Assembly (NCBI RefSeq): GCF_007995085.1
Contig: NZ_VOQS01000003.1
Span: 1,922,001-1,986,000, forward strand
DNA from: Paraburkholderia azotifigens
GTDB taxonomy: Bacteria > Pseudomonadota > Gammaproteobacteria > Burkholderiales > Burkholderiaceae
Direction of reading: 5' to 3'
Length of the DNA: 64,000 bases
A program made the translations under genes and the position numbers. This document shows positions 1 to 64,000 of the stretch, piece by piece. Every line of letters starts with the position of its first letter. Positions within the stretch are counted from its first letter, which is position 1. Below the pieces are notes generated by a model, which saw only the letters and a list, made by a program, of their open reading frames with translations, searched no databases and had not been told where the DNA came from.

Positions 1-1168
1 GGTCGTCGGCGGCCATCCATTCGCGCCAGAAGAAATCCCGCCTCCGCGCAGGGTCTTGCGTCGCGCGGGAAATCACGGGAATGAACAGGCTGCTGGCTTC
101 GAGGCCGCGGCGGATCTGACGCTCCCAGTCGTCGCCGCCCTGCAGTTGACTGCGGTCGAACCAGACATCGATACCGGCCGCATCGAGCGCTTGCGCGATG
201 CCATGCACGGCGGCGGCGTCCTGACTGGAGTAGCTGATGAACACCGCGCCGTCGACGGCGCGCTGCACGGCGGGCGCTGAGGCTGCGCTGGCAACGCCTG
301 CGGGGTGGCGCTGTTCCCAGCGGCTGCGCAACTCCGCGCAGAAAACCGTCGGGTCGAGCGCGACCACGCGGGTGGCCGGGCTGAAGTCGGCGAGAAAGGC
401 TTTCAGGCCGGGATCGCGATCGGCCTGCGGATCGACCAGGTATTCGACGGTTTCGCGCCGCGCCGAGAGCCGCTCGTTCTTTGCCGCTCGCAGAAAGAAG
501 CGCGCGAGCCAATCCGGCAGACGGCAGCCCAGCAACAGCAGATGATCGTCGCGTAACGCATCGAACAACAGCTTCGGCCGACGCGCGTCGTCCTGCAAGG
601 CGTGGAGGAATTCGAGGCGGTCTTCATCGCAGATGACCCACTCCGGCGCCGACGATTGGCGGCCGAGCAGGTGGAACACGGTTGGCGCGTTCAGACGATC
701 GCGCGGGCCGGGCAGATCGTCCGCGCGGTTCGGCGAGAACGTCACGACGGAAGTGCGCGCTTCGCCGCCGTGCCGGATGACGTCGATGGCGCGCGTCAGC
801 AAGCCATCGAACGAAAGGGTGACGAACAGGTCGAGCCGGCGCACCGCGGCGAGGTCCAGCAGCGCTTGCGGCGGCTCGATCGCGAGGTCTCTGACGACCT
901 GCGAGGTGCGAACGTAGAGGTCTTCCTTGCGCGCACGCGGCTGAAGCAGGTAGCGGCTGACGACATCGTCCAGCCGCGGCGGACCGTCGATCTCACTCAA
1001 GCCGATACGCAGCCGTTCAGCGAGGCGAGTGGCGACAAGCGCATCGAATCCGAAGATCTGCCCGTCCTGACTGACGGGCAGCAACCCGTTGTCGGTGACT
1101 GCGACGACCCGCCCTTCGTCGATATAGTCGAGAAGGTCGCTCCAGAAGAATTCGTCGAGCTCTTCCAT
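1..1168 (-). CDS. SIR2-like + TIR domain protein, 3' end outside the window
   Basis: The reading frame starts at an ATG (1168-1166) preceded by a good GGAGGGA ribosome site and stays open for 389 codons to the left edge, so the C-terminus is missing. Residues about 1-260 look like a SIR2_2-type NAD-binding fold: a core strand LFVTLSFDGLL near residue 115, a region ending in a G-containing HLLGRQ, and a later LLLGCRLPDW. The classical TTNYD motif is altered to TLSFD. After a linker, residues about 320-389 form a TIR domain beginning AVFISYSSQD, followed by DVWFDRSQL and a DDWERQI helix. The Glu right after Trp sits where TIR NADases have their catalytic Glu. Such proteins are usually cytoplasmic NAD-consuming effectors of anti-phage defence, often with a further STAND/NTPase or repeat domain; whether one follows is not visible. 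The domain calls are confident, the defence role is inferred. Confidence 0.85.
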   Translation of the reverse strand, partial: MEELDEFFWSDLLDYIDEGRVVAVTDNGLLPVSQDGQIFGFDALVATRLAERLRIGLSEIDGPPRLDDVVSRYLLQPRARKEDLYVRTSQVVRDLAIEPPQALLDLAAVRRLDLFVTLSFDGLLTRAIDVIRHGGEARTSVVTFSPNRADDLPGPRDRLNAPTVFHLLGRQSSAPEWVICDEDRLEFLHALQDDARRPKLLFDALRDDHLLLLGCRLPDWLARFFLRAAKNERLSARRETVEYLVDPQADRDPGLKAFLADFSPATRVVALDPTVFCAELRSRWEQRHPAGVASAASAPAVQRAVDGAVFISYSSQDAAAVHGIAQALDAAGIDVWFDRSQLQGGDDWERQIRRGLEASSLFIPVISRATQDPARRRDFFWREWMAADD

Positions 1169-1995
1169 GAGATTCCCTCCGGGGAAGTGCAACCGCCAAG
1201 CGCCGCTCTCTGGACTGTTTGAAAAACGATTGAAGAAGGCCTTTTGTAAAAAGCCAGAAGACTTCGGACTCGCGAGGTCATGCTTCGGAATACGCGCCGG
1301 GGTTGTTCCTTTTCGGGTCGAACGTAGGAGGCGAAGCATATGCTTCGCGCAAACCTCGAATCACAATGGTTTGGCGGCGGCCAGTTTATCCGTGGTGCGA
1401 CCAGGTTGAAGATCGTTCATTGCGGTCATGATTCATCGATGACGCCGCTTGACACATTGTTGAGGGCCTATGACGACATGCCTAACGTTGTGAAGCAAAC
1501 GACGTAACCTGGGTCCGACTTAAAAAAGACGATCTTGTAGTCGGGAGATGGTGAGCGGGAATGGCCGCCTGGTGCGATTTCCGACGAGCAGAGGAAGTTA
1601 CCGATACGAGGCGCCTGGAATGATACGTTGCTAGTCCAGCGTATCGAGGAAGGATGGTTGCCGGAAAGGGATCATCCGCGTTGAGCGGCGTGACGCTACA
1701 TATATCCCTCCTTCGAAAGCAATTCGACAGCTTCATCCCGTCAGCCGTCTGAAGAACACCTTCCCACTCATCGGCCAGAGTCAATCTCACGTCTTTTACG
1801 GCCAGGCGCGCCACGCGCAGAAAGCCGGGCCCCTAAGATGTGGTACTGATTGCGCTGAAAGGCTGTTCTCAGCGTAAGCACGCTGTCACCGACACTGACG
1901 GGGTGCCGCTTACCACAACAGATCAGAACAGAACAAAAACCTGCCGCCCAAGGTCATTGCCTCCCTGTTCTCATCGGCTATTGGACGGACCATGT
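1169..1995. other. gene-poor stretch with possible gene debris
   Basis: About 830 bases without a convincing gene. On the plus strand 1541-1684 is an open stretch of 47 codons (ISDEQRKLPIRGAW, then RIEEGWLPERDHPR) with normal-looking composition. It has no start codon after the preceding stop, so it may be the tail of a lost gene. A minus-strand frame at 1482-1814 is open but low in complexity and has no recognisable family. Apart from the palindrome at 1331-1348 nothing else is evident. Confidence 0.4.
1331..1348. promoter_or_regulatory. perfect 18-bp palindrome upstream of the SIR2-TIR gene
   Basis: GCGAAGCATATGCTTCGC is self-complementary over all 18 bases. It lies about 160 bases upstream of the SIR2-TIR start codon in a stretch with no gene. 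Its length and symmetry fit a dimeric repressor or activator site. No regulator gene is adjacent, so the function is a guess. Confidence 0.35.
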
Positions 1996-3081
1996 ATGCG
2001 AGTTGACGTCGAACGTATCGCCAGAGCTTCAGTAAAAAGGCTGGCGAGCTATAAATTTCATCTGGGCCACGCGATTCAGGCCGGACAGATTCTAAGAACG
2101 ATCGAGAAGCGGCGGGGCAAGCTCGCGCCTCATGTGTGCCGTCAGATCGAGTCGTACGCGCGCGATATCTTCGGCGACGTGGTGTACGCGCCATGGCTTC
2201 GTGTGTATGCCGCATTGAACGGTGCGTTCAAGGAAGGCTGGATTCCCGACAACTACTACGGTGCTGTCGTCGTGCCGCGGACAAAGGGCTCTTACGGGAA
2301 GATTTCATCATTGAAGTCCGCTTCCTGGCTGATCTTCGGCGACGAGTCTTTTCCGGACATCGGATACTTTGCCAATGGTCTGTTTTATACGACCGACAAC
2401 ACGGTGATATCCGGTCAGGAGCTTCAGCGAACGCTATTCGGCGATACCGACAGAGTCGCTTTCAAACGCGACGCGTCCGCGCAGGGCAAAGGCGTATTCA
2501 TCCTCGACCGGCAGTCATTCGATCCGAAGTTCATTCAGTCGATGGGCAATGGGGTATTTCAGACTTTCGTGAGGCAACACGAAGTATTCGACCGCTTTAC
2601 GCCGGATTCCGTCGCGACCCTGCGCTTTACAACCGTCGTCGAGCCGTCTGGTGCGATATCGCTTCGGGCCTGTTTTCTACGGCTAGGACGAGCGGGTGAA
2701 ACCCACATCCAGTCGGGCAGTGAAGTCTGTATTGCGGTGAATACATCGACGGGTGAACTCGATCCCGTCGGTTATCTGAATGACTGGACGGATGTGAATG
2801 AGCATCCGGATTCAAAAGCGAAGTTTTCAGGCGTCACGGTTCCCGTGTTCGAAAGTTGCGTCAGGAAGGTGCTGCAGCTGCATGGGAAAGTGCCGTTCAT
2901 CGGCTGCATCGGATGGGACGTGACAGTCGACCTGAATGAGGGTGTGAAAGTACTGGAGTGGAACGCCGAACATAACGACGTAAAGTTCGGCGAGGCCACT
3001 CAGGGACCGTGCTTTGCCGACCTCGGCTGGGAGCGTCTTCGATCGGGACGGGTTTCGATGACGAAAGCGCGTGCGGCATGA
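1996..3081 (+). CDS. sugar-transfer-associated ATP-grasp protein
   Basis: A 361-residue cytoplasmic protein resembling the ATPgrasp_ST family, found in polysaccharide or exopolymer loci, whose members are thought to make an ATP-dependent carboxylate-amine or similar bond. The ATP-grasp signatures are visible: FKRDASAQGKGVFIL (Lys plus Gly-rich loop) around residue 160, a basic/acidic central part, and GWDVTVDLNEGVKVLEWNAE near residue 320, the usual metal-binding Asp/Glu/Asn end. The frame extends upstream to a GTG at 1840, but that extension is not family-like, so the internal ATG at 1996 (MRVDVERIAR) is preferred. No glycosyltransferase neighbours it here, so the substrate is unknown. Confidence 0.75.
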   Translation: MRVDVERIARASVKRLASYKFHLGHAIQAGQILRTIEKRRGKLAPHVCRQIESYARDIFGDVVYAPWLRVYAALNGAFKEGWIPDNYYGAVVVPRTKGSYGKISSLKSASWLIFGDESFPDIGYFANGLFYTTDNTVISGQELQRTLFGDTDRVAFKRDASAQGKGVFILDRQSFDPKFIQSMGNGVFQTFVRQHEVFDRFTPDSVATLRFTTVVEPSGAISLRACFLRLGRAGETHIQSGSEVCIAVNTSTGELDPVGYLNDWTDVNEHPDSKAKFSGVTVPVFESCVRKVLQLHGKVPFIGCIGWDVTVDLNEGVKVLEWNAEHNDVKFGEATQGPCFADLGWERLRSGRVSMTKARAA

Positions 3082-3248
3082 TGTTTTCCTGATGCACGCT
3101 CCGGCGGATGCGACCTTCTAAAGACGCGATCCCGCATGTGTCTTATCCTCAGTACCTGCAAAGACTGAGACACGACGCAGCGCATCGAGCTTCAGTGTAA
3201 GCAACGAATTCTTCGCCGCAGCGAACCAGGCAATGCGGAGGCATCGTC

Positions 3249-4187
3249 ATGAACGAGTCGTCTGATTTTCGCAGCAAAACGCTCGTGCTGAATCACGGAG
3301 GCGGCCGCATTCCCGTACTCGGATTCGGCACGCTGATTCCGGATGCCGCGACGGCCGTCAGTGCGACGAGGGCCGCGCTGGAAGCGGGATACCGTCTTAT
3401 CGATTGCGCCGAGAGATATCGTAATGAGCGTGAGGTCGGCGAGGCGTTGCGAACGGGGCTTGCCGCGGAAGGACTAACGCGCGAAGACATCTTCGTGACC
3501 ACCAAGATCTGGAATAACAACCACCGGCCCGAACGTGTTGAGCCTGCTCTCGAAGCAAGTATCGGCAGGCTTGGACTCGACTACCTCGATCTCTATCTGG
3601 TCCACACGCCATTTGCCTTTCAGCCGGGCGACGAACAGGATCCACGCGACGCGAACGGTGACGTCATTTACGACAAGAGCGTGAACTTGTCCGATACGTG
3701 GCGCGCGATGGAAGATCTCGTGGGCCATGGCCGATGCCGCGCTATCGGACTGTCGGACATCCTGCTGAGCGAACTGCGGACATTGTGCGAGTCGGCGCGT
3801 ATCAAACCAGCCGTCGTGCAGGTCGAAGTCCATCCGTATCTTCCTGAAACGGAGTTGCTTGAATTTTGCAAGGAAAACGGCATCGTGATGCAAGCCTTTG
3901 CCCCGTTGGGCCACGGAATCAGGCCCGGTCCGCTCGAAGATCCCGTTGTCGTCGAGATCGCCGGGCGTACGGGCAGGACGCCCGCCCAGGTACTGCTTGC
4001 ATGGGCCGCGCAGCGTGGCGGGTCCGTGCTGACCACACCCAAGACAACGGCTCGCGCTCGGGAGAACTTCGACATCGTCGCGCTCCCGCCCGATGCATTC
4101 GATGAGATCAACGGGATTCAAACCCGGCAAAGATTCAACGAGGTCGTCAAGACGGGCAGCGGGGGCTTTCTTCCGCAACGTCAGTGA
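3249..4187 (+). CDS. aldo/keto reductase
   Basis: A 312-residue NADPH-dependent aldo/keto reductase, the usual length for this TIM-barrel family. The catalytic tetrad is present: Asp and Tyr in DCAERYRNE (near residues 52 and 57), Lys in TTKIW and His in LVHTP. The C-terminal cofactor-binding region TTPKTTARARENFD is also typical. It probably reduces small aldehydes or ketones; the substrate cannot be read from sequence. The SnoaL-like gene follows 32 bases downstream on the same strand and may be co-transcribed. Confidence 0.9.
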   Translation: MNESSDFRSKTLVLNHGGGRIPVLGFGTLIPDAATAVSATRAALEAGYRLIDCAERYRNEREVGEALRTGLAAEGLTREDIFVTTKIWNNNHRPERVEPALEASIGRLGLDYLDLYLVHTPFAFQPGDEQDPRDANGDVIYDKSVNLSDTWRAMEDLVGHGRCRAIGLSDILLSELRTLCESARIKPAVVQVEVHPYLPETELLEFCKENGIVMQAFAPLGHGIRPGPLEDPVVVEIAGRTGRTPAQVLLAWAAQRGGSVLTTPKTTARARENFDIVALPPDAFDEINGIQTRQRFNEVVKTGSGGFLPQRQ

Positions 4188-4219
4188 CAGTGAAGCGTGG
4201 ATGGTGAAGGGAGGCAGCC

Positions 4220-4621
4220 ATGCAGGAAGAAGCAATCCGTGAAGCCCTGAACGCGCACTGGCATGCGTCCGCAGCAGGCGACCTCGAAGCGGAGCACGAC
4301 ATCTACGAAGACGACGCCATCTGCGACTATCCGCAATCAGGCGAGCGGATCCTCGGTCGGCGCAACTTGCAGGCACTGCGAAGTCATCATCCGGACAAGC
4401 CATCCGGATTCGATGTCAGGCGAATTCACGGAGAAGGTCATCTCTGGGTCACCGAATACACCATCGCCTATCAGGGGCGCGCAACATGCGTGGTGAGCAT
4501 CATGGAGTTCCGCGACGTCAAGGTCGTTCACGAGACCCAGTATTTTTCCGATCCATTTGAAGCGCCAGGTTGGCGCAGTCAATGGGTTCAGCAGATCAAA
4601 GGCTCCCCAAGCCGACCATGA
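4220..4621 (+). CDS. SnoaL-like / NTF2-fold protein
   Basis: A 133-residue protein with the NTF2-like alpha+beta cone pattern: an N-terminal helix with ALNAHWHASAAGDLEAEHDIYEDDA, then a strand with CDYPQSGERILGR, and a late FRDVKVVHETQYFSDPFEAP. Members are small isomerases, cyclases or ligand-binding proteins. The PQSGERI.G...L pattern is common in uncharacterised bacterial members annotated nuclear transport factor 2. It follows the aldo/keto reductase closely and the two may act on the same compound. No specific activity is claimed. Confidence 0.8.
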   Translation: MQEEAIREALNAHWHASAAGDLEAEHDIYEDDAICDYPQSGERILGRRNLQALRSHHPDKPSGFDVRRIHGEGHLWVTEYTIAYQGRATCVVSIMEFRDVKVVHETQYFSDPFEAPGWRSQWVQQIKGSPSRP

Positions 4622-4674
4622 CGCTAGACAGCCGCGCTAGACAGCCACGCTAGACAGCCGCATCGAAGCGGCTG
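4622..4674. repeat. three 13-bp tandem repeats ending in a hairpin
   Basis: CGCTAGACAGCC(G/A) occurs three times in tandem at 4622-4660, directly after the SnoaL-like stop codon. The last copy runs into a 7-bp stem, CAGCCGC (4655-4661) and GCGGCTG (4668-4674), around ATCGAA. It lies between two convergent genes, so it may end transcription from either side. No clear T-run follows. Confidence 0.6.
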
Positions 4675-4693
4675 CCTTCGCCGCACGTTCAAC

Positions 4694-5455
4694 TCAGACT
4701 TGCGCCTGTCCGCCGTCGACGAACAATTCGGCGCCATTTACGAAGCTCGCATCGTCCGATGCCAGGAACAGCGCCGCGCCCGCGATTTCTTCCGGCTCGC
4801 CCACGCGGCCCATCGGAATGCGCGAGGCGAGATAGTCGAGCAGGCCTTGCTGCTGCGCGCTGTCCGGGCCCGCGAGTTCCACGAGGCCGGGCGTCCTCGT
4901 CGCGCCGGGGCTGATCGTGTTGACGCGAATGCCGCGGTCCTTGAGGTCGAGAATCCAGCTGCGGGCCAGGTTGCGGATCGCAGCCTTCGAGGCCGAATAC
5001 ACGCTGAACGCAGCTGTGCCTTCGATCGTCGTCGTCGAGCCCGCAAGAATCACCGATGCGCCTTTCGACAGCAGCGGCAGCGCCTTTTGCACGGTGAACA
5101 GCGTGCCCTTCACATTGCGGTCGAACGTGTCGTGATAGTGCGCCTCGGTGATCTCGCCGAGCGGCACCATCGACCCGCCGCCCGCATTGGCGAACAGCAC
5201 ATCGAGTCGGCCCTTCTCGCCGCGAATCTGCTCATACAGCATGTCCAGTTGCTCGGGCTTCGACGAATCGACGCGCGCGCCGGTAGCGTTGCCCACCGTG
5301 TTGATCGCGGCGACGGCTGCATCGAGTTCGGCCTGACGGCGGCCTGTGATGTACACGTGCGCGCCTTCGGCTGCAAAGCGCTTTGCCGTAGCGAGTCCAA
5401 TGCCGCTGGTCGCGCCCGTCACCAGTGCGATCTTGCCTTCGAGTCTGCGTGCCAT
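4694..5455 (-). CDS. SDR-family oxidoreductase
   Basis: A 253-residue short-chain dehydrogenase/reductase. It shows TGATSGIG (NAD(P)-binding loop, near residue 13), NAGGG, the catalytic Ser in ILAGSTT, YSASKAA (Tyr and Lys) and the PGATRTPG loop. The frame reaches 5527, but the ATG at 5455 has an AAGGAG ribosome site and begins [14 protein letters not shown], the normal SDR start. It is transcribed away from a broken LysR gene across a shared regulatory region, the classic layout of a LysR-controlled oxidoreductase. The substrate is unknown. Confidence 0.9.
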
Positions 5456-5549
5456 GATGTTTCTCCTTTGATGGATCGATTCGGTTCTGTTAAGTGGTGA
5501 AGCGATGTGAGAAGAATATCGACGCAACCGTCTTTTCGAAATAGAAGCG

Positions 5550-5570
5550 TTTGCAAACCATCATTGCAAA
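5550..5570. promoter_or_regulatory. inverted repeat between the SDR gene and the broken LysR gene
   Basis: TTTGCAA (5550-5556) and TTGCAAA (5564-5570) are perfect inverted arms 7 bases apart, giving a 21-bp dyad. It lies six bases before the start codon of the LysR remnant and about 95 bases upstream of the divergent SDR start. The size fits a LysR-type recognition site. Confidence 0.5.
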
Positions 5571-5576
5571 AATGAA

Positions 5577-5760
5577 ATGACGAGACTCGCCGATTTCGAA
5601 AGGCTGGGGATATTCGCGAAGGTGGCGTAGGAAGGATCGTTTGCAGCCGCGGCGCGGGCGATGGGCGTGTCCGTCGCCACCGTACCGCGGGGCGTGGCGC
5701 GGATCGAGGAACGGCTCGGCGCGAGGCTGTTCAACCGCACGTCGCGGCAGTTGCGGTGCG
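5577..5760 (+). pseudogene. LysR-family regulator remnant
   Basis: Translating from ATG 5577 gives MTRLADFERLGIFAKVA, then an in-frame TAG, then EGSFAAAARAMGVSVATV, VARIEERLGARLFNRTSRQL. This is the N-terminal helix-turn-helix of a LysR regulator with a nonsense codon at residue 18; the usual SRAV is also changed to PRGV. After about 60 codons the similarity stops and no effector-binding domain follows. The gene is both truncated and interrupted and is presumably non-functional, which may leave the adjacent SDR gene deregulated or under another regulator. Confidence 0.8.
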
Positions 5761-5867
5761 CAGCTTGCCGCCACAGGACCATGCATTGCTGGCATAGGCT
5801 GGAGTTCGACACAGGAAATCGCCCGGTACACTGAAAGCATCGTCGCGATTGCGTGCGCGAGGTATCG

Positions 5868-6401
5868 ATGTCAAATGCGTTTTACACGATCGGCCATTCG
5901 ACTCACCCACTGGGCGAGTTCATCCGTCTGTTGACGGGTGCCGGGATCGACACAGTGGTCGACGTGCGGAGCATTCCCCGCTCCCGCACGAATCCGCAAT
6001 TCAATCGAGAAGCGTTGCCGGACGCGCTGCGCCCGGCACATGTGGGCTATGTTCACCTGGCGGGCCTCGGCGGCAGGCGCAGCAAAGCCAGGGGCGGCGC
6101 GCCGTCGCCGAATGGCTACTGGACGCATCCCGCCTTTCGCAACTATGCCGACTACGCGATGAGCCCCGCGTTTCAGGCAGGGTTGGCGCAACTGCTCGAT
6201 CTGGGGCATCGGCAGACGTGCGTGATCATGTGCTCCGAAGCCGTCTGGTGGCGATGCCATCGCCGCATCATCGCGGACTATCTGCTGGCGCGCGGCGAGA
6301 CTGTGCTGCATGTGATGACCGCGGGCCGCATCGAACCCGCGACGATGACCCCCGGCGCGCAACCACAGCCTGATGGAGCGCTGCGCTATCCGCCCGGGTG
6401 A
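5868..6401 (+). CDS. DUF488 family protein
   Basis: A 177-residue DUF488 protein. It begins SNAFYTIGHSTHPLGEF, contains DVRSIPRSRTNPQF and ends with the family's Cys-containing signature MCSEAVWWRCHR, which is highly conserved though its role is not established. The start at 5868 is chosen over 5853 because MSNAFYTIGHS is the standard N-terminus and a GAGG lies upstream. It is followed at once by the amidohydrolase gene. Confidence 0.88.
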   Translation: MSNAFYTIGHSTHPLGEFIRLLTGAGIDTVVDVRSIPRSRTNPQFNREALPDALRPAHVGYVHLAGLGGRRSKARGGAPSPNGYWTHPAFRNYADYAMSPAFQAGLAQLLDLGHRQTCVIMCSEAVWWRCHRRIIADYLLARGETVLHVMTAGRIEPATMTPGAQPQPDGALRYPPG

Positions 6402-6447
6402 TGCTAGCATCGCCGATCCTCCACTGACTCGCCCCTGGAAAAGCACC

Positions 6448-7695
6448 GTGCCCGAAGACTTCCCACGCATCAATCCCGTTCGCCTGCTCGACGACCTCAA
6501 GACCTTGCGCAGCTTCGGCGCCACGGGGCCCGGCGTGGTGCGTCTGTCGCTGTCGCCCGTCGATATCGAGGCGCGCCGCTGGCTCGCGGGGCGCATGACG
6601 GATGCAGGGCTGGATGCGGCTATCGATGGCGTTGGCACCGTATTCGGCCGCTCGCGCAAGCGCGGCCCCGCGCTCGTGATCGGCTCGCACACCGACACGC
6701 AGCCGACGGGAGGGTGGCTCGACGGCGCGCTCGGCGTGATCTATGGACTCGAAATCGCACGTGCCTTCGGCGAATGCGAGGCGACGCGAGAGTTCGCCGT
6801 GGACGTCGCGTCATGGATCGACGAAGAGGGCACGTTCTCGAGCTTTCTTGGCAGCCGGAGCTTCACTGGCGAAGCGATCGATGCCTCGTTGCACGGTGCG
6901 CGCAATCACGAAGGCCTGTTGCTCGGCGATGCGCTCGCTCAGGCGGGCCTCGCGAACGCGCCGCGTGTGACGCTGGATCGCATGAGGCAACGCGCGTATC
7001 TCGAACCGCATATCGAGCAGGGCGGCCGGCTGGAAGCATCGGCGAAATCGATTGGCGTGGTGACGACGATCGTCGGCATTCGCGAGTTTCAGGTGCGCTT
7101 CACGGGGCAGCGCAATCACGCGGGCACGACGCCGATGGCCATCCGGCGCGATGCGGGTGCGGCACTCGTCGCGTTCATCGCGCGTATCGACGACGCATTC
7201 GACCGGCTGGCGGACGCGGATACGGTGTGGACGGTTGGGCGCATCGATCTCGATCCCGGTTCGTTCAGCGTGGTGCCGGGCAAGGCCACGCTGAATCTGC
7301 AGTTCCGCGACGGAAATGCCGGGCGGCTGCATGCAATGGACAATGCGCTTGCGGGCCTGGTCGATGAATGGAACGCGCAGCACGCTGTAAAAGCAGAGCT
7401 GATCGCGTGCGACGGTGCCGAAGAACCCGTCACGATGGATGCCGGTTTGCAACGGCATCTCGCACAAGCTGCCGAAGCGCTCGCGCCCGGACAGTGGACG
7501 CACATGCCGAGCGGCGCGTCGCACGATGCGCAGGTGATCGGGCATCACATTCCCGCCTGCATGCTGTTCGTGCCGAGCATCGGCGGCGTCAGTCACGATT
7601 TCATCGAGGACACGGCCGAGCAGCACATCGTGCTCGGTTGCGAGGTGGCCGCGCAGGCGGCCGCGCGAATCGCGGAGGCGTTGAGCCACGATTGA
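6448..7695 (+). CDS. M20-type amidohydrolase (hydantoinase/carbamoylase family)
   Basis: About 415 residues, a Zn-dependent amidohydrolase of the N-carbamoyl-L-amino-acid hydrolase / beta-ureidopropionase / allantoate amidohydrolase group. The metal and catalytic residues are visible: GSHTDTQPTGGWLDGALGV (His and Asp ligands), DEEGTFSSFLGSRSF (Glu pair), EPHIEQGG (His) and the family-specific SGASHDAQ followed by GVSHDFIED. It hydrolyses the ureido or carbamoyl group of an amino acid derivative in the cytoplasm; the exact substrate is not decidable. An ATG at 6373 would overlap DUF488 by 29 bases; the GTG at 6448 fits the family start better, but this is uncertain. Confidence 0.85.
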   Translation: MPEDFPRINPVRLLDDLKTLRSFGATGPGVVRLSLSPVDIEARRWLAGRMTDAGLDAAIDGVGTVFGRSRKRGPALVIGSHTDTQPTGGWLDGALGVIYGLEIARAFGECEATREFAVDVASWIDEEGTFSSFLGSRSFTGEAIDASLHGARNHEGLLLGDALAQAGLANAPRVTLDRMRQRAYLEPHIEQGGRLEASAKSIGVVTTIVGIREFQVRFTGQRNHAGTTPMAIRRDAGAALVAFIARIDDAFDRLADADTVWTVGRIDLDPGSFSVVPGKATLNLQFRDGNAGRLHAMDNALAGLVDEWNAQHAVKAELIACDGAEEPVTMDAGLQRHLAQAAEALAPGQWTHMPSGASHDAQVIGHHIPACMLFVPSIGGVSHDFIEDTAEQHIVLGCEVAAQAAARIAEALSHD

Positions 7696-7904
7696 GCCAC
7701 GAGCCGTGATGCCCGGCGCGCGACGTGCCCGCCAAGGCCGCATTCGATGCGGCCCGTGTGGCATTGCAGGACGTCGGCAAAGGCTGATCGCGCATTCTGC
7801 GCCGCGCCTGTCCGTAAGTTCCCGGTTACGGACCCATGCAGCCTGATTTAAATCGTTCCGCAACGCGCTAAGATCCGTATCGCTGGTCGCGTGGAGAACG
7901 GGCG

Positions 7905-8138
7905 ATGGATCTGGAGCAGCAGTTGGGCAATTTGCGTCTCGCCGACGAGCACATTGCGAGAGGGCGCCGCCTCATCGAGCATCAGCTGCAGACGGTGCAC
8001 AAGCTCAAGCTGAAAGGCGACGACGCGGACTCGGCCATCACGTTGCTGCAGGAGATGCGCGTGTCGCTCGAAGCGATGATGGAACACCGCGCGGTGATCG
8101 AGGAAACCATCGCGATGATTCGAATCGGCAAGCGCTAG
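7905..8138 (+). CDS. small helical protein, paralogue of 36762-37118
   Basis: A 77-residue, charged, probably all-helical protein without a signal peptide, family not recognised. It shares a pattern with the product of 36762-37118: acidic Asp-Ser/Ala, then LLQ.M..SL, then R.VI near the end of a long helix. It is preceded by a GGAGAACGGGCG ribosome site. It stands alone between the amidohydrolase and the CsbD-like gene. Its length suggests a regulatory or packing role, but no function is claimed. Confidence 0.6.
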   Translation: MDLEQQLGNLRLADEHIARGRRLIEHQLQTVHKLKLKGDDADSAITLLQEMRVSLEAMMEHRAVIEETIAMIRIGKR

Positions 8139-8275
8139 CTGCGCTATTGCGCGCGATTCTTCCGGCATATGACCGCACCGGGTTGTCGCGGCGCAGCGCC
8201 TTCGGGCATTCACAACTTGCGTCGTGCATCTGCCGTTCCGTTCACAACGCCGCGCGGGTCGAAGCGCCGGCCGTT

Positions 8276-8542
8276 CTACACGTCGTCGTGACGGTTCGCT
8301 GCCCACAGCGCACCCAGTGCGAAGCCCGCTGCGACCGCGCCTGCCAGCACGGCAAGCGGGCTCGACGAGATGGCGTCGCGCGCGATGTCCGTCGCGTCCG
8401 CGCAGAGCTGTTGAGCCTTGCCGCGCAATTCGTCCGCCTTGCCCTCGATCTGCATCCCGACGTCGCCCGCGAGAGAGCCGATCGTCTCTTTTACATTGCC
8501 AGCCGCTTCACGAACCACACCTTCCGTTTTCGTCGTTTCCAT
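8276..8542 (-). CDS. CsbD-like protein with C-terminal membrane helix
   Basis: 88 residues beginning METTKTEGVVREAAGN. The N-terminal half has CsbD-like repeats (KETIGSLAGDVGMQIEGK, then ADELRGKAQQL), and the C-terminal half carries a hydrophobic segment AVLAGAVAAGFALGAL before a short charged tail. CsbD and YqjD-like proteins are stress-induced and the latter attach ribosomes to the membrane; either relation is possible. The start at 8542 has GAGGGG upstream. It diverges from the hemerythrin gene at 8778. Confidence 0.75.
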   Translation of the reverse strand: METTKTEGVVREAAGNVKETIGSLAGDVGMQIEGKADELRGKAQQLCADATDIARDAISSSPLAVLAGAVAAGFALGALWAANRHDDV

Positions 8543-8777
8543 GTGCCGCCCCTCGATTGAGTCGTCGTTATCCATCACGAGCCGTCGCATGTCCGTCTCG
8601 TGCGCCATGCGCCTCTGCGCGCAGGTGTGCACGAGCAATCGACGGACCCGCGAGCGCATGCTTTCGCATGCCGCTGCAACCGACGGAATAGCGATTGCTC
8701 GGGATGACTTGCCTGCAGGCCTGGAGCACGCAAGCGCATCCGGCATCTGCGGCTTTCTCACATCTTTTAAGGAGTCA

Positions 8778-9302
8778 ATGATGAACGGGCATTCCGGCGC
8801 AGACGCGATTGCTTTACTGAAGGCCGACCATCGCACGGTAGAAAAACTGTTCGACGCTTTTGAAAAAGCCGGCGACGACGATCTCGAAGCGAAGGGTACA
8901 CTGGCACGGCGGACGTGCGAAGAACTGACGGTGCATGCGATCATCGAAGAAGAGCTTCTGTACCCCGTCGCGCACAAGCAACTGGAGAAGCAGAATGAAA
9001 TCGACGTGGACGAGGCGTATGTGGAGCACTTCCTGGTCAAGACGCTGATCGAGAAGTTCGACACCTTGAAGCCCGGCGATCACGGCTTCGACGCCACGTT
9101 CAAGGTGATGTCGGAGCTTGTCAAACACCACGTCGAGGAAGAGGAATCCGCGCTTTTTCCGGAACTGCGCGAGAGCGGCGTCGACCTCGTTGCGCTGGGC
9201 GAGAAGTTGCGTGCGCGCAAGGCCGAACTGATGAAGAAGCTCGATCAGGCGGGTAGCAAGCTGGTCGGCGACAGGTCGCTGTCGTTTGCACGCGCTTTGT
9301 GA
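8778..9302 (+). CDS. hemerythrin-domain protein
   Basis: 174 residues with a hemerythrin (HHE) cation-binding domain: LLKADHRTVEKLFDAFE at the N-terminus, HAIIEEELLYP in the middle and VKHHVEEEESALFPELR, giving the His/Glu ligands of a di-iron site. Such proteins sense or buffer oxygen, NO or iron in the cytoplasm. The start ATG 8778 has AAGGAG eight bases upstream. The C-terminal 40 residues are basic and helical, outside the HHE fold. Confidence 0.88.
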   Translation: MMNGHSGADAIALLKADHRTVEKLFDAFEKAGDDDLEAKGTLARRTCEELTVHAIIEEELLYPVAHKQLEKQNEIDVDEAYVEHFLVKTLIEKFDTLKPGDHGFDATFKVMSELVKHHVEEEESALFPELRESGVDLVALGEKLRARKAELMKKLDQAGSKLVGDRSLSFARAL

Positions 9303-9384
9303 GCGCTGCGTTTTCAGTCGTCGGCCCGCGGCCGTGGTGCGGCCGCGTGGTGCTGGCTACCTGTGTTGAGTGAGGCGCAAAGAC

Positions 9385-9681
9385 ATGACACGTGCGGAAT
9401 TCGAAGAAAAGATCGGCGCAGTCCTGCGCGATCATGGCGCCGACACGACGGCGGATCTTACTGACGAACTCGTGGCCTACTGGAATGGGCACGCGGTTGC
9501 GTACGTGCTGGTGCACGAGACGGCCTCGGGCGCGAGCTACGAAGATTTCGTCATGGACGACGCGCAGTGGAAGAACTGGCAATCGTGGCTAGACGCATGG
9601 ATGGACAGCCCGATGTTCAGCGTCAGGCCGGAAGTGCGCAACTGGTTGTCCGAGGAGCCGCCTGCGGAAGCGGGTAGCTGA
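9385..9681 (+). CDS. hypothetical protein
   Basis: 98 residues beginning MTRAEFEEKIGAVLRDHG, acidic and rich in Trp near the C-terminus (WKNWQSWLDAWMD), with no signal peptide. The family is not recognised. An upstream GTG would add five residues, but MTRAEFEEK looks like a natural start. It follows the hemerythrin gene on the same strand after about 80 bases and may belong to the same transcript. Confidence 0.6.
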   Translation: MTRAEFEEKIGAVLRDHGADTTADLTDELVAYWNGHAVAYVLVHETASGASYEDFVMDDAQWKNWQSWLDAWMDSPMFSVRPEVRNWLSEEPPAEAGS

Positions 9682-9906
9682 AATGGGCGGCTGTCGTGCG
9701 ATGCGATGCGCACGCCGGGCGCATCGCACCTGCCCGGCTATGCATTGACGCCCGCTCGCCCCGGAAGCCGCATGACGGCAAGCATCTTGAGCGCGTGAAG
9801 CCCGGCAAGCAGCGCGAACGCAAACGCCCATGCATTCGTGCTCACGCGTTCGACTTGCGAGTCCAGAATCCGGGCGAGGCCGGTATTCAGGGAAAGACCG
9901 CACGCA

Positions 9907-10164
9907 CTACGGTTTGCTCCAGACCTGCTTCCAGCACATCAGAAACGTGCCGTGAACGTCCTTCGATACCGCGCCTTCGACGCTGCACGCGCCGCCCGTC
10001 GGGGCAGGGCCGAACTGTGCGACTTCTTTGTCTGCGTCGGCGAGTGCGGTGGCGGGCACCCGGCCCCAGATCGAAATGCTGCCGAGGACGCCGGCACAGC
10101 CGACCAGGATCACGAGGGTGCGTTTCAGGTGCGCCGGGCGGCGGGCGATAAATTCAAATGGCAT
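9907..10164 (-). CDS. small exported or membrane-anchored hypothetical protein
   Basis: 85 residues. A basic N-terminus (RRPAHLKR) is followed by a hydrophobic segment TLVILVGCAGVLGSISIW, then an outward-facing part with two Cys residues (GGACSV and LMCWKQ) that could form a disulfide. No lipobox is clear. It lies 95 bases downstream of the PqiB-like gene on the same strand, so it could be a late member of that operon. The family is unknown. Confidence 0.5.
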   Translation of the reverse strand: MPFEFIARRPAHLKRTLVILVGCAGVLGSISIWGRVPATALADADKEVAQFGPAPTGGACSVEGAVSKDVHGTFLMCWKQVWSKP

Positions 10165-10259
10165 CGGGAAGCCTCTACGTGCAGGGACTCATGAGCGGTG
10201 TTATCGGCAGCGGGCTTCGAAACCATAGAGCGATGTTCAAATTTTTTTTCGCCGCGCGC

Positions 10260-11837
10260 TCACTGTCCGGGCTGGCGCGCGGAAGACTTACCCCAGACGA
10301 CGGATTCCGGATGCTGCTGAAGGTAATCGGCGAGCGAATTCAGCGAAGCAAGCGTCCGGCGCAGTTCGGTCAGGGCGCCGTGCAGATCGGATTGGAGCGG
10401 AGAGTCGTGCGCGAGCGTCGCGTTCGCTCCCTCGAACGATTGCTGCGCTGCAGCCAGCGTCGCACGGGCTTCGGGCACCAGTTCGGTGTCGACGCGCTGG
10501 AACAGCGACGCAGCCGTCTGCAGCGTGCTGTCGAGGCTGCGCCCGATCTGCCCGAACGGCACGCGGTCCAGTTTGTCGACGATGCCTGCAAGCTGGTCCT
10601 GCAGTTCTTCGAGCGTGTTCGGCACGGTCGGCAGTTCGACGGGCGTTCGTTGCGTATCGAACGGGATTCTGGGCGCGCGGGGAAAGAAATCGAGTGCCAC
10701 ATATCGCTGGCCGGTCAGCACGCTGCCCATGCGAAGCTGTCCGCGCAGGCCGTTGTCGATCAGCCGATGCAGCAGATCCCTGCCCGCGACGCTATCGCCG
10801 TTTCCGAGTGCCTGGCGGTAGCGGTGTCCCAGTCTCGCCGGATACAGATCGAGCGTGGCGATCATGTCGATCCGGCCCGTTGCGGGATCGAAGTCCACAT
10901 CGATTGCCGCGACCCGGCCCAGTTCGACACCATGAAAATCCACGGGCGCGCCGATCGACAGTCCGCGCAGCGATTGTTCGAAGCGCATCTGGACGCGTGC
11001 GGCGCGTCCGTCCTCCGCGCGCTGCGACGCTTGCGTGCGATCGGCGGCCAGCACGAAGGATGCACCATCCGCGGCCTCGTGCGATGCGGGCACCTGTTTC
11101 GCCGTATCGAATGCGATGCCACCCGAGAGCAGCGAGGCCACCGACTGCGTATCGAATCTGAAACCGTCTGAGCCGAAGCGCAGATCGATTCCGCTTGCCT
11201 GCCACCAGACGGTGCCGGATGTCACGTACCCGTCGTAGGGCGCGTTGACGAACACGTCGACGAGCACCTCCACGCCATCCGCGGAAAGCGCGTAACCGAG
11301 CACCTGACCCGCCTGCACGCGGCGGAACAGAACGGGTGAGCCTGCCGTCAGCGAGCCGAGAGAGTCTGCGTGCAGCACGAAGCGTTTTCCCTTCTGGTCG
11401 CTCGTGACCCATGGCGGCGCTTCCGGTCCGTTGAACGCGTTGCATGAGCGGGATGTCGGTGCGGATGCCGGCCCGGCGTCGGCGGCGATGAAGGCGCCGG
11501 AAAGGGCTGTCGACAGACCCGAGACGCCCGTCATGCTGACGCGCGGACGCACCACCCAATATCGCGTGCCGCATGCCGCGAACCGTTTCGCGGCATCGTC
11601 GAGTTGCACTTCGGCGAGAACGCGTGTGCGGTCGGCCGACAGATGCAGGTCTTTCAGCCTGCCAATTTCGACGTCCCGGTAGCGCACCCGCGTTTTTCCG
11701 GCCTCGAGGCTTTCGGCTGACAGGAAGCTGATCGCGACGCGCGGCCCGCGCTGCATGCCGGTACGAACCAGAAGCGCGCCCGAAATGAGCAATGCCGCAA
11801 CGGGAATCAACCAGACGGCCGACGACGCGCCGCTCAT
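10260..11837 (-). CDS. pqiB: MCE-domain intermembrane transport protein (PqiB family)
   Basis: 525 residues: an N-terminal membrane anchor (WLIPVAALLISGALLV) followed by several MCE/MlaD-type repeats, the first including AISFLSAESLEAGKTRVRYR, the last ending in RGQLRMGSVLTGQRYVALDFFP, then a helical C-terminal tail. PqiB forms a hexameric tube spanning the periplasm that moves lipids between membranes. The ATG at 11837 (MSGASSAVWLIP) is favoured over 11885 because it puts the anchor at the N-terminus. The usual PqiA membrane partner is not next to it; upstream is a DUF3313-type lipoprotein instead, which may serve as the outer-membrane element. Confidence 0.8.
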   Translation of the reverse strand: MSGASSAVWLIPVAALLISGALLVRTGMQRGPRVAISFLSAESLEAGKTRVRYRDVEIGRLKDLHLSADRTRVLAEVQLDDAAKRFAACGTRYWVVRPRVSMTGVSGLSTALSGAFIAADAGPASAPTSRSCNAFNGPEAPPWVTSDQKGKRFVLHADSLGSLTAGSPVLFRRVQAGQVLGYALSADGVEVLVDVFVNAPYDGYVTSGTVWWQASGIDLRFGSDGFRFDTQSVASLLSGGIAFDTAKQVPASHEAADGASFVLAADRTQASQRAEDGRAARVQMRFEQSLRGLSIGAPVDFHGVELGRVAAIDVDFDPATGRIDMIATLDLYPARLGHRYRQALGNGDSVAGRDLLHRLIDNGLRGQLRMGSVLTGQRYVALDFFPRAPRIPFDTQRTPVELPTVPNTLEELQDQLAGIVDKLDRVPFGQIGRSLDSTLQTAASLFQRVDTELVPEARATLAAAQQSFEGANATLAHDSPLQSDLHGALTELRRTLASLNSLADYLQQHPESVVWGKSSARQPGQ

Positions 11838-11966
11838 GACAGATCGCCCGTCACGACGTCGCGCAGACGTCTGCCCATCCTGCACAGGCCGGCGATACAG
11901 GCGCTGAACAGGCGGCTGAGCCGACGCGTCGAGTACCCGAACGGCGCACGCGTCACGGCCGCTCGC

Positions 11967-12629
11967 TCATTGCAGTTGCGCCACGAGAGCGTCCGCACCC
12001 TTGTCGAGGCCGGTTCGCGCTGCGCTGAGCGATCCGAATGCAGCGGGCAGATTCATCGCGTTCGGATATTGCTTCGATACGTAGGCCTTCAGAAGGCGGC
12101 CGCTGGAACTGTCGTAGACCTCGACCGCATACGACACGGAGCCGCTGAACGCGCCCTTGCCGCCGCGGATCGCCTGAACGCCGTTGTACAGATTGCCCGC
12201 GATATCGAAGTGCATGACCTGCCCGACGAGCGCCGTGGTCGTCTCCGCACCCGTCAGCGTGAGGCGGATGCGCAGCGTGGCGGGCGAAGGCTGCGTGCCG
12301 GGTTCGAAACGCTTCGTGAGTTTCGACGCGAACGTCTTGCTCATGTAGTCGGCGAGCGCGGTCTTGTCGTCCTCCGTCATATCGCCGAACTGGTTGTCTG
12401 CGCCGCGATACACGACGACGGGATCGACCATCACTTGCGTGTAGCGCGACCAGACGACGGGCGCCGCATACCGGTAAGGCACTTTGGCCGCGTCGTCGCC
12501 TCTGTTCTGCTTCAGTTGCTGCGCTGACGAAATGCCCGAATAGGCAACGGGCTGCACGCTCGAGCACGCCGTGGCGGCGAGCGCGAAAGCGCAGACGAGA
12601 AAGAGCGGGGCGAGTCTGGTCGTGGACAT
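11967..12629 (-). CDS. DUF3313-type lipoprotein
   Basis: 220 residues with a lipoprotein signal peptide ending in LAATACSS (lipobox, Cys near residue 22). The mature part, with RYAAPVVWSRYTQVMVDPV near residue 60 and a later GGKGAFSGSVSYAVEVYDS, matches my recollection of DUF3313. It is likely anchored in the outer membrane. It shares a strand and probably an operon with pqiB (129-base gap) and is divergent from the TetR gene. The start 12629 has AAGGACC upstream. Confidence 0.75.
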   Translation of the reverse strand: MSTTRLAPLFLVCAFALAATACSSVQPVAYSGISSAQQLKQNRGDDAAKVPYRYAAPVVWSRYTQVMVDPVVVYRGADNQFGDMTEDDKTALADYMSKTFASKLTKRFEPGTQPSPATLRIRLTLTGAETTTALVGQVMHFDIAGNLYNGVQAIRGGKGAFSGSVSYAVEVYDSSSGRLLKAYVSKQYPNAMNLPAAFGSLSAARTGLDKGADALVAQLQ

Positions 12630-12725
12630 GGGTCGGTCCTTGCGGATGAATGTCGGGAGTCGGCGAGAGTGCCGGTTCGTGCTGAACCGACGTGGCCGAA
12701 ATGTAGCATCGCCTTTTTCGGATGT

Positions 12726-12743
12726 AAACCGTCTATCCGGTTT
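12726..12743. promoter_or_regulatory. candidate TetR operator
   Basis: AAACCG (12726-12731) and CGGTTT (12738-12743) are perfect inverted arms around TCTATC, an 18-bp dyad. It sits between the divergent lipoprotein and TetR genes, where an autoregulating TetR repressor would bind and control both directions. Confidence 0.45.
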
Positions 12744-12876
12744 GTTTTTGGAAAAAATGCGGGCGTACAATCTGGGGCTCCCGGTTCAGGCCACGTTCTG
12801 CCTGCAGGTTGCGGCGCGTCGTGTGTTCGGCAAACGAGGCAGCCGACGGGCTCGAATGACGTCACCTTTATGATCA

Positions 12877-13473
12877 ATGGATAACCAGACTCGCTCGGAA
12901 AATACCCGCAAAAAGGCTATCGAGGCCGCACTGTCGATTCTCACGCGAGAAGGCGTGGGCGGGCTCACATTCGATTCGCTGTCGCGCGAAAGCGGCATCA
13001 GCAAGGGCGGATTGCTGCATCAGTTCCGTACCAAGGACGGCGTGCTCAAGGCATTGCTGGATCATCAGCGGCAGCAGTTCGAGCAGATCGCGCACGCGTA
13101 TATAGCGAAGGCGGGGGCAACGAAGACAGAGCCGTGTCTGTCGTCGCAGATCGCCATATACCGGGAATCCGCCAGGCAACCGCATTCGGTCGCACGTGCC
13201 GTGCTGGCGGCACTGGTCGAGAACCCCGAGCTGCTGGCGGACTTCAAGGCGACGGACGTCGAGAGGATGAAGAAGATGCGGGAAGAGTCGAGCGACCTCG
13301 AACTCTCGCTGTTGCGCTACTTTGCGGCCAGCGGTCTCGCGTTCAATTCGCTGCTCGGGCTCTCGCCTTTGCCGGAATCGATGCTGAACCGTCTGTTCGA
13401 TCGCCTGCTCGACGAAGCGGCGTGGGTGAGTCAAAAACCGCCCGCGAAAACACGCAGGAAGGCAGTGTCCTGA
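12877..13473 (+). CDS. TetR-family transcriptional regulator
   Basis: 198 residues. The N-terminal TetR helix-turn-helix is clear: ENTRKKAIEAALSILTREG, LTFDSLSRESGISKGGLLHQF with the usual GISKGGLLHHF-like recognition helix. The C-terminal helical ligand domain is variable and its ligand unknown. Its divergent position suggests it represses the lipoprotein-pqiB operon and itself through the dyad at 12726-12743. Two hairpins follow its stop codon. Confidence 0.9.
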   Translation: MDNQTRSENTRKKAIEAALSILTREGVGGLTFDSLSRESGISKGGLLHQFRTKDGVLKALLDHQRQQFEQIAHAYIAKAGATKTEPCLSSQIAIYRESARQPHSVARAVLAALVENPELLADFKATDVERMKKMREESSDLELSLLRYFAASGLAFNSLLGLSPLPESMLNRLFDRLLDEAAWVSQKPPAKTRRKAVS

Positions 13474-13551
13474 CGCCCGGATCGCGCTGATCCGGGCGCG
13501 CGCGAACGCGAATATCCGCGACGCCGGCGGCAGCTCTGCCGGCGTCGCGGA
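13474..13551. terminator. two tandem hairpins between tetR and gabD
   Basis: The first stem is CGCCCGGATC (13474-13483) and its complement at 13489-13498, loop 5, starting at the base after the TetR stop. The second has perfect 14-bp arms at 13515-13528 and 13538-13551 with a 9-base loop. No long T-run follows. Placed between convergent genes, they most likely stop transcription from both sides. Confidence 0.65.
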
Positions 13552-13563
13552 CGGGAGAAGCGC

Positions 13564-15030
13564 TTACACGCCGCCGATGCACATGTACTTGATCACGACA
13601 TACTCGTCGATCCCGTAGTGCGATCCTTCGCGGCCGAGGCCCGACTGCTTGACGCCGCCGAACGGCGCGACTTCATTCGAAATGGCGCCCGTGTTGATCC
13701 CGACCATGCCGAACTCGAGCGCTTCGGCGACACGCCAGATGCGGCCGATATCGCGGCTATAGAAATACGACGCCAGACCGTATTCGGTGCTGTTCGCCAT
13801 CCCGATCACTTCTTCGTCCGACGAGAAGCGGAATAGTGGCGCAAGCGGACCAAAGGTCTCGTCGCGCGCGACCTTCATGTCGGGCGTGACGTCGGCGAGT
13901 ACGGTCGGTTCGAAGAAGCCGTGACCGAGCGCGTGACGCTTGCCACCCGTGACGATGCGTGCGCCTTTGCCGAGCGCATCTTCGATATGCGATTCGACCT
14001 TCAGCACGGCCGCTTCATTGATCAGCGGACCTTGCTGCACGCCTTGCTCGGTGCCGAAACCGACCTTGAGCTTTGTGACGGCGGCGGCCAGCTTGCCGGC
14101 GAATGCATCGTAGACGCGGTCGTGCACATAGAAGCGGTTCGTGCACACGCAGGTCTGTCCGCTGTTGCGGTACTTCGATGCAATGGCGCCTTCGACGGCG
14201 GCATCGAGATCGGCGTCGTCGAACACGATGAACGGCGCATTGCCGCCCAGTTCCAGCGATACCTTCTTGACGGTAGGCGCGCACTGCGCCATCAGCAGAC
14301 GTCCCACGCCCGTGGATCCCGTGAACGACAGCTTGCGCACGAGCGGGTTGCCCGTCATTTCGCCGCCGATGGGTTTCGGGTCGCCGGTGACGATGTTGAA
14401 GATGCCGGCGGGCACGCCTGCGCGCTCGGCGAGCACGGCGAGCGCGAGTGCCGAGAGCGGCGTCGCTTCGGCGGGTTTGACGATGATCGGGCATCCTGCC
14501 GCGAGCGCCGGGCCGACCTTGCGGGTAATCATCGCAGCGGGGAAATTCCACGGCGTGATGGCGGCGCAGACACCGACGGGTTCCTTCGTCACGACGATGC
14601 GCTTGTCGTTGGCGACGGTGGGGATCGTATCGCCGTAGACGCGCTTGGCTTCTTCGCCGAACCATTCGAGGAACGAGGCTGCGTAGCCGATTTCGCCTTT
14701 TGCTTCCGCGATCGGTTTGCCTTGTTCTGTCGTGAGAATCAACGCCAGGTCGTCGGCGTTCGCCAGCATCAGGTCGTTCCATTTGCGCAGAATTTCTGCG
14801 CGTTGTTTGCCGGTTTTTGCCTTCCAGGCGGGCCATGATCTGTTTGCCGCTTCGATCGCGCGGCGGGTTTCGGTTGTGCCCATTCTTGGCACTTCAGCGA
14901 TCAGTTCGCCTGTTGCCGGGTTCAGTACTCCAAACGTTTCCTTGTTGTCGGCGTCTTGCCATTCGCCATTGATGTATGCCTTTGCTTGCAGCAGGGAAGG
15001 GTCTTTCAGTTTGCTACGCAGGTCAGTCAT
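13564..15030 (-). CDS. gabD: succinate-semialdehyde dehydrogenase
   Basis: 488 residues, oxidising succinate semialdehyde to succinate with NAD(P), the second step of GABA degradation. Aldehyde dehydrogenase signatures: TPWNFPA (Asn about 162), LELGGNAPF with the general-base Glu about 260, and GQTCVCTNRF with the nucleophile Cys about 294 plus the extra regulatory-type Cys two residues later that is typical of GabD. ATG 15030 (MTDLRSKLKDPSLL) with AAAGGA upstream is chosen; the frame continues upstream only through low-complexity repeat translation. gabT lies upstream on the same strand, separated by about 790 bases of repeats. Confidence 0.93.
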   Translation of the reverse strand: MTDLRSKLKDPSLLQAKAYINGEWQDADNKETFGVLNPATGELIAEVPRMGTTETRRAIEAANRSWPAWKAKTGKQRAEILRKWNDLMLANADDLALILTTEQGKPIAEAKGEIGYAASFLEWFGEEAKRVYGDTIPTVANDKRIVVTKEPVGVCAAITPWNFPAAMITRKVGPALAAGCPIIVKPAEATPLSALALAVLAERAGVPAGIFNIVTGDPKPIGGEMTGNPLVRKLSFTGSTGVGRLLMAQCAPTVKKVSLELGGNAPFIVFDDADLDAAVEGAIASKYRNSGQTCVCTNRFYVHDRVYDAFAGKLAAAVTKLKVGFGTEQGVQQGPLINEAAVLKVESHIEDALGKGARIVTGGKRHALGHGFFEPTVLADVTPDMKVARDETFGPLAPLFRFSSDEEVIGMANSTEYGLASYFYSRDIGRIWRVAEALEFGMVGINTGAISNEVAPFGGVKQSGLGREGSHYGIDEYVVIKYMCIGGV

Positions 15031-15039
15031 TTGGGTTTG

Positions 15040-15470
15040 TCCTTTCAGGTTTATGTCTGCGACGCTGGTTTTGGTTTTGGTTTTGGTTTTGGTTTTGGTT
15101 TTTGCCGTTGCCGTTGCCGTTGCTTTCGCTGGCATCCGCGAATTCGCATCTGTGCTTCACGCGTCGCCCCTGTGCGGGGCAGCACCTACTTTTCTTTGCA
15201 GCGGCAAAGAAAAGTAGGCAAAAGAAAGCCGCTCACACCGCCAATCCTTGTGTTTGCCTGCGGGCCCCCACGGGTCCCGCACTCCACACGGCATCACGCT
15301 ATTTCATGTGCGTTGCCAGCGCCTTTAACACGCGCATCACCCACTCCAATCACCCGTAGTGCAGCCAACGGCAGCGATCCGTCCGCGCCGCCCAGGTGGC
15401 AAACGGTGTGTAGGTTGTCGCACCTTACGCGTTGGCGCTCCTACGACACCGATCCCGCTTGTCAGTCCGG
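15040..15470 (+). repeat. dispersed compound repeat, copy A
   Basis: This stretch contains, in order, GTCTGCGACGC, a GGTTTT tract, GGCATCCGCGA, a hairpin with perfect 15-bp arms (15185-15199 and 15204-15218, loop AGCG), a segment with CAATCCTTGTGTTTGCCTGC, a GC-rich dyad GCGGGCCC/GGGTCCCGC, and a distal block at 15388-15460. The same blocks recur at 33440-33860 (other orientation), 15486-15830 (other orientation) and partly at 19720-19830. Edges are approximate. It carries no gene of its own and lies directly upstream of gabD. Confidence 0.85.
15067..15120 (+). repeat. hexanucleotide microsatellites inside copy A
   Basis: Six exact copies of GGTTTT (15067-15102) followed by three of TGCCGT (15103-15120). 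They lie 37-90 bases upstream of the gabD start codon, within the presumed leader or promoter. Such tracts can change length by slippage. Confidence 0.9.
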
Positions 15471-15521
15471 AGTGGTGCACGTCGATCGCGACGGCCTACA
15501 CACCGTTTGCCACCTGGGCGG
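15388..15521. repeat. 27-bp perfect inverted repeat joining copies A and B
   Basis: The 27 bases at 15388-15414 are exactly complementary to 15495-15521. They are the distal blocks of two repeat copies in opposite orientation, so the 690-base spacer between gabT and gabD is a large imperfect palindrome centred near 15455. Confidence 0.85.
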
Positions 15522-15830
15522 CCGGGGACTTACTGGTAACGCAATTCGTGACGCGGGAAGGTGAAGCGGGTGAGGCGTGAGTTAGTACGCTGGCAACGGG
15601 CGTGAGACAGTGCGATGCCGTGAGGAGTGCGGGACCGGTGGGGGGCCCGCAGGCAAACACAAGGATTGGCGGTGTTAGCCCGCTTTCTTTGCTTACTTTC
15701 TTTGCGGCGGCAAAGAAAGTAAGTGCCGCCCCGCACAGGGGCAACGCGTGCAGCACCGCTACGAAAACGCGGATGCCAGCGCCAGGGCAAAAAACACCCA
15801 CCCCAGCGCCCGCAGGCAAAAAATCAAGCT
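15486..15830 (-). repeat. dispersed compound repeat, copy B
   Basis: An inverted copy of the family, more diverged. Its hairpin has 14-bp arms at 15692-15705 and 15710-15723 with loop GGCG. Three neighbouring pairs differ from copies A and C but remain paired. It also has the GGGCCCGCAGG and CAAACACAAGGATTGG blocks. The copy ends at the gabT stop codon. Confidence 0.8.
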
Positions 15831-17107
15831 ACAACGCCAACAGTCTCTTTAAGCACATCTTCGAGAATAGAAACAGCCTCATCGAAGACAGCATCCTGAA
15901 TCGTCAACGGGAACAGGAACCGAACAACGTTCGAATAGACACCGCATACCAGCAACAGCAAACCACGCTCGAGCGCACGCGTCTGCACGCGCTTGGTGAA
16001 ATCGGCATCCGCTTCGGAAGTGCCCGGCTTGCAAAACTCAACGGCCACCATGCCGCCCGGCCCGCGCACATCCGCGATCTGCGGCACTTCCGATTGCAGC
16101 GCGGTCAACTTCGCCTTCAACTTGTCGCCCAGCACAACAGCGCGCTCGCAAAGGTTCTCTTCGTCGATGATATCGAGCACGGCATGCGCCGACGCCACGG
16201 CCAGCGGATTGCCCGCATACGTGCCGCCCAGTCCGCCCGGCGCAGCTGCATCCATCACATCCGCACGCCCGACGACGCCCGACAGCGGCATGCCGCCTGC
16301 AAGGCTCTTCGCCATCGTCATCAGGTCAGGCACCACGTCGTAGTGGTTCATCGCGAACAGCTTGCCCGTGCGCGCAAAACCCGTTTGCACTTCATCGGCG
16401 ATCAGCAGAATGCCGTGCTCGTTGCACAGCTTGCGCAGCGCACGCACGAACTCGGCGGGCGCCGGGTAGAAGCCGCCTTCGCCTTGCACCGGCTCGAAAA
16501 TGATCGCCGCGACGCGCTTCGGATCGATATCGGCCTTGAACAGGAATTCGATCGCCTTCAGCGAGTCCGCCGTCGTCACGCCATGCAGCGGATTCGGGAA
16601 CGGTGCGTGGAAGACATCGGCCGGGAACGGGCCGAAGCTCAGCTTGTACGGCGCAACCTTGCCCGTCAGCGCCATGCCCATCATCGTGCGGCCATGGAAG
16701 CCGCCCGTGAAGGCGATCACGCCTGGACGGCCCGTGTAGGCGCGCGCGATCTTGATCGCGTTTTCGACGGCTTCGGCGCCCGTCGTGAAGAACGCCGTCT
16801 TCTTCGGATAGTCGCCAGGCGCGCGCTCGTTGATCTTCTCGGCCAGCTCGACATACGACGCGTACGGCACGATCTGATAGGCCGTATGCGTGAAATGGTC
16901 CAGTTGAGCTCGCACGGCCGCGACGATCTTCGGATGACGGTGCCCCGTGTTGCACACCGCAATGCCCGCCGCGAAGTCGATGAAGCGGCGGCCCTCGACG
17001 TCCCACAGCTCCGCATTCTCGGCGCGCGCAGCGTAGAAATCGCACATCACGCCCACGCCGCGCGGGGTGGCGGCGTCCTTGCGGCTCTTCAGTTCAGCAT
17101 TCTTCAC
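15824..17107 (-). CDS. gabT: 4-aminobutyrate aminotransferase
   Basis: 427 residues, a PLP-dependent class-III aminotransferase converting GABA and 2-oxoglutarate to succinate semialdehyde and glutamate. Key residues: TTGAEAVENAIK (cofactor phosphate loop), GGFHGRT, the PLP-ring Asp in ADEVQTGFART (about 238) and the Schiff-base Lys in TMAKSLAGGMP (about 267). The start is a GTG at 17107 with AGGAG six bases upstream; an ATG at 17200 lies in the operator region and is unlikely. It is divergent from gabR and upstream of gabD. Confidence 0.93.
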   Translation of the reverse strand: MKNAELKSRKDAATPRGVGVMCDFYAARAENAELWDVEGRRFIDFAAGIAVCNTGHRHPKIVAAVRAQLDHFTHTAYQIVPYASYVELAEKINERAPGDYPKKTAFFTTGAEAVENAIKIARAYTGRPGVIAFTGGFHGRTMMGMALTGKVAPYKLSFGPFPADVFHAPFPNPLHGVTTADSLKAIEFLFKADIDPKRVAAIIFEPVQGEGGFYPAPAEFVRALRKLCNEHGILLIADEVQTGFARTGKLFAMNHYDVVPDLMTMAKSLAGGMPLSGVVGRADVMDAAAPGGLGGTYAGNPLAVASAHAVLDIIDEENLCERAVVLGDKLKAKLTALQSEVPQIADVRGPGGMVAVEFCKPGTSEADADFTKRVQTRALERGLLLLVCGVYSNVVRFLFPLTIQDAVFDEAVSILEDVLKETVGVVA

Positions 17108-17166
17108 GGAGATCTCCTGTTGGGGTTCGTTCGGGCGCTCGCGCTCATCGCGGCACATGCAGCGAC

Positions 17167-17224
17167 TATAATCAGATTTGGCTCCAAAATTCAGAGCCAT
17201 TTCAGTAAAAAATCAGGAGCCAAT
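17167..17224. promoter_or_regulatory. gabR promoter and candidate GabR operator
   Basis: A consensus TATAAT at 17167-17172 points toward gabR. Just downstream, TTGGCTCC (17178-17185) and its exact complement GGAGCCAA (17217-17224) flank a further GAGCC at 17194-17198, giving several half-sites across the divergent gabT-gabR space. MocR/GabR-type regulators bind such repeated half-sites and both repress their own gene and activate the divergent aminotransferase gene. Confidence 0.5.
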
Positions 17225-17227
17225 TTC

Positions 17228-18790
17228 ATGCGCGCGAGTGTGTTGTCCGACTGGCTGGCCCAGCGCCTGGACCGCGGCAACGGTCAGCCGATCTACCGGC
17301 AGCTGCATCGGCTGCTGCAGCAGGCGATCCTCACGCGCGAACTCCCCGCGGGCAGCAAGGTGCCGTCGTCGCGGTTGCTGGCCAATGAGCTGGGCATCGC
17401 GCGCAATACGGTCACGCAGGTCTATGAGCAGCTTGCGCTGGAGGGCTATGTGTTGTCCACGACGGGGCGCGGCACGTTCGTCGCCGATACGTCGCCGGAT
17501 GAAATCGTCGGCTCGACGGAAGCGCAAGGCCTATCGGCAACGGATGCCTCGCCTGTGCAGCAGTTGCAGCGGGCGTCGGCGCCGCAGCCGTCGAAGCCGC
17601 TGCTGCAGACACAGCAGCCCGCCGCGCGCGCGCTGTCGCAACGCGGCTTCCGGCTCGTCGCGGGCGCGGGTGTGTCGAAGCGTCAGTGGGGCGCGTTCAT
17701 GCCGGGCGTGCCCGACGTCACGCGTTTTCCGGCGCGCGTCTGGAGCCGGCTGCACAACAAGTACTGGCGGCGTCTGCGGCCCGATCTGCTGACGTATGCG
17801 CCCGGCGGCGGCCTGTCGCTGCTGCGTCACGCGCTGGCTGACTACCTGCGCACGTCGCGCTCGGTGCGTTGCACGCCGGAGCAGATCATCGTCACGACGG
17901 GCATTCACCAGTCCGTCGATCTCGCCGTGCGTCTGCTGTCCGATCCCGGCGACGTGATCTGGACGGAAGACCCGTGCTATTGGGGCGTTCGCAGCGTGAT
18001 GCATGTGTCGGGGCTGAAGTCGCGCCCCATCGCCGTCGACGACGAGGGCATCAACCCGTCGCCCGACGATCTCGCGCATCCGCCGAAGCTGATGCTCGTC
18101 ACGCCGTCGCATCAATATCCGCTCGGCATGGTGATGAGTCTTGCGCGCCGCCGCATGCTGCTCGAATACGCGCGGCAGAACCAGTGCTGGATCATCGAGG
18201 ACGATTACGACAGCGAATACCGTTACGGCAGCCGCCCGCTTGCGTCGCTGCAAGGGCTCGATACGGCGGGGCAGGTGATTTATGTCGGCAGCTTCGGCAA
18301 GACGCTGTTTCCGGGGCTGCGCATCGGTTATCTCGTCGTGCCCGAGGCGCTCGCCGAGAGCTTTGCGACGGCCAGCGCCGAGCTGTATCGCGAAGGGCAG
18401 TTGCTGCAGCAGGCGATGCTCGCGGAGTTCATCGCGGAAGGGCATTTCACGTCGCACATCCGCAAGATGCGCACGTTGTACGGACAGCGTCGTTCCACCT
18501 TGCTCGACGCGGCCGCGCGGCGTTATGGCGACGCGTTGCCCGCCGTGGGCGGCGACGCGGGGCTGCATCTGGTGATGCAATTGCCCGAAGGCACGGACGA
18601 CCGCGCGGTTGCGGCGGCGGCGCTCGAACGCAATATCGTCGTGCGCCCTTTGTCCGGGTATTACGCGGAGCCCTCGCGCGCGCAGTCGGGGCTGCTGATC
18701 GGCTATGCGTGTGTGCCTGACGAAGAGATCGCGCCCGCGTTCGACACGCTCGCCGACGCGATCGATACGACCTTGCCGCTGTTCGCGTGA
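17228..18790 (+). CDS. gabR: MocR-family regulator of GABA use
   Basis: 520 residues. The N-terminal GntR-type winged helix (IYRQLHRLLQQAILTREL, then LLANELGIARNTVTQVYEQL) is joined by a Pro/Gln-rich linker to an aminotransferase-like domain with IIEDDYDSEYRYG and the PLP Lys in VGSFGKTLFPGLRIGY (near residue 358). In GabR, GABA and PLP binding switches on gabT. ATG 17228 with AGGAGCC upstream is the start; the same frame stays open far upstream through the gabT antisense, which is not coding. Divergence from gabT supports the assignment. Confidence 0.9.
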   Translation: MRASVLSDWLAQRLDRGNGQPIYRQLHRLLQQAILTRELPAGSKVPSSRLLANELGIARNTVTQVYEQLALEGYVLSTTGRGTFVADTSPDEIVGSTEAQGLSATDASPVQQLQRASAPQPSKPLLQTQQPAARALSQRGFRLVAGAGVSKRQWGAFMPGVPDVTRFPARVWSRLHNKYWRRLRPDLLTYAPGGGLSLLRHALADYLRTSRSVRCTPEQIIVTTGIHQSVDLAVRLLSDPGDVIWTEDPCYWGVRSVMHVSGLKSRPIAVDDEGINPSPDDLAHPPKLMLVTPSHQYPLGMVMSLARRRMLLEYARQNQCWIIEDDYDSEYRYGSRPLASLQGLDTAGQVIYVGSFGKTLFPGLRIGYLVVPEALAESFATASAELYREGQLLQQAMLAEFIAEGHFTSHIRKMRTLYGQRRSTLLDAAARRYGDALPAVGGDAGLHLVMQLPEGTDDRAVAAAALERNIVVRPLSGYYAEPSRAQSGLLIGYACVPDEEIAPAFDTLADAIDTTLPLFA

Positions 18791-18806
18791 GCGGCGGCCG
18801 GGGTCT

Positions 18807-19643
18807 TTAAAGACGGATCAGAACCGCGCCGAGCGACACCAGCGTGCATGCGAACACGCGGCGCGCCGTGAGCCGTTCGTGCATGAACGAGAAGCCGATC
18901 AGCACGGCGAAGATCGAGCTGAGTTCGCGCAGCGCGGAGACCATTGCGATGGGCAGAAACCGGTAGGCCTCGATGATGAGGCAATACGCGCTCAACGCGA
19001 TCACGCCGGAGAGCATGCCTTTGAACATCGTTTCGCGCGACGTGAAGAGTCCTTTCGCGCCGCCGCGCCAGTGCCACACGAGCAGAAACTGCGGCACATT
19101 CCACAGCAGATAGACCCACATGATGTAGCTGAGGCCGTTGCCCGCGACGCGCGCGCCGATGCCGTCGACGACGGAATATGCGGAGATGAACAGGCCCGTC
19201 AGCAGCGCATAGGGCACGCTTTCGCCGGAAAAGCGCATATCGCGGCGGAACGCGAGCGATACGATGCCGATCGACACGAGCGCGACGCCGGTCGCGGCGA
19301 GCGGCTTTAGCGATTCGTGCGCGAACACGAGCGCGCCGGCGAAGACGAGTAGCGGCGAGAGACCTCGCGCGATGGGGTAGATCTGGCCGAAGTCGCCGCT
19401 GCGATAGGCGCGGATCAGTGCGAGGCAATAGCCGAACTCGAGTACGACGGATGCCGCGATGTAGGGCCAGGCGGCGGGCGCTGGCAGTGGCAGCAGCGTG
19501 ACGCCGATTGCGCTGACGGCGATGTACGGAATGGACATCATGCCGAGCAGCCAGATGCGGTCTTCCGCAAGCCGCAGGAAGGCGTTCCAGCTTGCGTGGA
19601 GCATGGCGGACAGCAGGACCAGAAGGACGACGGAGGATTCCAT
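18807..19643 (-). CDS. EamA/DMT-family transporter
   Basis: 278 residues with about ten hydrophobic segments and two EamA halves, for example LLVLLSAMLHASWNAFLR at the start and LRELSSIFAVLIGFSFMHER near the end; the glutamate-rich end of each half is typical of drug/metabolite transporters. The HASWN motif near the N-terminus is common in this subgroup. The substrate is unknown. It converges on gabR and has no obvious operon partner. Confidence 0.85.
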   Translation of the reverse strand: MESSVVLLVLLSAMLHASWNAFLRLAEDRIWLLGMMSIPYIAVSAIGVTLLPLPAPAAWPYIAASVVLEFGYCLALIRAYRSGDFGQIYPIARGLSPLLVFAGALVFAHESLKPLAATGVALVSIGIVSLAFRRDMRFSGESVPYALLTGLFISAYSVVDGIGARVAGNGLSYIMWVYLLWNVPQFLLVWHWRGGAKGLFTSRETMFKGMLSGVIALSAYCLIIEAYRFLPIAMVSALRELSSIFAVLIGFSFMHERLTARRVFACTLVSLGAVLIRL

Positions 19644-19719
19644 TTGAAGCGCCGCGGGCGCGCGCAAAGACTGTGATTATTACGGAGTTTCGTGGTTTTG
19701 TGTGGAATTTTGTGGTGTT

Positions 19720-19830
19720 TGGTTTTTGTCTGCGACGCAGTCGCCAGTATTGGGGGCCTGGTTTTGCTGACGCTGGTTTTGGCTGGTTTTCGCTGGCATC
19801 CGCGATATCGTGTCGGTGCTTCAGTCGGAA
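19720..19830 (+). repeat. partial copy D of the dispersed repeat
   Basis: GTCTGCGACGCAGTCGCCAG, a GGTTTTG-rich middle and GGCATCCGCGATATCGTGTC match one end of copies A and C. The hairpin core is missing: similarity stops after GTGCTTCA. It lies just upstream of the EamA gene and next to other gene debris. Confidence 0.75.
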
Positions 19831-19881
19831 CTCGTGAAGCACTACGAAGGCGTCGCAACGCGTATGAAGAACGATTGCACG

Positions 19882-20002
19882 CCGATGTCTTGATTGCATG
19901 AAGCTCGCGCGAAGGCCGGTTCGGGTCCAGCCCGAGCGTAGCGGCGATATCACTGCCGCCGACGCCAGCCTTGCGCGCGGCAACAAACGCTTCGCGATCC
20001 AT
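19882..20002 (-). pseudogene. fragment resembling YqaJ-type phage recombinase N-terminus
   Basis: Minus-strand translation from ATG 20002 gives MDREAFVAARKAGVGGSDIA and then ATLGLDPNRPSREL, close to the R..GIGGSDAAAILG motif that opens YqaJ/lambda-exonuclease-like viral recombinases. After about 40 codons the similarity ends in the dispersed repeat, and no nuclease core follows. I read it as a leftover of a prophage or plasmid gene. Confidence 0.45.
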
Positions 20003-20099
20003 TGCGTTTTCTCCCAGACGCCTGTGGTTATGTGCCTGGAGCGCTCGCTACGCGTTGTCGATCGGAAGCGCCTCATCCATCGCGGCGAGCGCTTCCTGA

Positions 20100-20363
20100 A
20101 TCTGGGGGACAATCGTCAAGAAGCGCGCCAGGGAACTGACGAGTCCGGGCGCTATCGCAAGCACGCTGGCGCGCGAGGACATCCCCGCAGAAGATCGCGA
20201 GCCACTCGTCTATGGTCTCGAACAACTGTCGCATCGCTTCGCGATGGACGCGACGATGGAACTGGATGAACTTCAATTCGTTCGCGATTCGGCGCGTGAA
20301 GAACAGGACGTTGAGACGGCATCGATGCCGCTCGGCTTCGCGGGGCTTGCAACCCGTCATTAG
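20100..20363 (+). pseudogene. unidentified gene fragment (C-terminal part)
   Basis: An open stretch of 87 codons follows an in-frame TGA and has no usable start before Met at 20244. The composition is protein-like: LAREDIPAEDREPLVYGLEQ, then LSHRFAMDATMELDELQF, ending GFAGLATRH. It could be the tail of a lost gene. The family is not recognised. Nothing else is seen between 20364 and 20543. Confidence 0.35.
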
Positions 20364-20543
20364 CGTCAGGTCAGGGCCGGTCCCGCGCTCGAGCCGTGAC
20401 AGTGGCGTTTACGCCAGAACGCCACTCCAGCATGTCACGAGGTTTCCCCAACCTGCAAGGACCGGCACAATCATCCTGCACAGTCGGGCGTGCCCCGCCT
20501 AACGGACCGCGCGAAATTCAAAGCCTGTTATCGGCCGGACGTT

Positions 20544-21480
20544 CTACAGTCCGGCTTTCTGTTCTTCCTGGGCAAGGAAGTTGGCCGCAATCCGGTTATA
20601 GCCTTGCGACATCGCATCGCGCGTGTCACCAGCGTTATACAGCCAGCCGTTATGGATCGTCCCGTTGTACTCGACGTAGACGCTTTGGGTGCCGCTCTGC
20701 ATGAGGTAGCGATAGCCGCCTAATGTCTGGATCGTACCGCCCAACCCCGTTTGCAACTGCTCGAGTGATGTCGCGTTTCGGGTCACGGCTGTCGCGTTGA
20801 ACGCAACATGCTGGACGAGTAGGTGCGCGACCTGGGTGTACGTCTGCGCACCAGCGGGCATGGGTGTCGTGTCTGTCCGAAGCAAGGCGGGCAGACCGTT
20901 GCCGACCGATTCTTCGCGGCGGGAAACCTCGTTCGCGGGCATACCCGACACATCCTGCACGGTCAGCGTGATTTCGTAGAGCGGCGTCGACATGCCGCCG
21001 ATCCCCAACTGATAGCCCTGTGCAAGCCGCGCGAAGATGTGCGAATTGCTGCCGATGTCACTCGGAAAGGGATTGTTCGACAGAAACAGTCCTTCCTGCG
21101 TCAGATAGCCCATGTCGACATTGGGCGCGAACGTGCCAAGGAGGCCCGTCGACGACATACTGAAATTCGGATCGGTGTCGCCTGTCACGAAGAAGCGCGT
21201 CATGCCGGTTGAAGTGGGCCGCATGGTTGCTGAACCAGACGGGATGAATCCCTCGAACTCGTAATAGCCCGCGCCGCTGCCATCGAGAAAGACGCTGTCA
21301 AAAAAGCTCGCATTCGTCGACGGGTTCGATGTCCCGTTGCCCGCATTGTTCTGGTTCGCCGATGGGTTGGTCGATGCGCCGGTACTGCTTCCGCCCCCGC
21401 ACGCCGCGAGTCCGGCAATCATGAAAACGGCCGCAACACATGCGCACCATGTCAGTTCTCAGGTTCTTTATCTTCGACAT
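20544..21480 (-). pseudogene. outer-membrane-type lipoprotein with frameshifted signal peptide
   Basis: From 21422 the frame encodes about 292 residues starting MIAGLAACGGGSS, a lipobox with almost no N-region, followed by an Asn/Ser-rich linker and a folded part (FLDGSGAGYYEFEGFIPSG, later LVQHVAFNATAVTRNA). A ribosome site (GGGAGCG) and ATG lie upstream at 21480 in another frame, giving MSKIKNLRTDMVRMC. Removing one base near 21435 joins the two into a textbook lipoprotein signal, MRMC-AAVFMIAGLAAC in outline. So this is either a one-base frameshift or a sequencing error; translation from 21422 alone is also possible. It follows cdiB on the same strand. The family is unknown. A 7-bp stem (20534-20540/20549-20555) overlaps the stop. 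Confidence 0.65.
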
Positions 21481-21533
21481 CTTCGCTCCCTGTTGATGTG
21501 AACCGCGCCGAGGCGGTTCCCTGTATCCGCGCG

Positions 21534-23282
21534 TCAGAACTGCGCGGTCGCCTGCACACCGACCGTTACGCGCGCGGTCGGAAAGCCCGAAGGCTTGTAG
21601 ATCGGCGTCCCCGCGAACAGGTCGTAGGAGAAGCCCGCATATTTCGACGGCACGCTGCCACGAATGCCGATTACTGCGCCCGCGAGTTGTGTCCCGGCGA
21701 GCGCGGCCGTATTCGGGCCGTACACACGCCCGTAGTCGATTCCCGCATATAGCGCCTGGCCTGTCTGCCCAATCGGCCATTGCAGTTCGTTGCGCCAGTA
21801 AAAGCCTTTCTCTGCCGCGAGCATCGTTTCGCCATCGAAGCCGCGCACCGTGTAGCGGCTGCCGATGGTCAGGTCGTCGATGTAGAACAGCGTGTCGTTC
21901 GTGAACTGGCCGTGAACGGTCGTCACGTAGCGGAAGGTTTGCGAGGCGACCGCGAACGGCACTGACAGGTTCGCGTCGAGAACGGCCATGTCATAGCGAT
22001 AGGTCGGTCCCGTGGGATAGGGGTCCGGCGTCGCGCCGAGTCCGCCCATGCCATGACGCCAGGCGAGCGAGCCGTCGAACTGCGCCGCGCCGAAGTAATG
22101 CCTGTCCGTCAGACCCATTTCGAGGAACGTGTTGTTGCGCGCCTGGGTCGGTATATCCGCGCCGTCGATGAAACTCTCGCCGAAGCGTTTCGATAACTGC
22201 ACGTATGCGCCTGCAACATCGGTCTGATTGCGTGACAGCACGCGCGCGAGACGCAGCGCGGCCGTCTGCGAATTACCGCTGGAGACAAACGTCTGGTTCA
22301 CGCCTGCGATGTTCTGATAGTAGGTGTTCGTGTTGCCCGATAGCGTTGCCGTCCAGTAGCCACACGGTATGGAGTACGAACCGTTGAAGCCGTGCGAACC
22401 AAGCGCCTTGTTGCCAAACGACAGATCCTGATTCGCGCCGAGCGCGAGCACGTCGTTCAGGCCGAGCGGATTGTCCAGGCCTACACTGACGTTGCCTTGC
22501 CATTTGCCCGTTGCCTTCGTGCCTGAGTTGTCGACCGATGCGACGAAACTCCAGGGCTTGGCGCGCTTGACCGTAATCACGACATCGCTTTCGCCTGGAG
22601 CTTCGGTCGGCTCGATCTTCATGTCAACGTCCTGGCTCGCGACGCGCTTCATCTGCTCCAGGCCCTGTTCGAGGTCGCGCAGGTTCAGCAGGTCGCCGTC
22701 GCGCGACGGGAACGCGGATTTCCAGGTGCCGCGCGTGTCGGGGGCGGCGAAGCGCAGATGCCGCACGACACCCGGCACGAGCGCGACTTTCAGCGTGCCC
22801 GTCGACAGGTCCTGTTCCGGTAGCAGGGCGCGGGTTGTCACATAGCCGCGCGACAGAACCGTCTGCTGCAATCCCTTCGTGAGTATGTCGAGTCCGGTCT
22901 TGCCGATGCATTCGCCCTTGTAGTGATCGAGCCATTCGCGCGCGAACCAGAACGGGTCGAGCGGCAAATTGGACGCGCCGTGTTTGCGTGCGATATCGGG
23001 TAGTGTCGCCGGTACATCGAGCGCGAACGTGTCAACACGAAAGCACGGCGATTCGACCGGCAGCACCGGGAAGCCTTCGACCTTCGGAGCCGTCGAGCGC
23101 ACGGCGGGTGCGTTGACCTGTTGGGCGCGCTGATGTGCGTCGCGCTGCTGCTGTAGTTGCTGGTTCTGCTCAGCGTTCGCGCGTGCGGCGGCCGCCGTGT
23201 CGGCGGGCGTTTGCTGTGCGTTGGACGCGAGCGATACCAGGGCTGTGAGCGGCAAAGCCGCCAGCCTACTTCTTTTCTTCAT
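21534..23282 (-). CDS. cdiB: two-partner secretion outer-membrane transporter (CdiB/FhaC/ShlB family)
   Basis: 582 residues. A signal peptide ends around SLASNA, followed by a Gln-rich helix, two POTRA domains (about 75-150 and 155-235; SPCFRVDTFALD, then TGTLKVALVPGVVRHLRF) and a 16-strand-type barrel from about 240, containing the conserved lid-loop motif TVRGFDGET and ending in an aromatic residue (VQATAQF), as BamA substrates do. It would secrete the CdiA encoded upstream on the same strand. Placement after the small immunity-like genes matches the A-I-B order of Burkholderia CDI loci. Confidence 0.93.
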   Translation of the reverse strand: MKKRSRLAALPLTALVSLASNAQQTPADTAAAARANAEQNQQLQQQRDAHQRAQQVNAPAVRSTAPKVEGFPVLPVESPCFRVDTFALDVPATLPDIARKHGASNLPLDPFWFAREWLDHYKGECIGKTGLDILTKGLQQTVLSRGYVTTRALLPEQDLSTGTLKVALVPGVVRHLRFAAPDTRGTWKSAFPSRDGDLLNLRDLEQGLEQMKRVASQDVDMKIEPTEAPGESDVVITVKRAKPWSFVASVDNSGTKATGKWQGNVSVGLDNPLGLNDVLALGANQDLSFGNKALGSHGFNGSYSIPCGYWTATLSGNTNTYYQNIAGVNQTFVSSGNSQTAALRLARVLSRNQTDVAGAYVQLSKRFGESFIDGADIPTQARNNTFLEMGLTDRHYFGAAQFDGSLAWRHGMGGLGATPDPYPTGPTYRYDMAVLDANLSVPFAVASQTFRYVTTVHGQFTNDTLFYIDDLTIGSRYTVRGFDGETMLAAEKGFYWRNELQWPIGQTGQALYAGIDYGRVYGPNTAALAGTQLAGAVIGIRGSVPSKYAGFSYDLFAGTPIYKPSGFPTARVTVGVQATAQF

Positions 23283-23304
23283 GTAACTTTGGTCCGTGAC
23301 TCTG

Positions 23305-23652
23305 CTATTTGTTGGCTACGAGATTTACAACTATTCCAACGGCGAAGGCCAAGGTGCCTGCAAGTAGGTTGGCGTTCGCAAAAGCCGACCAACCCGGTTC
23401 GAGAGGGCCGATTGTTCCGTACTTGGTTTGACAGGGCCGTCGCAGCAGGCGTGTTCGAAGCGTCCCAACAAACACGATTCCGCCGAGCGAAGGGAGAAGT
23501 AGGAACGTAGTCCGTTCGGCGCTGATTCCGCGCGGCACGCCGAACGCGTAAACGATCAAGGACAACACTGCCGCGACCACAAGCAAAACGCAGAAAAGAA
23601 CGTGCAACGCTGTTGCGACGGTCGCGACAACCCTATCAATCGAGTGGTTCAT
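23305..23652 (-). CDS. small membrane protein in the CDI operon
   Basis: 115 residues with hydrophobic segments at about 10-38 (ALHVLFCVLLVVAAVLSL), 48-62 and 92-112. No family is recognised. It lies 9 bases after the preceding gene and 22 before cdiB, on the same strand, in a stretch visibly richer in A+T than its neighbours. An immunity or accessory role in the CDI system is inferred from position and membrane nature. Confidence 0.6.
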   Translation of the reverse strand: MNHSIDRVVATVATALHVLFCVLLVVAAVLSLIVYAFGVPRGISAERTTFLLLPSLGGIVFVGTLRTRLLRRPCQTKYGTIGPLEPGWSAFANANLLAGTLAFAVGIVVNLVANK

Positions 23653-23661
23653 TTGTGTCTT

Positions 23662-24069
23662 TCAGAAAGGCCCGATATCAAGGATGCGAATTTGATTGCC
23701 GAAACGAGCCTTCTGGATCGCGACGTCGATATCATCTCCTTCACTAACGCGCTGATATTTCCATGGGGCCGGAGAGTATTGACAAGGACTATTTTCAACA
23801 TCTATTTCGAGTACGTCCTTGTCGGGAACAGTGACATAGGCTTTACCTTGCCATTCGCGATGCTTCGGAATAACAAACTTCCGCTTGACTCGCCCCTTAA
23901 CTCTCAATTTTTCTGTTCCAGCGAACATTGCGATGCGTCGCCCGGCCAGGATCACCACAAGCAATATCAGAAGCTCCACAGCCAAAAGAAGGAATCCAGA
24001 CGCGACGCCTGAGCCTCCGTGGCTAATCATTTCGAACGGGAGTGACGTGATGGATTCGAACGCCCCCAT
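23662..24069 (-). CDS. membrane-anchored protein in the CDI operon
   Basis: 135 residues. One strong hydrophobic helix (GFLLLAVELLILLVVILAG, about 22-42) is followed by a basic stretch and a soluble, beta-rich C-terminal domain (VKRKFVIPKHREWQGKAYV and VTVPDKDVLEIDVE). The ATG at 24069 has GAGG upstream and sits one base after the preceding stop, so the genes are probably translationally coupled; the ATG at 24105 would overlap. A candidate immunity or auxiliary protein; the family is unknown. Confidence 0.6.
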   Translation of the reverse strand: MGAFESITSLPFEMISHGGSGVASGFLLLAVELLILLVVILAGRRIAMFAGTEKLRVKGRVKRKFVIPKHREWQGKAYVTVPDKDVLEIDVENSPCQYSPAPWKYQRVSEGDDIDVAIQKARFGNQIRILDIGPF

Positions 24070-24070
24070 A

Positions 24071-24280
24071 TCAGCCTCTACGTCTGATGTAGGCCACCGT
24101 CGCAAATATCCAAAATACTGCTGCGGCGAGGGTTCCTTGCTTCAATACGAACCATAGGTCATTCATGCCCCATGGCCAACGCCCACCATAAATCAACGTT
24201 ACAAATAGAATCACGAACACTCTGATAAGGGCGACGCCCGCTATTGCAATCACAAATATGCGCGCAAATAGCCTTAGCAA
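24071..24280 (-). CDS. candidate CDI immunity protein (small membrane protein)
   Basis: 69 residues with two membrane helices (about 5-32, FVIAIAGVALIRVFVILFV; about 48-66, GTLAAAVFWIFATVAYI) and a short polar link with GGRWPWGMNDLW. It starts 11 bases after the cdiA stop, exactly where cdiI lies in CDI operons. A membrane immunity protein fits the hydrophobic C-terminal domain of this CdiA, which looks pore-forming rather than nucleolytic. Assignment is by position and character only. Confidence 0.6.
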   Translation of the reverse strand: MLRLFARIFVIAIAGVALIRVFVILFVTLIYGGRWPWGMNDLWFVLKQGTLAAAVFWIFATVAYIRRRG

Positions 24281-24291
24281 CTTGATATGGG

Positions 24292-27200
24292 TTATTTCCC
24301 GAGCCTGCTTCTTGCGTTGTTTATCGCTGCGGCGCTCGTTTCCGAGCCGATAGCGCCGCCGATTGCCGACCCGATGACGGGCACGTAGTTGGGAGCAAAG
24401 AGATTTGTGCCAAATTGCTTGCCAATTGCAGATTGCGCCCCCAAACCAATGCGATATCCGAGTCCCGCTGCAACGGCGTTGACAGCCGCACCCGTTGCGA
24501 CATTATCGTGGTTGCCCGAAATTGCGTTGTTAGTAGCCGTATCGAGCGCGCCTGTCATCGCGTTGATGACGACATTTCCAATGAGTTTGTATTGAGCACC
24601 CGCAGCACCAGCCAGTACCGCATACCCAACATCCACTGGATTGATCGTTCCAGTTTGTATGTATTGCGAAGCCGCGTTCACCGCGCCCGAGATCGCGCCG
24701 ATTCCGGGGGTTGAGGCCCAAGCCCCTGAGCCGAGCGCTCCGTCTATGCCAAAGATTGGTGCACCCGGTATTGCTGCCAGCGCGGGCAGGATAACAGGCG
24801 CCGCTAGTGCTCCAGCTATCGCTAGTCCGACCTTTGGGGTTGCGACGGACCCGGGCAAGGCGCGTTGTTCAGGCGTCAGCGAGCCATCCTTGTTGCCGCC
24901 AAGAAGGGGATTGTTGTATTCAGCAGTCGTAGCCGTGAACAGGTTGCCCGCGTTCTGGCTGATGTATGCGACCGCCACAGCGTTACCGCCAGGACCCTTG
25001 CTCGCCGCTGCATCGACCAGTCGGTAGCCGTTTGCCAGCAGTATGTTTTGCGCTTGGTCCGGCGTGATGTCCTGTCCGGTCTTGTCCTTGTAGAACTGCG
25101 CAAAGTTCTTCGCGTTGTCCTTGGCCCACTGACGTTCGTCAGGATGCAACTGCCGGTTAAAGCGGTCGACGTTGTAGGCGGACGAGCCGCCCGCATCGCC
25201 GCCAACCGCTACGCCTGCGGCCGTTGCCAGTCCATTCGCGACGATGTTGCCAAGCGCCTTGTCCATATCCGCATTGCCGGTCGGACCCGATGCCGCAATC
25301 GAACCGCTCAGTTCGTTAAGCTTGCCCGCAGCAATCGATGCCAGGCCCCCACCGGCCGCGCCTGCAATCACATTTCCGCCGCCGAGACCCGTTACGAGCG
25401 CAGCGCCCGCCGCCTGCATTTCCGCGCGCGCCGTGCCGCCTTCCTTCCATGCGTCAACGCCTGCCTGGTCATGATTGTCCTGTGCTTCCTTCTTTTTCAT
25501 GTCAGCATAGTCACCAATGCGCCGCGAGACCGCTTCACCCGCTGCACTCGCTGCCGCCATCATGTCGGCCTGGTTGTTCAGCAGGTTGTTCACGTCTGGC
25601 ACTTTCGCGACCGTGCCATTGGCGTTCGTCACAGCACGATTCAGGCTCGCCACGTCCTGCGCTTGGTGCTCGCTGTCCGTGACGTTGATCGTGCCCGCGC
25701 TGATGCCGCTTTTCGTGGTCGCGCTGCTGCTGCCGCTATCGTTCTGGCCGAGCATGGGCGCAACCCCGCCCGCGTTCGTGCCCGACGTAGGTCCGTGCGT
25801 CGTGTAGTTCGAACCGCCATCGCCCGTCGTAAAGCCCCCGCCGATGCCGCTCGAATGTGCGTCATAGCTTGAATGGTTCTGCACGTCGCTAAACGTCAGC
25901 GTGCCCGTCGTCAGCGTATTCTTCGACGCGTCCGCATCGCTTGCAATCGTCGCGCCCTTGAGATCCGTATTGCCCTTGACGTTGATGTCGAACCCGCCCG
26001 AACCGGCGTGAATCCCGGCCTGTTCGTTCACGCCCGCATAGTCTCCGCCCGCGCTGCCGCTCGTATGGCTAAAGCTCGCGCTGCCGCCTCCCTGACTGAC
26101 GCTGAATCCGCCGCCCGTGCTGGTCTGGTGCGCGCTGCTCGTCATCGTGTCCTGCACGCTCGCCACGTTCAGATTGCCGCCGATATCGGCCGACACCTGT
26201 TGGCCGTTCACATTCGCGCCAATGATGTTCGTATCGCCGCCCGACACAATGCTGACGCTGTTCGCGCCGTTGACGTGCGTGTTGTTTTGCATCGCCGCGT
26301 CGCTGTTCGCGTCGCCGTGTGCCTTCGCCATCGATGCCGACACGCCGAAGCCCTGCGTACCGTACGACACGCCCACGCTCGCGCTGCTCGACTGGTTCGT
26401 GCTGCGCGTCGTGTCCGTGTCGGTCGTGTTAACGAGATTGATCTGATTCTTCGCTGCGAGCATCACGTCGTTGGCGTTCACGTTCGACCCGGCAATCGTG
26501 AGATTGCCGCTCCCTGGCGTGCCGCTCCCGGTTGCGACAAACGCTGCCGTACCGCCCGCCGTCACGCTCGATCCCTTGTTCGTCGTGCTGTCCTCGTTGA
26601 ACGTGTTCTTGCTGTGGCTGCTGCCATAACTCAGTTCGATCTTCGCGGACATCGGCTGACCGCTGGCGAGTTCTTTCGCTGCGCCGCCCGCCGCGCCAAT
26701 GGCGTCAACCGCGCCACTCGCTGCCGCGATGCCATGCAGCGCCGCCGCGCGGTCGTCCTGGCTGTGGCTCGCGGCGCGCGCCTGGTCAATCGTGTTCGTG
26801 ATCGCATCGAGAACAGGGGCTTTCACCGCGAGCGTAAAGCCGCTCTTGCTGACTTCCTGTGTCTCGTCGTGGTGAGCAGTGTTGACTGCGGAGTCGATGA
26901 TGACGTTCGCGCCCGTGCCCGTCACGTTCTGCGCCGCGATGATGTCGCTGCCCGTGACGTGAAGGTCCACGCCCGCAGCCAGATACACACTGCCGTCCGT
27001 GCTGCCGATCAGACTTCCGTTGTTCGTCACCGACCTGTCGTGCGTGGTGTCCTTCGTGTCGACCGTGCCGTAGGAAATCCCGATGCCGCCCGAACTGCCG
27101 AGGCCACTCTTGACGGTCTGGTGGAAGTGGCTCGAATCGCTCGTATCCTGCGACGTGTTGACGCTCAGGTTGTTCGCTGCCGCAAGCGTGACATCGTTCG

Positions 27201-30200
27201 TCGCCGCCACCGTCGAGCCGGTAATCGTCATGTCGTGACCAGCGGCGCCCGTAACGGTATCGCCGGAAACGGTCGAGCCGTTCGCGATGACCTGGTGCGA
27301 ACTCGTCGAGTCCGTGTCCTTCTGTTTCGACAGGAAGCCAGAATGCTCGTCGTGCGACCAGCTTTGCGAGTCGTGCGTTTCACTCACGCTTCCAATCGTC
27401 ACGTCGCCCGTCGAGACGAGTCTGACGCCGCCACCGCCTGTATCGGTTGAAACATTCGAGCCGAGCACCGCGAGATTGCCGTTGCCATTCTGACCGGCCG
27501 CGAGCGTCACATTGCCGCCCGCGCTCACGCTCGATCCTTGTACCGCCTCGTCATACGACGAAGCGGTGTGCTGGCTTTTGCTGTTGCTAAACGACTGTTC
27601 GGCGTGCGTGTGCGTGTCCTTTGCCGCCGTGACGGTCAGGTTACCGCCCGCGATCATCGACGCATCGCCGCCCGCGCGCACCGTCGCATCCGTGAGCGTC
27701 GTATCGCGTCCCGAGACGGTCGCAAGCGTTCCGCCCGCGACGATCGCGCTGCCAAGGTTCTGCGTCTGTGTGTCGTGCATGGCGTCGAGACCGCCTTTGC
27801 CGCTCGAATCTTTCGACGAGGTGAGCGCGGTCGTACCGACGTTCAGATCACGGCCCGCCACAACGGCAGCATCGCCGGCCGTCTGAATGAGCGCGCCATT
27901 GAGGTTCACGTCGCGGCCCGCGATCACCGCCGCGTTGTTCGTCGCCGAAATCGTACCGACTGCAACAACGCTTGTGCCGCTCGTGGTGCCGCTATACGAG
28001 TGGTCATTGAACGATGTCGACACGCCGTAGGTCTGCGTCTCGTTGATGACATCGCGACCGGCCTGCACGACAACATCGCCGCCGCCAATGCGACCGCTCG
28101 AATTGCGAACGTCCTGAATGGCGGCAACCGTCGTCGTGCCCGCGCTGCCGATGATGCCGCTGTTCGTGATGTTGTTGCCTATGACGGTCGTCGCGAGGTT
28201 GCTGGAGACGTGTCCGCTGTTCGCGATGTCGCCGCTTGCGTTCAGGTTCACGTTGTTACCCGCGACGAGCGCGCCGCTATGCGTCAGGTCGACCGTGCTC
28301 GATTGCGCGAGATACACCTGTGGCACGAGCACCGTCTGATGCGAACCATCGGGCAGTGTCACGTCCTGCGACACGAGCCACACCATGTCGGTTGTCAGTT
28401 GCGCCATCTGCTGCGGCGTCAGGGCAATGCCCGGTTCGAGGCTGAATTCCTTCGCGTAGGTGACGCCGTTGTTCATCAGCGCCGTGTACTCATCCAGGTT
28501 ATCGGTGAAGCCGGCGAGAAAAGTGCGGCCCGTCAGTTGCGTGACCTGGTTTCGGATCAGCGTTTCCTCATACAGTCCGTCGCCCAGGCGCTTCTCGATC
28601 TTCGACGGGTCGAGGCCCAACTGTCCGAGCATGTAGTCGCTCGAAATGAACTTCGTGTACTGCGTGAAACGAGGATCGGTCGCAATCAGGTATGTTGCAC
28701 CGGGCGCGGTGTTGTACGTGTACAAGCCGTTCACCGGCAGTTTCAGGTTCGGAATGCCGCCCGTTGCGCCGCCGACCGTCTGCGGCCGGTTCGACTGTCC
28801 GCTCATCGTGCCCGTCTGCGTGCCGTCTGCGCTGCCGCCCGTCACGCCGGAACCGGCAACCGTCTGACCCTGGCGGTTGACGGAATTGATGCTGATGCTC
28901 TGCGCATCGGTCTGCACGTTCTGGTTCGACGTGGCAATCGCAGGCAGTGCATCGACGGTCGTCGTGTACTGGCTGATGCCGTCGAACGCGCCGTCTTTGA
29001 GCGGCTCCGTCGTGTCAGTGCTGCCGCCTGTTTTCTGATGCCAGTAGTAGACAGACGACGTAACCTGCTCGACGCTCTGCTGGAGCACGACACCCGTATC
29101 CGTGACGCTGCCGCCGTTCGCGCGACGCACGAGGTCGCCGCCCGCCGCCATCGTCGACGAATCATTGTCAATGCTGCCGTTGTCCGCATTGATGCGGATT
29201 GCGCCCTGTGCCTGAATCGTCGCGCCATTGCCCGCGCTCACGAACTGGTCGGTTGTCGTCGTGGTCTGTGTGGTGCGCGACTTCTCGACATAGTCGTGGT
29301 TGCCAATGTCCCACCGGACCTGCTTCGCGTCAGGGCGCATGTTCTTGTTCGGATCGAAGTCCGGCCAGAACGTGATCGACACCGTGCCGTCGCCGTTTTC
29401 GGTCAGGCTGTTGTACCACTGCGTCGCGTTGGTCGTGACATCGCGCGCGACCACGGTCGCGCCGGACTGGTAGTGATCGTAAATGGGCTGCGTCAGTGAG
29501 AGCGTCTGCGCGGTCGTGTCCAGGTTCGTGACCTGCGACGCCGGAAGCGTCACAGTGATCGGCTGCGCGAGTGCCTTGATCGTCTGGTCCGAGATCGCGC
29601 CCGCGCTCCAGTTCCATTGCGGGAAGTCGAGGCTGTGATAGTTGCCGAACACGCCCGCCGACAGATCGTTGCCGAAGCCAGCCGTCCACAGCGTCAGGGT
29701 CGTCGAACCCACATCCTGCGGCGTGCCTGCCTGCGTGACGACGCCCGTACGGACATTGCTGACCGTGTGGGCCGCGATGTCGATATCGCCATCTGCTTCG
29801 ATAGATGCCGCGCTGTTGGTGAGCGTGTTCGTCTGGTTCGCGAGCATGCCCGAACTGTCGCGCGCGCCGTCCTTCGCGATTGCCAGATTGCCCGCGCTGT
29901 AGATGAGCGCGCCGTCTGTGTTCGTCACGGAGTTCTGTGCGTAGACATGCACGCTGTTCGCGCCCGCGATGACGGCTGCCGCGCCCGTGTTCTGCACGTC
30001 GTTCGCGTTGAGCGTTACGTCGTTGCCGATGATCGCGCCCGTGTTGTTCATCGTCGGGGCGTTCGTCGTGACCGTGTTGCCTTCAATACGGCCGTCGTTC
30101 TGCAAGGTGCCCGTGGCGTTGACGGTCGTGCTCGACGAATTGATGTCGCCCGTTGCTGTGTTCACGACATTCGCGCCTGTCGCCGTGAGCGCGCCATTGG

Positions 30201-33200
30201 CTGCAAGCGTGCCCGTGTTGGTGAGCGTGCCGGTCACGCTCACGGTCATGTCGCCGTCAGCGTGCAGGTTGTTGGCGGTATCGTTGGTGTAGTCGCCATT
30301 CACGGCAAGCGACAGGTTGCGGCCTGCGACCATGTCGCCATCGCCCGATACCGCGCCGCTGACCGTCGCGTCTCGATTCGCGCGGATCGCGCCGCCCGCG
30401 TTCGACAGCGACGCGACATTGACCGACGCATCGACGCCGCTCAGGATCGAGCCGCCATCATTGATGACAGCGGCGTTAGCCTGATTGAGATTGAGCGCCT
30501 TGCCGCCGAACAGCGTGCCGCCCGTGTTATTTGCGCTTTGCGAGACGTTCAGGTTCGCCGCGCCGCCCGCGACGAGGTTCGCCCCTGCATCGTTGCTCAA
30601 TGTCTGCGCGTTGACGGTCACATCGCCATTGCCGCCGAGCGTGCCGCCCGTGTTGACGACGTTAGCGGCGGTTACGGTCGTCGCGCCGTCGCCTGCGTTG
30701 GTCAGCTTGCCGCCCGTGTTGTCTATGGTTGTCGCCGTGACGTTGGCCGCGCCATGCGCGCCATTGGCGGCAATTGTGCTCTGCGCGTTGAACAGCGCAC
30801 CGCCCGCCGACAGTGACAGGTCGCCGCCTGACTGCGCCGAGCCGCCCGTGTTGTCGATGTCGCCCTGCGTGACGAGCGTCAGGCCGTCGACGCCGTATTG
30901 CGAACCGCCGCGATTGACGATGCCCGACGCGGCGTAAATCTGCGCCGCTTTCCGTGCCGTCAGCGTGCCGCCGCTGTTATCAAAACTTGCGGCCGTCGCA
31001 ATCAGCGCGCCGTTGGTCTGCACCTTGCCGCCGACGTTCGACAGCGCGCCCGAAGCTTTAACGTCAAGCGTGCCAGCGCCTGCGTGCTGGAACGTGCCGC
31101 TATCGTTCTTGACGGACTGCGCGGAGACGGTCAGGCTGTTCGCGTTCGACGCGATCTCGCCACCCGTATTGTCGAGCGCGCCGCCAGCCGTGATGGTCTG
31201 GTCCGCCGCGCCGTACTGCGTAATCTTGCCGCCGCGATTCGTGAGCGTGCCCGAAGCCGAAAGCGCGAGCGAATCGCCGTCGATGCTGCCGTTGGTATTG
31301 TCGACGGACGAAGCAGCAACGGTCGTCGCCGAGCCTGAAAGCGTGCCGCCCGCGTTGCTGAGTGCGCCGACAGAAGAAGCGTTGAGCGCGCCGCCCGCCG
31401 TGATGCTGCCCGCGTGATTGTCGATGGTCTGCGCGTGAATCCTCGCGCTGCCCGCTGCCGACGTTTGCCCCTGGTTTGCAATGCTCGCCGCCGTGACATT
31501 CAGCGCGCCGTTCGTGCCGATGACGCCATTCGGCCCGTTGAGCAGTGCGTTCGTGATTGCGAGCGTCATACCATCGCTGTTTAGCGACACGATGCGGCCC
31601 GCTGCATTGTTCAGCGAACCGGCATGGAAGGTCGCGCCACCCGCCGACTGGATGACGCCGTTCGCGTTGCCGAGTGCGCCCGTCGTGTTAAGAGCGAGCG
31701 TCGAGCCTGAAACCATCTGGCCGTTCGCGTTCGAGACGTTCGCGCCGGACGCCTGCAGCGCGCCGCCGCTGGACAGCGTACCGCCGTCGTTCGCGAGCGT
31801 ACCGGTCGCGTTTGCGTTGAGCGCGCCGCCCGCCGTCGTCGCCGCGCCGGACAGGTTCAGGTCGCCGCTATTTGCCGCGAGTGTGAGCGCGCCATTCGCC
31901 GACGTGTTGCTGCCCGCCAGATTGACCGACGTGCCCTGAATCGTGGTGTTACCGCCGCCTTCGTTGCGGCCCGTGGCCGTCACCGCGCCCGACGCGCTCA
32001 CGTTCAGGTCGCCCGAGTTCGCAATGGTGCCGTCGCCGTTGACGCCTGCGCCGAGCGTGCCCGTTGATGCGACGCTGCCTGCGCTCACGCTCGTGTTCTG
32101 CTGCGCGGCAAGCACGCCACTATTGTTCAGCGCACCCGATGTGTTCGCGCTGACGTTCTGCTGCGCGTAGGTCGTACCGCTGTTGTCGATGCGGTCGCGT
32201 GCGGACACGCTGATGTTGCCGCTCGCGTTCGTCTGTCCGGCCAGGACCAGCTTGCCCTGAGTCGTCAGGGTAAGGTCGCCTGACTGCGCCGCAAGCACGC
32301 CATTGTTCGACACGCCTACGCCGTTCTCGGTGCCGACGAGCACGATACGGTTCGCGTACATGCCGCCAAGATTCGAGACGTCGATGGACACGCCAGGCGC
32401 GGGACTGCTGCCTGCGATGGGCGTTGCATTGAGCGTATCGTGATCGACCGAGTTCGCACCCGTGATGACGTTCAGGTTCTTCGCATAGATCGCAGCGTTC
32501 GCCTGCACCGCGCGCGCCAGCAGATCCGCCTGGTCGGCATCGGACGCGTTGAAGCCTGCGCCCGTCACCGTGATGTTGCCGCCCGTCACGTTGAAACCCG
32601 CAAGCGAACCATCGGCGGCGAAATTCGGCGTGCCCGTTGTCAGGATCGCGCGCGACGTGTTGATGAAGCCGCCGCCGTTCACGCTGATCCCCGAGCCGTT
32701 CGCAATCACGACTTCCGCGCGTGACCCTGCGACCTCCACATAACCGTTGATCTGGCTCGCGCTGCTGGAGTTGACCTGATTGACGATGATCTTCGCGGCA
32801 TCGTTCGGTCCGAAGTTCGGATTGCCGTTGATGTAGCCTGCCTGCTGCGTGTTCGTGATGCGATTCGCGTTGTTGAGGATCGCGCCGCTCTTCTGAACAT
32901 CAAACTGGTTGTAGGTGTTCATCGACACGCCCGCGCCAGACGGACGGTTGATATTGACCTGCGGAATACCGTTCTGCGTATTGATGATGCCAGGCGCATG
33001 CGCGCCGCCCGGAACGATCTGCGGGAAGGCGAGCGTGGGCGTGACGGCAAGCAACAGCGCACCGAAGCTGCTCAATGAGCAGTATGGGTTCTTCGATACA
33101 CATCGCACAGCGCGTGTTTCGCCAGCGGATTTTCCAGAACCCGTCGCGTTTTCCTCGACCGCGACGAGCATGCCGTGCAAACGGCTAAAGACCAATCGAT

Positions 33201-33216
33201 AGTTCTTTTGATTCAC
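24292..33216 (-). CDS. cdiA: contact-dependent inhibition effector / filamentous haemagglutinin-like protein
   Basis: 2974 residues. An extended signal region (NYRLVFSRLHGMLVAVEE) and a hydrophobic core precede the two-partner secretion domain (about 75-330, with IINTQNGIPQVNINRPSGAG and FDVQKSGAILNN). FHA-type repeats run to about 1200, a non-repetitive section from about 1200 to 1640 (YTKFISSDYMLGQLGLDP), then a second repeat array to about 2550. A pretoxin region contains AYNVDRFNRQLHPDE near 2680. The last 280 residues are unusually hydrophobic and Gly/Ala-rich (APVILPALAAIPGAP, IGSAIGGAIGSETS), suggesting a membrane-acting toxin. The start is GTG with a poor ribosome site. It is exported by CdiB and delivered to neighbouring cells by contact. 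Confidence 0.92.
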   Translation of the reverse strand: MNQKNYRLVFSRLHGMLVAVEENATGSGKSAGETRAVRCVSKNPYCSLSSFGALLLAVTPTLAFPQIVPGGAHAPGIINTQNGIPQVNINRPSGAGVSMNTYNQFDVQKSGAILNNANRITNTQQAGYINGNPNFGPNDAAKIIVNQVNSSSASQINGYVEVAGSRAEVVIANGSGISVNGGGFINTSRAILTTGTPNFAADGSLAGFNVTGGNITVTGAGFNASDADQADLLARAVQANAAIYAKNLNVITGANSVDHDTLNATPIAGSSPAPGVSIDVSNLGGMYANRIVLVGTENGVGVSNNGVLAAQSGDLTLTTQGKLVLAGQTNASGNISVSARDRIDNSGTTYAQQNVSANTSGALNNSGVLAAQQNTSVSAGSVASTGTLGAGVNGDGTIANSGDLNVSASGAVTATGRNEGGGNTTIQGTSVNLAGSNTSANGALTLAANSGDLNLSGAATTAGGALNANATGTLANDGGTLSSGGALQASGANVSNANGQMVSGSTLALNTTGALGNANGVIQSAGGATFHAGSLNNAAGRIVSLNSDGMTLAITNALLNGPNGVIGTNGALNVTAASIANQGQTSAAGSARIHAQTIDNHAGSITAGGALNASSVGALSNAGGTLSGSATTVAASSVDNTNGSIDGDSLALSASGTLTNRGGKITQYGAADQTITAGGALDNTGGEIASNANSLTVSAQSVKNDSGTFQHAGAGTLDVKASGALSNVGGKVQTNGALIATAASFDNSGGTLTARKAAQIYAASGIVNRGGSQYGVDGLTLVTQGDIDNTGGSAQSGGDLSLSAGGALFNAQSTIAANGAHGAANVTATTIDNTGGKLTNAGDGATTVTAANVVNTGGTLGGNGDVTVNAQTLSNDAGANLVAGGAANLNVSQSANNTGGTLFGGKALNLNQANAAVINDGGSILSGVDASVNVASLSNAGGAIRANRDATVSGAVSGDGDMVAGRNLSLAVNGDYTNDTANNLHADGDMTVSVTGTLTNTGTLAANGALTATGANVVNTATGDINSSSTTVNATGTLQNDGRIEGNTVTTNAPTMNNTGAIIGNDVTLNANDVQNTGAAAVIAGANSVHVYAQNSVTNTDGALIYSAGNLAIAKDGARDSSGMLANQTNTLTNSAASIEADGDIDIAAHTVSNVRTGVVTQAGTPQDVGSTTLTLWTAGFGNDLSAGVFGNYHSLDFPQWNWSAGAISDQTIKALAQPITVTLPASQVTNLDTTAQTLSLTQPIYDHYQSGATVVARDVTTNATQWYNSLTENGDGTVSITFWPDFDPNKNMRPDAKQVRWDIGNHDYVEKSRTTQTTTTTDQFVSAGNGATIQAQGAIRINADNGSIDNDSSTMAAGGDLVRRANGGSVTDTGVVLQQSVEQVTSSVYYWHQKTGGSTDTTEPLKDGAFDGISQYTTTVDALPAIATSNQNVQTDAQSISINSVNRQGQTVAGSGVTGGSADGTQTGTMSGQSNRPQTVGGATGGIPNLKLPVNGLYTYNTAPGATYLIATDPRFTQYTKFISSDYMLGQLGLDPSKIEKRLGDGLYEETLIRNQVTQLTGRTFLAGFTDNLDEYTALMNNGVTYAKEFSLEPGIALTPQQMAQLTTDMVWLVSQDVTLPDGSHQTVLVPQVYLAQSSTVDLTHSGALVAGNNVNLNASGDIANSGHVSSNLATTVIGNNITNSGIIGSAGTTTVAAIQDVRNSSGRIGGGDVVVQAGRDVINETQTYGVSTSFNDHSYSGTTSGTSVVAVGTISATNNAAVIAGRDVNLNGALIQTAGDAAVVAGRDLNVGTTALTSSKDSSGKGGLDAMHDTQTQNLGSAIVAGGTLATVSGRDTTLTDATVRAGGDASMIAGGNLTVTAAKDTHTHAEQSFSNSKSQHTASSYDEAVQGSSVSAGGNVTLAAGQNGNGNLAVLGSNVSTDTGGGGVRLVSTGDVTIGSVSETHDSQSWSHDEHSGFLSKQKDTDSTSSHQVIANGSTVSGDTVTGAAGHDMTITGSTVAATNDVTLAAANNLSVNTSQDTSDSSHFHQTVKSGLGSSGGIGISYGTVDTKDTTHDRSVTNNGSLIGSTDGSVYLAAGVDLHVTGSDIIAAQNVTGTGANVIIDSAVNTAHHDETQEVSKSGFTLAVKAPVLDAITNTIDQARAASHSQDDRAAALHGIAAASGAVDAIGAAGGAAKELASGQPMSAKIELSYGSSHSKNTFNEDSTTNKGSSVTAGGTAAFVATGSGTPGSGNLTIAGSNVNANDVMLAAKNQINLVNTTDTDTTRSTNQSSSASVGVSYGTQGFGVSASMAKAHGDANSDAAMQNNTHVNGANSVSIVSGGDTNIIGANVNGQQVSADIGGNLNVASVQDTMTSSAHQTSTGGGFSVSQGGGSASFSHTSGSAGGDYAGVNEQAGIHAGSGGFDINVKGNTDLKGATIASDADASKNTLTTGTLTFSDVQNHSSYDAHSSGIGGGFTTGDGGSNYTTHGPTSGTNAGGVAPMLGQNDSGSSSATTKSGISAGTINVTDSEHQAQDVASLNRAVTNANGTVAKVPDVNNLLNNQADMMAAASAAGEAVSRRIGDYADMKKKEAQDNHDQAGVDAWKEGGTARAEMQAAGAALVTGLGGGNVIAGAAGGGLASIAAGKLNELSGSIAASGPTGNADMDKALGNIVANGLATAAGVAVGGDAGGSSAYNVDRFNRQLHPDERQWAKDNAKNFAQFYKDKTGQDITPDQAQNILLANGYRLVDAAASKGPGGNAVAVAYISQNAGNLFTATTAEYNNPLLGGNKDGSLTPEQRALPGSVATPKVGLAIAGALAAPVILPALAAIPGAPIFGIDGALGSGAWASTPGIGAISGAVNAASQYIQTGTINPVDVGYAVLAGAAGAQYKLIGNVVINAMTGALDTATNNAISGNHDNVATGAAVNAVAAGLGYRIGLGAQSAIGKQFGTNLFAPNYVPVIGSAIGGAIGSETSAAAINNARSRLGK

Positions 33217-33439
33217 TGTTTATTTGTTGTACGAACTAACAAGAATCTGTAAACGTATCGGAATCGTTCAAACGCTTCTGTCAAGAACTGCAAAGATGCA
33301 CGACAAAGCAACAGACGGGGCTAAATAGGTCTTTTCTGATTGCCGGTGGTCTAAATCCGCAAGCCGGATGGCGAAAAAAAGCCCGCATGCAGCGGGCGAA
33401 AAATGGCCGACATTGAGGCATGACCGGCTTTGCCCCACT
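33217..33439. other. upstream region of the CDI operon
   Basis: About 220 bases with fairly A+T-rich sequence next to the cdiA start, presumably holding its promoter. No clear -35/-10 pair or operator could be singled out. It ends at the dispersed repeat copy C. Confidence 0.4.
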
Positions 33440-33860
33440 AGGGACTGAAAAGCGGGACCGGTGTCGTAGGAGCGCCAACGCGTAAGGTGCGAGAACCTAC
33501 ACACCGTTTGCCACCTGGGCGGCGCGGACAATTCGCTGCCGCCGGCTGCGTTACGGGTGACTGGAGAGGGTGATGCGTCTGTTTAGCGCGCTGGCAACGA
33601 GCAACGAATAGCGTGATGCCGTGTGGAGTGCGGGACCCGTAGGGGGCCCGCAGGCAAACACAAGGATTGGCGGGGTGAGCGGCTTTCTTTTGCCTACTTT
33701 TCTTTGCCGCTGCAAAGAAAAGTAGGTGCCGCCCCGCACAGGGGCAACGCGTGAAGTACCGATACGAATTCGCGGATGCCAGCAAAACCAGCGTCAGCAA
33801 AACCAAAAACCCAATACTGACGACTGCGTCGCAGACAAAAAACCGCGTTAAATAACCCGC
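33440..33860 (-). repeat. dispersed compound repeat, copy C
   Basis: The fullest copy besides A, in the opposite orientation. From left to right it has the distal block (CCTACACACCGTTTGCCACC at 33491), GGGCCCGCAGG, CAAACACAAGGATTGG, the hairpin with perfect 15-bp arms (33693-33707 and 33712-33726, loop CGCT), GCGGATGCCAGC, AAAACC-rich sequence and GCGTCGCAGAC. It fills the space between cdiA and phnE, reaching the phnE stop codon. The hairpin could also terminate phnE transcription. Confidence 0.85.
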
Positions 33861-34690
33861 TCGCGCAGTCGAGCAGACAAAACATCAATAACAGTAACGA
33901 CAACAATGACCATCAACATAACAGCCGCGGTCTGCGAATAATTGAACGAGCGAATGGACTCATAGAGCACAACCCCGATGCCCCCGGCGCCGACCATCCC
34001 GACGACCATCGCCGACCGCACATTCGATTCAAAGCGATAAAGCGCATAAGAAATCCATAAAGGCATGACCTGCGGCAGCACGCCGTAGACAATCTCATCG
34101 AGACTCGTTGCACCCGTCGCCCGCACACCTTCCACGGGACGCGGATCGATCGCTTCGACGGCTTCGGCGAACAGCTTGGCCAGCACGCCCGTCGTATGCA
34201 CCCACAACGCCAGCACGCCTGCAAACGGCCCGAGCCCGACCGCGACGATGAACAGCATCGCGAACACCATCTCGTTGATCGCGCGGCACGCGTCCATCAG
34301 CCGGCGCACGGGCTGCACGACCCAGGCGGGCGCCATGTTGCTCGCCGACAGCAGCCCGAACGGAATCGAGCACACGATGGACAGCGCCGTGCCCCACACC
34401 GCGACCGCAAGCGTCACGCCCATCTCGTGCACGTACGTGCGCCATTCGGTGAAGTCCGGCGGAAAGAAGTCCTTCGCAAACTGCCCCATGTTGCCCGAGT
34501 CGGACAGCAGGTCGAGCGGGCGCATGTCGGCGGCCCGCCACGACAGGCCGAGCACCGCGATCAACGCGATCCAGCCGAGCAGCGACATCCAGCTGCGCTT
34601 GCCGGCCGCCGCAGCCGTCACCCGCTGCGAGGGCTGCGGCAGGGCGGTCGAAGGCGTCGAGCGATCGGCGCTCAGGTCGGCTGCGTTCAT
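33848..34690 (-). CDS. phnE: phosphonate ABC transporter permease
   Basis: 280 residues with about six membrane helices. The binding-protein-dependent permease loop is visible around [19 protein letters not shown], matching the EAA motif that contacts the ATPase. It forms the inner-membrane channel with PhnD and PhnC. Its start overlaps the phnD stop by four bases (ATGA), indicating coupled translation. The N-terminal 45 residues are polar and longer than usual. Confidence 0.88.
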
Positions 34691-35655
34691 TGCTTTTGCG
34701 CGTTCAGTGCGGACAGCTTCGCGTCGATGGCGGCCATCTGTGTCTTGCGGTCGGCGTCCGACAGCGACGCATCGGCTTCGATCTTCTGCTTCTGCTCGAA
34801 CAGCTTGATCTGGCGGATCGGCTGCAACTGCGCATCCGTCGACGGCGAGAAACCGCTATAGCTGAAGATGTTCACCATCACAGCCTTTTCGCGCGCGTCC
34901 GTCTTCGCATAGTTGTAGAAGAACTTGCGCAGCTTTTCCTTCGTCGCGTCGGGCAGATCCTTGCGCCACACGAGCGGGTCCGACGGAATCAGCGGCGATT
35001 GCCACAGCACGCGCACCTGCGCGAAACGGTCGGGATGCTGCTTCTTCAGCGTGTCGAGCATTTCGGTGTTGTTCGTCGCGATGTCGACCTTGTTGTTCAC
35101 GACGGCCAGCAGATTCGCTTCGTGGCTCGACGGCAGCACCGTCTTGAACGACGTGCGCACAGGCGCGTTGCGCTGCGCAAACAGGTAATAGCCGGGGACC
35201 AGCGAGCCCGAGGTCGAGTTCGGATCGCCGAAACCGAGCGTGATATCATTCGTATTCCTGAACACGTCGTCGAGCGTCTTGAAGCGGCTGTTCGTGTTCG
35301 TGATCAGCACCGAGTAGTAGCCGGCATCGCCGTTCGAATACGTCGTCTTCGCGAATACTTCGCCATTCGAACGATCGACGGCTTCGATCGCCGACGCATT
35401 GCCGAGATACGCAACCTGCACCTTGTTGAAGCGCATGCCTTCGATAATGCCCGCGTAGTCGGTCGCGAAGAACGCCTTGACGTTCAGACCCGTCTGCGTG
35501 TTCAGGTCGTCGATGAGGGGCTGCCAGCGCTGCTTGAGCACGGCCGACGAATCGGTCGAGATAATGCCGAGATTCAGATCTTCGGCATGAGCGGCCATGC
35601 TGGCGAAAGCCGACACGGCCGCAACGCCGACGAGCAGAGAGCGCAGGAATTTCAT
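34687..35655 (-). CDS. phnD: phosphonate ABC transporter, periplasmic binding protein
   Basis: 322 residues with a Sec signal peptide ending ASMAAHA (about 24). The mature part begins [13 protein letters not shown], and motifs [11 protein letters not shown] and [15 protein letters not shown] are characteristic of PhnD/PtxB-type binding proteins that capture phosphonate, phosphite or a related oxyanion through backbone and Ser/Thr contacts. Which compound is bound cannot be said. It lies between phnC and phnE in one operon. Confidence 0.9.
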
Positions 35656-35708
35656 GTGTTCTGTTCCAGGTGAGTGAGTCGGTGACAGCGTTTCTTTCGA
35701 AGAGGGAA

Positions 35709-36563
35709 TCAGGCCGGGCGCGCCGTGTTCAAAGGCAGCATCTGCGCGCGCGACGCAGCGCTGCCGGACTGCGGATCGGACTGCGGAGTGTCTTCGAACA
35801 GCTCGCGCGCATCGTCGCCATAGAGCTTTTGCAGGAGTACGGGCGTGAGCGCGGAAGAGGGACCGTCGTAGACGATCTTGCCGCGTCGCATCGCGACCGT
35901 GCGCTGGCAGTACTGCATCGCGATGTCGACCTGATGCAGCGACACCAGCACCGTCAGCCGATGCTCGATGTTCAGCGTGCGCAGCATGTCCATCACGCGG
36001 CGCGACGATTCGGGGTCGAGGGAAGCGATCGGCTCGTCGGCGAGAATGATCTGCGCCTGCTGAACGAGCGCGCGTGCGAGCGCTGCGCGCTGCTGCTGTC
36101 CGCCCGAGAGATTCGACGCACGCTCGCGCGCATGTTCGCCGATGCCGACCTCGTTCAATGCCGACATCGACAGTTCGCGTTCGCCGCGCGGAAAGCAGCC
36201 GGTGAGACGGCGCCAGAGCGGCAGACGCGCGAGCGCGCCGATCAGCACGTTCGCTTCGACCGTCAGCCGGTTCACGAGATTGAACTGCTGGAAAACGAAG
36301 CCGATGTCGCGGCGAATGCTGCGCACTTCACGTACGATGCGGCCGTTCTGCTGGATCGGACGGCCAAGAATCGAAATCTGCGAAGGCTGCGCATCCGACA
36401 CCGTGAAGCCCGCAATATGACGCAACAGTGTCGACTTGCCCGAGCCCGATGCACCGATCAGCGCGACCATTTCGCCTTGCCCGACGCGCAGGTCGATCTC
36501 GTCGAGCGCCTTGCGGCCGTTGCCGAACGTCTTGCTCAGACGTTCGATGCGGATTGCTTCCAT
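35709..36563 (-). CDS. phnC: phosphonate ABC transporter, ATP-binding protein
   Basis: 284 residues with a complete ABC ATPase set: Walker [14 protein letters not shown] (about 36), Q-loop [11 protein letters not shown], signature [15 protein letters not shown], Walker [13 protein letters not shown] and a switch His in LVSLHQVDI. The ATG at 36563 ([14 protein letters not shown]) is the family start; a longer frame to 36710 is not needed. It is first in the phnCDE operon. No phosphonate-degrading enzyme genes are in the window. Confidence 0.9.
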
Positions 36564-36761
36564 GAGTGTCCTGTCGATGACTCCGTGCATGCCGGAAGTT
36601 GTGGGACATTCTAGAAAGCGTCTGTGACGGTTGAGTGAAGGCGTCGCAACATCTAGACGACTATATCTTTTGGTTCTTCTCCCCTGACTCATGGATTCGT
36701 CGCGCAACATTCGATCGCGCAGTGTGTCATGGCGATGACATGCGAAACGACGTGCCGTTGT

Positions 36762-37118
36762 TCACGCGCAAGGCGAGTTATCGTCGTGTAGCAGCCTGAG
36801 CGCGTAGCTCGTCTGACGATACGCGGCTCGGCGCAGGAGCAGACGGTTCGTCCAGCGCTCGGGACTCGATCCGTTCCGCTGCCACAGCGAGTACGCGAAG
36901 TCGTCACGTACCTCGCGCCTGATTACGCGTCGCAGCGAACAGAGCCCGAGGAGACTCTGCTGCATGTTCTGCAAGAGGATGCAGGCATCGGAAGCATCCG
37001 CATTGACGCTTCGCAACTGCCGCACGCGCTCGGCCTGATCGAGCAGCCGGTCGGCTGCACGTACGAGCGCCTGATTGGCGCGCGCCAATTCCTGCATCTG
37101 CCCGGTTTCGATCTTCAT
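36762..37118 (-). CDS. small helical protein, paralogue of 7905-8138
   Basis: 118 residues starting MKIETGQMQELARANQALVR, with a GGGAG ribosome site. The first 75 residues form a long helix resembling the product of 7905-8138 (shared D/S-A..LLQ.M..SL......R.VI pattern). The C-terminal 45 residues are basic and Arg-rich, ending with RLLLRRAAYRQTSYALRLL. The family is not recognised. It is divergent from the M14 peptidase gene. Confidence 0.55.
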   Translation of the reverse strand: MKIETGQMQELARANQALVRAADRLLDQAERVRQLRSVNADASDACILLQNMQQSLLGLCSLRRVIRREVRDDFAYSLWQRNGSSPERWTNRLLLRRAAYRQTSYALRLLHDDNSPCA

Positions 37119-37357
37119 GCTCGAGCTCCCGTTGCTGCTTTCGTTCGCCGGAGCCGCAAGGACGCCGTCCGGTTCGGACGTGATTGCGGCCCGCCCGTCC
37201 GGCGAATCGCGACGAATGCGTGGCACAAAAGCTGCGTTGGTTGGGCGACGCACAGCCGGCGCGGATTGCCGATAGGCGTCCGTCATGCAAAGCGGCTATA
37301 TTGGCGGCGGCAGGCGGCGCTATCCCCGATGTAGCCGCCCATAACGAAACTACAACC

Positions 37358-38392
37358 ATGCGCGCTTTCAGCTTGTTGCCTGACAGCTTCGCCGAATACG
37401 ACGACCTGAAGGCGCTGCTCGACGAGGGCGCGCGGTCGTTCGACATCAAAAGCGTGGCTGGCGTCGAAGTGGCGGGTCGCACATTCGAAGTGTATGTCGC
37501 GTCGATCGGAACGAACGATCCTAAAGCTCCTGCCGTGGGTTTCTTCGGCGGCATCCACGGACTCGAACGCATCGGCTCCCGGCTCGTGCTGGAGTACATG
37601 CGGTCGCTGCTGTCCCGGCTCGTGTGGGATGAGCTGCTGCTCGAACAGCTCGATTCCATTCGTATTTACATCGTACCCATCGTCAATCCAGGCGGTATGT
37701 GGGCCGCGACGCGCGCGAATCCGAATGGCGTGGACCTGATGCGCAACGCGCCGCAGGACGCCGAGGAACGCGTGCCCTTGCTGGCAGGCGGCCAGCGTGT
37801 CGGTTCGTGGCTGCCGTGGTATCGCGGGCGGCGCGGCGCACCGATGGAAGGGGAGGCGGCGGCGCTGCTGCGCGTCGTCGCGGAAGAACTCGCGGCGCGG
37901 CCGCTGTCGTTCGCGCTGGATTGCCACTCCGGCTACGGCTGGAGCGACAGCATCTGGTTTCCCTATGCGAAGACGCGCCGCGCGATGGCGCATCTGCCCG
38001 AAATGTACGCGCTGAAAACGATGTTCGAGCGCGCGCATCCGCATCACGGCTACATGTTCGAGCCGCAGAGCCACCAGTATCTGCTGCACGGCGATCTGTG
38101 GGACTGGGCCTACGACCGCACGCCGCCGCCCAACATCTTTCTGCCGATGACGCTCGAACTCGGCTCGTGGCTGTGGATCAAGAAGAACCCGCGACAGATC
38201 TTCTCGCGGCAAGGCATGTTCAATCCCGTGAAGGCGCATCGCACCGCGCGCGTGTTGCGGCGTCACGCGAACCTGCTCGATTTCCTGACGCGCGCGGCGT
38301 ATGCGTCGGAGCGTTGGTTGCCGCACGGCGTCCGCCGCGATCAGCTGCTCAGTAGCGCGACCGAACTCTGGTACAGGCCCGGGCGAAGATGA
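37358..38392 (+). CDS. M14-type zinc carboxypeptidase family protein
   Basis: 344 residues. The HxxE zinc pair is in FFGGIHGLERIGSR (about 68-71), the third ligand His in LDCHSGYGWS, and the catalytic Glu is plausibly in MTLELGSWLW (about 265), as in metallocarboxypeptidases. No signal peptide, so probably a cytoplasmic hydrolase of peptide or peptidoglycan-like amides. The ATG 37358 (MRAFSLLPDSFAEYD) is preferred over the longer frame from 37184, though no good ribosome site precedes it. The following hydrolase overlaps by four bases. Confidence 0.8.
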   Translation: MRAFSLLPDSFAEYDDLKALLDEGARSFDIKSVAGVEVAGRTFEVYVASIGTNDPKAPAVGFFGGIHGLERIGSRLVLEYMRSLLSRLVWDELLLEQLDSIRIYIVPIVNPGGMWAATRANPNGVDLMRNAPQDAEERVPLLAGGQRVGSWLPWYRGRRGAPMEGEAAALLRVVAEELAARPLSFALDCHSGYGWSDSIWFPYAKTRRAMAHLPEMYALKTMFERAHPHHGYMFEPQSHQYLLHGDLWDWAYDRTPPPNIFLPMTLELGSWLWIKKNPRQIFSRQGMFNPVKAHRTARVLRRHANLLDFLTRAAYASERWLPHGVRRDQLLSSATELWYRPGRR

Positions 38393-39210
38393 GCACGTGG
38401 ATTCTGTTGCGCGGCCTGACCCGCGAGGCGCGTCACTGGGGCGCGTTACCCGACGCATTGCGGGCGGCGCTGAATGGCGTCAGGCCAGGCGCGTCGCCCG
38501 CACGCGTGCTGACGATCGACTTGCCAGGCAACGGCGAGTACGCGAACCTGCGCGCGCCGCTGCAGGTTGCCGGAATGGTCGACTTCGTGCGCGCGGCGGC
38601 ACGCGCGCGGGGCGCGCCGGGGCCGTACTGCGTGCTGGCGATGTCGCTGGGTGGCATGGTCGCGACGTGCTGGGCGCAGCGTCATCCCGCCGACATCGAC
38701 CGGCTCGTGTTGATCAACACGAGCATGCGGCCGTTCAGCCGCTTCGACGAACGGCTGCGTCCTCAAGCGTGGGCGGGGCTTGCGCGCGTCGCGTGGCATT
38801 GGAACGAGGCGAGCACGGCGGAGGCCGAAATCCATCGCCTGACCTGCGCCAACCGCGACACACGCGACGCCGACGTCAAGGCGTGGACGGCCATCCGCGA
38901 AAGCGCGCCCGTCAGCCGGGCGAACGCTCTGCGGCAACTGTTCGCGGCGGCTAGCTTCAGCGCGAAACGGCAACGGCCCGCGTGCTCGACGCTCGTGCTG
39001 TCGACGCGCGAGGACGGACTCGTCGATCCCGTCTGCTCCGCGGCGCTCGCGGCGGCGTGGCGCGCTCCGCACTGGCGTCACGCGTGGGCGGGCCACGATC
39101 TTCCTCACGACGACCCGGCGTGGACCGTCGAACGCATTTGCGCGTGGCTCGATCAGCCGGATGGGAACTCGGGCTTTGAAAATGCAGAGTCGGATCTGAC
39201 GGACGAATAA
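38389..39210 (+). CDS. alpha/beta-fold hydrolase
   Basis: 273 residues. WILLRGLTREARHWG carries the oxyanion loop, LAMSLGGMVA the nucleophile Ser (about 83), with Asp in TREDGLVDP and His in GHDLPHDDP. The elbow reads A-x-S-x-G rather than G-x-S-x-G, which is tolerated. The start overlaps the stop of the M14 peptidase gene (ATGA), so the two are co-translated and may act in the same degradation step. The substrate is unknown. Confidence 0.85.
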   Translation: MSTWILLRGLTREARHWGALPDALRAALNGVRPGASPARVLTIDLPGNGEYANLRAPLQVAGMVDFVRAAARARGAPGPYCVLAMSLGGMVATCWAQRHPADIDRLVLINTSMRPFSRFDERLRPQAWAGLARVAWHWNEASTAEAEIHRLTCANRDTRDADVKAWTAIRESAPVSRANALRQLFAAASFSAKRQRPACSTLVLSTREDGLVDPVCSAALAAAWRAPHWRHAWAGHDLPHDDPAWTVERICAWLDQPDGNSGFENAESDLTDE

Positions 39211-39859
39211 TCGATAATTAAACAAATCATTCAATATGGGTTATTCAGTATCAATGGCGCGCCGGTAAAACGTTTACTGATGCGTCGCATTAATGTGCCG
39301 CAATAAAGCGGTGAGTCCTTTCTGTATTGGAGTCGAGTATTTTGTTTTGATGGGCAAGCCGCAGGATTAATGGTAAATTGATGCCCCGCGCAATAGAGTG
39401 TGACTATTTGCCGGAGTTTTGCATATTTAGGTGAATGCTGAAATTGTAAAATAATGGCTGCCGCCGTCCGGTGAAGCGGAAAAACTTGCGGATAAAGGCT
39501 GCCTGCGGCTTTCAGCGTCGCAAACGATACGTTTTTTTACGCCAGGAATCCGCCGTGCGTCGCCACTGCCCATTGCGCGTAACCCCTTGGTGCACAAGGC
39601 GACTAAGCGTCATTGTCGAAAAATGAAGGGGGTTGGGAGGCCGATTACCCTGCGACTCAAGAATCAGGCCCGACAAAAAAGAAACGTTTTTAAATGCTGC
39701 GCTTTTGTCTTAGTAATGTTATCCAGTCGTTTGAATCGAAAGCAATTCCAAAGCCCCTCATATTCGCGAGCCGGCGCAATGCCGGTTTAGCCGTTTCAAA
39801 CGCGAAACATTAAACGTAGGTATTTACCCGTGCCTTTGCATCCCGCATAACGGGAAATG

Positions 39860-39879
39860 TGAAATTTCTTTAAATTTCA
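39860..39879. promoter_or_regulatory. A+T-rich inverted repeat before the Fap-like locus
   Basis: TGAAATTT (39860-39867) and AAATTTCA (39872-39879) are perfect inverted arms with a 4-base loop CTTT. It lies 14 bases upstream of the sigma-54-like site. It could be a protein-binding site or a short hairpin. Confidence 0.4.
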
Positions 39880-39893
39880 GGGCCTTACGCGCG

Positions 39894-39908
39894 TGGCATT
39901 GCCTATGC
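39894..39908 (+). promoter_or_regulatory. sigma-54-like promoter candidate
   Basis: TGGCATTGCCTATGC has TGGCA at the -24 position and TGC at -12 with the exact 12-base GG-to-GC spacing of RpoN promoters, but two departures from consensus. It would start transcription about 50 bases before the first gene of the locus. Confidence 0.35.
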
Positions 39909-39971
39909 GACACGGCGTCCCGGATTGGTGCAGTTGGCCAAGCCGCCCCCCATCTCCTCCAGGAGGATTCC

Positions 39972-41201
39972 ATGCGCAAAACTCTATTGGCGTCCGCAGC
40001 AGTCGTCGCATTGGGCTGCAGCGGTTACGCAATGGCAAACCCATGCAGTGACAGTGATTCATCCTGCAACCAGAAGGCCTACCACGGGAACAACACAGCA
40101 ACGAACGAGGCGACCTCCACCCAGACCAGCACCACGGGCAATAACGCTAACGAAATCACGACCGGCTCCAAGGTCGCGCAGGATTCGTTCAACACCACCA
40201 AGATCGTCGCGGCAAGCCGTCTGTCCGGCTCGGTGTCGGGCGTGAGCGTCTGGGGCATCGGCAACCATGCCTATAACGACGGCAACGCGAACGGCGGACG
40301 TGGCGGAAACGGTGCGAAGGGCATCGGCGCGAAGGGCGGCAGCGCATTGGCGATCGGCGGCAGCGGCGGCTACGGCGGCGATGGCGGCAAGGCCATTGCT
40401 GGCGACGGCGGCAACTCCAGGGCATCGGGTGGCGACGGCGGCAACGCACGGTCCTATGCCGGCGACGGCGGCAACTCCAGGGCATCGGGCGGCAAGGGCG
40501 TTGGCGTAGGCGGCGACTCGTACGCCAAGGGCGGCAGCGCGGGAGCCGGCTCGGCAGCGGCGGGCGGCAACGCACGTGCGGCAGGCGGCGGCGCAGCCCT
40601 GGCATTGGGCGCTGGCGCAGGCCTCGCGAGCAGCGGCGACGTGCACTCGCATTCGGGCGGCAGCGGTGACGCAAACTCGTCGAGCGGCGCAGCCACGGCG
40701 TCCGGCAACACCGGGTCGGGGACGGCTACCGCTTCGGGCGCGGGCACGGCGACGGGCGGCGCAGCAACGGCAGGCACGGCGACGGCTTCGGGCGGCGCCG
40801 GCACGTCGACGGGCGGCACGGGCACGGGCACGGGCGGCGCAGGCACGTCGACAGCGGGCAACGGCGGCGCAGCCACGGCAACGGCCGGCAACGGCGGCAC
40901 GGCAGGCTCGACGGCGGGCAACGGCGGTAACGCCACAGGCGGTGCAGGCGGCGCAGGCGGTGCAGGTGCGGCCGCGACGGCGACGGCGGCAGCAGGCGGC
41001 AACGGCACGGGCGGCGCAGGCGCAGCAGGTGGCGCAGGCGGCGCGATCGGCGTCGGCACGGGTGACTTCAGCATGGCCAACACCATGACGAGCGTCGCCC
41101 AGTCGGCAGCGGGCATCCTGGTGGCCAACCAGAACAGCGGTATGGCTTCGCTGGTGCAACAAGCCGTCACGGTCCAGGCGAATCTGACCGTCGGCCGCTA
41201 A
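39972..41201 (+). CDS. secreted Gly/Ala-rich repeat protein 1
   Basis: 409 residues with a Sec signal peptide (MRKTLLASAAVVALGCSGYA, then MAN). The mature N-terminus has a Cys pair (NPCSDSDSSCNQK) and an Asn/Thr-rich segment to about 110. Residues 110-365 are almost wholly Gly, Ala, Ser, Thr and Asn in short repeats such as GGDGGNSRASGG and TASGGAGTSTGG. The last 45 residues are conserved with the next gene: SAAGILVANQNSG then MASLVQQAVTVQANLTVGR, an Asn/Gln-rich pattern like amyloid or fibre subunits. Ribosome site AGGAGG. Likely an exported fibre component of the adjacent C39/FapF-like machinery; this is inferred. Confidence 0.8.
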   Translation: MRKTLLASAAVVALGCSGYAMANPCSDSDSSCNQKAYHGNNTATNEATSTQTSTTGNNANEITTGSKVAQDSFNTTKIVAASRLSGSVSGVSVWGIGNHAYNDGNANGGRGGNGAKGIGAKGGSALAIGGSGGYGGDGGKAIAGDGGNSRASGGDGGNARSYAGDGGNSRASGGKGVGVGGDSYAKGGSAGAGSAAAGGNARAAGGGAALALGAGAGLASSGDVHSHSGGSGDANSSSGAATASGNTGSGTATASGAGTATGGAATAGTATASGGAGTSTGGTGTGTGGAGTSTAGNGGAATATAGNGGTAGSTAGNGGNATGGAGGAGGAGAAATATAAAGGNGTGGAGAAGGAGGAIGVGTGDFSMANTMTSVAQSAAGILVANQNSGMASLVQQAVTVQANLTVGR

Positions 41202-41217
41202 TCCTCAGGAGGCTTTC

Positions 41218-42441
41218 ATGCGTAAGACTCTCTTGGCATCGGCCGCCGTCATCGCGCTGGGCTTCAGCGGCTATGCGATGGCCAACCCCTGCTCCAGCGG
41301 CGACTGGTCATGCGACCAGAAGGCGAGTGGCGGCAACAACAACCTGTCGAACACGGCTTCGTCTTCGCAGACGAGCGGCAGGGGCGATAACGCGAACGAA
41401 GTGACCGGCAATTCGAGGGTCACCCAGGATTCGTGGAACAGCACCAAGGCTGTCGCCGTCAGCAAGCTTGACGGCAGCGTGTCCCATGTCCGCGTCACCG
41501 GCATCGGCAATGTCGCGACGAACTACGGCAACGTCAATGGCGGTAAGGGCGGAGACGGCGCCAAAGGCATCGGCGGCAAAGGCGGCAGCGCCGGCGCGGC
41601 GGGTGGCTACGGCGGCGACGGCGGCTATGGCGGCCGGGCCATCGCTGGCGATGGCGGCAACTCGAAGGCATCGGGTGGCGATGGCGGCTACGCGAAGGCG
41701 TCGGGCGGCGACGGCGGCTGGTCGAAGGCGTCGGGCGGCAAAGCCTACGCCGGCGGCGGTGATTCGGGCGCGAAGGGCGGCAGCGCGGGAGCAGGCACGC
41801 TCGCTGCCGGCGGCGACGGCAGTGGCAAGGCAGGTGCACTTGCTGCAGGCGCTGGCCTCGGCATTGGCGCTGCGGACAGCGGCGATCTGTCGGCGCGCTC
41901 GCATCACGGCTCGGCTACAGCCAACTCCGGCGCGGCGTCGGGCACGGGCAGCGGCACGGGCAGTGGCTCGGCTATCGCGACGGCCTCGGGCACGGGCGGC
42001 GTAGGCACGGCAGGCGCGGCCACCGCAACGGGCGGCGCGGCGACCTCCACGGCTGGCAACGCCACCGGCAACGGCGGCGCGGGCACGTCGACGGGCGGCA
42101 ACGGCGGCGCGGCGACCAGCGCGGCAGGCAACGGCGGTGCAGCGACGTCGACAGCCGGCAACGGCGGTGCGGCGACGGGCGGCGCGGGCGCGGCAGGCGG
42201 CGCAGGCGGCGCAGCCACGGCGACGGCGGCAGCCGGCGGCAATGGCACGGGCGGCGCTGGCGGTGCAGGCGGAGCGGGCGGTCGCATTGCGATGACGACG
42301 GGCTCGTTCGACATGTCCAACAGCATGGCGAGCGCGGCGCAGTCGGCAGCCGGCGTGATGGTGCTGAACCAGAACAGCGGCATGGCGTCGTTCGTGCAGC
42401 AGGCTGTCACCGTGCAGGCGAACCTGACTGTCGGCCGCTAA
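41218..42441 (+). CDS. secreted Gly/Ala-rich repeat protein 2
   Basis: 407 residues, a tandem duplicate of the preceding gene 16 bases away, also with AGGAGG. Signal peptide MRKTLLASAAVIALGFSGYA, the same Cys pair (NPCSSGDWSCDQK), an Asn/Ser-rich segment, a Gly/Ala/Thr repeat region (about 110-360) and the shared ending NQNSGMASFVQQAVTVQANL. The ends are strongly conserved while the repeat region differs in order and number, as expected for proteins whose repeats vary by recombination. The two may co-assemble. Confidence 0.8.
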   Translation: MRKTLLASAAVIALGFSGYAMANPCSSGDWSCDQKASGGNNNLSNTASSSQTSGRGDNANEVTGNSRVTQDSWNSTKAVAVSKLDGSVSHVRVTGIGNVATNYGNVNGGKGGDGAKGIGGKGGSAGAAGGYGGDGGYGGRAIAGDGGNSKASGGDGGYAKASGGDGGWSKASGGKAYAGGGDSGAKGGSAGAGTLAAGGDGSGKAGALAAGAGLGIGAADSGDLSARSHHGSATANSGAASGTGSGTGSGSAIATASGTGGVGTAGAATATGGAATSTAGNATGNGGAGTSTGGNGGAATSAAGNGGAATSTAGNGGAATGGAGAAGGAGGAATATAAAGGNGTGGAGGAGGAGGRIAMTTGSFDMSNSMASAAQSAAGVMVLNQNSGMASFVQQAVTVQANLTVGR

Positions 42442-42642
42442 CTGACCTGAAACACAGTTAGCGTCGATAAGTCGTTGTGTGATGTGCCGTGGGGCGTTCG
42501 CGCTCCACGGCTTCTGTTCCATCGCCGGGGCGCACGGGGTAGCCGCGCCGGGCGACGGTCGCACAAGTCTTACTTCGCCGCACGCTGCTGCGCGTGCCGC
42601 ATGGCCGTTGCAGCGCACCCGGCGGAGCACCAGGAGACAACC

Positions 42643-43092
42643 ATGCAGGCGTTCAAACGCATTGCGATGCTGTTACTGCCTGTCGTCATCGGATTGCCTG
42701 GCCTCGCGGCCCATGTCATGGCCGGCGAACTGCGTTCACCCGTGCAGGCGGATACGTCGATCGCTCCCGCTGTCGTTGCATCCGGCACTGCACAGAAGAC
42801 TCAAACGGCTACCGCATCGCCTGCACCGGCGAGTGTCGCCGACGCGACCTTCGGTGTCGCGATGACGGCCGAGCAGCTCGATGCGCATCGCGGCGGCGAA
42901 CAGGTCTTCAACGACATGAACCTGCGCGGCACCGTCGCGAACAACACCGCGCGCGGCGTCGACACCGGGTCGAACATGATCACGGGCGGCTCGTTCTCGA
43001 GTTCGAGCGGTTTGCCCACGGTGATCCAGAACACGGGCGCGAACGTGCTGATCCAGAACGCGACGATCGTCAATGTGCGCTTTGGGGAGTGA
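42643..43092 (+). CDS. small exported protein with mid-protein double-glycine motif
   Basis: 149 residues with a signal peptide (MQAFKRIAMLLLPVVIGLPG, cleavage likely near AAHVMA). A Ser/Thr/Ala/Pro-rich linker leads to MTAEQLDAHRGG (Gly 84-85), which resembles the leader end cut by C39 peptidases (hydrophobic, acidic, hydrophobic, then GG). The following 64 residues contain GLPTVIQNTGANVLIQN and TIVNVRF, with Asn/Gln spacing like fibre subunits. AGGAG precedes the start. The C39 peptidase gene starts three bases after its stop, so the two are likely co-translated; it is a plausible substrate. Confidence 0.75.
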   Translation: MQAFKRIAMLLLPVVIGLPGLAAHVMAGELRSPVQADTSIAPAVVASGTAQKTQTATASPAPASVADATFGVAMTAEQLDAHRGGEQVFNDMNLRGTVANNTARGVDTGSNMITGGSFSSSSGLPTVIQNTGANVLIQNATIVNVRFGE

Positions 43093-43095
43093 GCG

Positions 43096-43785
43096 ATGAA
43101 ACTCCAGAGAGGGGTGTGGCTTCTGGCGTGCGCGCTGACTGCGGCAGGCGCGGCGCGCGCCGATCCCATCACGATCTACGAACCGTCGGGCGCCGGTTAC
43201 GCGATGCACGTGACGAGCCTGAAAGAGGCTCGCTTCAAGCGGACCATCAAGCAGCAGTTCGACTTCAGCTGCGGGTCCGCGGCCGTGGCGACGCTGCTCA
43301 CGTATCAGTACAACTATCCCGTGAACGAGCAGACGGCCTTCCAGGAGATGTACGAGAGCGGCGATCAGGCGAAGATCCGCACCGAGGGCTTTTCGCTGCT
43401 GGATATCAAGCGCTTTCTGGAGCGTCGCGGCTTCATCGCGGACGGTTATGAGCTGCCGCTGCAAAAACTCGTCGAAACGAATACGCCCGCCATCGTGCTG
43501 ATCAGCGAAAGCGGCTATCACCATTTCGTCGTGGTGAAAGGCCTGAAGAACGACCGTGTGCTGATCGGCGATCCCGCGACGGGCACGCGGCCCGTGCCGT
43601 TGAAGAGCTTCGAGGCGAAATGGGAGGACCAGGTTCTCTTTGTCATCCATAACAAACCCGGCGTCGGGGTCTTCAACGATCCCGTCGACTGGCGAGTCGC
43701 GCCACCCGCGCCGCTCTATACGGGCGTCAATCGCGATGGTCTGTTCTTCACCGTGATGCCCAAGCACGGCGCGAGTGATTTCTGA
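43096..43785 (+). CDS. periplasmic C39-type cysteine peptidase (FapD-like)
   Basis: 229 residues: a signal peptide (ACALTAAGAARA) and a stand-alone C39 peptidase domain without the ABC transporter usually fused to it. The active site is complete: Gln 53 and Cys 59 in IKQQFDFSCGSAAVA, His 142/143 in SGYHHFVVVKG and Asp 159 in LIGDPATG. Free-standing exported C39 peptidases of this type are FapD of the Pseudomonas Fap amyloid system. Here it is flanked on both sides by exported proteins bearing double-glycine motifs, suggesting it trims them in the periplasm before or during export. Confidence 0.85.
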   Translation: MKLQRGVWLLACALTAAGAARADPITIYEPSGAGYAMHVTSLKEARFKRTIKQQFDFSCGSAAVATLLTYQYNYPVNEQTAFQEMYESGDQAKIRTEGFSLLDIKRFLERRGFIADGYELPLQKLVETNTPAIVLISESGYHHFVVVKGLKNDRVLIGDPATGTRPVPLKSFEAKWEDQVLFVIHNKPGVGVFNDPVDWRVAPPAPLYTGVNRDGLFFTVMPKHGASDF

Positions 43786-43793
43786 GGGCCATC

Positions 43794-44753
43794 ATGAGAA
43801 CGGAGACCCGAAAAATCGCCGGTATCGCCACGATGCTATGTGGGTCGATGGTGACGTTCGGTGCGCATGCATTCGAGCAGAGCGTGCCGCCCGCGGAAGC
43901 CGCTGTCGCTCCCGATCTCGCCGGAGGGGCAGTCGAGCCGCTGGCGATGCGCGCCGCGGCGCCTGCGAACGAAGCGCCCGATGCCATCACACAGGCTGTC
44001 GTCGATGCGCTGTCGACGCACAAGCCGCGCGCATTCGCCGACGATACCGACGGCCTGCATCCCGTTTCCTATGCAAGGCCGATAGTCGTGCCTTCGAAGG
44101 GCGACGTGAAGCCGGTGGTAGCGGGTGCGGCAGATGAAACGGCACGACCTGCGCCGATAAAAGAAGCACGGGCGTCCGTTGCACAGACGCAAGGCAAAGC
44201 GCCCGTCTCGTATGCCGCACCCATTGCGGTACCCATTGCCGCGCCTCCGGCTGCTCAGGCTGCGCGCAACGACACGCACCCTGGCGCTCGCCACGAAGCC
44301 AAAGCGCAAGTGGATACCGAAGATCCGAACTGGTCGTCGAAAACGACAGTCGCGATCAGCGAAGAAAAACTCGACACGATGCGCGGTGGTTTCGATGTCG
44401 CGAACGGCCTGAAGGTTTCGTTCGGCATTTCGAGGATGGCTGTCGTGAACGGCAATCTCGTCACGCAGACGAGCTTCAACATTCCGGACCTGAGCAACAT
44501 GACGACGCAGCAGGCGCAAGCGCTGGCGGCGGCGAACATGGGGTCGCTGCTGCAGAACGGCGTGGGCAACGTCGCGCAGCAAGGTTCCGTGCAGGGATTG
44601 TCGGGCGCGGTGATCCAGAACACGTTGAGCAACCAGAACATTCAGACACTGACGACCATCAACGCAGCCGTCAATTCGCTGGGCCTCTTCAAGAACATGA
44701 ATCTGGGTTCGACGTTGAACAACGCTTTGCTGAATTCGGTCAGGCCGCGATAA
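43794..44753 (+). CDS. exported protein with mid-protein double-glycine motif
   Basis: 319 residues with a signal peptide (cleavage near AHAFEQ). A long Ala/Pro-rich stretch contains an imperfect internal repeat (PVSYARPIVVP at about 90 and PVSYAAPIAVP at about 137). Then comes ISEEKLDTMRGG (Gly 198-199), matching the MTAEQLDAHRGG of the smaller protein. The 120-residue tail carries GLSGAVIQNTLSNQNIQTL and Asn-rich repeats. It starts 8 bases after the C39 gene. The shared layout (signal, linker, GG motif, VIQNT segment) makes it a second likely substrate of the peptidase. Confidence 0.75.
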   Translation: MRTETRKIAGIATMLCGSMVTFGAHAFEQSVPPAEAAVAPDLAGGAVEPLAMRAAAPANEAPDAITQAVVDALSTHKPRAFADDTDGLHPVSYARPIVVPSKGDVKPVVAGAADETARPAPIKEARASVAQTQGKAPVSYAAPIAVPIAAPPAAQAARNDTHPGARHEAKAQVDTEDPNWSSKTTVAISEEKLDTMRGGFDVANGLKVSFGISRMAVVNGNLVTQTSFNIPDLSNMTTQQAQALAAANMGSLLQNGVGNVAQQGSVQGLSGAVIQNTLSNQNIQTLTTINAAVNSLGLFKNMNLGSTLNNALLNSVRPR

Positions 44754-44769
44754 AAGCTTCATTGAAAAA

Positions 44770-44798
44770 GGCTCGCGACGCGTGACGCGTCGCGAGCC
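44770..44798. terminator. bidirectional terminator between convergent Fap-like genes
   Basis: A perfect 13-bp stem (44770-44782 and 44786-44798) with a three-base loop TGA. An A-run precedes it on the plus strand, so read from the minus strand it ends in TTTTTC and should stop transcription of the FapF-like gene; it probably serves the plus-strand operon as well. Confidence 0.8.
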
Positions 44799-44825
44799 TC
44801 TCTATATGCGTCAGAAGCAGGCCGT

Positions 44826-46262
44826 TCAGAATTGGATCGGCATGCGGAACGTCAGCGTCAGATCCGGCGTGTCGCGCGTGAGGCCGGCGCCGAGCGAGAA
44901 ATTCAGCGTCGTCTTCGGCGTGATCCGGTACGAGTAGCCGACCAGCAGCGTGCCCAGTATCACGCGCACCGAGCCCGGCACGCTCTGGCCGTTCTGCTTG
45001 GTCGGCAGCACGATGCTCTGGTCGTAGCCGATGCTGAACGAAGCCTTTTCGTTCAGCGCGAGACCCATGCCGATGTTGAAGCCGTAGATATCGCCGGGCT
45101 GGATGTGGCCGACGGGATCCGTTTCGCCATTGAGGATGTGCAGGCTCAGATCGCTGCGGCCAAAGCTGTGCAGATAGCTGAAGTTTCCGAAGAACACGAC
45201 AGGGTCGCTCGGGAACAGCCACGTGAGGCCTGGCTGGATCGCGTAGAAGCCCGTGCCCGTCGGCTGTTCGAGCGGCAGGCCGGTGCCCGTCGTGTTGCCG
45301 ATACAGCGCGTCACGCAATCGGTAACCACGTCGAACGGACTCTTGCCCGTCGCCGTCTTGAAGCGCAGCCAGCCGATGTAGTAGAACTTGTCCGGACCGC
45401 CTTCGTTCAACTGGTAACGCAGCGTCATTTCGACGTCGCCGATGCCGTGGCCGCTGCTGTTGAAGACGTTGTCCTGCGCGGAGCCCGTGAAGATCTCGCG
45501 GCTCACGGTGTCGTTGGTCGAATAGACGTACGGCACGCGCACTTCGACTTCCATCCGGTTCGTGATGCCGTAACGCGCGGCGACACCGCCCGTGAGCACG
45601 TTCGACTTGATCTCGCGCACGTCGATCAAACCGATCAGCAATGCAGGAATGATCGTGTAGCCGACCAGTGCGACGCGATCCGACGACGAATAGCCGAACT
45701 GGAACGACGGTTCCAGCACGAACTTGTTGCGCGGCGTGAGCACGCCGGGCTGATCGAAGATCGGTGCGACCGCGGGCGGCGCGGTATCGGGGATGGGCGC
45801 CTGACCGACCGGCTGCGAAGGCTGGCCCTGCTGATCACCGCCGTTCTGCGCGGTGCTGATCGCGGGTGCGGGTGCGGTGCCCGCTGCGGTTCCCGCTGTC
45901 GCGCCGGCTGTTGCGGCTGCGCCGGCATCGGGTGCTGCGCCCGCTCTCTCGCCCGCACCGGCGTTCTGTGCGATACCCGCAGCGGGCGCCGCGCCCGCGC
46001 CGGGCTGACCCGCTCCGCGAGTCGCGTCGAGCATGCGTGAATCGAGTGCTTTGCTTAATTGCTGGAATTGCGCTTCTTCTTCGGCGAGTTTGCGTTTGAG
46101 TGAGTCGAGTTCCTTGATCCGGTTGTTCAGTTCCTGGCGAAGGGTTGCGATATTTTCCTGTGCGGTTTGATCCTGGAGCGATTGCGCATGGGCTTCAGCG
46201 TAAAAAAGAAGCACCGTTGCGTAACTGATCATCCGCACATGTCGAAATGGCTCGCGCTTCAT
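44826..46262 (-). CDS. outer-membrane barrel exporter (FapF-like)
   Basis: 478 residues: a signal peptide (cleaved near AEAHA), a coiled coil (about 30-75, TLRQELNNRIKELDSLKRKL), an Ala/Gly/Pro linker (about 80-165) and a barrel domain starting PRNKFVLEPSFQFGYSSSDR, with ARYGITNRMEVEVRVPYVYS, ending in F. This layout is that of FapF, the trimeric channel that exports Fap amyloid subunits. The ATG 46262 follows GGAGAA at a proper distance. Unlike the Pseudomonas fap operon, the gene is convergent to the substrate/peptidase operon. It is probably the export pore of this locus. Confidence 0.8.
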   Translation of the reverse strand: MKREPFRHVRMISYATVLLFYAEAHAQSLQDQTAQENIATLRQELNNRIKELDSLKRKLAEEEAQFQQLSKALDSRMLDATRGAGQPGAGAAPAAGIAQNAGAGERAGAAPDAGAAATAGATAGTAAGTAPAPAISTAQNGGDQQGQPSQPVGQAPIPDTAPPAVAPIFDQPGVLTPRNKFVLEPSFQFGYSSSDRVALVGYTIIPALLIGLIDVREIKSNVLTGGVAARYGITNRMEVEVRVPYVYSTNDTVSREIFTGSAQDNVFNSSGHGIGDVEMTLRYQLNEGGPDKFYYIGWLRFKTATGKSPFDVVTDCVTRCIGNTTGTGLPLEQPTGTGFYAIQPGLTWLFPSDPVVFFGNFSYLHSFGRSDLSLHILNGETDPVGHIQPGDIYGFNIGMGLALNEKASFSIGYDQSIVLPTKQNGQSVPGSVRVILGTLLVGYSYRITPKTTLNFSLGAGLTRDTPDLTLTFRMPIQF

Positions 46263-46781
46263 GGGTCTGTTCTCCATGTCAGGCTTGCAGGTTCTACCCC
46301 GGTACACCTAGACAACAGGCCAGCGGCATCGACACGTTCAGTCGTTGTGCTGGGCATGAAGCATTCCCTCGTTTGACGGCTTTGCGGGACTCAGGAACGT
46401 ATTCATGCGCGCGAATTGAATCGCTATTGAAGCCGTGATTCGCTATTGGTATCTATTTCGAAATTGTCTTCATGCATCCGCAATAAGGCCTTTAAAGATG
46501 ATTGTCTCTTGCCTTGAATGCGAACCATAAAAGCCTAACGCATCGGGGGTGTATACGCTAATAAGAAGAACCCTGGCCTGTGATGGTTAGCCAACAGAAC
46601 GAAGCGTTTTCCGGCGGCTCTTTAGAGCCGTTTCTCCGTTATCCGGCATGCCGTTCGACACGCATCTGTCACAGGCGCGCGCAAGCATGTTCGATGTGCG
46701 TGTGCACAATCCGTTTCGGCTCAACGGGTGCATAATGCGCTCAGTCGATGCAGCCGATTGTCGCCCGACGCGGAGGACGTC
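46263..46781. other. divergent intergenic region
   Basis: About 520 bases between the FapF-like and glutamate dehydrogenase starts. The middle is A+T-rich. A hairpin GCGGCTC-TTTA-GAGCCG (46614-46630) is followed by TTT and may be an attenuator or upstream terminator for the dehydrogenase gene. No other gene is seen. Confidence 0.5.
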
Positions 46782-49700
46782 ATGCAAGCGAAGAACGAAG
46801 AAGCCGTTGCCCACCTGCTCAACGATGTCGTCGAATTCGCGCGAGGACGATTGCCCGAGCCCGCATTCGCAGCCGTCGAACCTTTCCTGCGCCATTACTA
46901 CGACTTCGCCGACGCGGACGACCTGCAAAGCCGCGGCATCGCCGACCTCTACGGCGCCGCAATGGCCCACTGGCAAACGGCGCAACGCTTCGTGCCGGGC
47001 AGCGAACGTTTGCGTGTCTATAACCCGATTCTCGAACAGCACGGCTGGCATTCCGACCACACCGTCATCGAGATCGTCAACGATGACATGCCTTTTCTGG
47101 TGGACTCGGTGTCGATGGCCGTGAACCGCCAGGGGCTCGCGCTGCATTCCGTGCTGCATCCCGTGTTTCGCATCTGGCGCAGCAAGGACGGCGGCATCGA
47201 GCGCATCGCGCCGGGCGGTGCATCGAGCGACGATGGCCAGTCGCAGCTCGCGTCGTTCATCCATTTCGAGGTGGACCGCTGCGGCGACGCGGCTAAGCTC
47301 GATGCATTGCGCAACGAGATCGCCAAGGTGCTCGGCGATGTGCGCGCGGCCGTCGAAGACTGGCCGAAGATCGTCGATATCGCCCGCACGACCATCCGCG
47401 ACATGGCCGCACGCGAGACGAGTCCGGAAGGCGTCGAAGCCCGCGCGTTCCTCGAATGGATGGTTGCGGACCACTTCACCTTCCTCGGCCAGCGCGACTA
47501 CGAACTCGTGTCGTATGACGGCCAGTACGGCTTTCGCGGCGTCGCGGGCTCGGGCCTGGGCCTGTTGCGCGAGTCGCTGAGGCCGCAGGGCGCGTCGGAG
47601 GTGACACCGTTGCCGCCTGCCGCCGCCGACATCATCGCGGGCGCCGCGCCCATCTTTCTGACCAAGGCCAATTCGCGCGCGACCGTCCATCGCCCCGGCT
47701 ATCTCGACTATGTCGGCGTGAAGCTGGTTGGGCCGGATGGCAAGATCAGCGGCGAGCGCCGTTTTATCGGGCTGTATACGTCGACGGCCTATACCGCTTC
47801 GGCTTCGGAGATTCCCATCGTGCGGCGCAAGTGCGCGAACATCGTGCGACGCGCGGGTTTTCTGCCTAAAGGGCATCTCGGCAAATCGCTCGTGACGGTG
47901 CTGGAAATGTATCCCCGCGACGAGCTGTTCCAGGCCGACGAGAACGAACTCTACGACACGGCCATCGGCGTGCTGCGCTTGCAGGAGCATCAGCGCACGC
48001 GCATGTTTTTGCGGCGCGACCGCTTCGACCGTTTCGTATCGTGCCTCGTGTTCGTGCCGCGCGAAAAGTACAACACCGACTTGCGCCGGCGCATCGCGAA
48101 GCTGCTGATCAGTGCGTTCAACGGCACGAATGTGGAATTCACGCCGCTGCTTTCCGAGTCGACGCTGGCGCGCATTCACTTCGTCGTGCATGCCGAGCCG
48201 GGCGCGATGCCCGACGTCGACACGCGCGAGCTCGAAACGCGGCTCATTCAGGTGTCGCGCCGCTGGCAGGACGATCTTGCCGATGCCTTGCTCGACGCAT
48301 TCGGCGAAGAGCAGGGCAACCGCCTGTTGCAGCACTACGCGGACTCGTTTCCAGCGGGCTATCGCGACGACTATCCGGCGCGCACGGCGGTGCGCGATAT
48401 CGAACTGATCGAACGCGTGCAGGGCACCGCGCACATCGCGATGAATCTGTACCGGCCGATCGAAGCCGGTCCGCGCGCGTTCCGCTTCAAGGTGTATCGC
48501 GCGGGCGATCCGATTGCGCTGTCGCGCAGCCTGCCGATGCTCGAACACCTGGGCGTACGCGTCGACGAGGAGCGACCTTATCTGATCGAGGCACCGGGCG
48601 CGACAGCAGCGTGGATCCACGATTTCGGGCTGGAACTGGCCGACGATGCCGAGTTCGACATCGAGCGCGTGAAGGACCTGTTCGAAGACGCATTCGACCG
48701 TGTATGGACGGGCGATATCGAAGACGACAACTTCAATCGTCTCGTGCTGCGCGCGCAACTGAGCGCGCGCGAAGTGACGATATTGCGGGCATATGCGAAG
48801 TATCTGCGCCAGGTCGGATCGACTTTCAGCGACGCGTATATCGAACGCGCATTGACTGGCAATCCTGCGATTGCGCGCATGCTGGTCGAGCTGTTCGTCG
48901 CGCGCTCCGATCCCGCGCCCGCCACGTCGCGCGAGGCGCGCGTCGAGCGGCTGCTGAAGACGATCGAAAGCGCGCTCGACGAAGTGCCCAATCTCGACGA
49001 GGACCGCATCCTGCGCCAGTTCCTCGGCGTGATCAACGCGACGCAGCGCACGAACTACTACCGGCGCGAGGCAGACGGCAAGCCAAGACCTTATCTGTCG
49101 TTCAAGTTCGATCCCGCGAAAGTGCCGGGCTTGCCCGAGCCGAAGCCGATGTTCGAAATCTGGGTGTATTCGCCGCGTGTCGAAGGCGTGCATCTGCGCG
49201 GCGGACGCGTCGCGCGCGGCGGCTTGCGCTGGTCCGACCGCCGCGAGGATTTCCGCACGGAAGTGCTCGGGCTGATGAAGGCGCAGATGGTAAAGAACGT
49301 CGTGATCGTGCCGGTGGGATCGAAGGGCGGTTTCGTCGTGAAGAACCCGCCGCCGCCCACTGACCGCGAAGTCTGGATGCGCGAAGGCATTGCGTGCTAC
49401 CAGACGTTCTTGCGCGGGCTGCTCGATCTCACCGACAACCGCGTCGGCGGACAGATCGTGCCGCCGCCCGATGTGGTGCGCCACGATCCCGACGATCCGT
49501 ATCTGGTCGTCGCCGCCGACAAGGGCACGGCCACGTTCTCCGACTACGCGAACGCGATCTCGCAGGAATACGGCTTCTGGCTCGACGACGCGTTCGCATC
49601 GGGCGGGTCGGTCGGCTACGACCACAAGAAAATGGGTATCACCGCGCGCGGCGCGTGGGAATCCGTGAAGCGCCACTTCCGTGAAATGGGCGTCGATACG

Positions 49701-51638
49701 CAAACGATGGACTTCACGGTGGTTGGCGTCGGCGACATGTCGGGCGACGTGTTCGGCAACGGCATGCTGCTGTCGCAGCACATTCGCCTCATCGCCGCGT
49801 TCGATCACCGACACGTGTTTCTCGACCCGACCCCCGATCCCGCGACGAGTTTCGCCGAACGTCAAAGGCTCTTCAATCTGGACCGTTCGAGCTGGGCCGA
49901 CTACGATCCCGCGCTGATCTCGGCGGGCGGCGGCGTGTTCGCGCGCACGGCCAAGACGATTCCGCTTTCGCAGGCGGTGCAGTCGATGCTCGGCATCAAT
50001 GCGGCGGCTTTGCCGCCCGCCGAACTCGTGCGCGCGATTCTTCAGGCGCCCGTCGACCTGCTGTACAACGGCGGCATCGGCACCTATGTGAAAGCGAGCC
50101 ACGAGACGCATGCACAGGTCGGCGACAAGACCAACGACGCTGTGCGCGTGAACGGTCGCGATCTGCGCTGCAAGGTGGTCGCGGAAGGCGGCAATCTCGG
50201 CTTCACGCAACACGGGCGCATCGAGTTCGCGCAGCACGGCGGCCGCATGAACACCGACGCAATCGACAATTCAGCGGGTGTCGACTGCTCGGACCACGAA
50301 GTGAACATCAAGATCCTGCTCGGCCTCGTGGTCGCGGATGGCGAGATGACGGAGAAGCAGCGCAATGCGTTGCTCGCCGAAATGACGGAGGAAGTGGGTC
50401 TGCTCGTGCTGCAGGACAACTACTATCAGACGCAGGCTTTGTCGATTGCGGGACGCTACGCAGCCGAACTGTTCGATGCGGAAATGCGCATGATGCGTTA
50501 TCTCGAACGCGCGGGCCGATTGAATCGCGTGATCGAATTCCTGCCTTCCGAAGACGAAATCAACGAACGTCTCGCCGCGAAACAGGGTTTGACGTCGCCC
50601 GAACGCGCGGTGCTGCTCGCGTACAGCAAGATGTGGCTGTACGACGCGCTGCTCGATTCCGACGTGCCGGAAGACGGGCTGGTCGCGGGCATGCTCACCG
50701 AGTACTTCCCGAAGCCGCTGCGTCAGCGCTTCAATGAGCCGATGCATCGCCATCCGCTGCGCCGTGAAATTCTGGCGACGCATCTGACGAACGCGCTCGT
50801 GAATCGTGTCGGCTGTGCGTTCGTGCACCGGATGATGGAGGAGACGGACGCGAAGCCGGGCGACATCGTGCGCGCATGCATCATCGCGCGCGACGTGTTC
50901 GATCTGAACGACGTGTGGCGCAATATCGACGCGCTCGATAATCGCGTCGCCGACGACGTGCAGGCGCGCATGTTCGTCGAAATCACGAAGCTGATGGAGC
51001 GCGCAGCATTGTGGTTCCTGCGTCATCTGCAGTCGGGCGAAGTGATGAAAATTGGCGTGACGGCATTGATCGCGCGTTGCCGCGATGCCGCGCAACGGCT
51101 TGCGCCGCAATTGCCGATGCTGTTGCCCGCCGCGGAACTCGAGGCGCTGTCGGAGCGGCAGCGTGTGCTCGTCGATGCGGGGGTCGACAGCGAGCTTGCG
51201 GTGCGCGTGGCGAGCGGCGGCATACCCGCCGCGCTGCTCGATATCGCGGAAGTGTCGGCGACGACGGACCGCAGTCTCGAACTCGTCGCAGGCGTGTACT
51301 TCGCGTTGAGCACGCAGCTGAACTACGGATGGATCGGCGAACGTGCGGAATCGTTGCCGACCTCGACGCATTGGGACGTGATGGCGCGTGCCGCCGCGCT
51401 CGCGGAACTCGCGCGCCTCAAACGCGTGCTGACGACCAGCGCGCTCACGGAAGCACCCGAGGCGACGACGGCAGAAGGTGTCGTCGAAGCATGGCGCGCG
51501 AAACGCGAAGACGCGCTCGCGCGTTACGCGCAACTCCTGACGGATTTGCGGGCGGCGGGCGGAGCGAGCCTGTCGATGCTGCTCGTCATCGTACGGGAGA
51601 TGGCGACCCTCGAACGCCGTCTGATGGCCGCGAACTAG
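46782..51638 (+). CDS. gdhB: NAD-specific glutamate dehydrogenase, large (180-kDa) type
   Basis: 1618 residues, the normal length of the GDH-180 class, which converts glutamate to 2-oxoglutarate and ammonia with NAD in catabolism. The N-terminal half is the regulatory region with ACT-like parts (DDMPFLVDSVSMAVNRQGL). The catalytic core includes RGGLRWSDRREDFRTEVLGL, VPVGSKGGFVVK (substrate Lys) and AFASGGSVGYDHKKMG. The NAD-binding part has VGDMSGDVFGNGML. ATG 46782 is preceded by CGGAGGA. It stands alone with its own terminator. It could also supply the end of the GABA pathway's glutamate. Confidence 0.93.
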   Translation: MQAKNEEAVAHLLNDVVEFARGRLPEPAFAAVEPFLRHYYDFADADDLQSRGIADLYGAAMAHWQTAQRFVPGSERLRVYNPILEQHGWHSDHTVIEIVNDDMPFLVDSVSMAVNRQGLALHSVLHPVFRIWRSKDGGIERIAPGGASSDDGQSQLASFIHFEVDRCGDAAKLDALRNEIAKVLGDVRAAVEDWPKIVDIARTTIRDMAARETSPEGVEARAFLEWMVADHFTFLGQRDYELVSYDGQYGFRGVAGSGLGLLRESLRPQGASEVTPLPPAAADIIAGAAPIFLTKANSRATVHRPGYLDYVGVKLVGPDGKISGERRFIGLYTSTAYTASASEIPIVRRKCANIVRRAGFLPKGHLGKSLVTVLEMYPRDELFQADENELYDTAIGVLRLQEHQRTRMFLRRDRFDRFVSCLVFVPREKYNTDLRRRIAKLLISAFNGTNVEFTPLLSESTLARIHFVVHAEPGAMPDVDTRELETRLIQVSRRWQDDLADALLDAFGEEQGNRLLQHYADSFPAGYRDDYPARTAVRDIELIERVQGTAHIAMNLYRPIEAGPRAFRFKVYRAGDPIALSRSLPMLEHLGVRVDEERPYLIEAPGATAAWIHDFGLELADDAEFDIERVKDLFEDAFDRVWTGDIEDDNFNRLVLRAQLSAREVTILRAYAKYLRQVGSTFSDAYIERALTGNPAIARMLVELFVARSDPAPATSREARVERLLKTIESALDEVPNLDEDRILRQFLGVINATQRTNYYRREADGKPRPYLSFKFDPAKVPGLPEPKPMFEIWVYSPRVEGVHLRGGRVARGGLRWSDRREDFRTEVLGLMKAQMVKNVVIVPVGSKGGFVVKNPPPPTDREVWMREGIACYQTFLRGLLDLTDNRVGGQIVPPPDVVRHDPDDPYLVVAADKGTATFSDYANAISQEYGFWLDDAFASGGSVGYDHKKMGITARGAWESVKRHFREMGVDTQTMDFTVVGVGDMSGDVFGNGMLLSQHIRLIAAFDHRHVFLDPTPDPATSFAERQRLFNLDRSSWADYDPALISAGGGVFARTAKTIPLSQAVQSMLGINAAALPPAELVRAILQAPVDLLYNGGIGTYVKASHETHAQVGDKTNDAVRVNGRDLRCKVVAEGGNLGFTQHGRIEFAQHGGRMNTDAIDNSAGVDCSDHEVNIKILLGLVVADGEMTEKQRNALLAEMTEEVGLLVLQDNYYQTQALSIAGRYAAELFDAEMRMMRYLERAGRLNRVIEFLPSEDEINERLAAKQGLTSPERAVLLAYSKMWLYDALLDSDVPEDGLVAGMLTEYFPKPLRQRFNEPMHRHPLRREILATHLTNALVNRVGCAFVHRMMEETDAKPGDIVRACIIARDVFDLNDVWRNIDALDNRVADDVQARMFVEITKLMERAALWFLRHLQSGEVMKIGVTALIARCRDAAQRLAPQLPMLLPAAELEALSERQRVLVDAGVDSELAVRVASGGIPAALLDIAEVSATTDRSLELVAGVYFALSTQLNYGWIGERAESLPTSTHWDVMARAAALAELARLKRVLTTSALTEAPEATTAEGVVEAWRAKREDALARYAQLLTDLRAAGGASLSMLLVIVREMATLERRLMAAN

Positions 51639-51659
51639 CCTGTGTGCGGTCCGCATCGC

Positions 51660-51695
51660 AACGCGCCGTCGTCGTGAAGACGATGGCGCGTTTTT
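51660..51695 (+). terminator. rho-independent terminator after glutamate dehydrogenase
   Basis: AACGCGCC and GGCGCGTT form the outer stem with an inner TCGTC/GACGA stem around GTGAA, followed by TTTTT. It lies 22 bases after the stop codon. Confidence 0.85.
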
Positions 51696-51774
51696 CATGG
51701 CTCGGCCCCATTCGACAGCGGCGCCGCGGATTGCCGGATAATAGACGCTATCGACCCTCCGTCACTTCAACACC

Positions 51775-52836
51775 ATGAACGAATCCGCTGTCAGTTCCAA
51801 CGTTCCGCGTCTCACGAGCCTGTCGCATGGCGGCGGCTGCGGCTGCAAGATCGCGCCCGGCGTGCTGTCCGATCTGCTGAAACGCAACATGCCGATGCCG
51901 TCGTTTCCCGACCTGCTGGTCGGCACGGAGACCTCGGACGATGCCGCCGTGTATCGCCTGAACGACGAGCAGGCGATCATCGCGACGACCGACTTCTTCA
52001 TGCCGATCGTCGACGATCCGTACGACTTCGGCCGTATCGCGGCGACGAACGCGCTGTCCGATGTCTACGCGATGGGCGGCAAGCCGATCCTCGCGCTCGC
52101 ACTGGTCGGCATGCCGATCAACGTGCTGCCGCACGATGTGATCGCGGCCGTGCTGCGCGGCGGCGAAGACGTATGCGCGCAAGCGGGCATTCCCGTCGCG
52201 GGCGGCCATTCGATCGATTCCGTCGAGCCGATCTACGGTCTCGCCGCGCTCGGTGTCGTGCATCCGAAGCGCGTGAAGCGCAATGCATCGGCGCAAGCGG
52301 GCGACGTGCTCGTGCTCGGCAAGCCGCTCGGCGTCGGTGTGCTGTCGGCGGCGCTCAAGAAGAATCAGCTCGACGAAGCGGGCTATGCAGCGATGATCGC
52401 CGCAACGACCAAACTCAATCGTCCGGGCACGGAACTGGCGGCGCTCGACGGCGTGCATGCGATGACGGACGTGACGGGCTTCGGTTTGCTCGGCCACACG
52501 CTGGAACTCGCGCGCGGCGCGCAACTGACGGCGCGTGTGCGTTACGCGGATCTGCCGTGGATTGCGGGCGTCGATGCGTTCGCGGCAGCGGGCGTGTTCA
52601 CAGGCGCGTCGGGGCGCAACTGGGCCTCATACGGCGCAGACGTTCGACTTGCCGATGCGCTGCCCGACACCGCACGCACCTTGCTGACGGACCCGCAGAC
52701 ATCGGGCGGCCTGCTCGTATCCTGCGCACCCGATGCCGTCGACGATGTGCTCGCAATCTTCCGCGCCGACGGTTTCGATCGCGCAGCGGTGATCGGCGAA
52801 CTGCACAATGGCGCGCCGCATGTCGAAGTGGTGTGA
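51775..52836 (+). CDS. selD: selenide, water dikinase
   Basis: 353 residues. SelD makes selenophosphate from selenide and ATP for tRNA selenation or selenocysteine synthesis. The Gly-rich active-site motif SHGGGCGCKIAPG has Cys, not selenocysteine, at the reactive position, and Lys follows. Later motifs are TTDFFMPIVDDPYDFG (metal Asp residues), AGGHSIDS and TDPQTSGGLL. No selA/selB or mnmH gene is in the window, so the use of the product is not shown. The start at 51775 fits the family. Confidence 0.93.
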   Translation: MNESAVSSNVPRLTSLSHGGGCGCKIAPGVLSDLLKRNMPMPSFPDLLVGTETSDDAAVYRLNDEQAIIATTDFFMPIVDDPYDFGRIAATNALSDVYAMGGKPILALALVGMPINVLPHDVIAAVLRGGEDVCAQAGIPVAGGHSIDSVEPIYGLAALGVVHPKRVKRNASAQAGDVLVLGKPLGVGVLSAALKKNQLDEAGYAAMIAATTKLNRPGTELAALDGVHAMTDVTGFGLLGHTLELARGAQLTARVRYADLPWIAGVDAFAAAGVFTGASGRNWASYGADVRLADALPDTARTLLTDPQTSGGLLVSCAPDAVDDVLAIFRADGFDRAAVIGELHNGAPHVEVV

Positions 52837-52878
52837 CCGTTCATTAACGCATTCGTATCAATACAACTCGAAGAGCCA

Positions 52879-53805
52879 ATGAAAGAAGAATCACCGAAGG
52901 CCATTTTTTACGCGCTGGCGGCGAACCTGGGCATTGCCGTCTGCAAGTTCGCGGCGGCGGCGTTCACGGGTTCCGGCTCGATGTTTGCCGAAGCGATTCA
53001 CTCGACAGCCGATTGCGGCAATCAGGTTCTGCTGCTGTTCGGACTAAAACAGGCGCGCCGGCCCGCGAGCCCGCTGCATCCGCTCGGCGCGGGGCGCGCA
53101 ATCTATTTCTATTCGCTGATCGTCGCGCTGCTGCTGTTCTTCGTCGGCGGCGTATTTTCGGTGTATGAGGGCATTCATCGTCTGATGGCGCACGAGCCCT
53201 TGTCGCACGCGTATCTCGCACTCGGCGTGCTGGGCGTGTCTGTCGTGCTCGAAACGTTCTCGCTGATGGGCGCGATCCGCGAAATACGCAAGACCAATCC
53301 CGACAAGTCGATGTGGCGCTGGTTTCGCGAAACGCGCGAATCGGAATTGCTCGTCGTGGCGGGCGAAGACGTGGCTGCGCTGCTGGGTCTTGCGATGGCT
53401 TTCGTCGCGGTGCTCATGACGATGATCACAGGCAACCCGATGTACGACGCGTTCGGTTCGATCGGCGTCGGTGTGCTGCTGATGGTGATCGCGTATCTGG
53501 TGGCGCGCGAAGTGAAGTCGATGATCATCGGCGAATCGGCAAGCCCGGAGGTGCGGCGCGAGATCGAAGCGTATCTGCGCACGCGCAAGGAGATCCGCAG
53601 CATCATCAATCTGATCACGCTGCAATGGGGGCGTCATGTCGTCGTCGCGGTCCAGGCGGAGATGATCGACTACGAAAGCGGCCGCGCGATGGTCGATGCG
53701 ATCAATATCGTCGAAGCCGATTTGCAGGAGACGTTTCCGCAAGTGCGCTGGGTGTTTTTCGAGCCGGACGTGCCGAGAGTGAGAACAGAAGCATCGCTGG
53801 ATTGA
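52879..53805 (+). CDS. cation diffusion facilitator family transporter
   Basis: 308 residues, six membrane helices and a cytoplasmic C-terminal domain. The first metal-site half is AEAIHSTADCGNQ (His and Asp in helix 2). The equivalent site in helix 5 reads GEDVAALLG, with Glu-Asp replacing the usual HxxxD, so metal choice may differ from the zinc exporters. It may export Zn, Mn or another divalent ion, or be a member of the subgroup with altered sites. It follows selD by 42 bases and may share its transcript. Confidence 0.85.
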   Translation: MKEESPKAIFYALAANLGIAVCKFAAAAFTGSGSMFAEAIHSTADCGNQVLLLFGLKQARRPASPLHPLGAGRAIYFYSLIVALLLFFVGGVFSVYEGIHRLMAHEPLSHAYLALGVLGVSVVLETFSLMGAIREIRKTNPDKSMWRWFRETRESELLVVAGEDVAALLGLAMAFVAVLMTMITGNPMYDAFGSIGVGVLLMVIAYLVAREVKSMIIGESASPEVRREIEAYLRTRKEIRSIINLITLQWGRHVVVAVQAEMIDYESGRAMVDAINIVEADLQETFPQVRWVFFEPDVPRVRTEASLD

Positions 53806-53825
53806 TCTTTTATGCGCGCTTCATG

Positions 53826-53874
53826 GGCCCGCGAATGGTGCATATGATGCATCGCTCGCGGGCCTTTTGTTTTT
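53826..53874 (+). terminator. rho-independent terminator after the CDF gene
   Basis: GGCCCGCGA (53826-53834) pairs with TCGCGGGCC (53856-53864). Inside, TGCAT/ATGCA forms a second stem. TTTTGTTTTT follows. Confidence 0.85.
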
Positions 53875-54054
53875 ATGCCGACCTTTTCGCATTGCCGTTT
53901 CGTTTCCGGTTTATGCGAATCGGCTATTCAGGCGGACAAGTGGAATTAGCCAATGGAAAACAATTCGATGCCACCTATACTAGGCTCCGCCCTGTTACGC
54001 GAGGGCATGCGTTCCATTTCCAATCTTTTAGCGAACTTAAAGAAAGGGCTTGTC

Positions 54055-55122
54055 ATGGTAACTCGCACGGTAGGCGCTTTGACGGCTTTGGCATTGGCCG
54101 CATGCACGGCCATATCGCCGCTGGCCAATGCGCAGGACGACGGTTTCGCGCAAGGCAACGGCGAATCGCACGGCCGCGAGGTCAAGGTGATGATCATCTC
54201 GATGTTCGGACCCGAAGGGCAGACGTGGCTCGACAAACTCGGGCCATGGCAGGACATTCCCGTGGCCGGTCTGTCGCCCGATTACCCAAACGTTCATTGC
54301 AATAAACAGGACGTCTGCGTGATGACGACGGGCATGGGGCACAGCAACGCGGCCGCGTCGACGATGGCGCTCGCGTTCTCGCCGCGCTTCGATTTGCGGC
54401 ACACGTACTTCATGGTGGCGGGCATCGCGGGCATCGATCCGATGCAAGGGACGGTCGGCTCGGCGGCGTGGGCCAAATATCTCGTCGACTTCGGTATTCA
54501 ATGGGAAATCGACGGACGCGAAATTCCCGCGGGCTGGAGCACCGGCTATCTCGGCATCAATACGAAAAGCCCCACGGAAAAGCCGCCGCTCGATTACCGC
54601 ACGGAAGTGTTCCAGCTGAATACACGCCTCGCCGATACAGCGTTCGCGCTATCGCGCAACGTGGTGCTGTCGGACAATGCGCAAGCGCAAGCGGCGCGCG
54701 CCAAATACAGCTATGCGCCTGCGAATCGTGCGCCCGCTGTCATTCAATGCGACACGCTCGCGGGCGACACATGGTGGTCGGGGACGAAGCTCGGCGAACG
54801 CGCTCGTGACTGGACGAAGATTCTGACGGACGGGAAGGGTGTCTATTGCACGACGCAACAGGAAGACAATTCGACCTATGAAGCGTTGAAGCGCGCTGCG
54901 AGCGTGCATCGCGTCGATCTGAATCGCGTTGCCGTGTTGCGTGCGGGTTCGGATTTCGATCGTCCGTATGATGGACAGACGAGCGCCGACAATCTGCTCA
55001 ACTATGCCGCACAAGGCGGCTTCACTATCGCGCTCGAGAACCTGTACCGCGCGGGCAATCCGCTGGTGCAGGACATCGTCACGCACTGGGGCGAATGGCG
55101 TAACGGCGTGCCGCAGCGTTAA
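54055..55122 (+). CDS. purine nucleoside permease (NUP) family protein
   Basis: 355 residues with a signal peptide (LALAACTAISPLANA). The mature part has EVKVMIISMFGPEGQTW, MTTGMGHSNAAAST and YFMVAGIAGIDPM, characteristic of the NUP family, which is related in fold to nucleoside phosphorylases. In bacteria it is likely a periplasmic nucleoside-binding or hydrolysing protein rather than a permease. ATG 54055 is preferred: it begins the signal peptide and has AAAGGG upstream; the frame from 53953 adds an unlikely extension. Confidence 0.85.
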   Translation: MVTRTVGALTALALAACTAISPLANAQDDGFAQGNGESHGREVKVMIISMFGPEGQTWLDKLGPWQDIPVAGLSPDYPNVHCNKQDVCVMTTGMGHSNAAASTMALAFSPRFDLRHTYFMVAGIAGIDPMQGTVGSAAWAKYLVDFGIQWEIDGREIPAGWSTGYLGINTKSPTEKPPLDYRTEVFQLNTRLADTAFALSRNVVLSDNAQAQAARAKYSYAPANRAPAVIQCDTLAGDTWWSGTKLGERARDWTKILTDGKGVYCTTQQEDNSTYEALKRAASVHRVDLNRVAVLRAGSDFDRPYDGQTSADNLLNYAAQGGFTIALENLYRAGNPLVQDIVTHWGEWRNGVPQR

Positions 55123-55154
55123 GGTCGAATCGCTACTAATACAAAGTGCTAATA

Positions 55155-55191
55155 CAAAGCGCTCAATCGCACGATGCGATTGAGCGCTTTG
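55155..55191. terminator. perfect 17-bp hairpin after the NUP gene
   Basis: Arms at 55155-55171 and 55175-55191 are exactly complementary over 17 bases with a three-base loop CGA. No T-run follows on the plus strand. A short direct repeat CTAATACAAAG precedes it. It most likely ends nup transcription. Confidence 0.65.
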
Positions 55192-55327
55192 CCAGAGCGG
55201 CTTGTTGCGTAATGCCTGGTGCGAACTTAATGTGAACGATAAGGCGTCCAGACGGGAATGTCCGATGCCCAGTCATCGAGTTCCGAGGGGCTCATGTTCG
55301 ACTCCTTCGATAAAGATGAAATGACGC

Positions 55328-55633
55328 TTACTGGCCGCGAGCGACGCGCACGTTGCCGTCGCTTTGCGCATCGAGGCGCTCGGCTTGCGTGCGGCCAATC
55401 AGGCCTTGTTCCGGATACGAAGTCTTGTTCAGCGAAGGCAGCGTGCCGTCGCGATAAGCATCGGCTTCTTCGGCACGCACTTCTGCGCGCGTTTTCTGCG
55501 CCGATGCGCTAGCCGGGTGTTGCCACCATTGATCGTTATACGATCCCGCGCGGCCAATGCCGCCGCCTCCGGCAAACGCCGGCGCGCTGACGAGCAGCGA
55601 GAGAACGAGACCTGCCAGCAGATTGCGCTTCAT
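55328..55633 (-). CDS. DUF4148 domain exported protein
   Basis: 101 residues with a signal peptide (MKRNLLAGLVLSLLVSAPAF, cleaved near AFA). The DUF4148 pattern follows: KTRAEVRAEEADAYRDG, then TLPSLNKTSYPEQGLIGRTQ. This small periplasmic or secreted family is common and multi-copy in Burkholderiales and has no known function. It is a single gene here, divergent from nothing obvious, with the LysR gene further downstream on the same strand but not linked. Confidence 0.88.
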   Translation of the reverse strand: MKRNLLAGLVLSLLVSAPAFAGGGGIGRAGSYNDQWWQHPASASAQKTRAEVRAEEADAYRDGTLPSLNKTSYPEQGLIGRTQAERLDAQSDGNVRVARGQ

Positions 55634-55824
55634 GATTCACTCCTGTCGATTCGAATTCATTTGCAGCGTCGTAATGCTCCGGCGCTGCGACAGGGTGAAA
55701 TGTAGGCTTTGACGTGCGGGCGATAAACCCGACTTTCATGAAATGAATTGTCGCAATTTCAGAACAATCGCGGCACGGTGCCGCGATCGTCCTTTTGCCT
55801 AAAAGCCTTTGAAGCAATATGGCA

Positions 55825-56829
55825 TTAAGCAACCCATTCCGCCATAACAGGCGTATTGAGTTCGGGCGCCGACTCTTTCTGCTCGAACGTGCGTTGCGTG
55901 CAGGTCTTTTCGAGGCTTGCGCGACCGCTCAACAGCGGGCAGCGGTCGAAGATCTCCGCAATCCAGTCGACGAATACGCGCACTTTCGACGACAGATGCC
56001 GGCTATGCGGATACACCGCGGAAATTGGCATGGGCAGCGGCTTCAGGTCGGGCAGCACTTCGACGAGCTGGCCCGAACGCAGATGCGGCAGCACCATGAA
56101 GAGCGGCGGCTGGATCAGGCCGAAGCCTTCCAGGCCGCACGTCACGTACGCGTCCGCGTCGTTGACGGATACCACGCCCTTCATCTTCACTTCGACTTCC
56201 TTGCCGTCGACGAGAAACGACCAGTCCATGATGCGGCCCGTGCGGCTGGAAAAATAATTAACCGCCTTGTGCTGCTCGAGATCTTCGATTGTCTGCGGAA
56301 TGCCCGCGCGTTCGATATACGCGGGCGCCGCGCACGACACGCCTTCGAATAACCCTATTCTGCGTGCGACCAATGACGAATCCTGCAGCGCGCCCACCCG
56401 CACCACGCAATCGACGCCTTCCTGCAGCAAGTCGACAGGGCGATCCGACAGCCCGAGTTGCAGGTCGATATCCGGATACTTCGTGTGGAATTCGCACAAT
56501 GCGGGAATCACGAGCAGACGTCCGATAGATCCCGGCATATCGACGCGCAGCTTCCCACTCGGCTTCTTGTTGCCGCTCTGGAAACTCGCTTCCGTTTCTT
56601 CGACGTCCGCGAGAATACGCACGCAGCGCTCGTAATACGCAGCGCCGTCGGGCGTCAGCGACAGGCGGCGCGTCGTGCGGTGCAAGAGACGCGTGCCGAG
56701 AAACGCTTCGAGATTCTGGATGATCGTCGTGACGGATGCGCGGGGAAGATCGAGCGTTTCCGCAGCCCGGGTGAAGCTGTTCGTGTCGACGACCCGGGTG
56801 AACACTTGCATGGCCTGGAGCCGGTCCAT
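55825..56829 (-). CDS. ceoR: LysR-family regulator of the efflux operon (CeoR/BpeT type)
   Basis: 334 residues. The N-terminal winged helix is MDRLQAMQVFTRVVDTNSF, then TRAAETLDLPRASVTTIIQN, LEAFLGTRLLHRTTRRLSLT. The effector domain follows, with a Thr/Gln-rich C-terminal extension (about 300-334). In Burkholderia the regulators CeoR and BpeT sit divergently next to the llpE-RND operon and activate it in response to aromatic acids such as salicylate. The position here, divergent from the esterase-like gene, is the same. The ATG at 56829 is chosen because MDRLQAMQ is the standard LysR start. Confidence 0.85.
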   Translation of the reverse strand: MDRLQAMQVFTRVVDTNSFTRAAETLDLPRASVTTIIQNLEAFLGTRLLHRTTRRLSLTPDGAAYYERCVRILADVEETEASFQSGNKKPSGKLRVDMPGSIGRLLVIPALCEFHTKYPDIDLQLGLSDRPVDLLQEGVDCVVRVGALQDSSLVARRIGLFEGVSCAAPAYIERAGIPQTIEDLEQHKAVNYFSSRTGRIMDWSFLVDGKEVEVKMKGVVSVNDADAYVTCGLEGFGLIQPPLFMVLPHLRSGQLVEVLPDLKPLPMPISAVYPHSRHLSSKVRVFVDWIAEIFDRCPLLSGRASLEKTCTQRTFEQKESAPELNTPVMAEWVA

Positions 56830-56910
56830 TGCAAACCTCCGAAAGAGCCGGAGCACTGTGAAGCATCCGCTTTAGCCCGCTAAGCCCGGCTGGAGGCGGC
56901 GAATAAAGTC

Positions 56911-56935
56911 ATTCGATTGTTCAGGTGCACCGAAT
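56911..56935. promoter_or_regulatory. candidate LysR binding dyad
   Basis: ATTCG (56911-56915) and CGAAT (56931-56935) form inverted arms 15 bases apart, in the divergent region between the LysR gene and the llpE-like gene. Further ATTCG copies lie downstream near 56985-56998. Tentative. Confidence 0.35.
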
Positions 56936-57024
56936 TGTGTTGCCGGATTATAGGCATTTATTTGGAAGTCTGCTGGACCCACAATTCGCACCATTCGATA
57001 GCTTCGCGCATTGCGCTGTTCGAC

Positions 57025-57879
57025 ATGGATGCATTCAACCCGCGCCACACCTTTGTCCCGCCCGGCACGAGCCTCGGCGAAAACGCCGCATCGCTCGACG
57101 TCACCGACGTCCGGATCGAAGGCTATGCGCAGGACATCACATTGCGCCTTTACCGGCGGGCCGCCGCGAAGAGCGGTCTGCCGATCCTGCTCTATTTTCA
57201 TGGCGGGGGGTTCGTGCGCGGCTCGATCGACGAAGCCGATTACGCCGCGCGCTATTTCGCGCAGCACACGCCGGCGCTCGTCGTGTCGGTCGGCTATTCG
57301 CTCGCGCCGCAGTTTCCGTTTCCCGCGGCACCTGAGGACGCACATCGCGCGGCGCTGTGGGTGCAGACCCGCGCGCGGGCGTTCGGCGGCAACACAAAAA
57401 AGATCGGCGTAGCGGGCCACGATGCAGGTGGCTCGCTCGCGAATTGTCTTGCGTTCATCGGCCGCGATCGCGGGGATGTGCGGATCGAAGCGCAAGCATT
57501 GTTCGGACCGATGCTCGATCCGAGCCTCACGCGGCTCGGCGACGAGAAGCGTTTGAGCTCGGACATCACGGCAAGCGAATGCGCGGCGTGTTATCGCGCG
57601 TATCTGCCGCAGGCTTCGCAACGGATGCATCCGTATGCGGCGCCGCTCGAATCGGTGCGGCTCAAGGGCCTGCCCGCAACGTTGATTGCCACCGCGCAAA
57701 ACGACGTGCTGCACGTCGAAGCGGAGAAGTACGCGAGCAATCTGATCGACGCGGGTGTGCAGACACAGGTGGTCCGATATCCGAGCGTGTCGCACGCGGC
57801 GCTGGCCAATCATCCGGCCGCGTTGCTCGAGGCGGTTCGATTTTTCCAGTGGCGCTTCGACGAGCGCGCACTCCGATAA
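57025..57879 (+). CDS. llpE: LlpE-like alpha/beta-hydrolase-fold protein lacking the nucleophile Ser
   Basis: 284 residues of the hormone-sensitive-lipase type. The oxyanion motif FHGGGFVRGS is intact (about 63-71), and Asp (ATAQNDVLH) and His (SVSHAAL) of the triad are present. The nucleophile elbow reads GVAGHDAGGSLAN instead of GDSAGG, so the expected Ser is Asp. It may be inactive as an esterase or act by another mechanism. In B. cenocepacia and B. pseudomallei, llpE (lipase-like protein) is the first gene of the CeoAB/BpeEF operon, and the role is unclear. The ATG at 57025 is used; 56917 lies in the regulatory region. Confidence 0.82.
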   Translation: MDAFNPRHTFVPPGTSLGENAASLDVTDVRIEGYAQDITLRLYRRAAAKSGLPILLYFHGGGFVRGSIDEADYAARYFAQHTPALVVSVGYSLAPQFPFPAAPEDAHRAALWVQTRARAFGGNTKKIGVAGHDAGGSLANCLAFIGRDRGDVRIEAQALFGPMLDPSLTRLGDEKRLSSDITASECAACYRAYLPQASQRMHPYAAPLESVRLKGLPATLIATAQNDVLHVEAEKYASNLIDAGVQTQVVRYPSVSHAALANHPAALLEAVRFFQWRFDERALR

Positions 57880-57913
57880 CCAAACTTCTATTAACTAAAT
57901 TCCGGAGTCTGTC

Positions 57914-59203
57914 ATGTCTGTTTTTCCTCTCTCGCGTTCGAAGCTGGCGGTCGCCGCGCTAGCCGTGCTGGTCATTGCGGGTCTCGGCACGTTCGGCGCG
58001 ATCCGCGTCGATGCGCGCTCGCCCGCGCAATCCGCGCCGACCATCGTGCCGGAAGTCGACGTCGCCACTGTCGTGCAGAAAACCATTACCGATTGGCAAA
58101 GCTATTCGGGCCGTCTTCAGGCCGTCGAAAAGGTCGATGTTCGACCGCTCGTGTCGGGCACTATCGTGTCCGTGAACTTCCAGGACGGCGCGCTCGTGAA
58201 GAAGGGCGACGTGCTGTTCGTGATCGATCCGCGTCCGTATCAGGCGGAAGTCGATCGCGCCGCTGCCCAGCTGGCCGCCGCGCAATCGCGTTCGGGCTAC
58301 ACGCAAAGCGACTGGGAGCGCGCGCAACGGCTGATCGGCGATAACGCCATCGCCAGGCGCGACTACGACGAGAAGCAGAACGCGGCGCGCGAAGCAAATG
58401 CGAACGTGAAGGCCGCGCAAGCCGCGCTCGAAGCCGCACAGATCAATCTCGGCTACACGAAGATCGTCGCGCCCGTGTCGGGCCGCGTATCGCGCGCCGA
58501 GATCACGCTTGGCAACGTCGTGAACGCGGGGGCGAGCGCTGCGCCGCTGACGACGCTCGTGTCCGTCTCGCCGATCTACGCCGAGTTCGACGCCGACGAG
58601 CAGACGTATCTGCAGTACATCAGCCAGGTGAAGAGCGACGGCAAGGTGCCTGTCGAACTCGGTCTCGCGAACGAAACGGGTTATTCGCGCAAGGGCACGA
58701 TCCAGTCGGTCGACAACCGGCTCGATACGTCGTCGGGCACGATCCGTGTGCGCGCGCGTTTCGACAACGCCGACGGCGCGCTCGTCCCGGGTCTCTATGC
58801 ACGCGTGAAAGTGGGCGGCAGCGAGCCGCATTCCGCGCTGCTGATCGACGATGCGGCAATCGGCACGGATCAGGACAAGAAGTTCGTGTTCGTCGTCGAC
58901 AAGGACGATCACGTCGCGTATCGCGAGATCCAGCTGGGCGATCTGCAGGGCAGTCTGCGCGTCGTGAAGGGCGGTCTGCACGCGGGCGATCGCATCGTCG
59001 TGAACGGCACGCAGCGCGTGCGTCCGGGCGCGCAGGTTCGCGCGCACATGGTGCCGATGGGCGAGGGCGACGCGAATAGCGCACCCGTTGCCGACGACGC
59101 AAAAGCGGAAAAACAGGCACAGCTCGACGGATCGAAGAAGCACACAGAACCGCAAACGCAGGCACAGGCGCAGCCGCGCGCGAAGACGCGCAAGGATTCG
59201 TGA
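57914..59203 (+). CDS. ceoA: RND efflux periplasmic adaptor (CeoA/BpeE type)
   Basis: 429 residues. The N-terminal segment VAALAVLVIAGLGTFGAI is a membrane anchor or uncleaved signal. Then come a beta-barrel/lipoyl part (VEKVDVRPLVSGTIVSVNFQ, VKKGDVLFVIDPRPY), a helical hairpin (about 105-170, ERAQRLIGDNAIARRDYDEK), a second lipoyl half and the membrane-proximal domain, followed by a Lys/Gln-rich tail. It couples the inner-membrane pump to the outer-membrane channel. CeoA/BpeE homologues serve chloramphenicol, trimethoprim and fluoroquinolone export; that specificity is inferred from position. Confidence 0.9.
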   Translation: MSVFPLSRSKLAVAALAVLVIAGLGTFGAIRVDARSPAQSAPTIVPEVDVATVVQKTITDWQSYSGRLQAVEKVDVRPLVSGTIVSVNFQDGALVKKGDVLFVIDPRPYQAEVDRAAAQLAAAQSRSGYTQSDWERAQRLIGDNAIARRDYDEKQNAAREANANVKAAQAALEAAQINLGYTKIVAPVSGRVSRAEITLGNVVNAGASAAPLTTLVSVSPIYAEFDADEQTYLQYISQVKSDGKVPVELGLANETGYSRKGTIQSVDNRLDTSSGTIRVRARFDNADGALVPGLYARVKVGGSEPHSALLIDDAAIGTDQDKKFVFVVDKDDHVAYREIQLGDLQGSLRVVKGGLHAGDRIVVNGTQRVRPGAQVRAHMVPMGEGDANSAPVADDAKAEKQAQLDGSKKHTEPQTQAQAQPRAKTRKDS

Positions 59204-59276
59204 TCGCCCGGCGAACCCACGTAATCCTTCGATGCATGCGCACAAGACGTAAGCGCTCCAACATCAAGAGCTTCAC

Positions 59277-62200
59277 ATGAACATATCCAAATTCTTCATC
59301 GACCGGCCGATTTTTGCTGGCGTGCTATCGGTCCTGATTCTGCTCGGCGGCCTGATTGCCGTGTTTCAGTTGCCGATCTCCGAGTATCCGGAAGTGGTGC
59401 CGCCTTCCGTGGTGGTGCATGCGCAGTATCCGGGCGCAAACCCGAAGGTGATCGCCGAAGCGGTGGCGTCGCCGCTCGAAGAGCAGATCAACGGCGTCGA
59501 GAACATGCTGTACATGCAGTCGCAGGCGAATAGCGACGGCAATCTCACGCTGACGGTCACGTTCAAGCTCGGCACCAACCCCGACCTCGCGACGCAGCTC
59601 GTGCAGAACCGCGTGAACCAGGCGCTGCCGCGTCTGCCCGAAGACGTGCAGCGGCTCGGCGTGACGACGATCAAGAGCTCGCCGACGCTGACGATGGTCG
59701 TGCACCTGATCTCGCCGAACGACCGCTATGACATGACGTATCTGCGCAACTACGCTCTGCTCAACGTGAAGGACCGCCTGGAGCGGATCAAGGGCGTCGG
59801 GCAGGTGCAGCTGTGGGGCGCGGGCGATTACTCGATGCGCGTGTGGCTCGATCCGCAGAAGGTCGCGCAACGCAATCTGACTGCGATGGAAGTCGTCAGC
59901 GCGATTCGCGAGCAGAACATTCAGGTCGCGGCGGGCGTGATCGGCGCATCGCCTTCCGTGCCGGGCACGGCGTTGCAGTTGTCCGTGAATGCGCGCGGCC
60001 GTCTGAAGACGGAAAGCGAATTCGGCGACATCGTCGTGAAGACGGCCCCCGATGGTGCCGTCACGTATCTGCGCGATATCGCGCGCATCGAACTCGCGGC
60101 TTCGGAATACGGCCTGCGCTCGCTGCTCGACAACAAGCCGGCCGTTGCAATGGCGATCAACCAGTCGCCGGGTGCAAACTCGCTGCAGATCTCCGACGAA
60201 GTCCGCGCGACGATGAAGGAACTGAGCGCGGATTTCCCGGCGGGTGTCGAGTACCGGATCGTCTATGACCCGACGCAGTTCGTGCGTTCGTCTATCGAGG
60301 CCGTCGTGCACACGTTGCTCGAGGCGATTGCGCTCGTCGTGATCGTGGTGATCGTGTTCCTGCAAACGTGGCGCGCGTCGATCATTCCGCTGATTGCCGT
60401 GCCCGTGTCGATTGTCGGTACGTTCTCGCTGCTGCTTGCGTTCGGTTTCTCGATCAATGCGCTGTCGCTGTTCGGGATGGTGCTTGCGATCGGTATCGTG
60501 GTCGACGACGCGATCGTGGTGGTGGAAAACGTCGAACGGAACATCGAAAGCGGCTTGAGCGCGAGAGATGCGACCTACAAGGCGATGCAGGAAGTGAGCG
60601 GGCCGATCATTGCGATTGCGCTCACGCTCGTTGCCGTGTTCGTGCCGCTTGCGTTCATGTCGGGTCTGACGGGCCAGTTCTACAAGCAGTTCGCGATGAC
60701 CATCGCGATCTCGACGGTGATCTCGGCGTTCAACTCGCTGACGCTGTCGCCCGCCTTGTCGGCGATGCTGCTGCGCGGTCACGGTGCGAAGGAAGACTGG
60801 CTGACGCGTCTGATGAACCGCGTGCTGGGCCGCTTCTTCGCGGGGTTCAACAAGGTCTTCCATCGTGGCTCGGATAGCTACGGACGCGGCGTGAACGGCG
60901 TGCTCAAACGCAAGGGCGCGATGCTGGTCGTGTATGCGGTGCTGCTGGGCCTCACGGTGCTCGTGTCGCGTGTCGTGCCGGGCGGTTTCGTGCCGGCGCA
61001 GGACAAGGAGTATCTGATTGCGTTCGCGCAGTTGCCCAACGGCGCATCGCTTGACCGCACCGAGAAGGTGATTCGCGAGATGAGCGCGATCGCGCTGAAG
61101 CAGCCGGGCGTGGAAAACGCAGTGGCGTTCCCGGGTCTGTCGGTGAACGGCTTCACGAACAGTTCGAGCGCGGGCATCGTGTTCGTCGCGCTCAAGCCGT
61201 TCCACGACCGCAAGGGGAAGGCGCTGTCGGCGGGTGCGATCGCGGGCGCGCTGAACCAGAAGTACGGCGCGATCAAGGACTCGTTCGTCGCCGTGTTCCC
61301 GCCGCCGCCCGTGCTCGGTCTCGGTACGCTGGGCGGCTTCAAGATGCAGCTGGAGGACCACGGCTCGCTCGGTTACGCGGAACTCAACAAGGCGACGGAA
61401 GCGTTCATCAAGAAGGCTGCAACGACGCCCGAACTGGGCCCGACGTTCTCGAGCTATCAGATCAACGTGCCGCAGCTGAACGTCGATCTCGATCGCGTGA
61501 AGGCAAAGCAGCTGGGCGTGCCCGTGACGGACGTGTTCAACACGATGCAGGTGTATCTCGGCTCGCTGTACGTGAACGACTTCAACCGGTTCGGCCGCGT
61601 GTACCAGGTGCGCGTGCAGGCGGATGCGCCGTTCCGTCAACAGGCCGACGACATCCTGCAACTGAAGACGCGCAACGTGAATGGCGACATGGTGCCGTTG
61701 TCGTCGCTGGTGACGGTGACGCCGACTTATGGCCCGGAAATGGTGGTGCGCTACAACGGCTTCACGGCAGCCGACATCAACGGCGGTCCGGCGCCCGGTT
61801 TCTCGTCGGGTGAAGCGCAGAACGCAGCCGAGCGCATCGCGGCCGAAGTGTTGCCGAAGGGCGTGAAGTTCGAATGGACCGACCTCACGTACCAGCAGAT
61901 TCTCGCGGGCAACGCGGGGCTGTGGGTGTTCCCGATCAGCGTGCTGCTCGTGTTCCTGGTGCTCGCTGCGCTGTACGAGAGCCTGACGCTGCCGCTCGCG
62001 GTCATCCTGATCGTGCCCATGAGCGTGCTGTCGGCGCTGACAGGCGTGTGGCTCACACAGGGCGACAACAACATCTTCACGCAGATCGGCCTGATGGTGC
62101 TGGTGGGGCTGGCGTCGAAGAATGCGATTCTGATCGTCGAGTTTGCGCGTGAACTGGAGCACGACGGACGCACGCCGTTGCAGGCCGCCATCGAGGCGAG

Positions 62201-62462
62201 CCGGATGCGCCTGCGGCCGATTCTGATGACGTCGATCGCGTTCATCATGGGCGTGGTGCCGCTGGTGACGTCGAGCGGGGCGGGCTCGGAAATGCGCCAC
62301 GCGATGGGTGTCGCCGTGTTCTTCGGTATGTTGGGCGTGACGCTGTTCGGCCTGATGCTGACGCCGGTGTTCTACGTGGTGCTGCGCACGCTGGCGGGCG
62401 GCAAGATTCACGTCGCGCAGAAGGACTCGCCGCATCTCGTCGCGCATACGACGGATGCATGA
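59277..62462 (+). CDS. ceoB: RND efflux pump inner-membrane protein (CeoB/BpeF type)
   Basis: 1061 residues, the usual length of hydrophobe/amphiphile exporters. The first helix begins NISKFFIDRPIFAGVLSVL. The proton-relay Asp pair is in GIVVDDAIVVVENVERN (helix 4, near residue 405) and the essential Lys in LVGLASKNAILIVEFAREL (helix 10, near 950). The two large periplasmic loops carry porter-domain features (GVTTIKSSPTLTMVVHL, then DYSMRVWLDPQKVAQRNLTA). It exports drugs with proton antiport. It lies 73 bases after ceoA and its stop is 14 bases before the outer-membrane factor. Confidence 0.93.
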   Translation: MNISKFFIDRPIFAGVLSVLILLGGLIAVFQLPISEYPEVVPPSVVVHAQYPGANPKVIAEAVASPLEEQINGVENMLYMQSQANSDGNLTLTVTFKLGTNPDLATQLVQNRVNQALPRLPEDVQRLGVTTIKSSPTLTMVVHLISPNDRYDMTYLRNYALLNVKDRLERIKGVGQVQLWGAGDYSMRVWLDPQKVAQRNLTAMEVVSAIREQNIQVAAGVIGASPSVPGTALQLSVNARGRLKTESEFGDIVVKTAPDGAVTYLRDIARIELAASEYGLRSLLDNKPAVAMAINQSPGANSLQISDEVRATMKELSADFPAGVEYRIVYDPTQFVRSSIEAVVHTLLEAIALVVIVVIVFLQTWRASIIPLIAVPVSIVGTFSLLLAFGFSINALSLFGMVLAIGIVVDDAIVVVENVERNIESGLSARDATYKAMQEVSGPIIAIALTLVAVFVPLAFMSGLTGQFYKQFAMTIAISTVISAFNSLTLSPALSAMLLRGHGAKEDWLTRLMNRVLGRFFAGFNKVFHRGSDSYGRGVNGVLKRKGAMLVVYAVLLGLTVLVSRVVPGGFVPAQDKEYLIAFAQLPNGASLDRTEKVIREMSAIALKQPGVENAVAFPGLSVNGFTNSSSAGIVFVALKPFHDRKGKALSAGAIAGALNQKYGAIKDSFVAVFPPPPVLGLGTLGGFKMQLEDHGSLGYAELNKATEAFIKKAATTPELGPTFSSYQINVPQLNVDLDRVKAKQLGVPVTDVFNTMQVYLGSLYVNDFNRFGRVYQVRVQADAPFRQQADDILQLKTRNVNGDMVPLSSLVTVTPTYGPEMVVRYNGFTAADINGGPAPGFSSGEAQNAAERIAAEVLPKGVKFEWTDLTYQQILAGNAGLWVFPISVLLVFLVLAALYESLTLPLAVILIVPMSVLSALTGVWLTQGDNNIFTQIGLMVLVGLASKNAILIVEFARELEHDGRTPLQAAIEASRMRLRPILMTSIAFIMGVVPLVTSSGAGSEMRHAMGVAVFFGMLGVTLFGLMLTPVFYVVLRTLAGGKIHVAQKDSPHLVAHTTDA

Positions 62463-62476
62463 TGGAGAAGAAAAAA

Positions 62477-64000
62477 ATGACGAAGTTTGAGAACATGGGG
62501 CGTGCAGCGGCGAGCGGCTTGCTGATGCTGCTGCTCGCGGCGTGCTCGGTCGAGCCGACGTACAACCGTCCCGATGCGCCGACGCCCGCTGCCTTCAAGG
62601 AAGCGCCCGTGACGGCCACGACGGACGCAGCGGCCGCGCCTCTGCCCGCGAGCGAAGCGGGCACGTGGAAGACGGCCGAACCCGCCGAGGACGCGCATCG
62701 CGGCGAATGGTGGACTGTATTCAACGATACGACGCTGAATGACCTGGAAAAGCAGGCCGCCGATGCGAATCAGGATCTGAAGGCCGCCGCCGCGCGCGTG
62801 CAGCAGTCGCGGGCGCTGACACAAGCGGCGCGTGCCGACTGGTTCCCGTCGATCGACGCAGGCTTCGGTCCGACGCGTGAGCGCCTGTCGCCCGCTTCGC
62901 AGAACCTGCCCAACAACGCGCACGTGCCGACGCAGACGCTCTGGCGCGCGCAGGCAACTGCCGCTTATGAGGTGGATCTGTTCGGCCGCGTGAGTTCGAA
63001 CGTGAACGCCGCGCGTGCCGACCAGGCGCAGAGCGAAGCGTTGTTCCGCTCGGTGCAGCTTGCGTTGCAGGCGGACGTTGCACAGAACTACTTCCAGTTG
63101 CGCGAGTTCGATACGCAATTGAGCCTGTATCGTCAGACGGTGACGTTGCGTGAAGATGCGTTGAAGCTCGTCGAGCGCCGCTTCAATGAAGGCGATATCA
63201 ACGAACTGGATGTTTCGCGCGCCCGCAACGAACTGGCGACGGCGCGCGCCGATGCCGTCGGTGTTGCGCGTCAGCGTGCGGCGTCCGAGCACAGCCTCGC
63301 GATCCTGCTTGGCAAGCCGCCCGCGGACTTCGCGTTCCCCGAGACGCCGCTCGCGCCGGTGACGGTGCGTGTGCCGGCTGGCTTGCCGTCTGCGCTGCTG
63401 GAACGACGTCCGGATATCGCCGCGGCGGAGCGCGGGATGGCGGCGGCGAATGCGCGTGTCGGTCTGGCGAAATCGGCGTTCTTTCCGAAGCTCGATATCA
63501 CGGGCGCGTTCGGGTTCGAATCGGCGACGCTCGGCGATCTGTTCCAGTGGTCGAGCCGCGCGTTCCTGCTCGGGCCGTTCGCGGGCACGGCGCTGACGGT
63601 GCCGATCTTCGACGGCGGGCGGCGCAAGGCCAACCTCGCGAATGCGCGTGCGAAGTATGACGAGGACGTTGCACAGTATCGTCAGCAGGTGCTCGTTGCG
63701 TTCCGCGATGTCGAGGACAACCTGTCGGATCTGCGACTGCTCACCGATCAGACGCGCGAGCAGAGCGATGCCGTCAACGCGTCGCAGCGCGCCGAGCATC
63801 TGTCGCAGACGCAGTATCAGGAAGGTCAGGTCGCCTATCTCGACGTGATCGATGCGCAGCGTCAGGTGCTGCAATCGCAGCTGCAATTGAGCCATCTCGC
63901 GGGCACGCAGGCCGTGGCGACCGTCAACCTGATTCGGGCGCTCGGCGGCGGATGGGGCGATCCGAAGACGGATGTCGGCAACGCGGACGCGCAGGCGCAG
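62477..64000 (+). CDS. opcM: outer-membrane efflux lipoprotein (OpcM/OprC type), 3' end outside the window
   Basis: 508 codons to the right edge without a stop. A lipoprotein signal ends LLMLLLAACSVEP (Cys near 23). The mature part has the two outer-membrane efflux protein repeats: ATAAYEVDLFGRVSSNVNAA, SRARNELATARADAVGV, and later LTVPIFDGGRRKANLANARA with QEGQVAYLDVIDAQRQVLQS. It forms the trimeric channel through the outer membrane. The ATG 62477 has GGAGAAG six bases upstream; earlier in-frame ATGs at 62459/62462 overlap the pump gene's stop. Little of the C-terminus is likely missing. Confidence 0.9.
   Translation, partial: MTKFENMGRAAASGLLMLLLAACSVEPTYNRPDAPTPAAFKEAPVTATTDAAAAPLPASEAGTWKTAEPAEDAHRGEWWTVFNDTTLNDLEKQAADANQDLKAAAARVQQSRALTQAARADWFPSIDAGFGPTRERLSPASQNLPNNAHVPTQTLWRAQATAAYEVDLFGRVSSNVNAARADQAQSEALFRSVQLALQADVAQNYFQLREFDTQLSLYRQTVTLREDALKLVERRFNEGDINELDVSRARNELATARADAVGVARQRAASEHSLAILLGKPPADFAFPETPLAPVTVRVPAGLPSALLERRPDIAAAERGMAAANARVGLAKSAFFPKLDITGAFGFESATLGDLFQWSSRAFLLGPFAGTALTVPIFDGGRRKANLANARAKYDEDVAQYRQQVLVAFRDVEDNLSDLRLLTDQTREQSDAVNASQRAEHLSQTQYQEGQVAYLDVIDAQRQVLQSQLQLSHLAGTQAVATVNLIRALGGGWGDPKTDVGNADAQAQ

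Follow-up and report, generated by a model that had tools for sequence, protein, structure and literature searches.

What does a locus make that encodes relatives of FapD and FapF, the peptidase and barrel of the Pseudomonas functional amyloid (Fap) system, next to proteins of a quite different composition? The case comes from a 64,000-nucleotide stretch of Paraburkholderia azotifigens DNA, here called the window, for which an earlier note had proposed a Fap-like export locus distinct from Fap. All the features that it named stand where it put them, and the locus reads as follows.

39894-39908, + strand: predicted sigma-54 (-24/-12) promoter TGGCATTGCCTATGC, 78 nt upstream of cargo 1
39972-41201, + strand: cargo 1, 409 aa; signal peptide, then a start rich in Asn, Thr and Ser, a Gly/Ala-rich region and, at the C-terminus, a conserved motif
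41218-42441, + strand: cargo 2, 407 aa; paralogue in tandem with cargo 1, to which it is 68% identical
42486-42511, + strand: stem-loop between cargo 2 and P3, 11-bp stem, UUCG loop
42643-43092, + strand: P3, 149 aa; signal peptide and linker, then a leader that ends in LDAHRGG and a cargo-like part of 64 residues
43096-43785, + strand: D, 229 aa; stand-alone C39 peptidase with signal peptide, FapD-like
43794-44753, + strand: E, 319 aa; homologous to FapE, with a long linker, a leader that ends in LDTMRGG and an Asn/Gln-rich end of 120 residues
44826-46262, - strand: F, 478 aa; FapF-like outer-membrane barrel, N-terminal coiled coil and linker, transcribed on its own

The gene set recurs across genomes

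All six proteins begin with a Sec-type signal peptide, as read by eye. In a set of 81 loci chosen through D (the window and 80 others), P3, D, E and F occur together without exception, and cargo genes are present upstream of P3 in 77. A second sample, drawn without reference to D or F, consisted of 200 genomes from the window's family; the system was found in 50 of them, and all 50 P3 genes adjoin a low-scoring D and F, at distances of 486-642 bases (P3 to D) and 2.1-3.3 kb (P3 to F), centre to centre. Recurring in this way in both sets, the arrangement is more than chance, and the linkage in other genomes that the earlier note had named as a check on its proposal is thus borne out. The same note described the exporter gene as convergent and outside the operon. 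This is true of the window, but not as a defining trait: F lies on the opposite strand in 30 of the 81 loci and on the same strand in 51, and its convergence is a lineage-level variation. Among the 14 largest shared clusters shown by a search of the flanks for partner genes, nine are dominated by Cupriavidus and five are centred on Dyella (Rhodanobacteraceae; one also includes Ralstonia); the top cluster covers 38 loci, 30 of them Cupriavidus, with the window among them.

D, E and F are related to FapD, FapE and FapF

Family models, PDB sequence matches and profile comparison agree that D and F carry the FapD and FapF hallmarks first noticed in the sequence. D matches the FapD family model with an E-value of 4.7e-40 and 137 bits, and the PCAT double-glycine protease 6mpz with an E-value of 1.4e-8; its catalytic residues (Gln53, Cys59, His143 and Asp159) are kept in 81 of 81 rows. 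F matches the FapF family model with an E-value of 9.9e-39 and 133 bits, finds the FapF crystal chains in the PDB with E-values of 2e-27 to 3e-26, and aligns with the FapF profile over 437 columns, coiled coil included. Both D and the same genome's own FapD (210 bits) score below the NCBI FapD cut-off of 330 bits; the FapF cut-off is 700 bits, and the same genome's own FapF reaches 358. As judged from the sequences, both relations are of homology, not orthology.

No family model matches the cargo, P3 or E, and for E this includes the FapE model itself. The profile of E compared with that of FapE nevertheless scored 24.1, against a maximum of 15.8 under permutation (0 of 100 permutations), indicating remote homology; comparison of mature E with the Fap repeat and with the cargo C-terminus gave no signal. 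With E as a relative of FapE, the locus has more in common with Fap than had been supposed.

P3 and E share a double-glycine leader

In P3 and E the leader has a Leu at position -5 and ends in a double glycine in all 81 rows of each; the double glycine ends at nt 42897 in P3 and at nt 44390 in E. The two leaders resemble each other strongly (score 30.9 against a permuted maximum of 12.6, 0 of 100 permutations). The likeness between the P3 and FapE leaders is weak, with 1 of 100 permutations scoring better. Canonical FapE has RG[RK] at the leader place in 18 of 21 sequences, and some distant relatives (loci L138, L143 and L145) have GR at the P3 site. Of the two linker proteins with double-glycine sites proposed earlier, the sites stand, while the proteins prove to be a small cargo-like protein, P3, and the FapE homologue.

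Substrate-like leaders ending in GG thus adjoin the peptidase gene, as expected for C39 processing, and cleavage behind them is predicted. The target of FapD, described as unclear in work of 2017, was called undetermined in 2018, and FapE was already the favoured suspect before the present analysis (PMC5557850, PMC6173800); in the model put forward for Fap, FapD acts on FapE, which helps to start export through FapF (PMC5557850, PMC12822426). Our alignments point to an exact FapD-type site in FapE and to P3 as a second substrate. According to the same 2017 work, mass spectrometry of FapE lacked peptides across about the first 70 residues (PMC5557850); this stretch extends past the RG[RK] site, so that the datum does not fix the position of the cut. 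The linker of F also carries a GG, and F could be a substrate too, as suggested for FapF. Since P3 and the FapE homologue, encoded next to a FapD-type peptidase, both carry an invariant GG leader, site and substrates become simply testable in vitro.

Cargo proteins and the cargo-like module of P3

The two tandem Gly/Ala-rich proteins had been noted for their NQNSG...QQAVTVQANL ends, which are exact in both. Past residue 25 they consist of 28-29% Gly and 20-21% Ala, and the conserved C-terminal motif reads GxFxMSN..AAGIxVxxQNSGxxSLVQQxVxVQANL. A Fap-repeat model built from 21 canonical loci detected the repeat in 0 of 85 cargo proteins and 0 of 81 P3 proteins at E < 0.01, a threshold that one of 82 shuffled F sequences passed. 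Profile comparison gave no likeness between the cargo C-terminus and the Fap repeat, and no C39-type leader was seen in the cargo alignment. The AlphaFold2 model of the cargo (24 sequences) had a pLDDT of 37 and no secondary structure, and we therefore withhold any claim about its fold. Gly-rich and unlike FapC, the cargo need not be amyloid.

The cargo-like 64-residue part of P3 belongs to no known family. Its profile scored 27.0 against the cargo C-terminus (permuted maximum 18.4, 0 of 100 permutations), and from this comparison P3 and the cargo have a C-terminal QNSG module in common. Against the Fap repeat the result was borderline, 17.4 compared with 17.3 under permutation (a margin of 0.1 over the best of 100 permutations), and against the FapA profile the probability was 18%. 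The AlphaFold model of P3, with a pLDDT of 56, is usable for the leader helix only, and places a helix at residues 76-82, directly ahead of the GG. Among the 120 listed of 641 relatives of P3, those with a name are annotated as uncharacterised, hypothetical or conserved exported hypothetical protein, with a single 'LysM repeat protein' as the exception.

Sigma-54 sites and transcript structure

Of 69 loci, 60 have a sigma-54 site upstream of the cargo, compared with a mean of 0.1 and a maximum of 1 in 200 mononucleotide shuffles, and 68 have a relaxed form of the site (shuffles: mean 0.4, maximum 2). Ahead of F there was none, in either the 30 opposite-strand or the 51 same-strand loci. Sigma-54 activator genes occur at 28 places in the genome, none within the window. 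For fapA-E of P. fluorescens PF07, a sigma-54 promoter with a start mapped by 5'-RACE is reported in PMC9207406, as is the finding that fapF is not induced along with fapA-E. The 110 nt after the cargo are structured (z < -2) in 57 of 77 loci, compared with 3 of 77 in a D-gene control, as scored by mononucleotide shuffles; in the window itself, this stretch reaches a z of -0.1 only. The stem-loop at 42486-42511 is a possible transcript-level break that would keep the cargo in excess.

Comparison with Fap, Fil and PCAT systems

The locus has in common with Fap a FapD-like C39 peptidase with a signal peptide, a FapF-like barrel with a coiled coil, a FapE-like helper with a leader at the equivalent place, low-complexity proteins encoded ahead of D, and a sigma-54 promoter (mapped in PF07, predicted here). 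In contrast to Fap, it lacks a match to the FapA model (fapA loss is frequent in Fap according to the survey in PMC3792158) and detected FapB/FapC repeats; its cargo is Gly/Ala-rich with a single conserved C-terminal module, P3 is present, the E leader ends in RGG in place of RG[RK], and D and F form a group apart.

Fil is a putative pilus system, and FilA is called the pilus subunit of Acinetobacter Tol 5 (PMC11784438). It likewise combines a C39 peptidase, FilB, with a FapF-type barrel, FilC (NCBIfam names). Against curated cut-offs of 475 bits for FilB and 630 bits for FilC, D reaches 114 and F 50. Fil-like loci (L151, L152, L154 and L155) have adjacent FilB/FilC-type genes and reach 283-290 bits on FilB (cut-off 475); three Fil-like loci continue with a FadL-like protein, identified by eye and not seen in the window, and the FilB-like peptidases occupy their own branch (support 99, long branch). 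PCAT exporters, in which C39 is fused to an ABC transporter, have the C39 domain, the catalytic residues and the double-glycine leader end in common with D, whereas D is secreted as an enzyme in its own right, with no ABC transporter attached, and its substrates would arrive via Sec.

Alternative explanations

The locus might be a diverged Fap operon, with cargo 1 and cargo 2 as drifted FapB and FapC, P3 as FapA, and an ordinary cross-beta amyloid as the product. D, E and F each have a Fap counterpart, P3 weakly resembles the Fap repeat by the margin given above, and FapC is described as strongly variable and separation of fapF as a common deviation (PMC3792158). We nevertheless regard this as rather unlikely. 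The genome has a separate, canonical fap operon at another place, and both systems occur together in 22 of the 200 family genomes. FapF scores fall into two bands, 331-392 and 132-166 bits, bar one 140-bit fragment and one 20-bit match. In an unrooted, quick peptidase tree, with five Fap rows left out, 16 Fap rows stand on one side of a branch that excludes the window (SH-aLRT 99). Because of this second operon, the undetected Fap repeats in P3 and cargo, and a peptidase outside Fap, together with the low FapA probability of P3, the locus is distinct from the Fap operon, as had been proposed.

Another possibility is that D and F process and release small products with GG leaders, so that P3 (64 residues) and E (about 120 residues) are the true exports and the Gly-rich proteins are merely co-regulated. 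The C39 leader is indeed confined to P3 and E as far as the cargo alignment shows, and C39 domains are said to mature, as a rule, exported bacteriocin precursors (PMC5557850). The module that P3 has in common with the cargo, the cargo ahead of P3 in 77 of 81 loci, and the kinship of E with FapE, reported as a component of Fap fibres (PMC6173800), make this quite improbable. It is very improbable that F is a COG4313-type uptake channel for hydrophobic compounds among unrelated neighbours. FapF is itself said to resemble such channels and to share their PTG motif (PMC6173800), which is present in 77 of 81 F proteins, but among NCBIfam models F matches FapF best, the profile alignment takes in the coiled coil, and the gene for F sits in conserved linkage with D, E and P3.

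Proposed mechanism

The locus thus probably encodes an export system of the FapF type for surface proteins, under sigma-54 control, that forms a sister branch to Fap and handles a cargo of its own. Its products would all reach the periplasm via Sec, where D would cut P3 and E behind the double glycine of their common leader. Processed E may then help to open or license F, as proposed for FapE. The low-complexity cargo would cross F, predicted to be a trimeric barrel with a periplasmic coiled coil, in an unfolded state. Outside the cell it would assemble together with processed P3 into a fibre or matrix, which P3, as the minor subunit, may start or anchor. The gene set, the kinship of D, E and F, the leader motif, the common module and the promoter are established at the level of sequence. 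Cleavage, the order of events, export, assembly and a role in biofilm are what we infer. More tentatively, and at somewhat less than even chances, this would be a third FapF-type secretion branch, in which a periplasmic C39 peptidase licenses export through double-glycine cuts in a cargo-like starter as well as in a FapE homologue, and the fibre released is rich in Gly and Ala and possibly not an amyloid; in Fap, this leader in its RG[RK] form would then mark where FapD cuts FapE, its suspected target.

Among the matches listed in the open-licence PMC literature we recognised no published description of the cluster, and it is apparently a conserved, undescribed one. A 2013 survey (PMC3792158) counted 96% of FapD and 69% of FapF hits as false; some of these would gain an identity as parts of a defined system, one that, like Fap, is predicted to be under RpoN control and that adds a new class of proteins predicted to reach the surface.

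Organization of the locus

Six open frames occupy positions 39972-46262 of the window, and all six encoded proteins begin, judged by eye, with a Sec-type signal peptide.

Open frames of the window locus
Cargo 1 and cargo 2, in tandem: 409 and 407 residues, 28-29% Gly and 20-21% Ala
P3, small cargo-like protein, after the tandem cargo pair: 149 residues
D, C39 peptidase, after P3: 229 residues
E, after D: 319 residues
F, outer-membrane barrel, on the strand opposite to the other five: 478 residues counted from its ATG

D alone has a Pfam family above cut-off (Peptidase_C39 and C70). Its NCBIfam matches to FapD of the Pseudomonas functional amyloid system Fap (4.7e-40) and to FilB of the putative pilus system Fil (5.6e-33) are strong, yet under the curated cut-offs; those of F to FapF (9.9e-39) and FilC (1.9e-13) also lie under them, and against FapF crystal chains F gives E values of 2e-27 to 3e-26. 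The cargo proteins, P3 and E have no meaningful family match among the Pfam and NCBIfam models.

The same genome holds a canonical fap operon (L006) on another contig, which makes the window locus a distinct, second system. FapA to FapF of this operon are each recognized by their own model, below the curated cut-offs, and two sigma-54 activator genes flank it. Across 200 genomes of the window's family, Burkholderiaceae, the FapF model gave a canonical band of 331-392 bits in 65 genomes and a low band of 132-166 bits at 52 places; these counts leave out a 140-bit fragment and a 20-bit match. Both systems occur in 22 of the 200, and P3 without the canonical band in 28. Upstream of fapA in the canonical operon (L006:2893-3441) lies a small secreted protein whose leader ends in RQRGG and which contains an LWDE motif. 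It may represent an unnamed additional fap gene and a further candidate C39 substrate; locus L135 carries a homologue, also with RQRGG, and L124 and L129 carry frames with a similar leader and LLWDE or ILWDE.

Linkage and distribution

Scanning with D found 162 relatives, the best 80 of which were retained (61 Burkholderiaceae, 16 Rhodanobacteraceae, 2 Oxalobacteraceae and 1 Lysobacteraceae). Together with the window, 81/81 loci contain P3, D, E and F, and 77 contain the cargo C-terminus; among the other four, L007, L009 and L059 stop close to the edge of a contig and L080 contains a single long frame. Two cargo genes are present in eight loci. F shares the orientation of the other genes in 51 loci; in the remaining 30 (Burkholderia, Paraburkholderia, Trinickia, Ralstonia and some others) it lies on the opposite strand. 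The Gln, Cys, His and Asp of D are kept in 81/81, but since the loci were picked via D its conservation is partly built in.

As a fairer test of linkage, P3 was searched in the 200 family genomes, ignoring D and F. It was found in 50, at least three of which (G000, G255 and G328) had supplied rows to the P3 alignment, and in all 50 a low-band D lies at a distance of 486-642 bases and a low-band F at 2.1-3.3 kb. Two of the 52 low-band F places are without P3, each <2 kb from a contig start. In a phylum sample of 398 genomes P3 matched in 16; 14 of these matches have E < 1e-6 and all coincide in position with matches to F and C39, although 12 of the 14 genomes had supplied alignment rows. The two weak matches (G148, G333) have neither an F nor a C39 match alongside. 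A further C39-like frame of 285 residues (G255:C130:8761-9162) lies on a different contig from the window-type locus of its genome.

Fourteen distant loci (L136-L149) carry cargo of a different low-complexity composition (GGGNDGN, DNSDNS or Gly-rich), and 12 have model matches to all of P3, D, E and F; L140 is without an E match and L144 without a P3 match, similar frames being visible by eye in both. L149 comes from a different class of the phylum, and L150 has F alone. L143 (G138:C11) shows a tandem duplication of the cargo-P3-D-E block; in the frames as printed the two copies of P3 are identical, as are those of D. In L140 and L144 a Gly-rich cargo accompanies a small protein whose leader ends in LRGR, like canonical FapE, and D groups with the window type.

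Leaders and shared modules

Profile comparison identifies E as a homologue of FapE: the leader and the following 45 residues reach a score of 24.1, the highest of 100 column permutations being 15.8, and the E motif [V]SxxxLDxxRGGFDxxxGLxVSFGI aligns to canonical FapE ELxDxELxxLRGRYxxxxxxISFGI. By the same measure P3 and E have one leader in common (30.9; permuted at most 12.6), with Leu at -5 and GG in 81/81 rows of each. The residue preceding GG is Arg in 81/81 E and 67/81 P3, the remaining P3 having Ser, Thr or Cys. At that site canonical FapE has RG[RK] in 15 of the 17 loci counted and TGK in two from the window's genus; four further canonical loci have RG[RK] in three and HGK in one. Compared directly with each other, the leaders of P3 and FapE show a weak similarity, with 1 of 100 permutations scoring higher. 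AlphaFold predicts a helix at residues 76-82 of P3, preceding GG (block pLDDT 83), the remainder being uncertain.

Mature P3 has a module in common with the cargo C-terminus (27.0; permuted at most 18.4) and with E (27.9; permuted at most 17.0), and is borderline against the Fap repeat (17.4 against 17.3). With this cargo module and its leader, P3 therefore looks like a miniature cargo subunit with a cleavable leader.

Relation to Fap and Fil

D, E and F are homologues of FapD, FapE and FapF, but the locus parts from Fap on the Fap repeats, FapA and the grouping with Fap peptidases. In a quickly built, unrooted peptidase tree of 61 rows, with warnings on long branches including Fil and with six rows without the motif (five of them Fap) left out, Fap (16 rows) and Fil-like peptidases (4 rows) each fall on one side of a branch with support 99, and the window type and its distant kin form a separate group (support 86). 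The locus is predicted to be Fap-like in its working but is not classed as Fap. The Fil-like loci L151, L152, L154 and L155 have a FilB-like C39 peptidase and a FilC-like barrel, followed in L151, L154 and L155 by a FadL-like protein (by eye). A 145-residue protein adjoining the pair in L155, with the leader-like start LKALDDSALADVTGQ, may be a C39 substrate.

Proposed mechanism and transcriptional control

The leader, the kinships and the promoter can be read directly from the sequence, and processing, export, assembly and a biofilm function are inferred. D would most likely cut P3 and E, which would lift a block on F; unfolded cargo would then pass through F and assemble with P3 outside the cell, the whole being a putative cargo export and assembly system under RpoN control. 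For D acting on E there is a published parallel in the proposal that FapD acts on FapE (PMC5557850, PMC12822426). The FapE data of the former leave a mass-spectrometric gap of ~70 residues, which is compatible with a cut at RG[RK] without proving one (PMC5557850).

Of the 69 loci whose upstream sequence is long enough, 60 have a -24/-12 site, TGGCA[CT]N5[TA]TGC, 75-132 nt ahead of the first cargo gene, against a mean of 0.1 and a maximum of 1 in mononucleotide shuffles; a relaxed form is present in 68. Upstream of F the site is found in 0/30 loci with opposite-strand F and 0/51 with same-strand F. In P. fluorescens PF07, fapA-E has an RpoN promoter, its start mapped by 5'-RACE, and the activator BrfA; the induction of fapA-E does not extend to fapF (PMC9207406).

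After the last cargo gene a stem-loop has z < -2 in 57/77 loci, compared with 3/77 in a control stretch, and would fit excess cargo production; that of the window has a z of only -0.1, though its 11-bp hairpin is clear. A palindrome not seen in the window, TGTCAC-N6-GTGACA, stands upstream of the sigma-54 site in 25/27 Cupriavidus loci and is a possible activator site.
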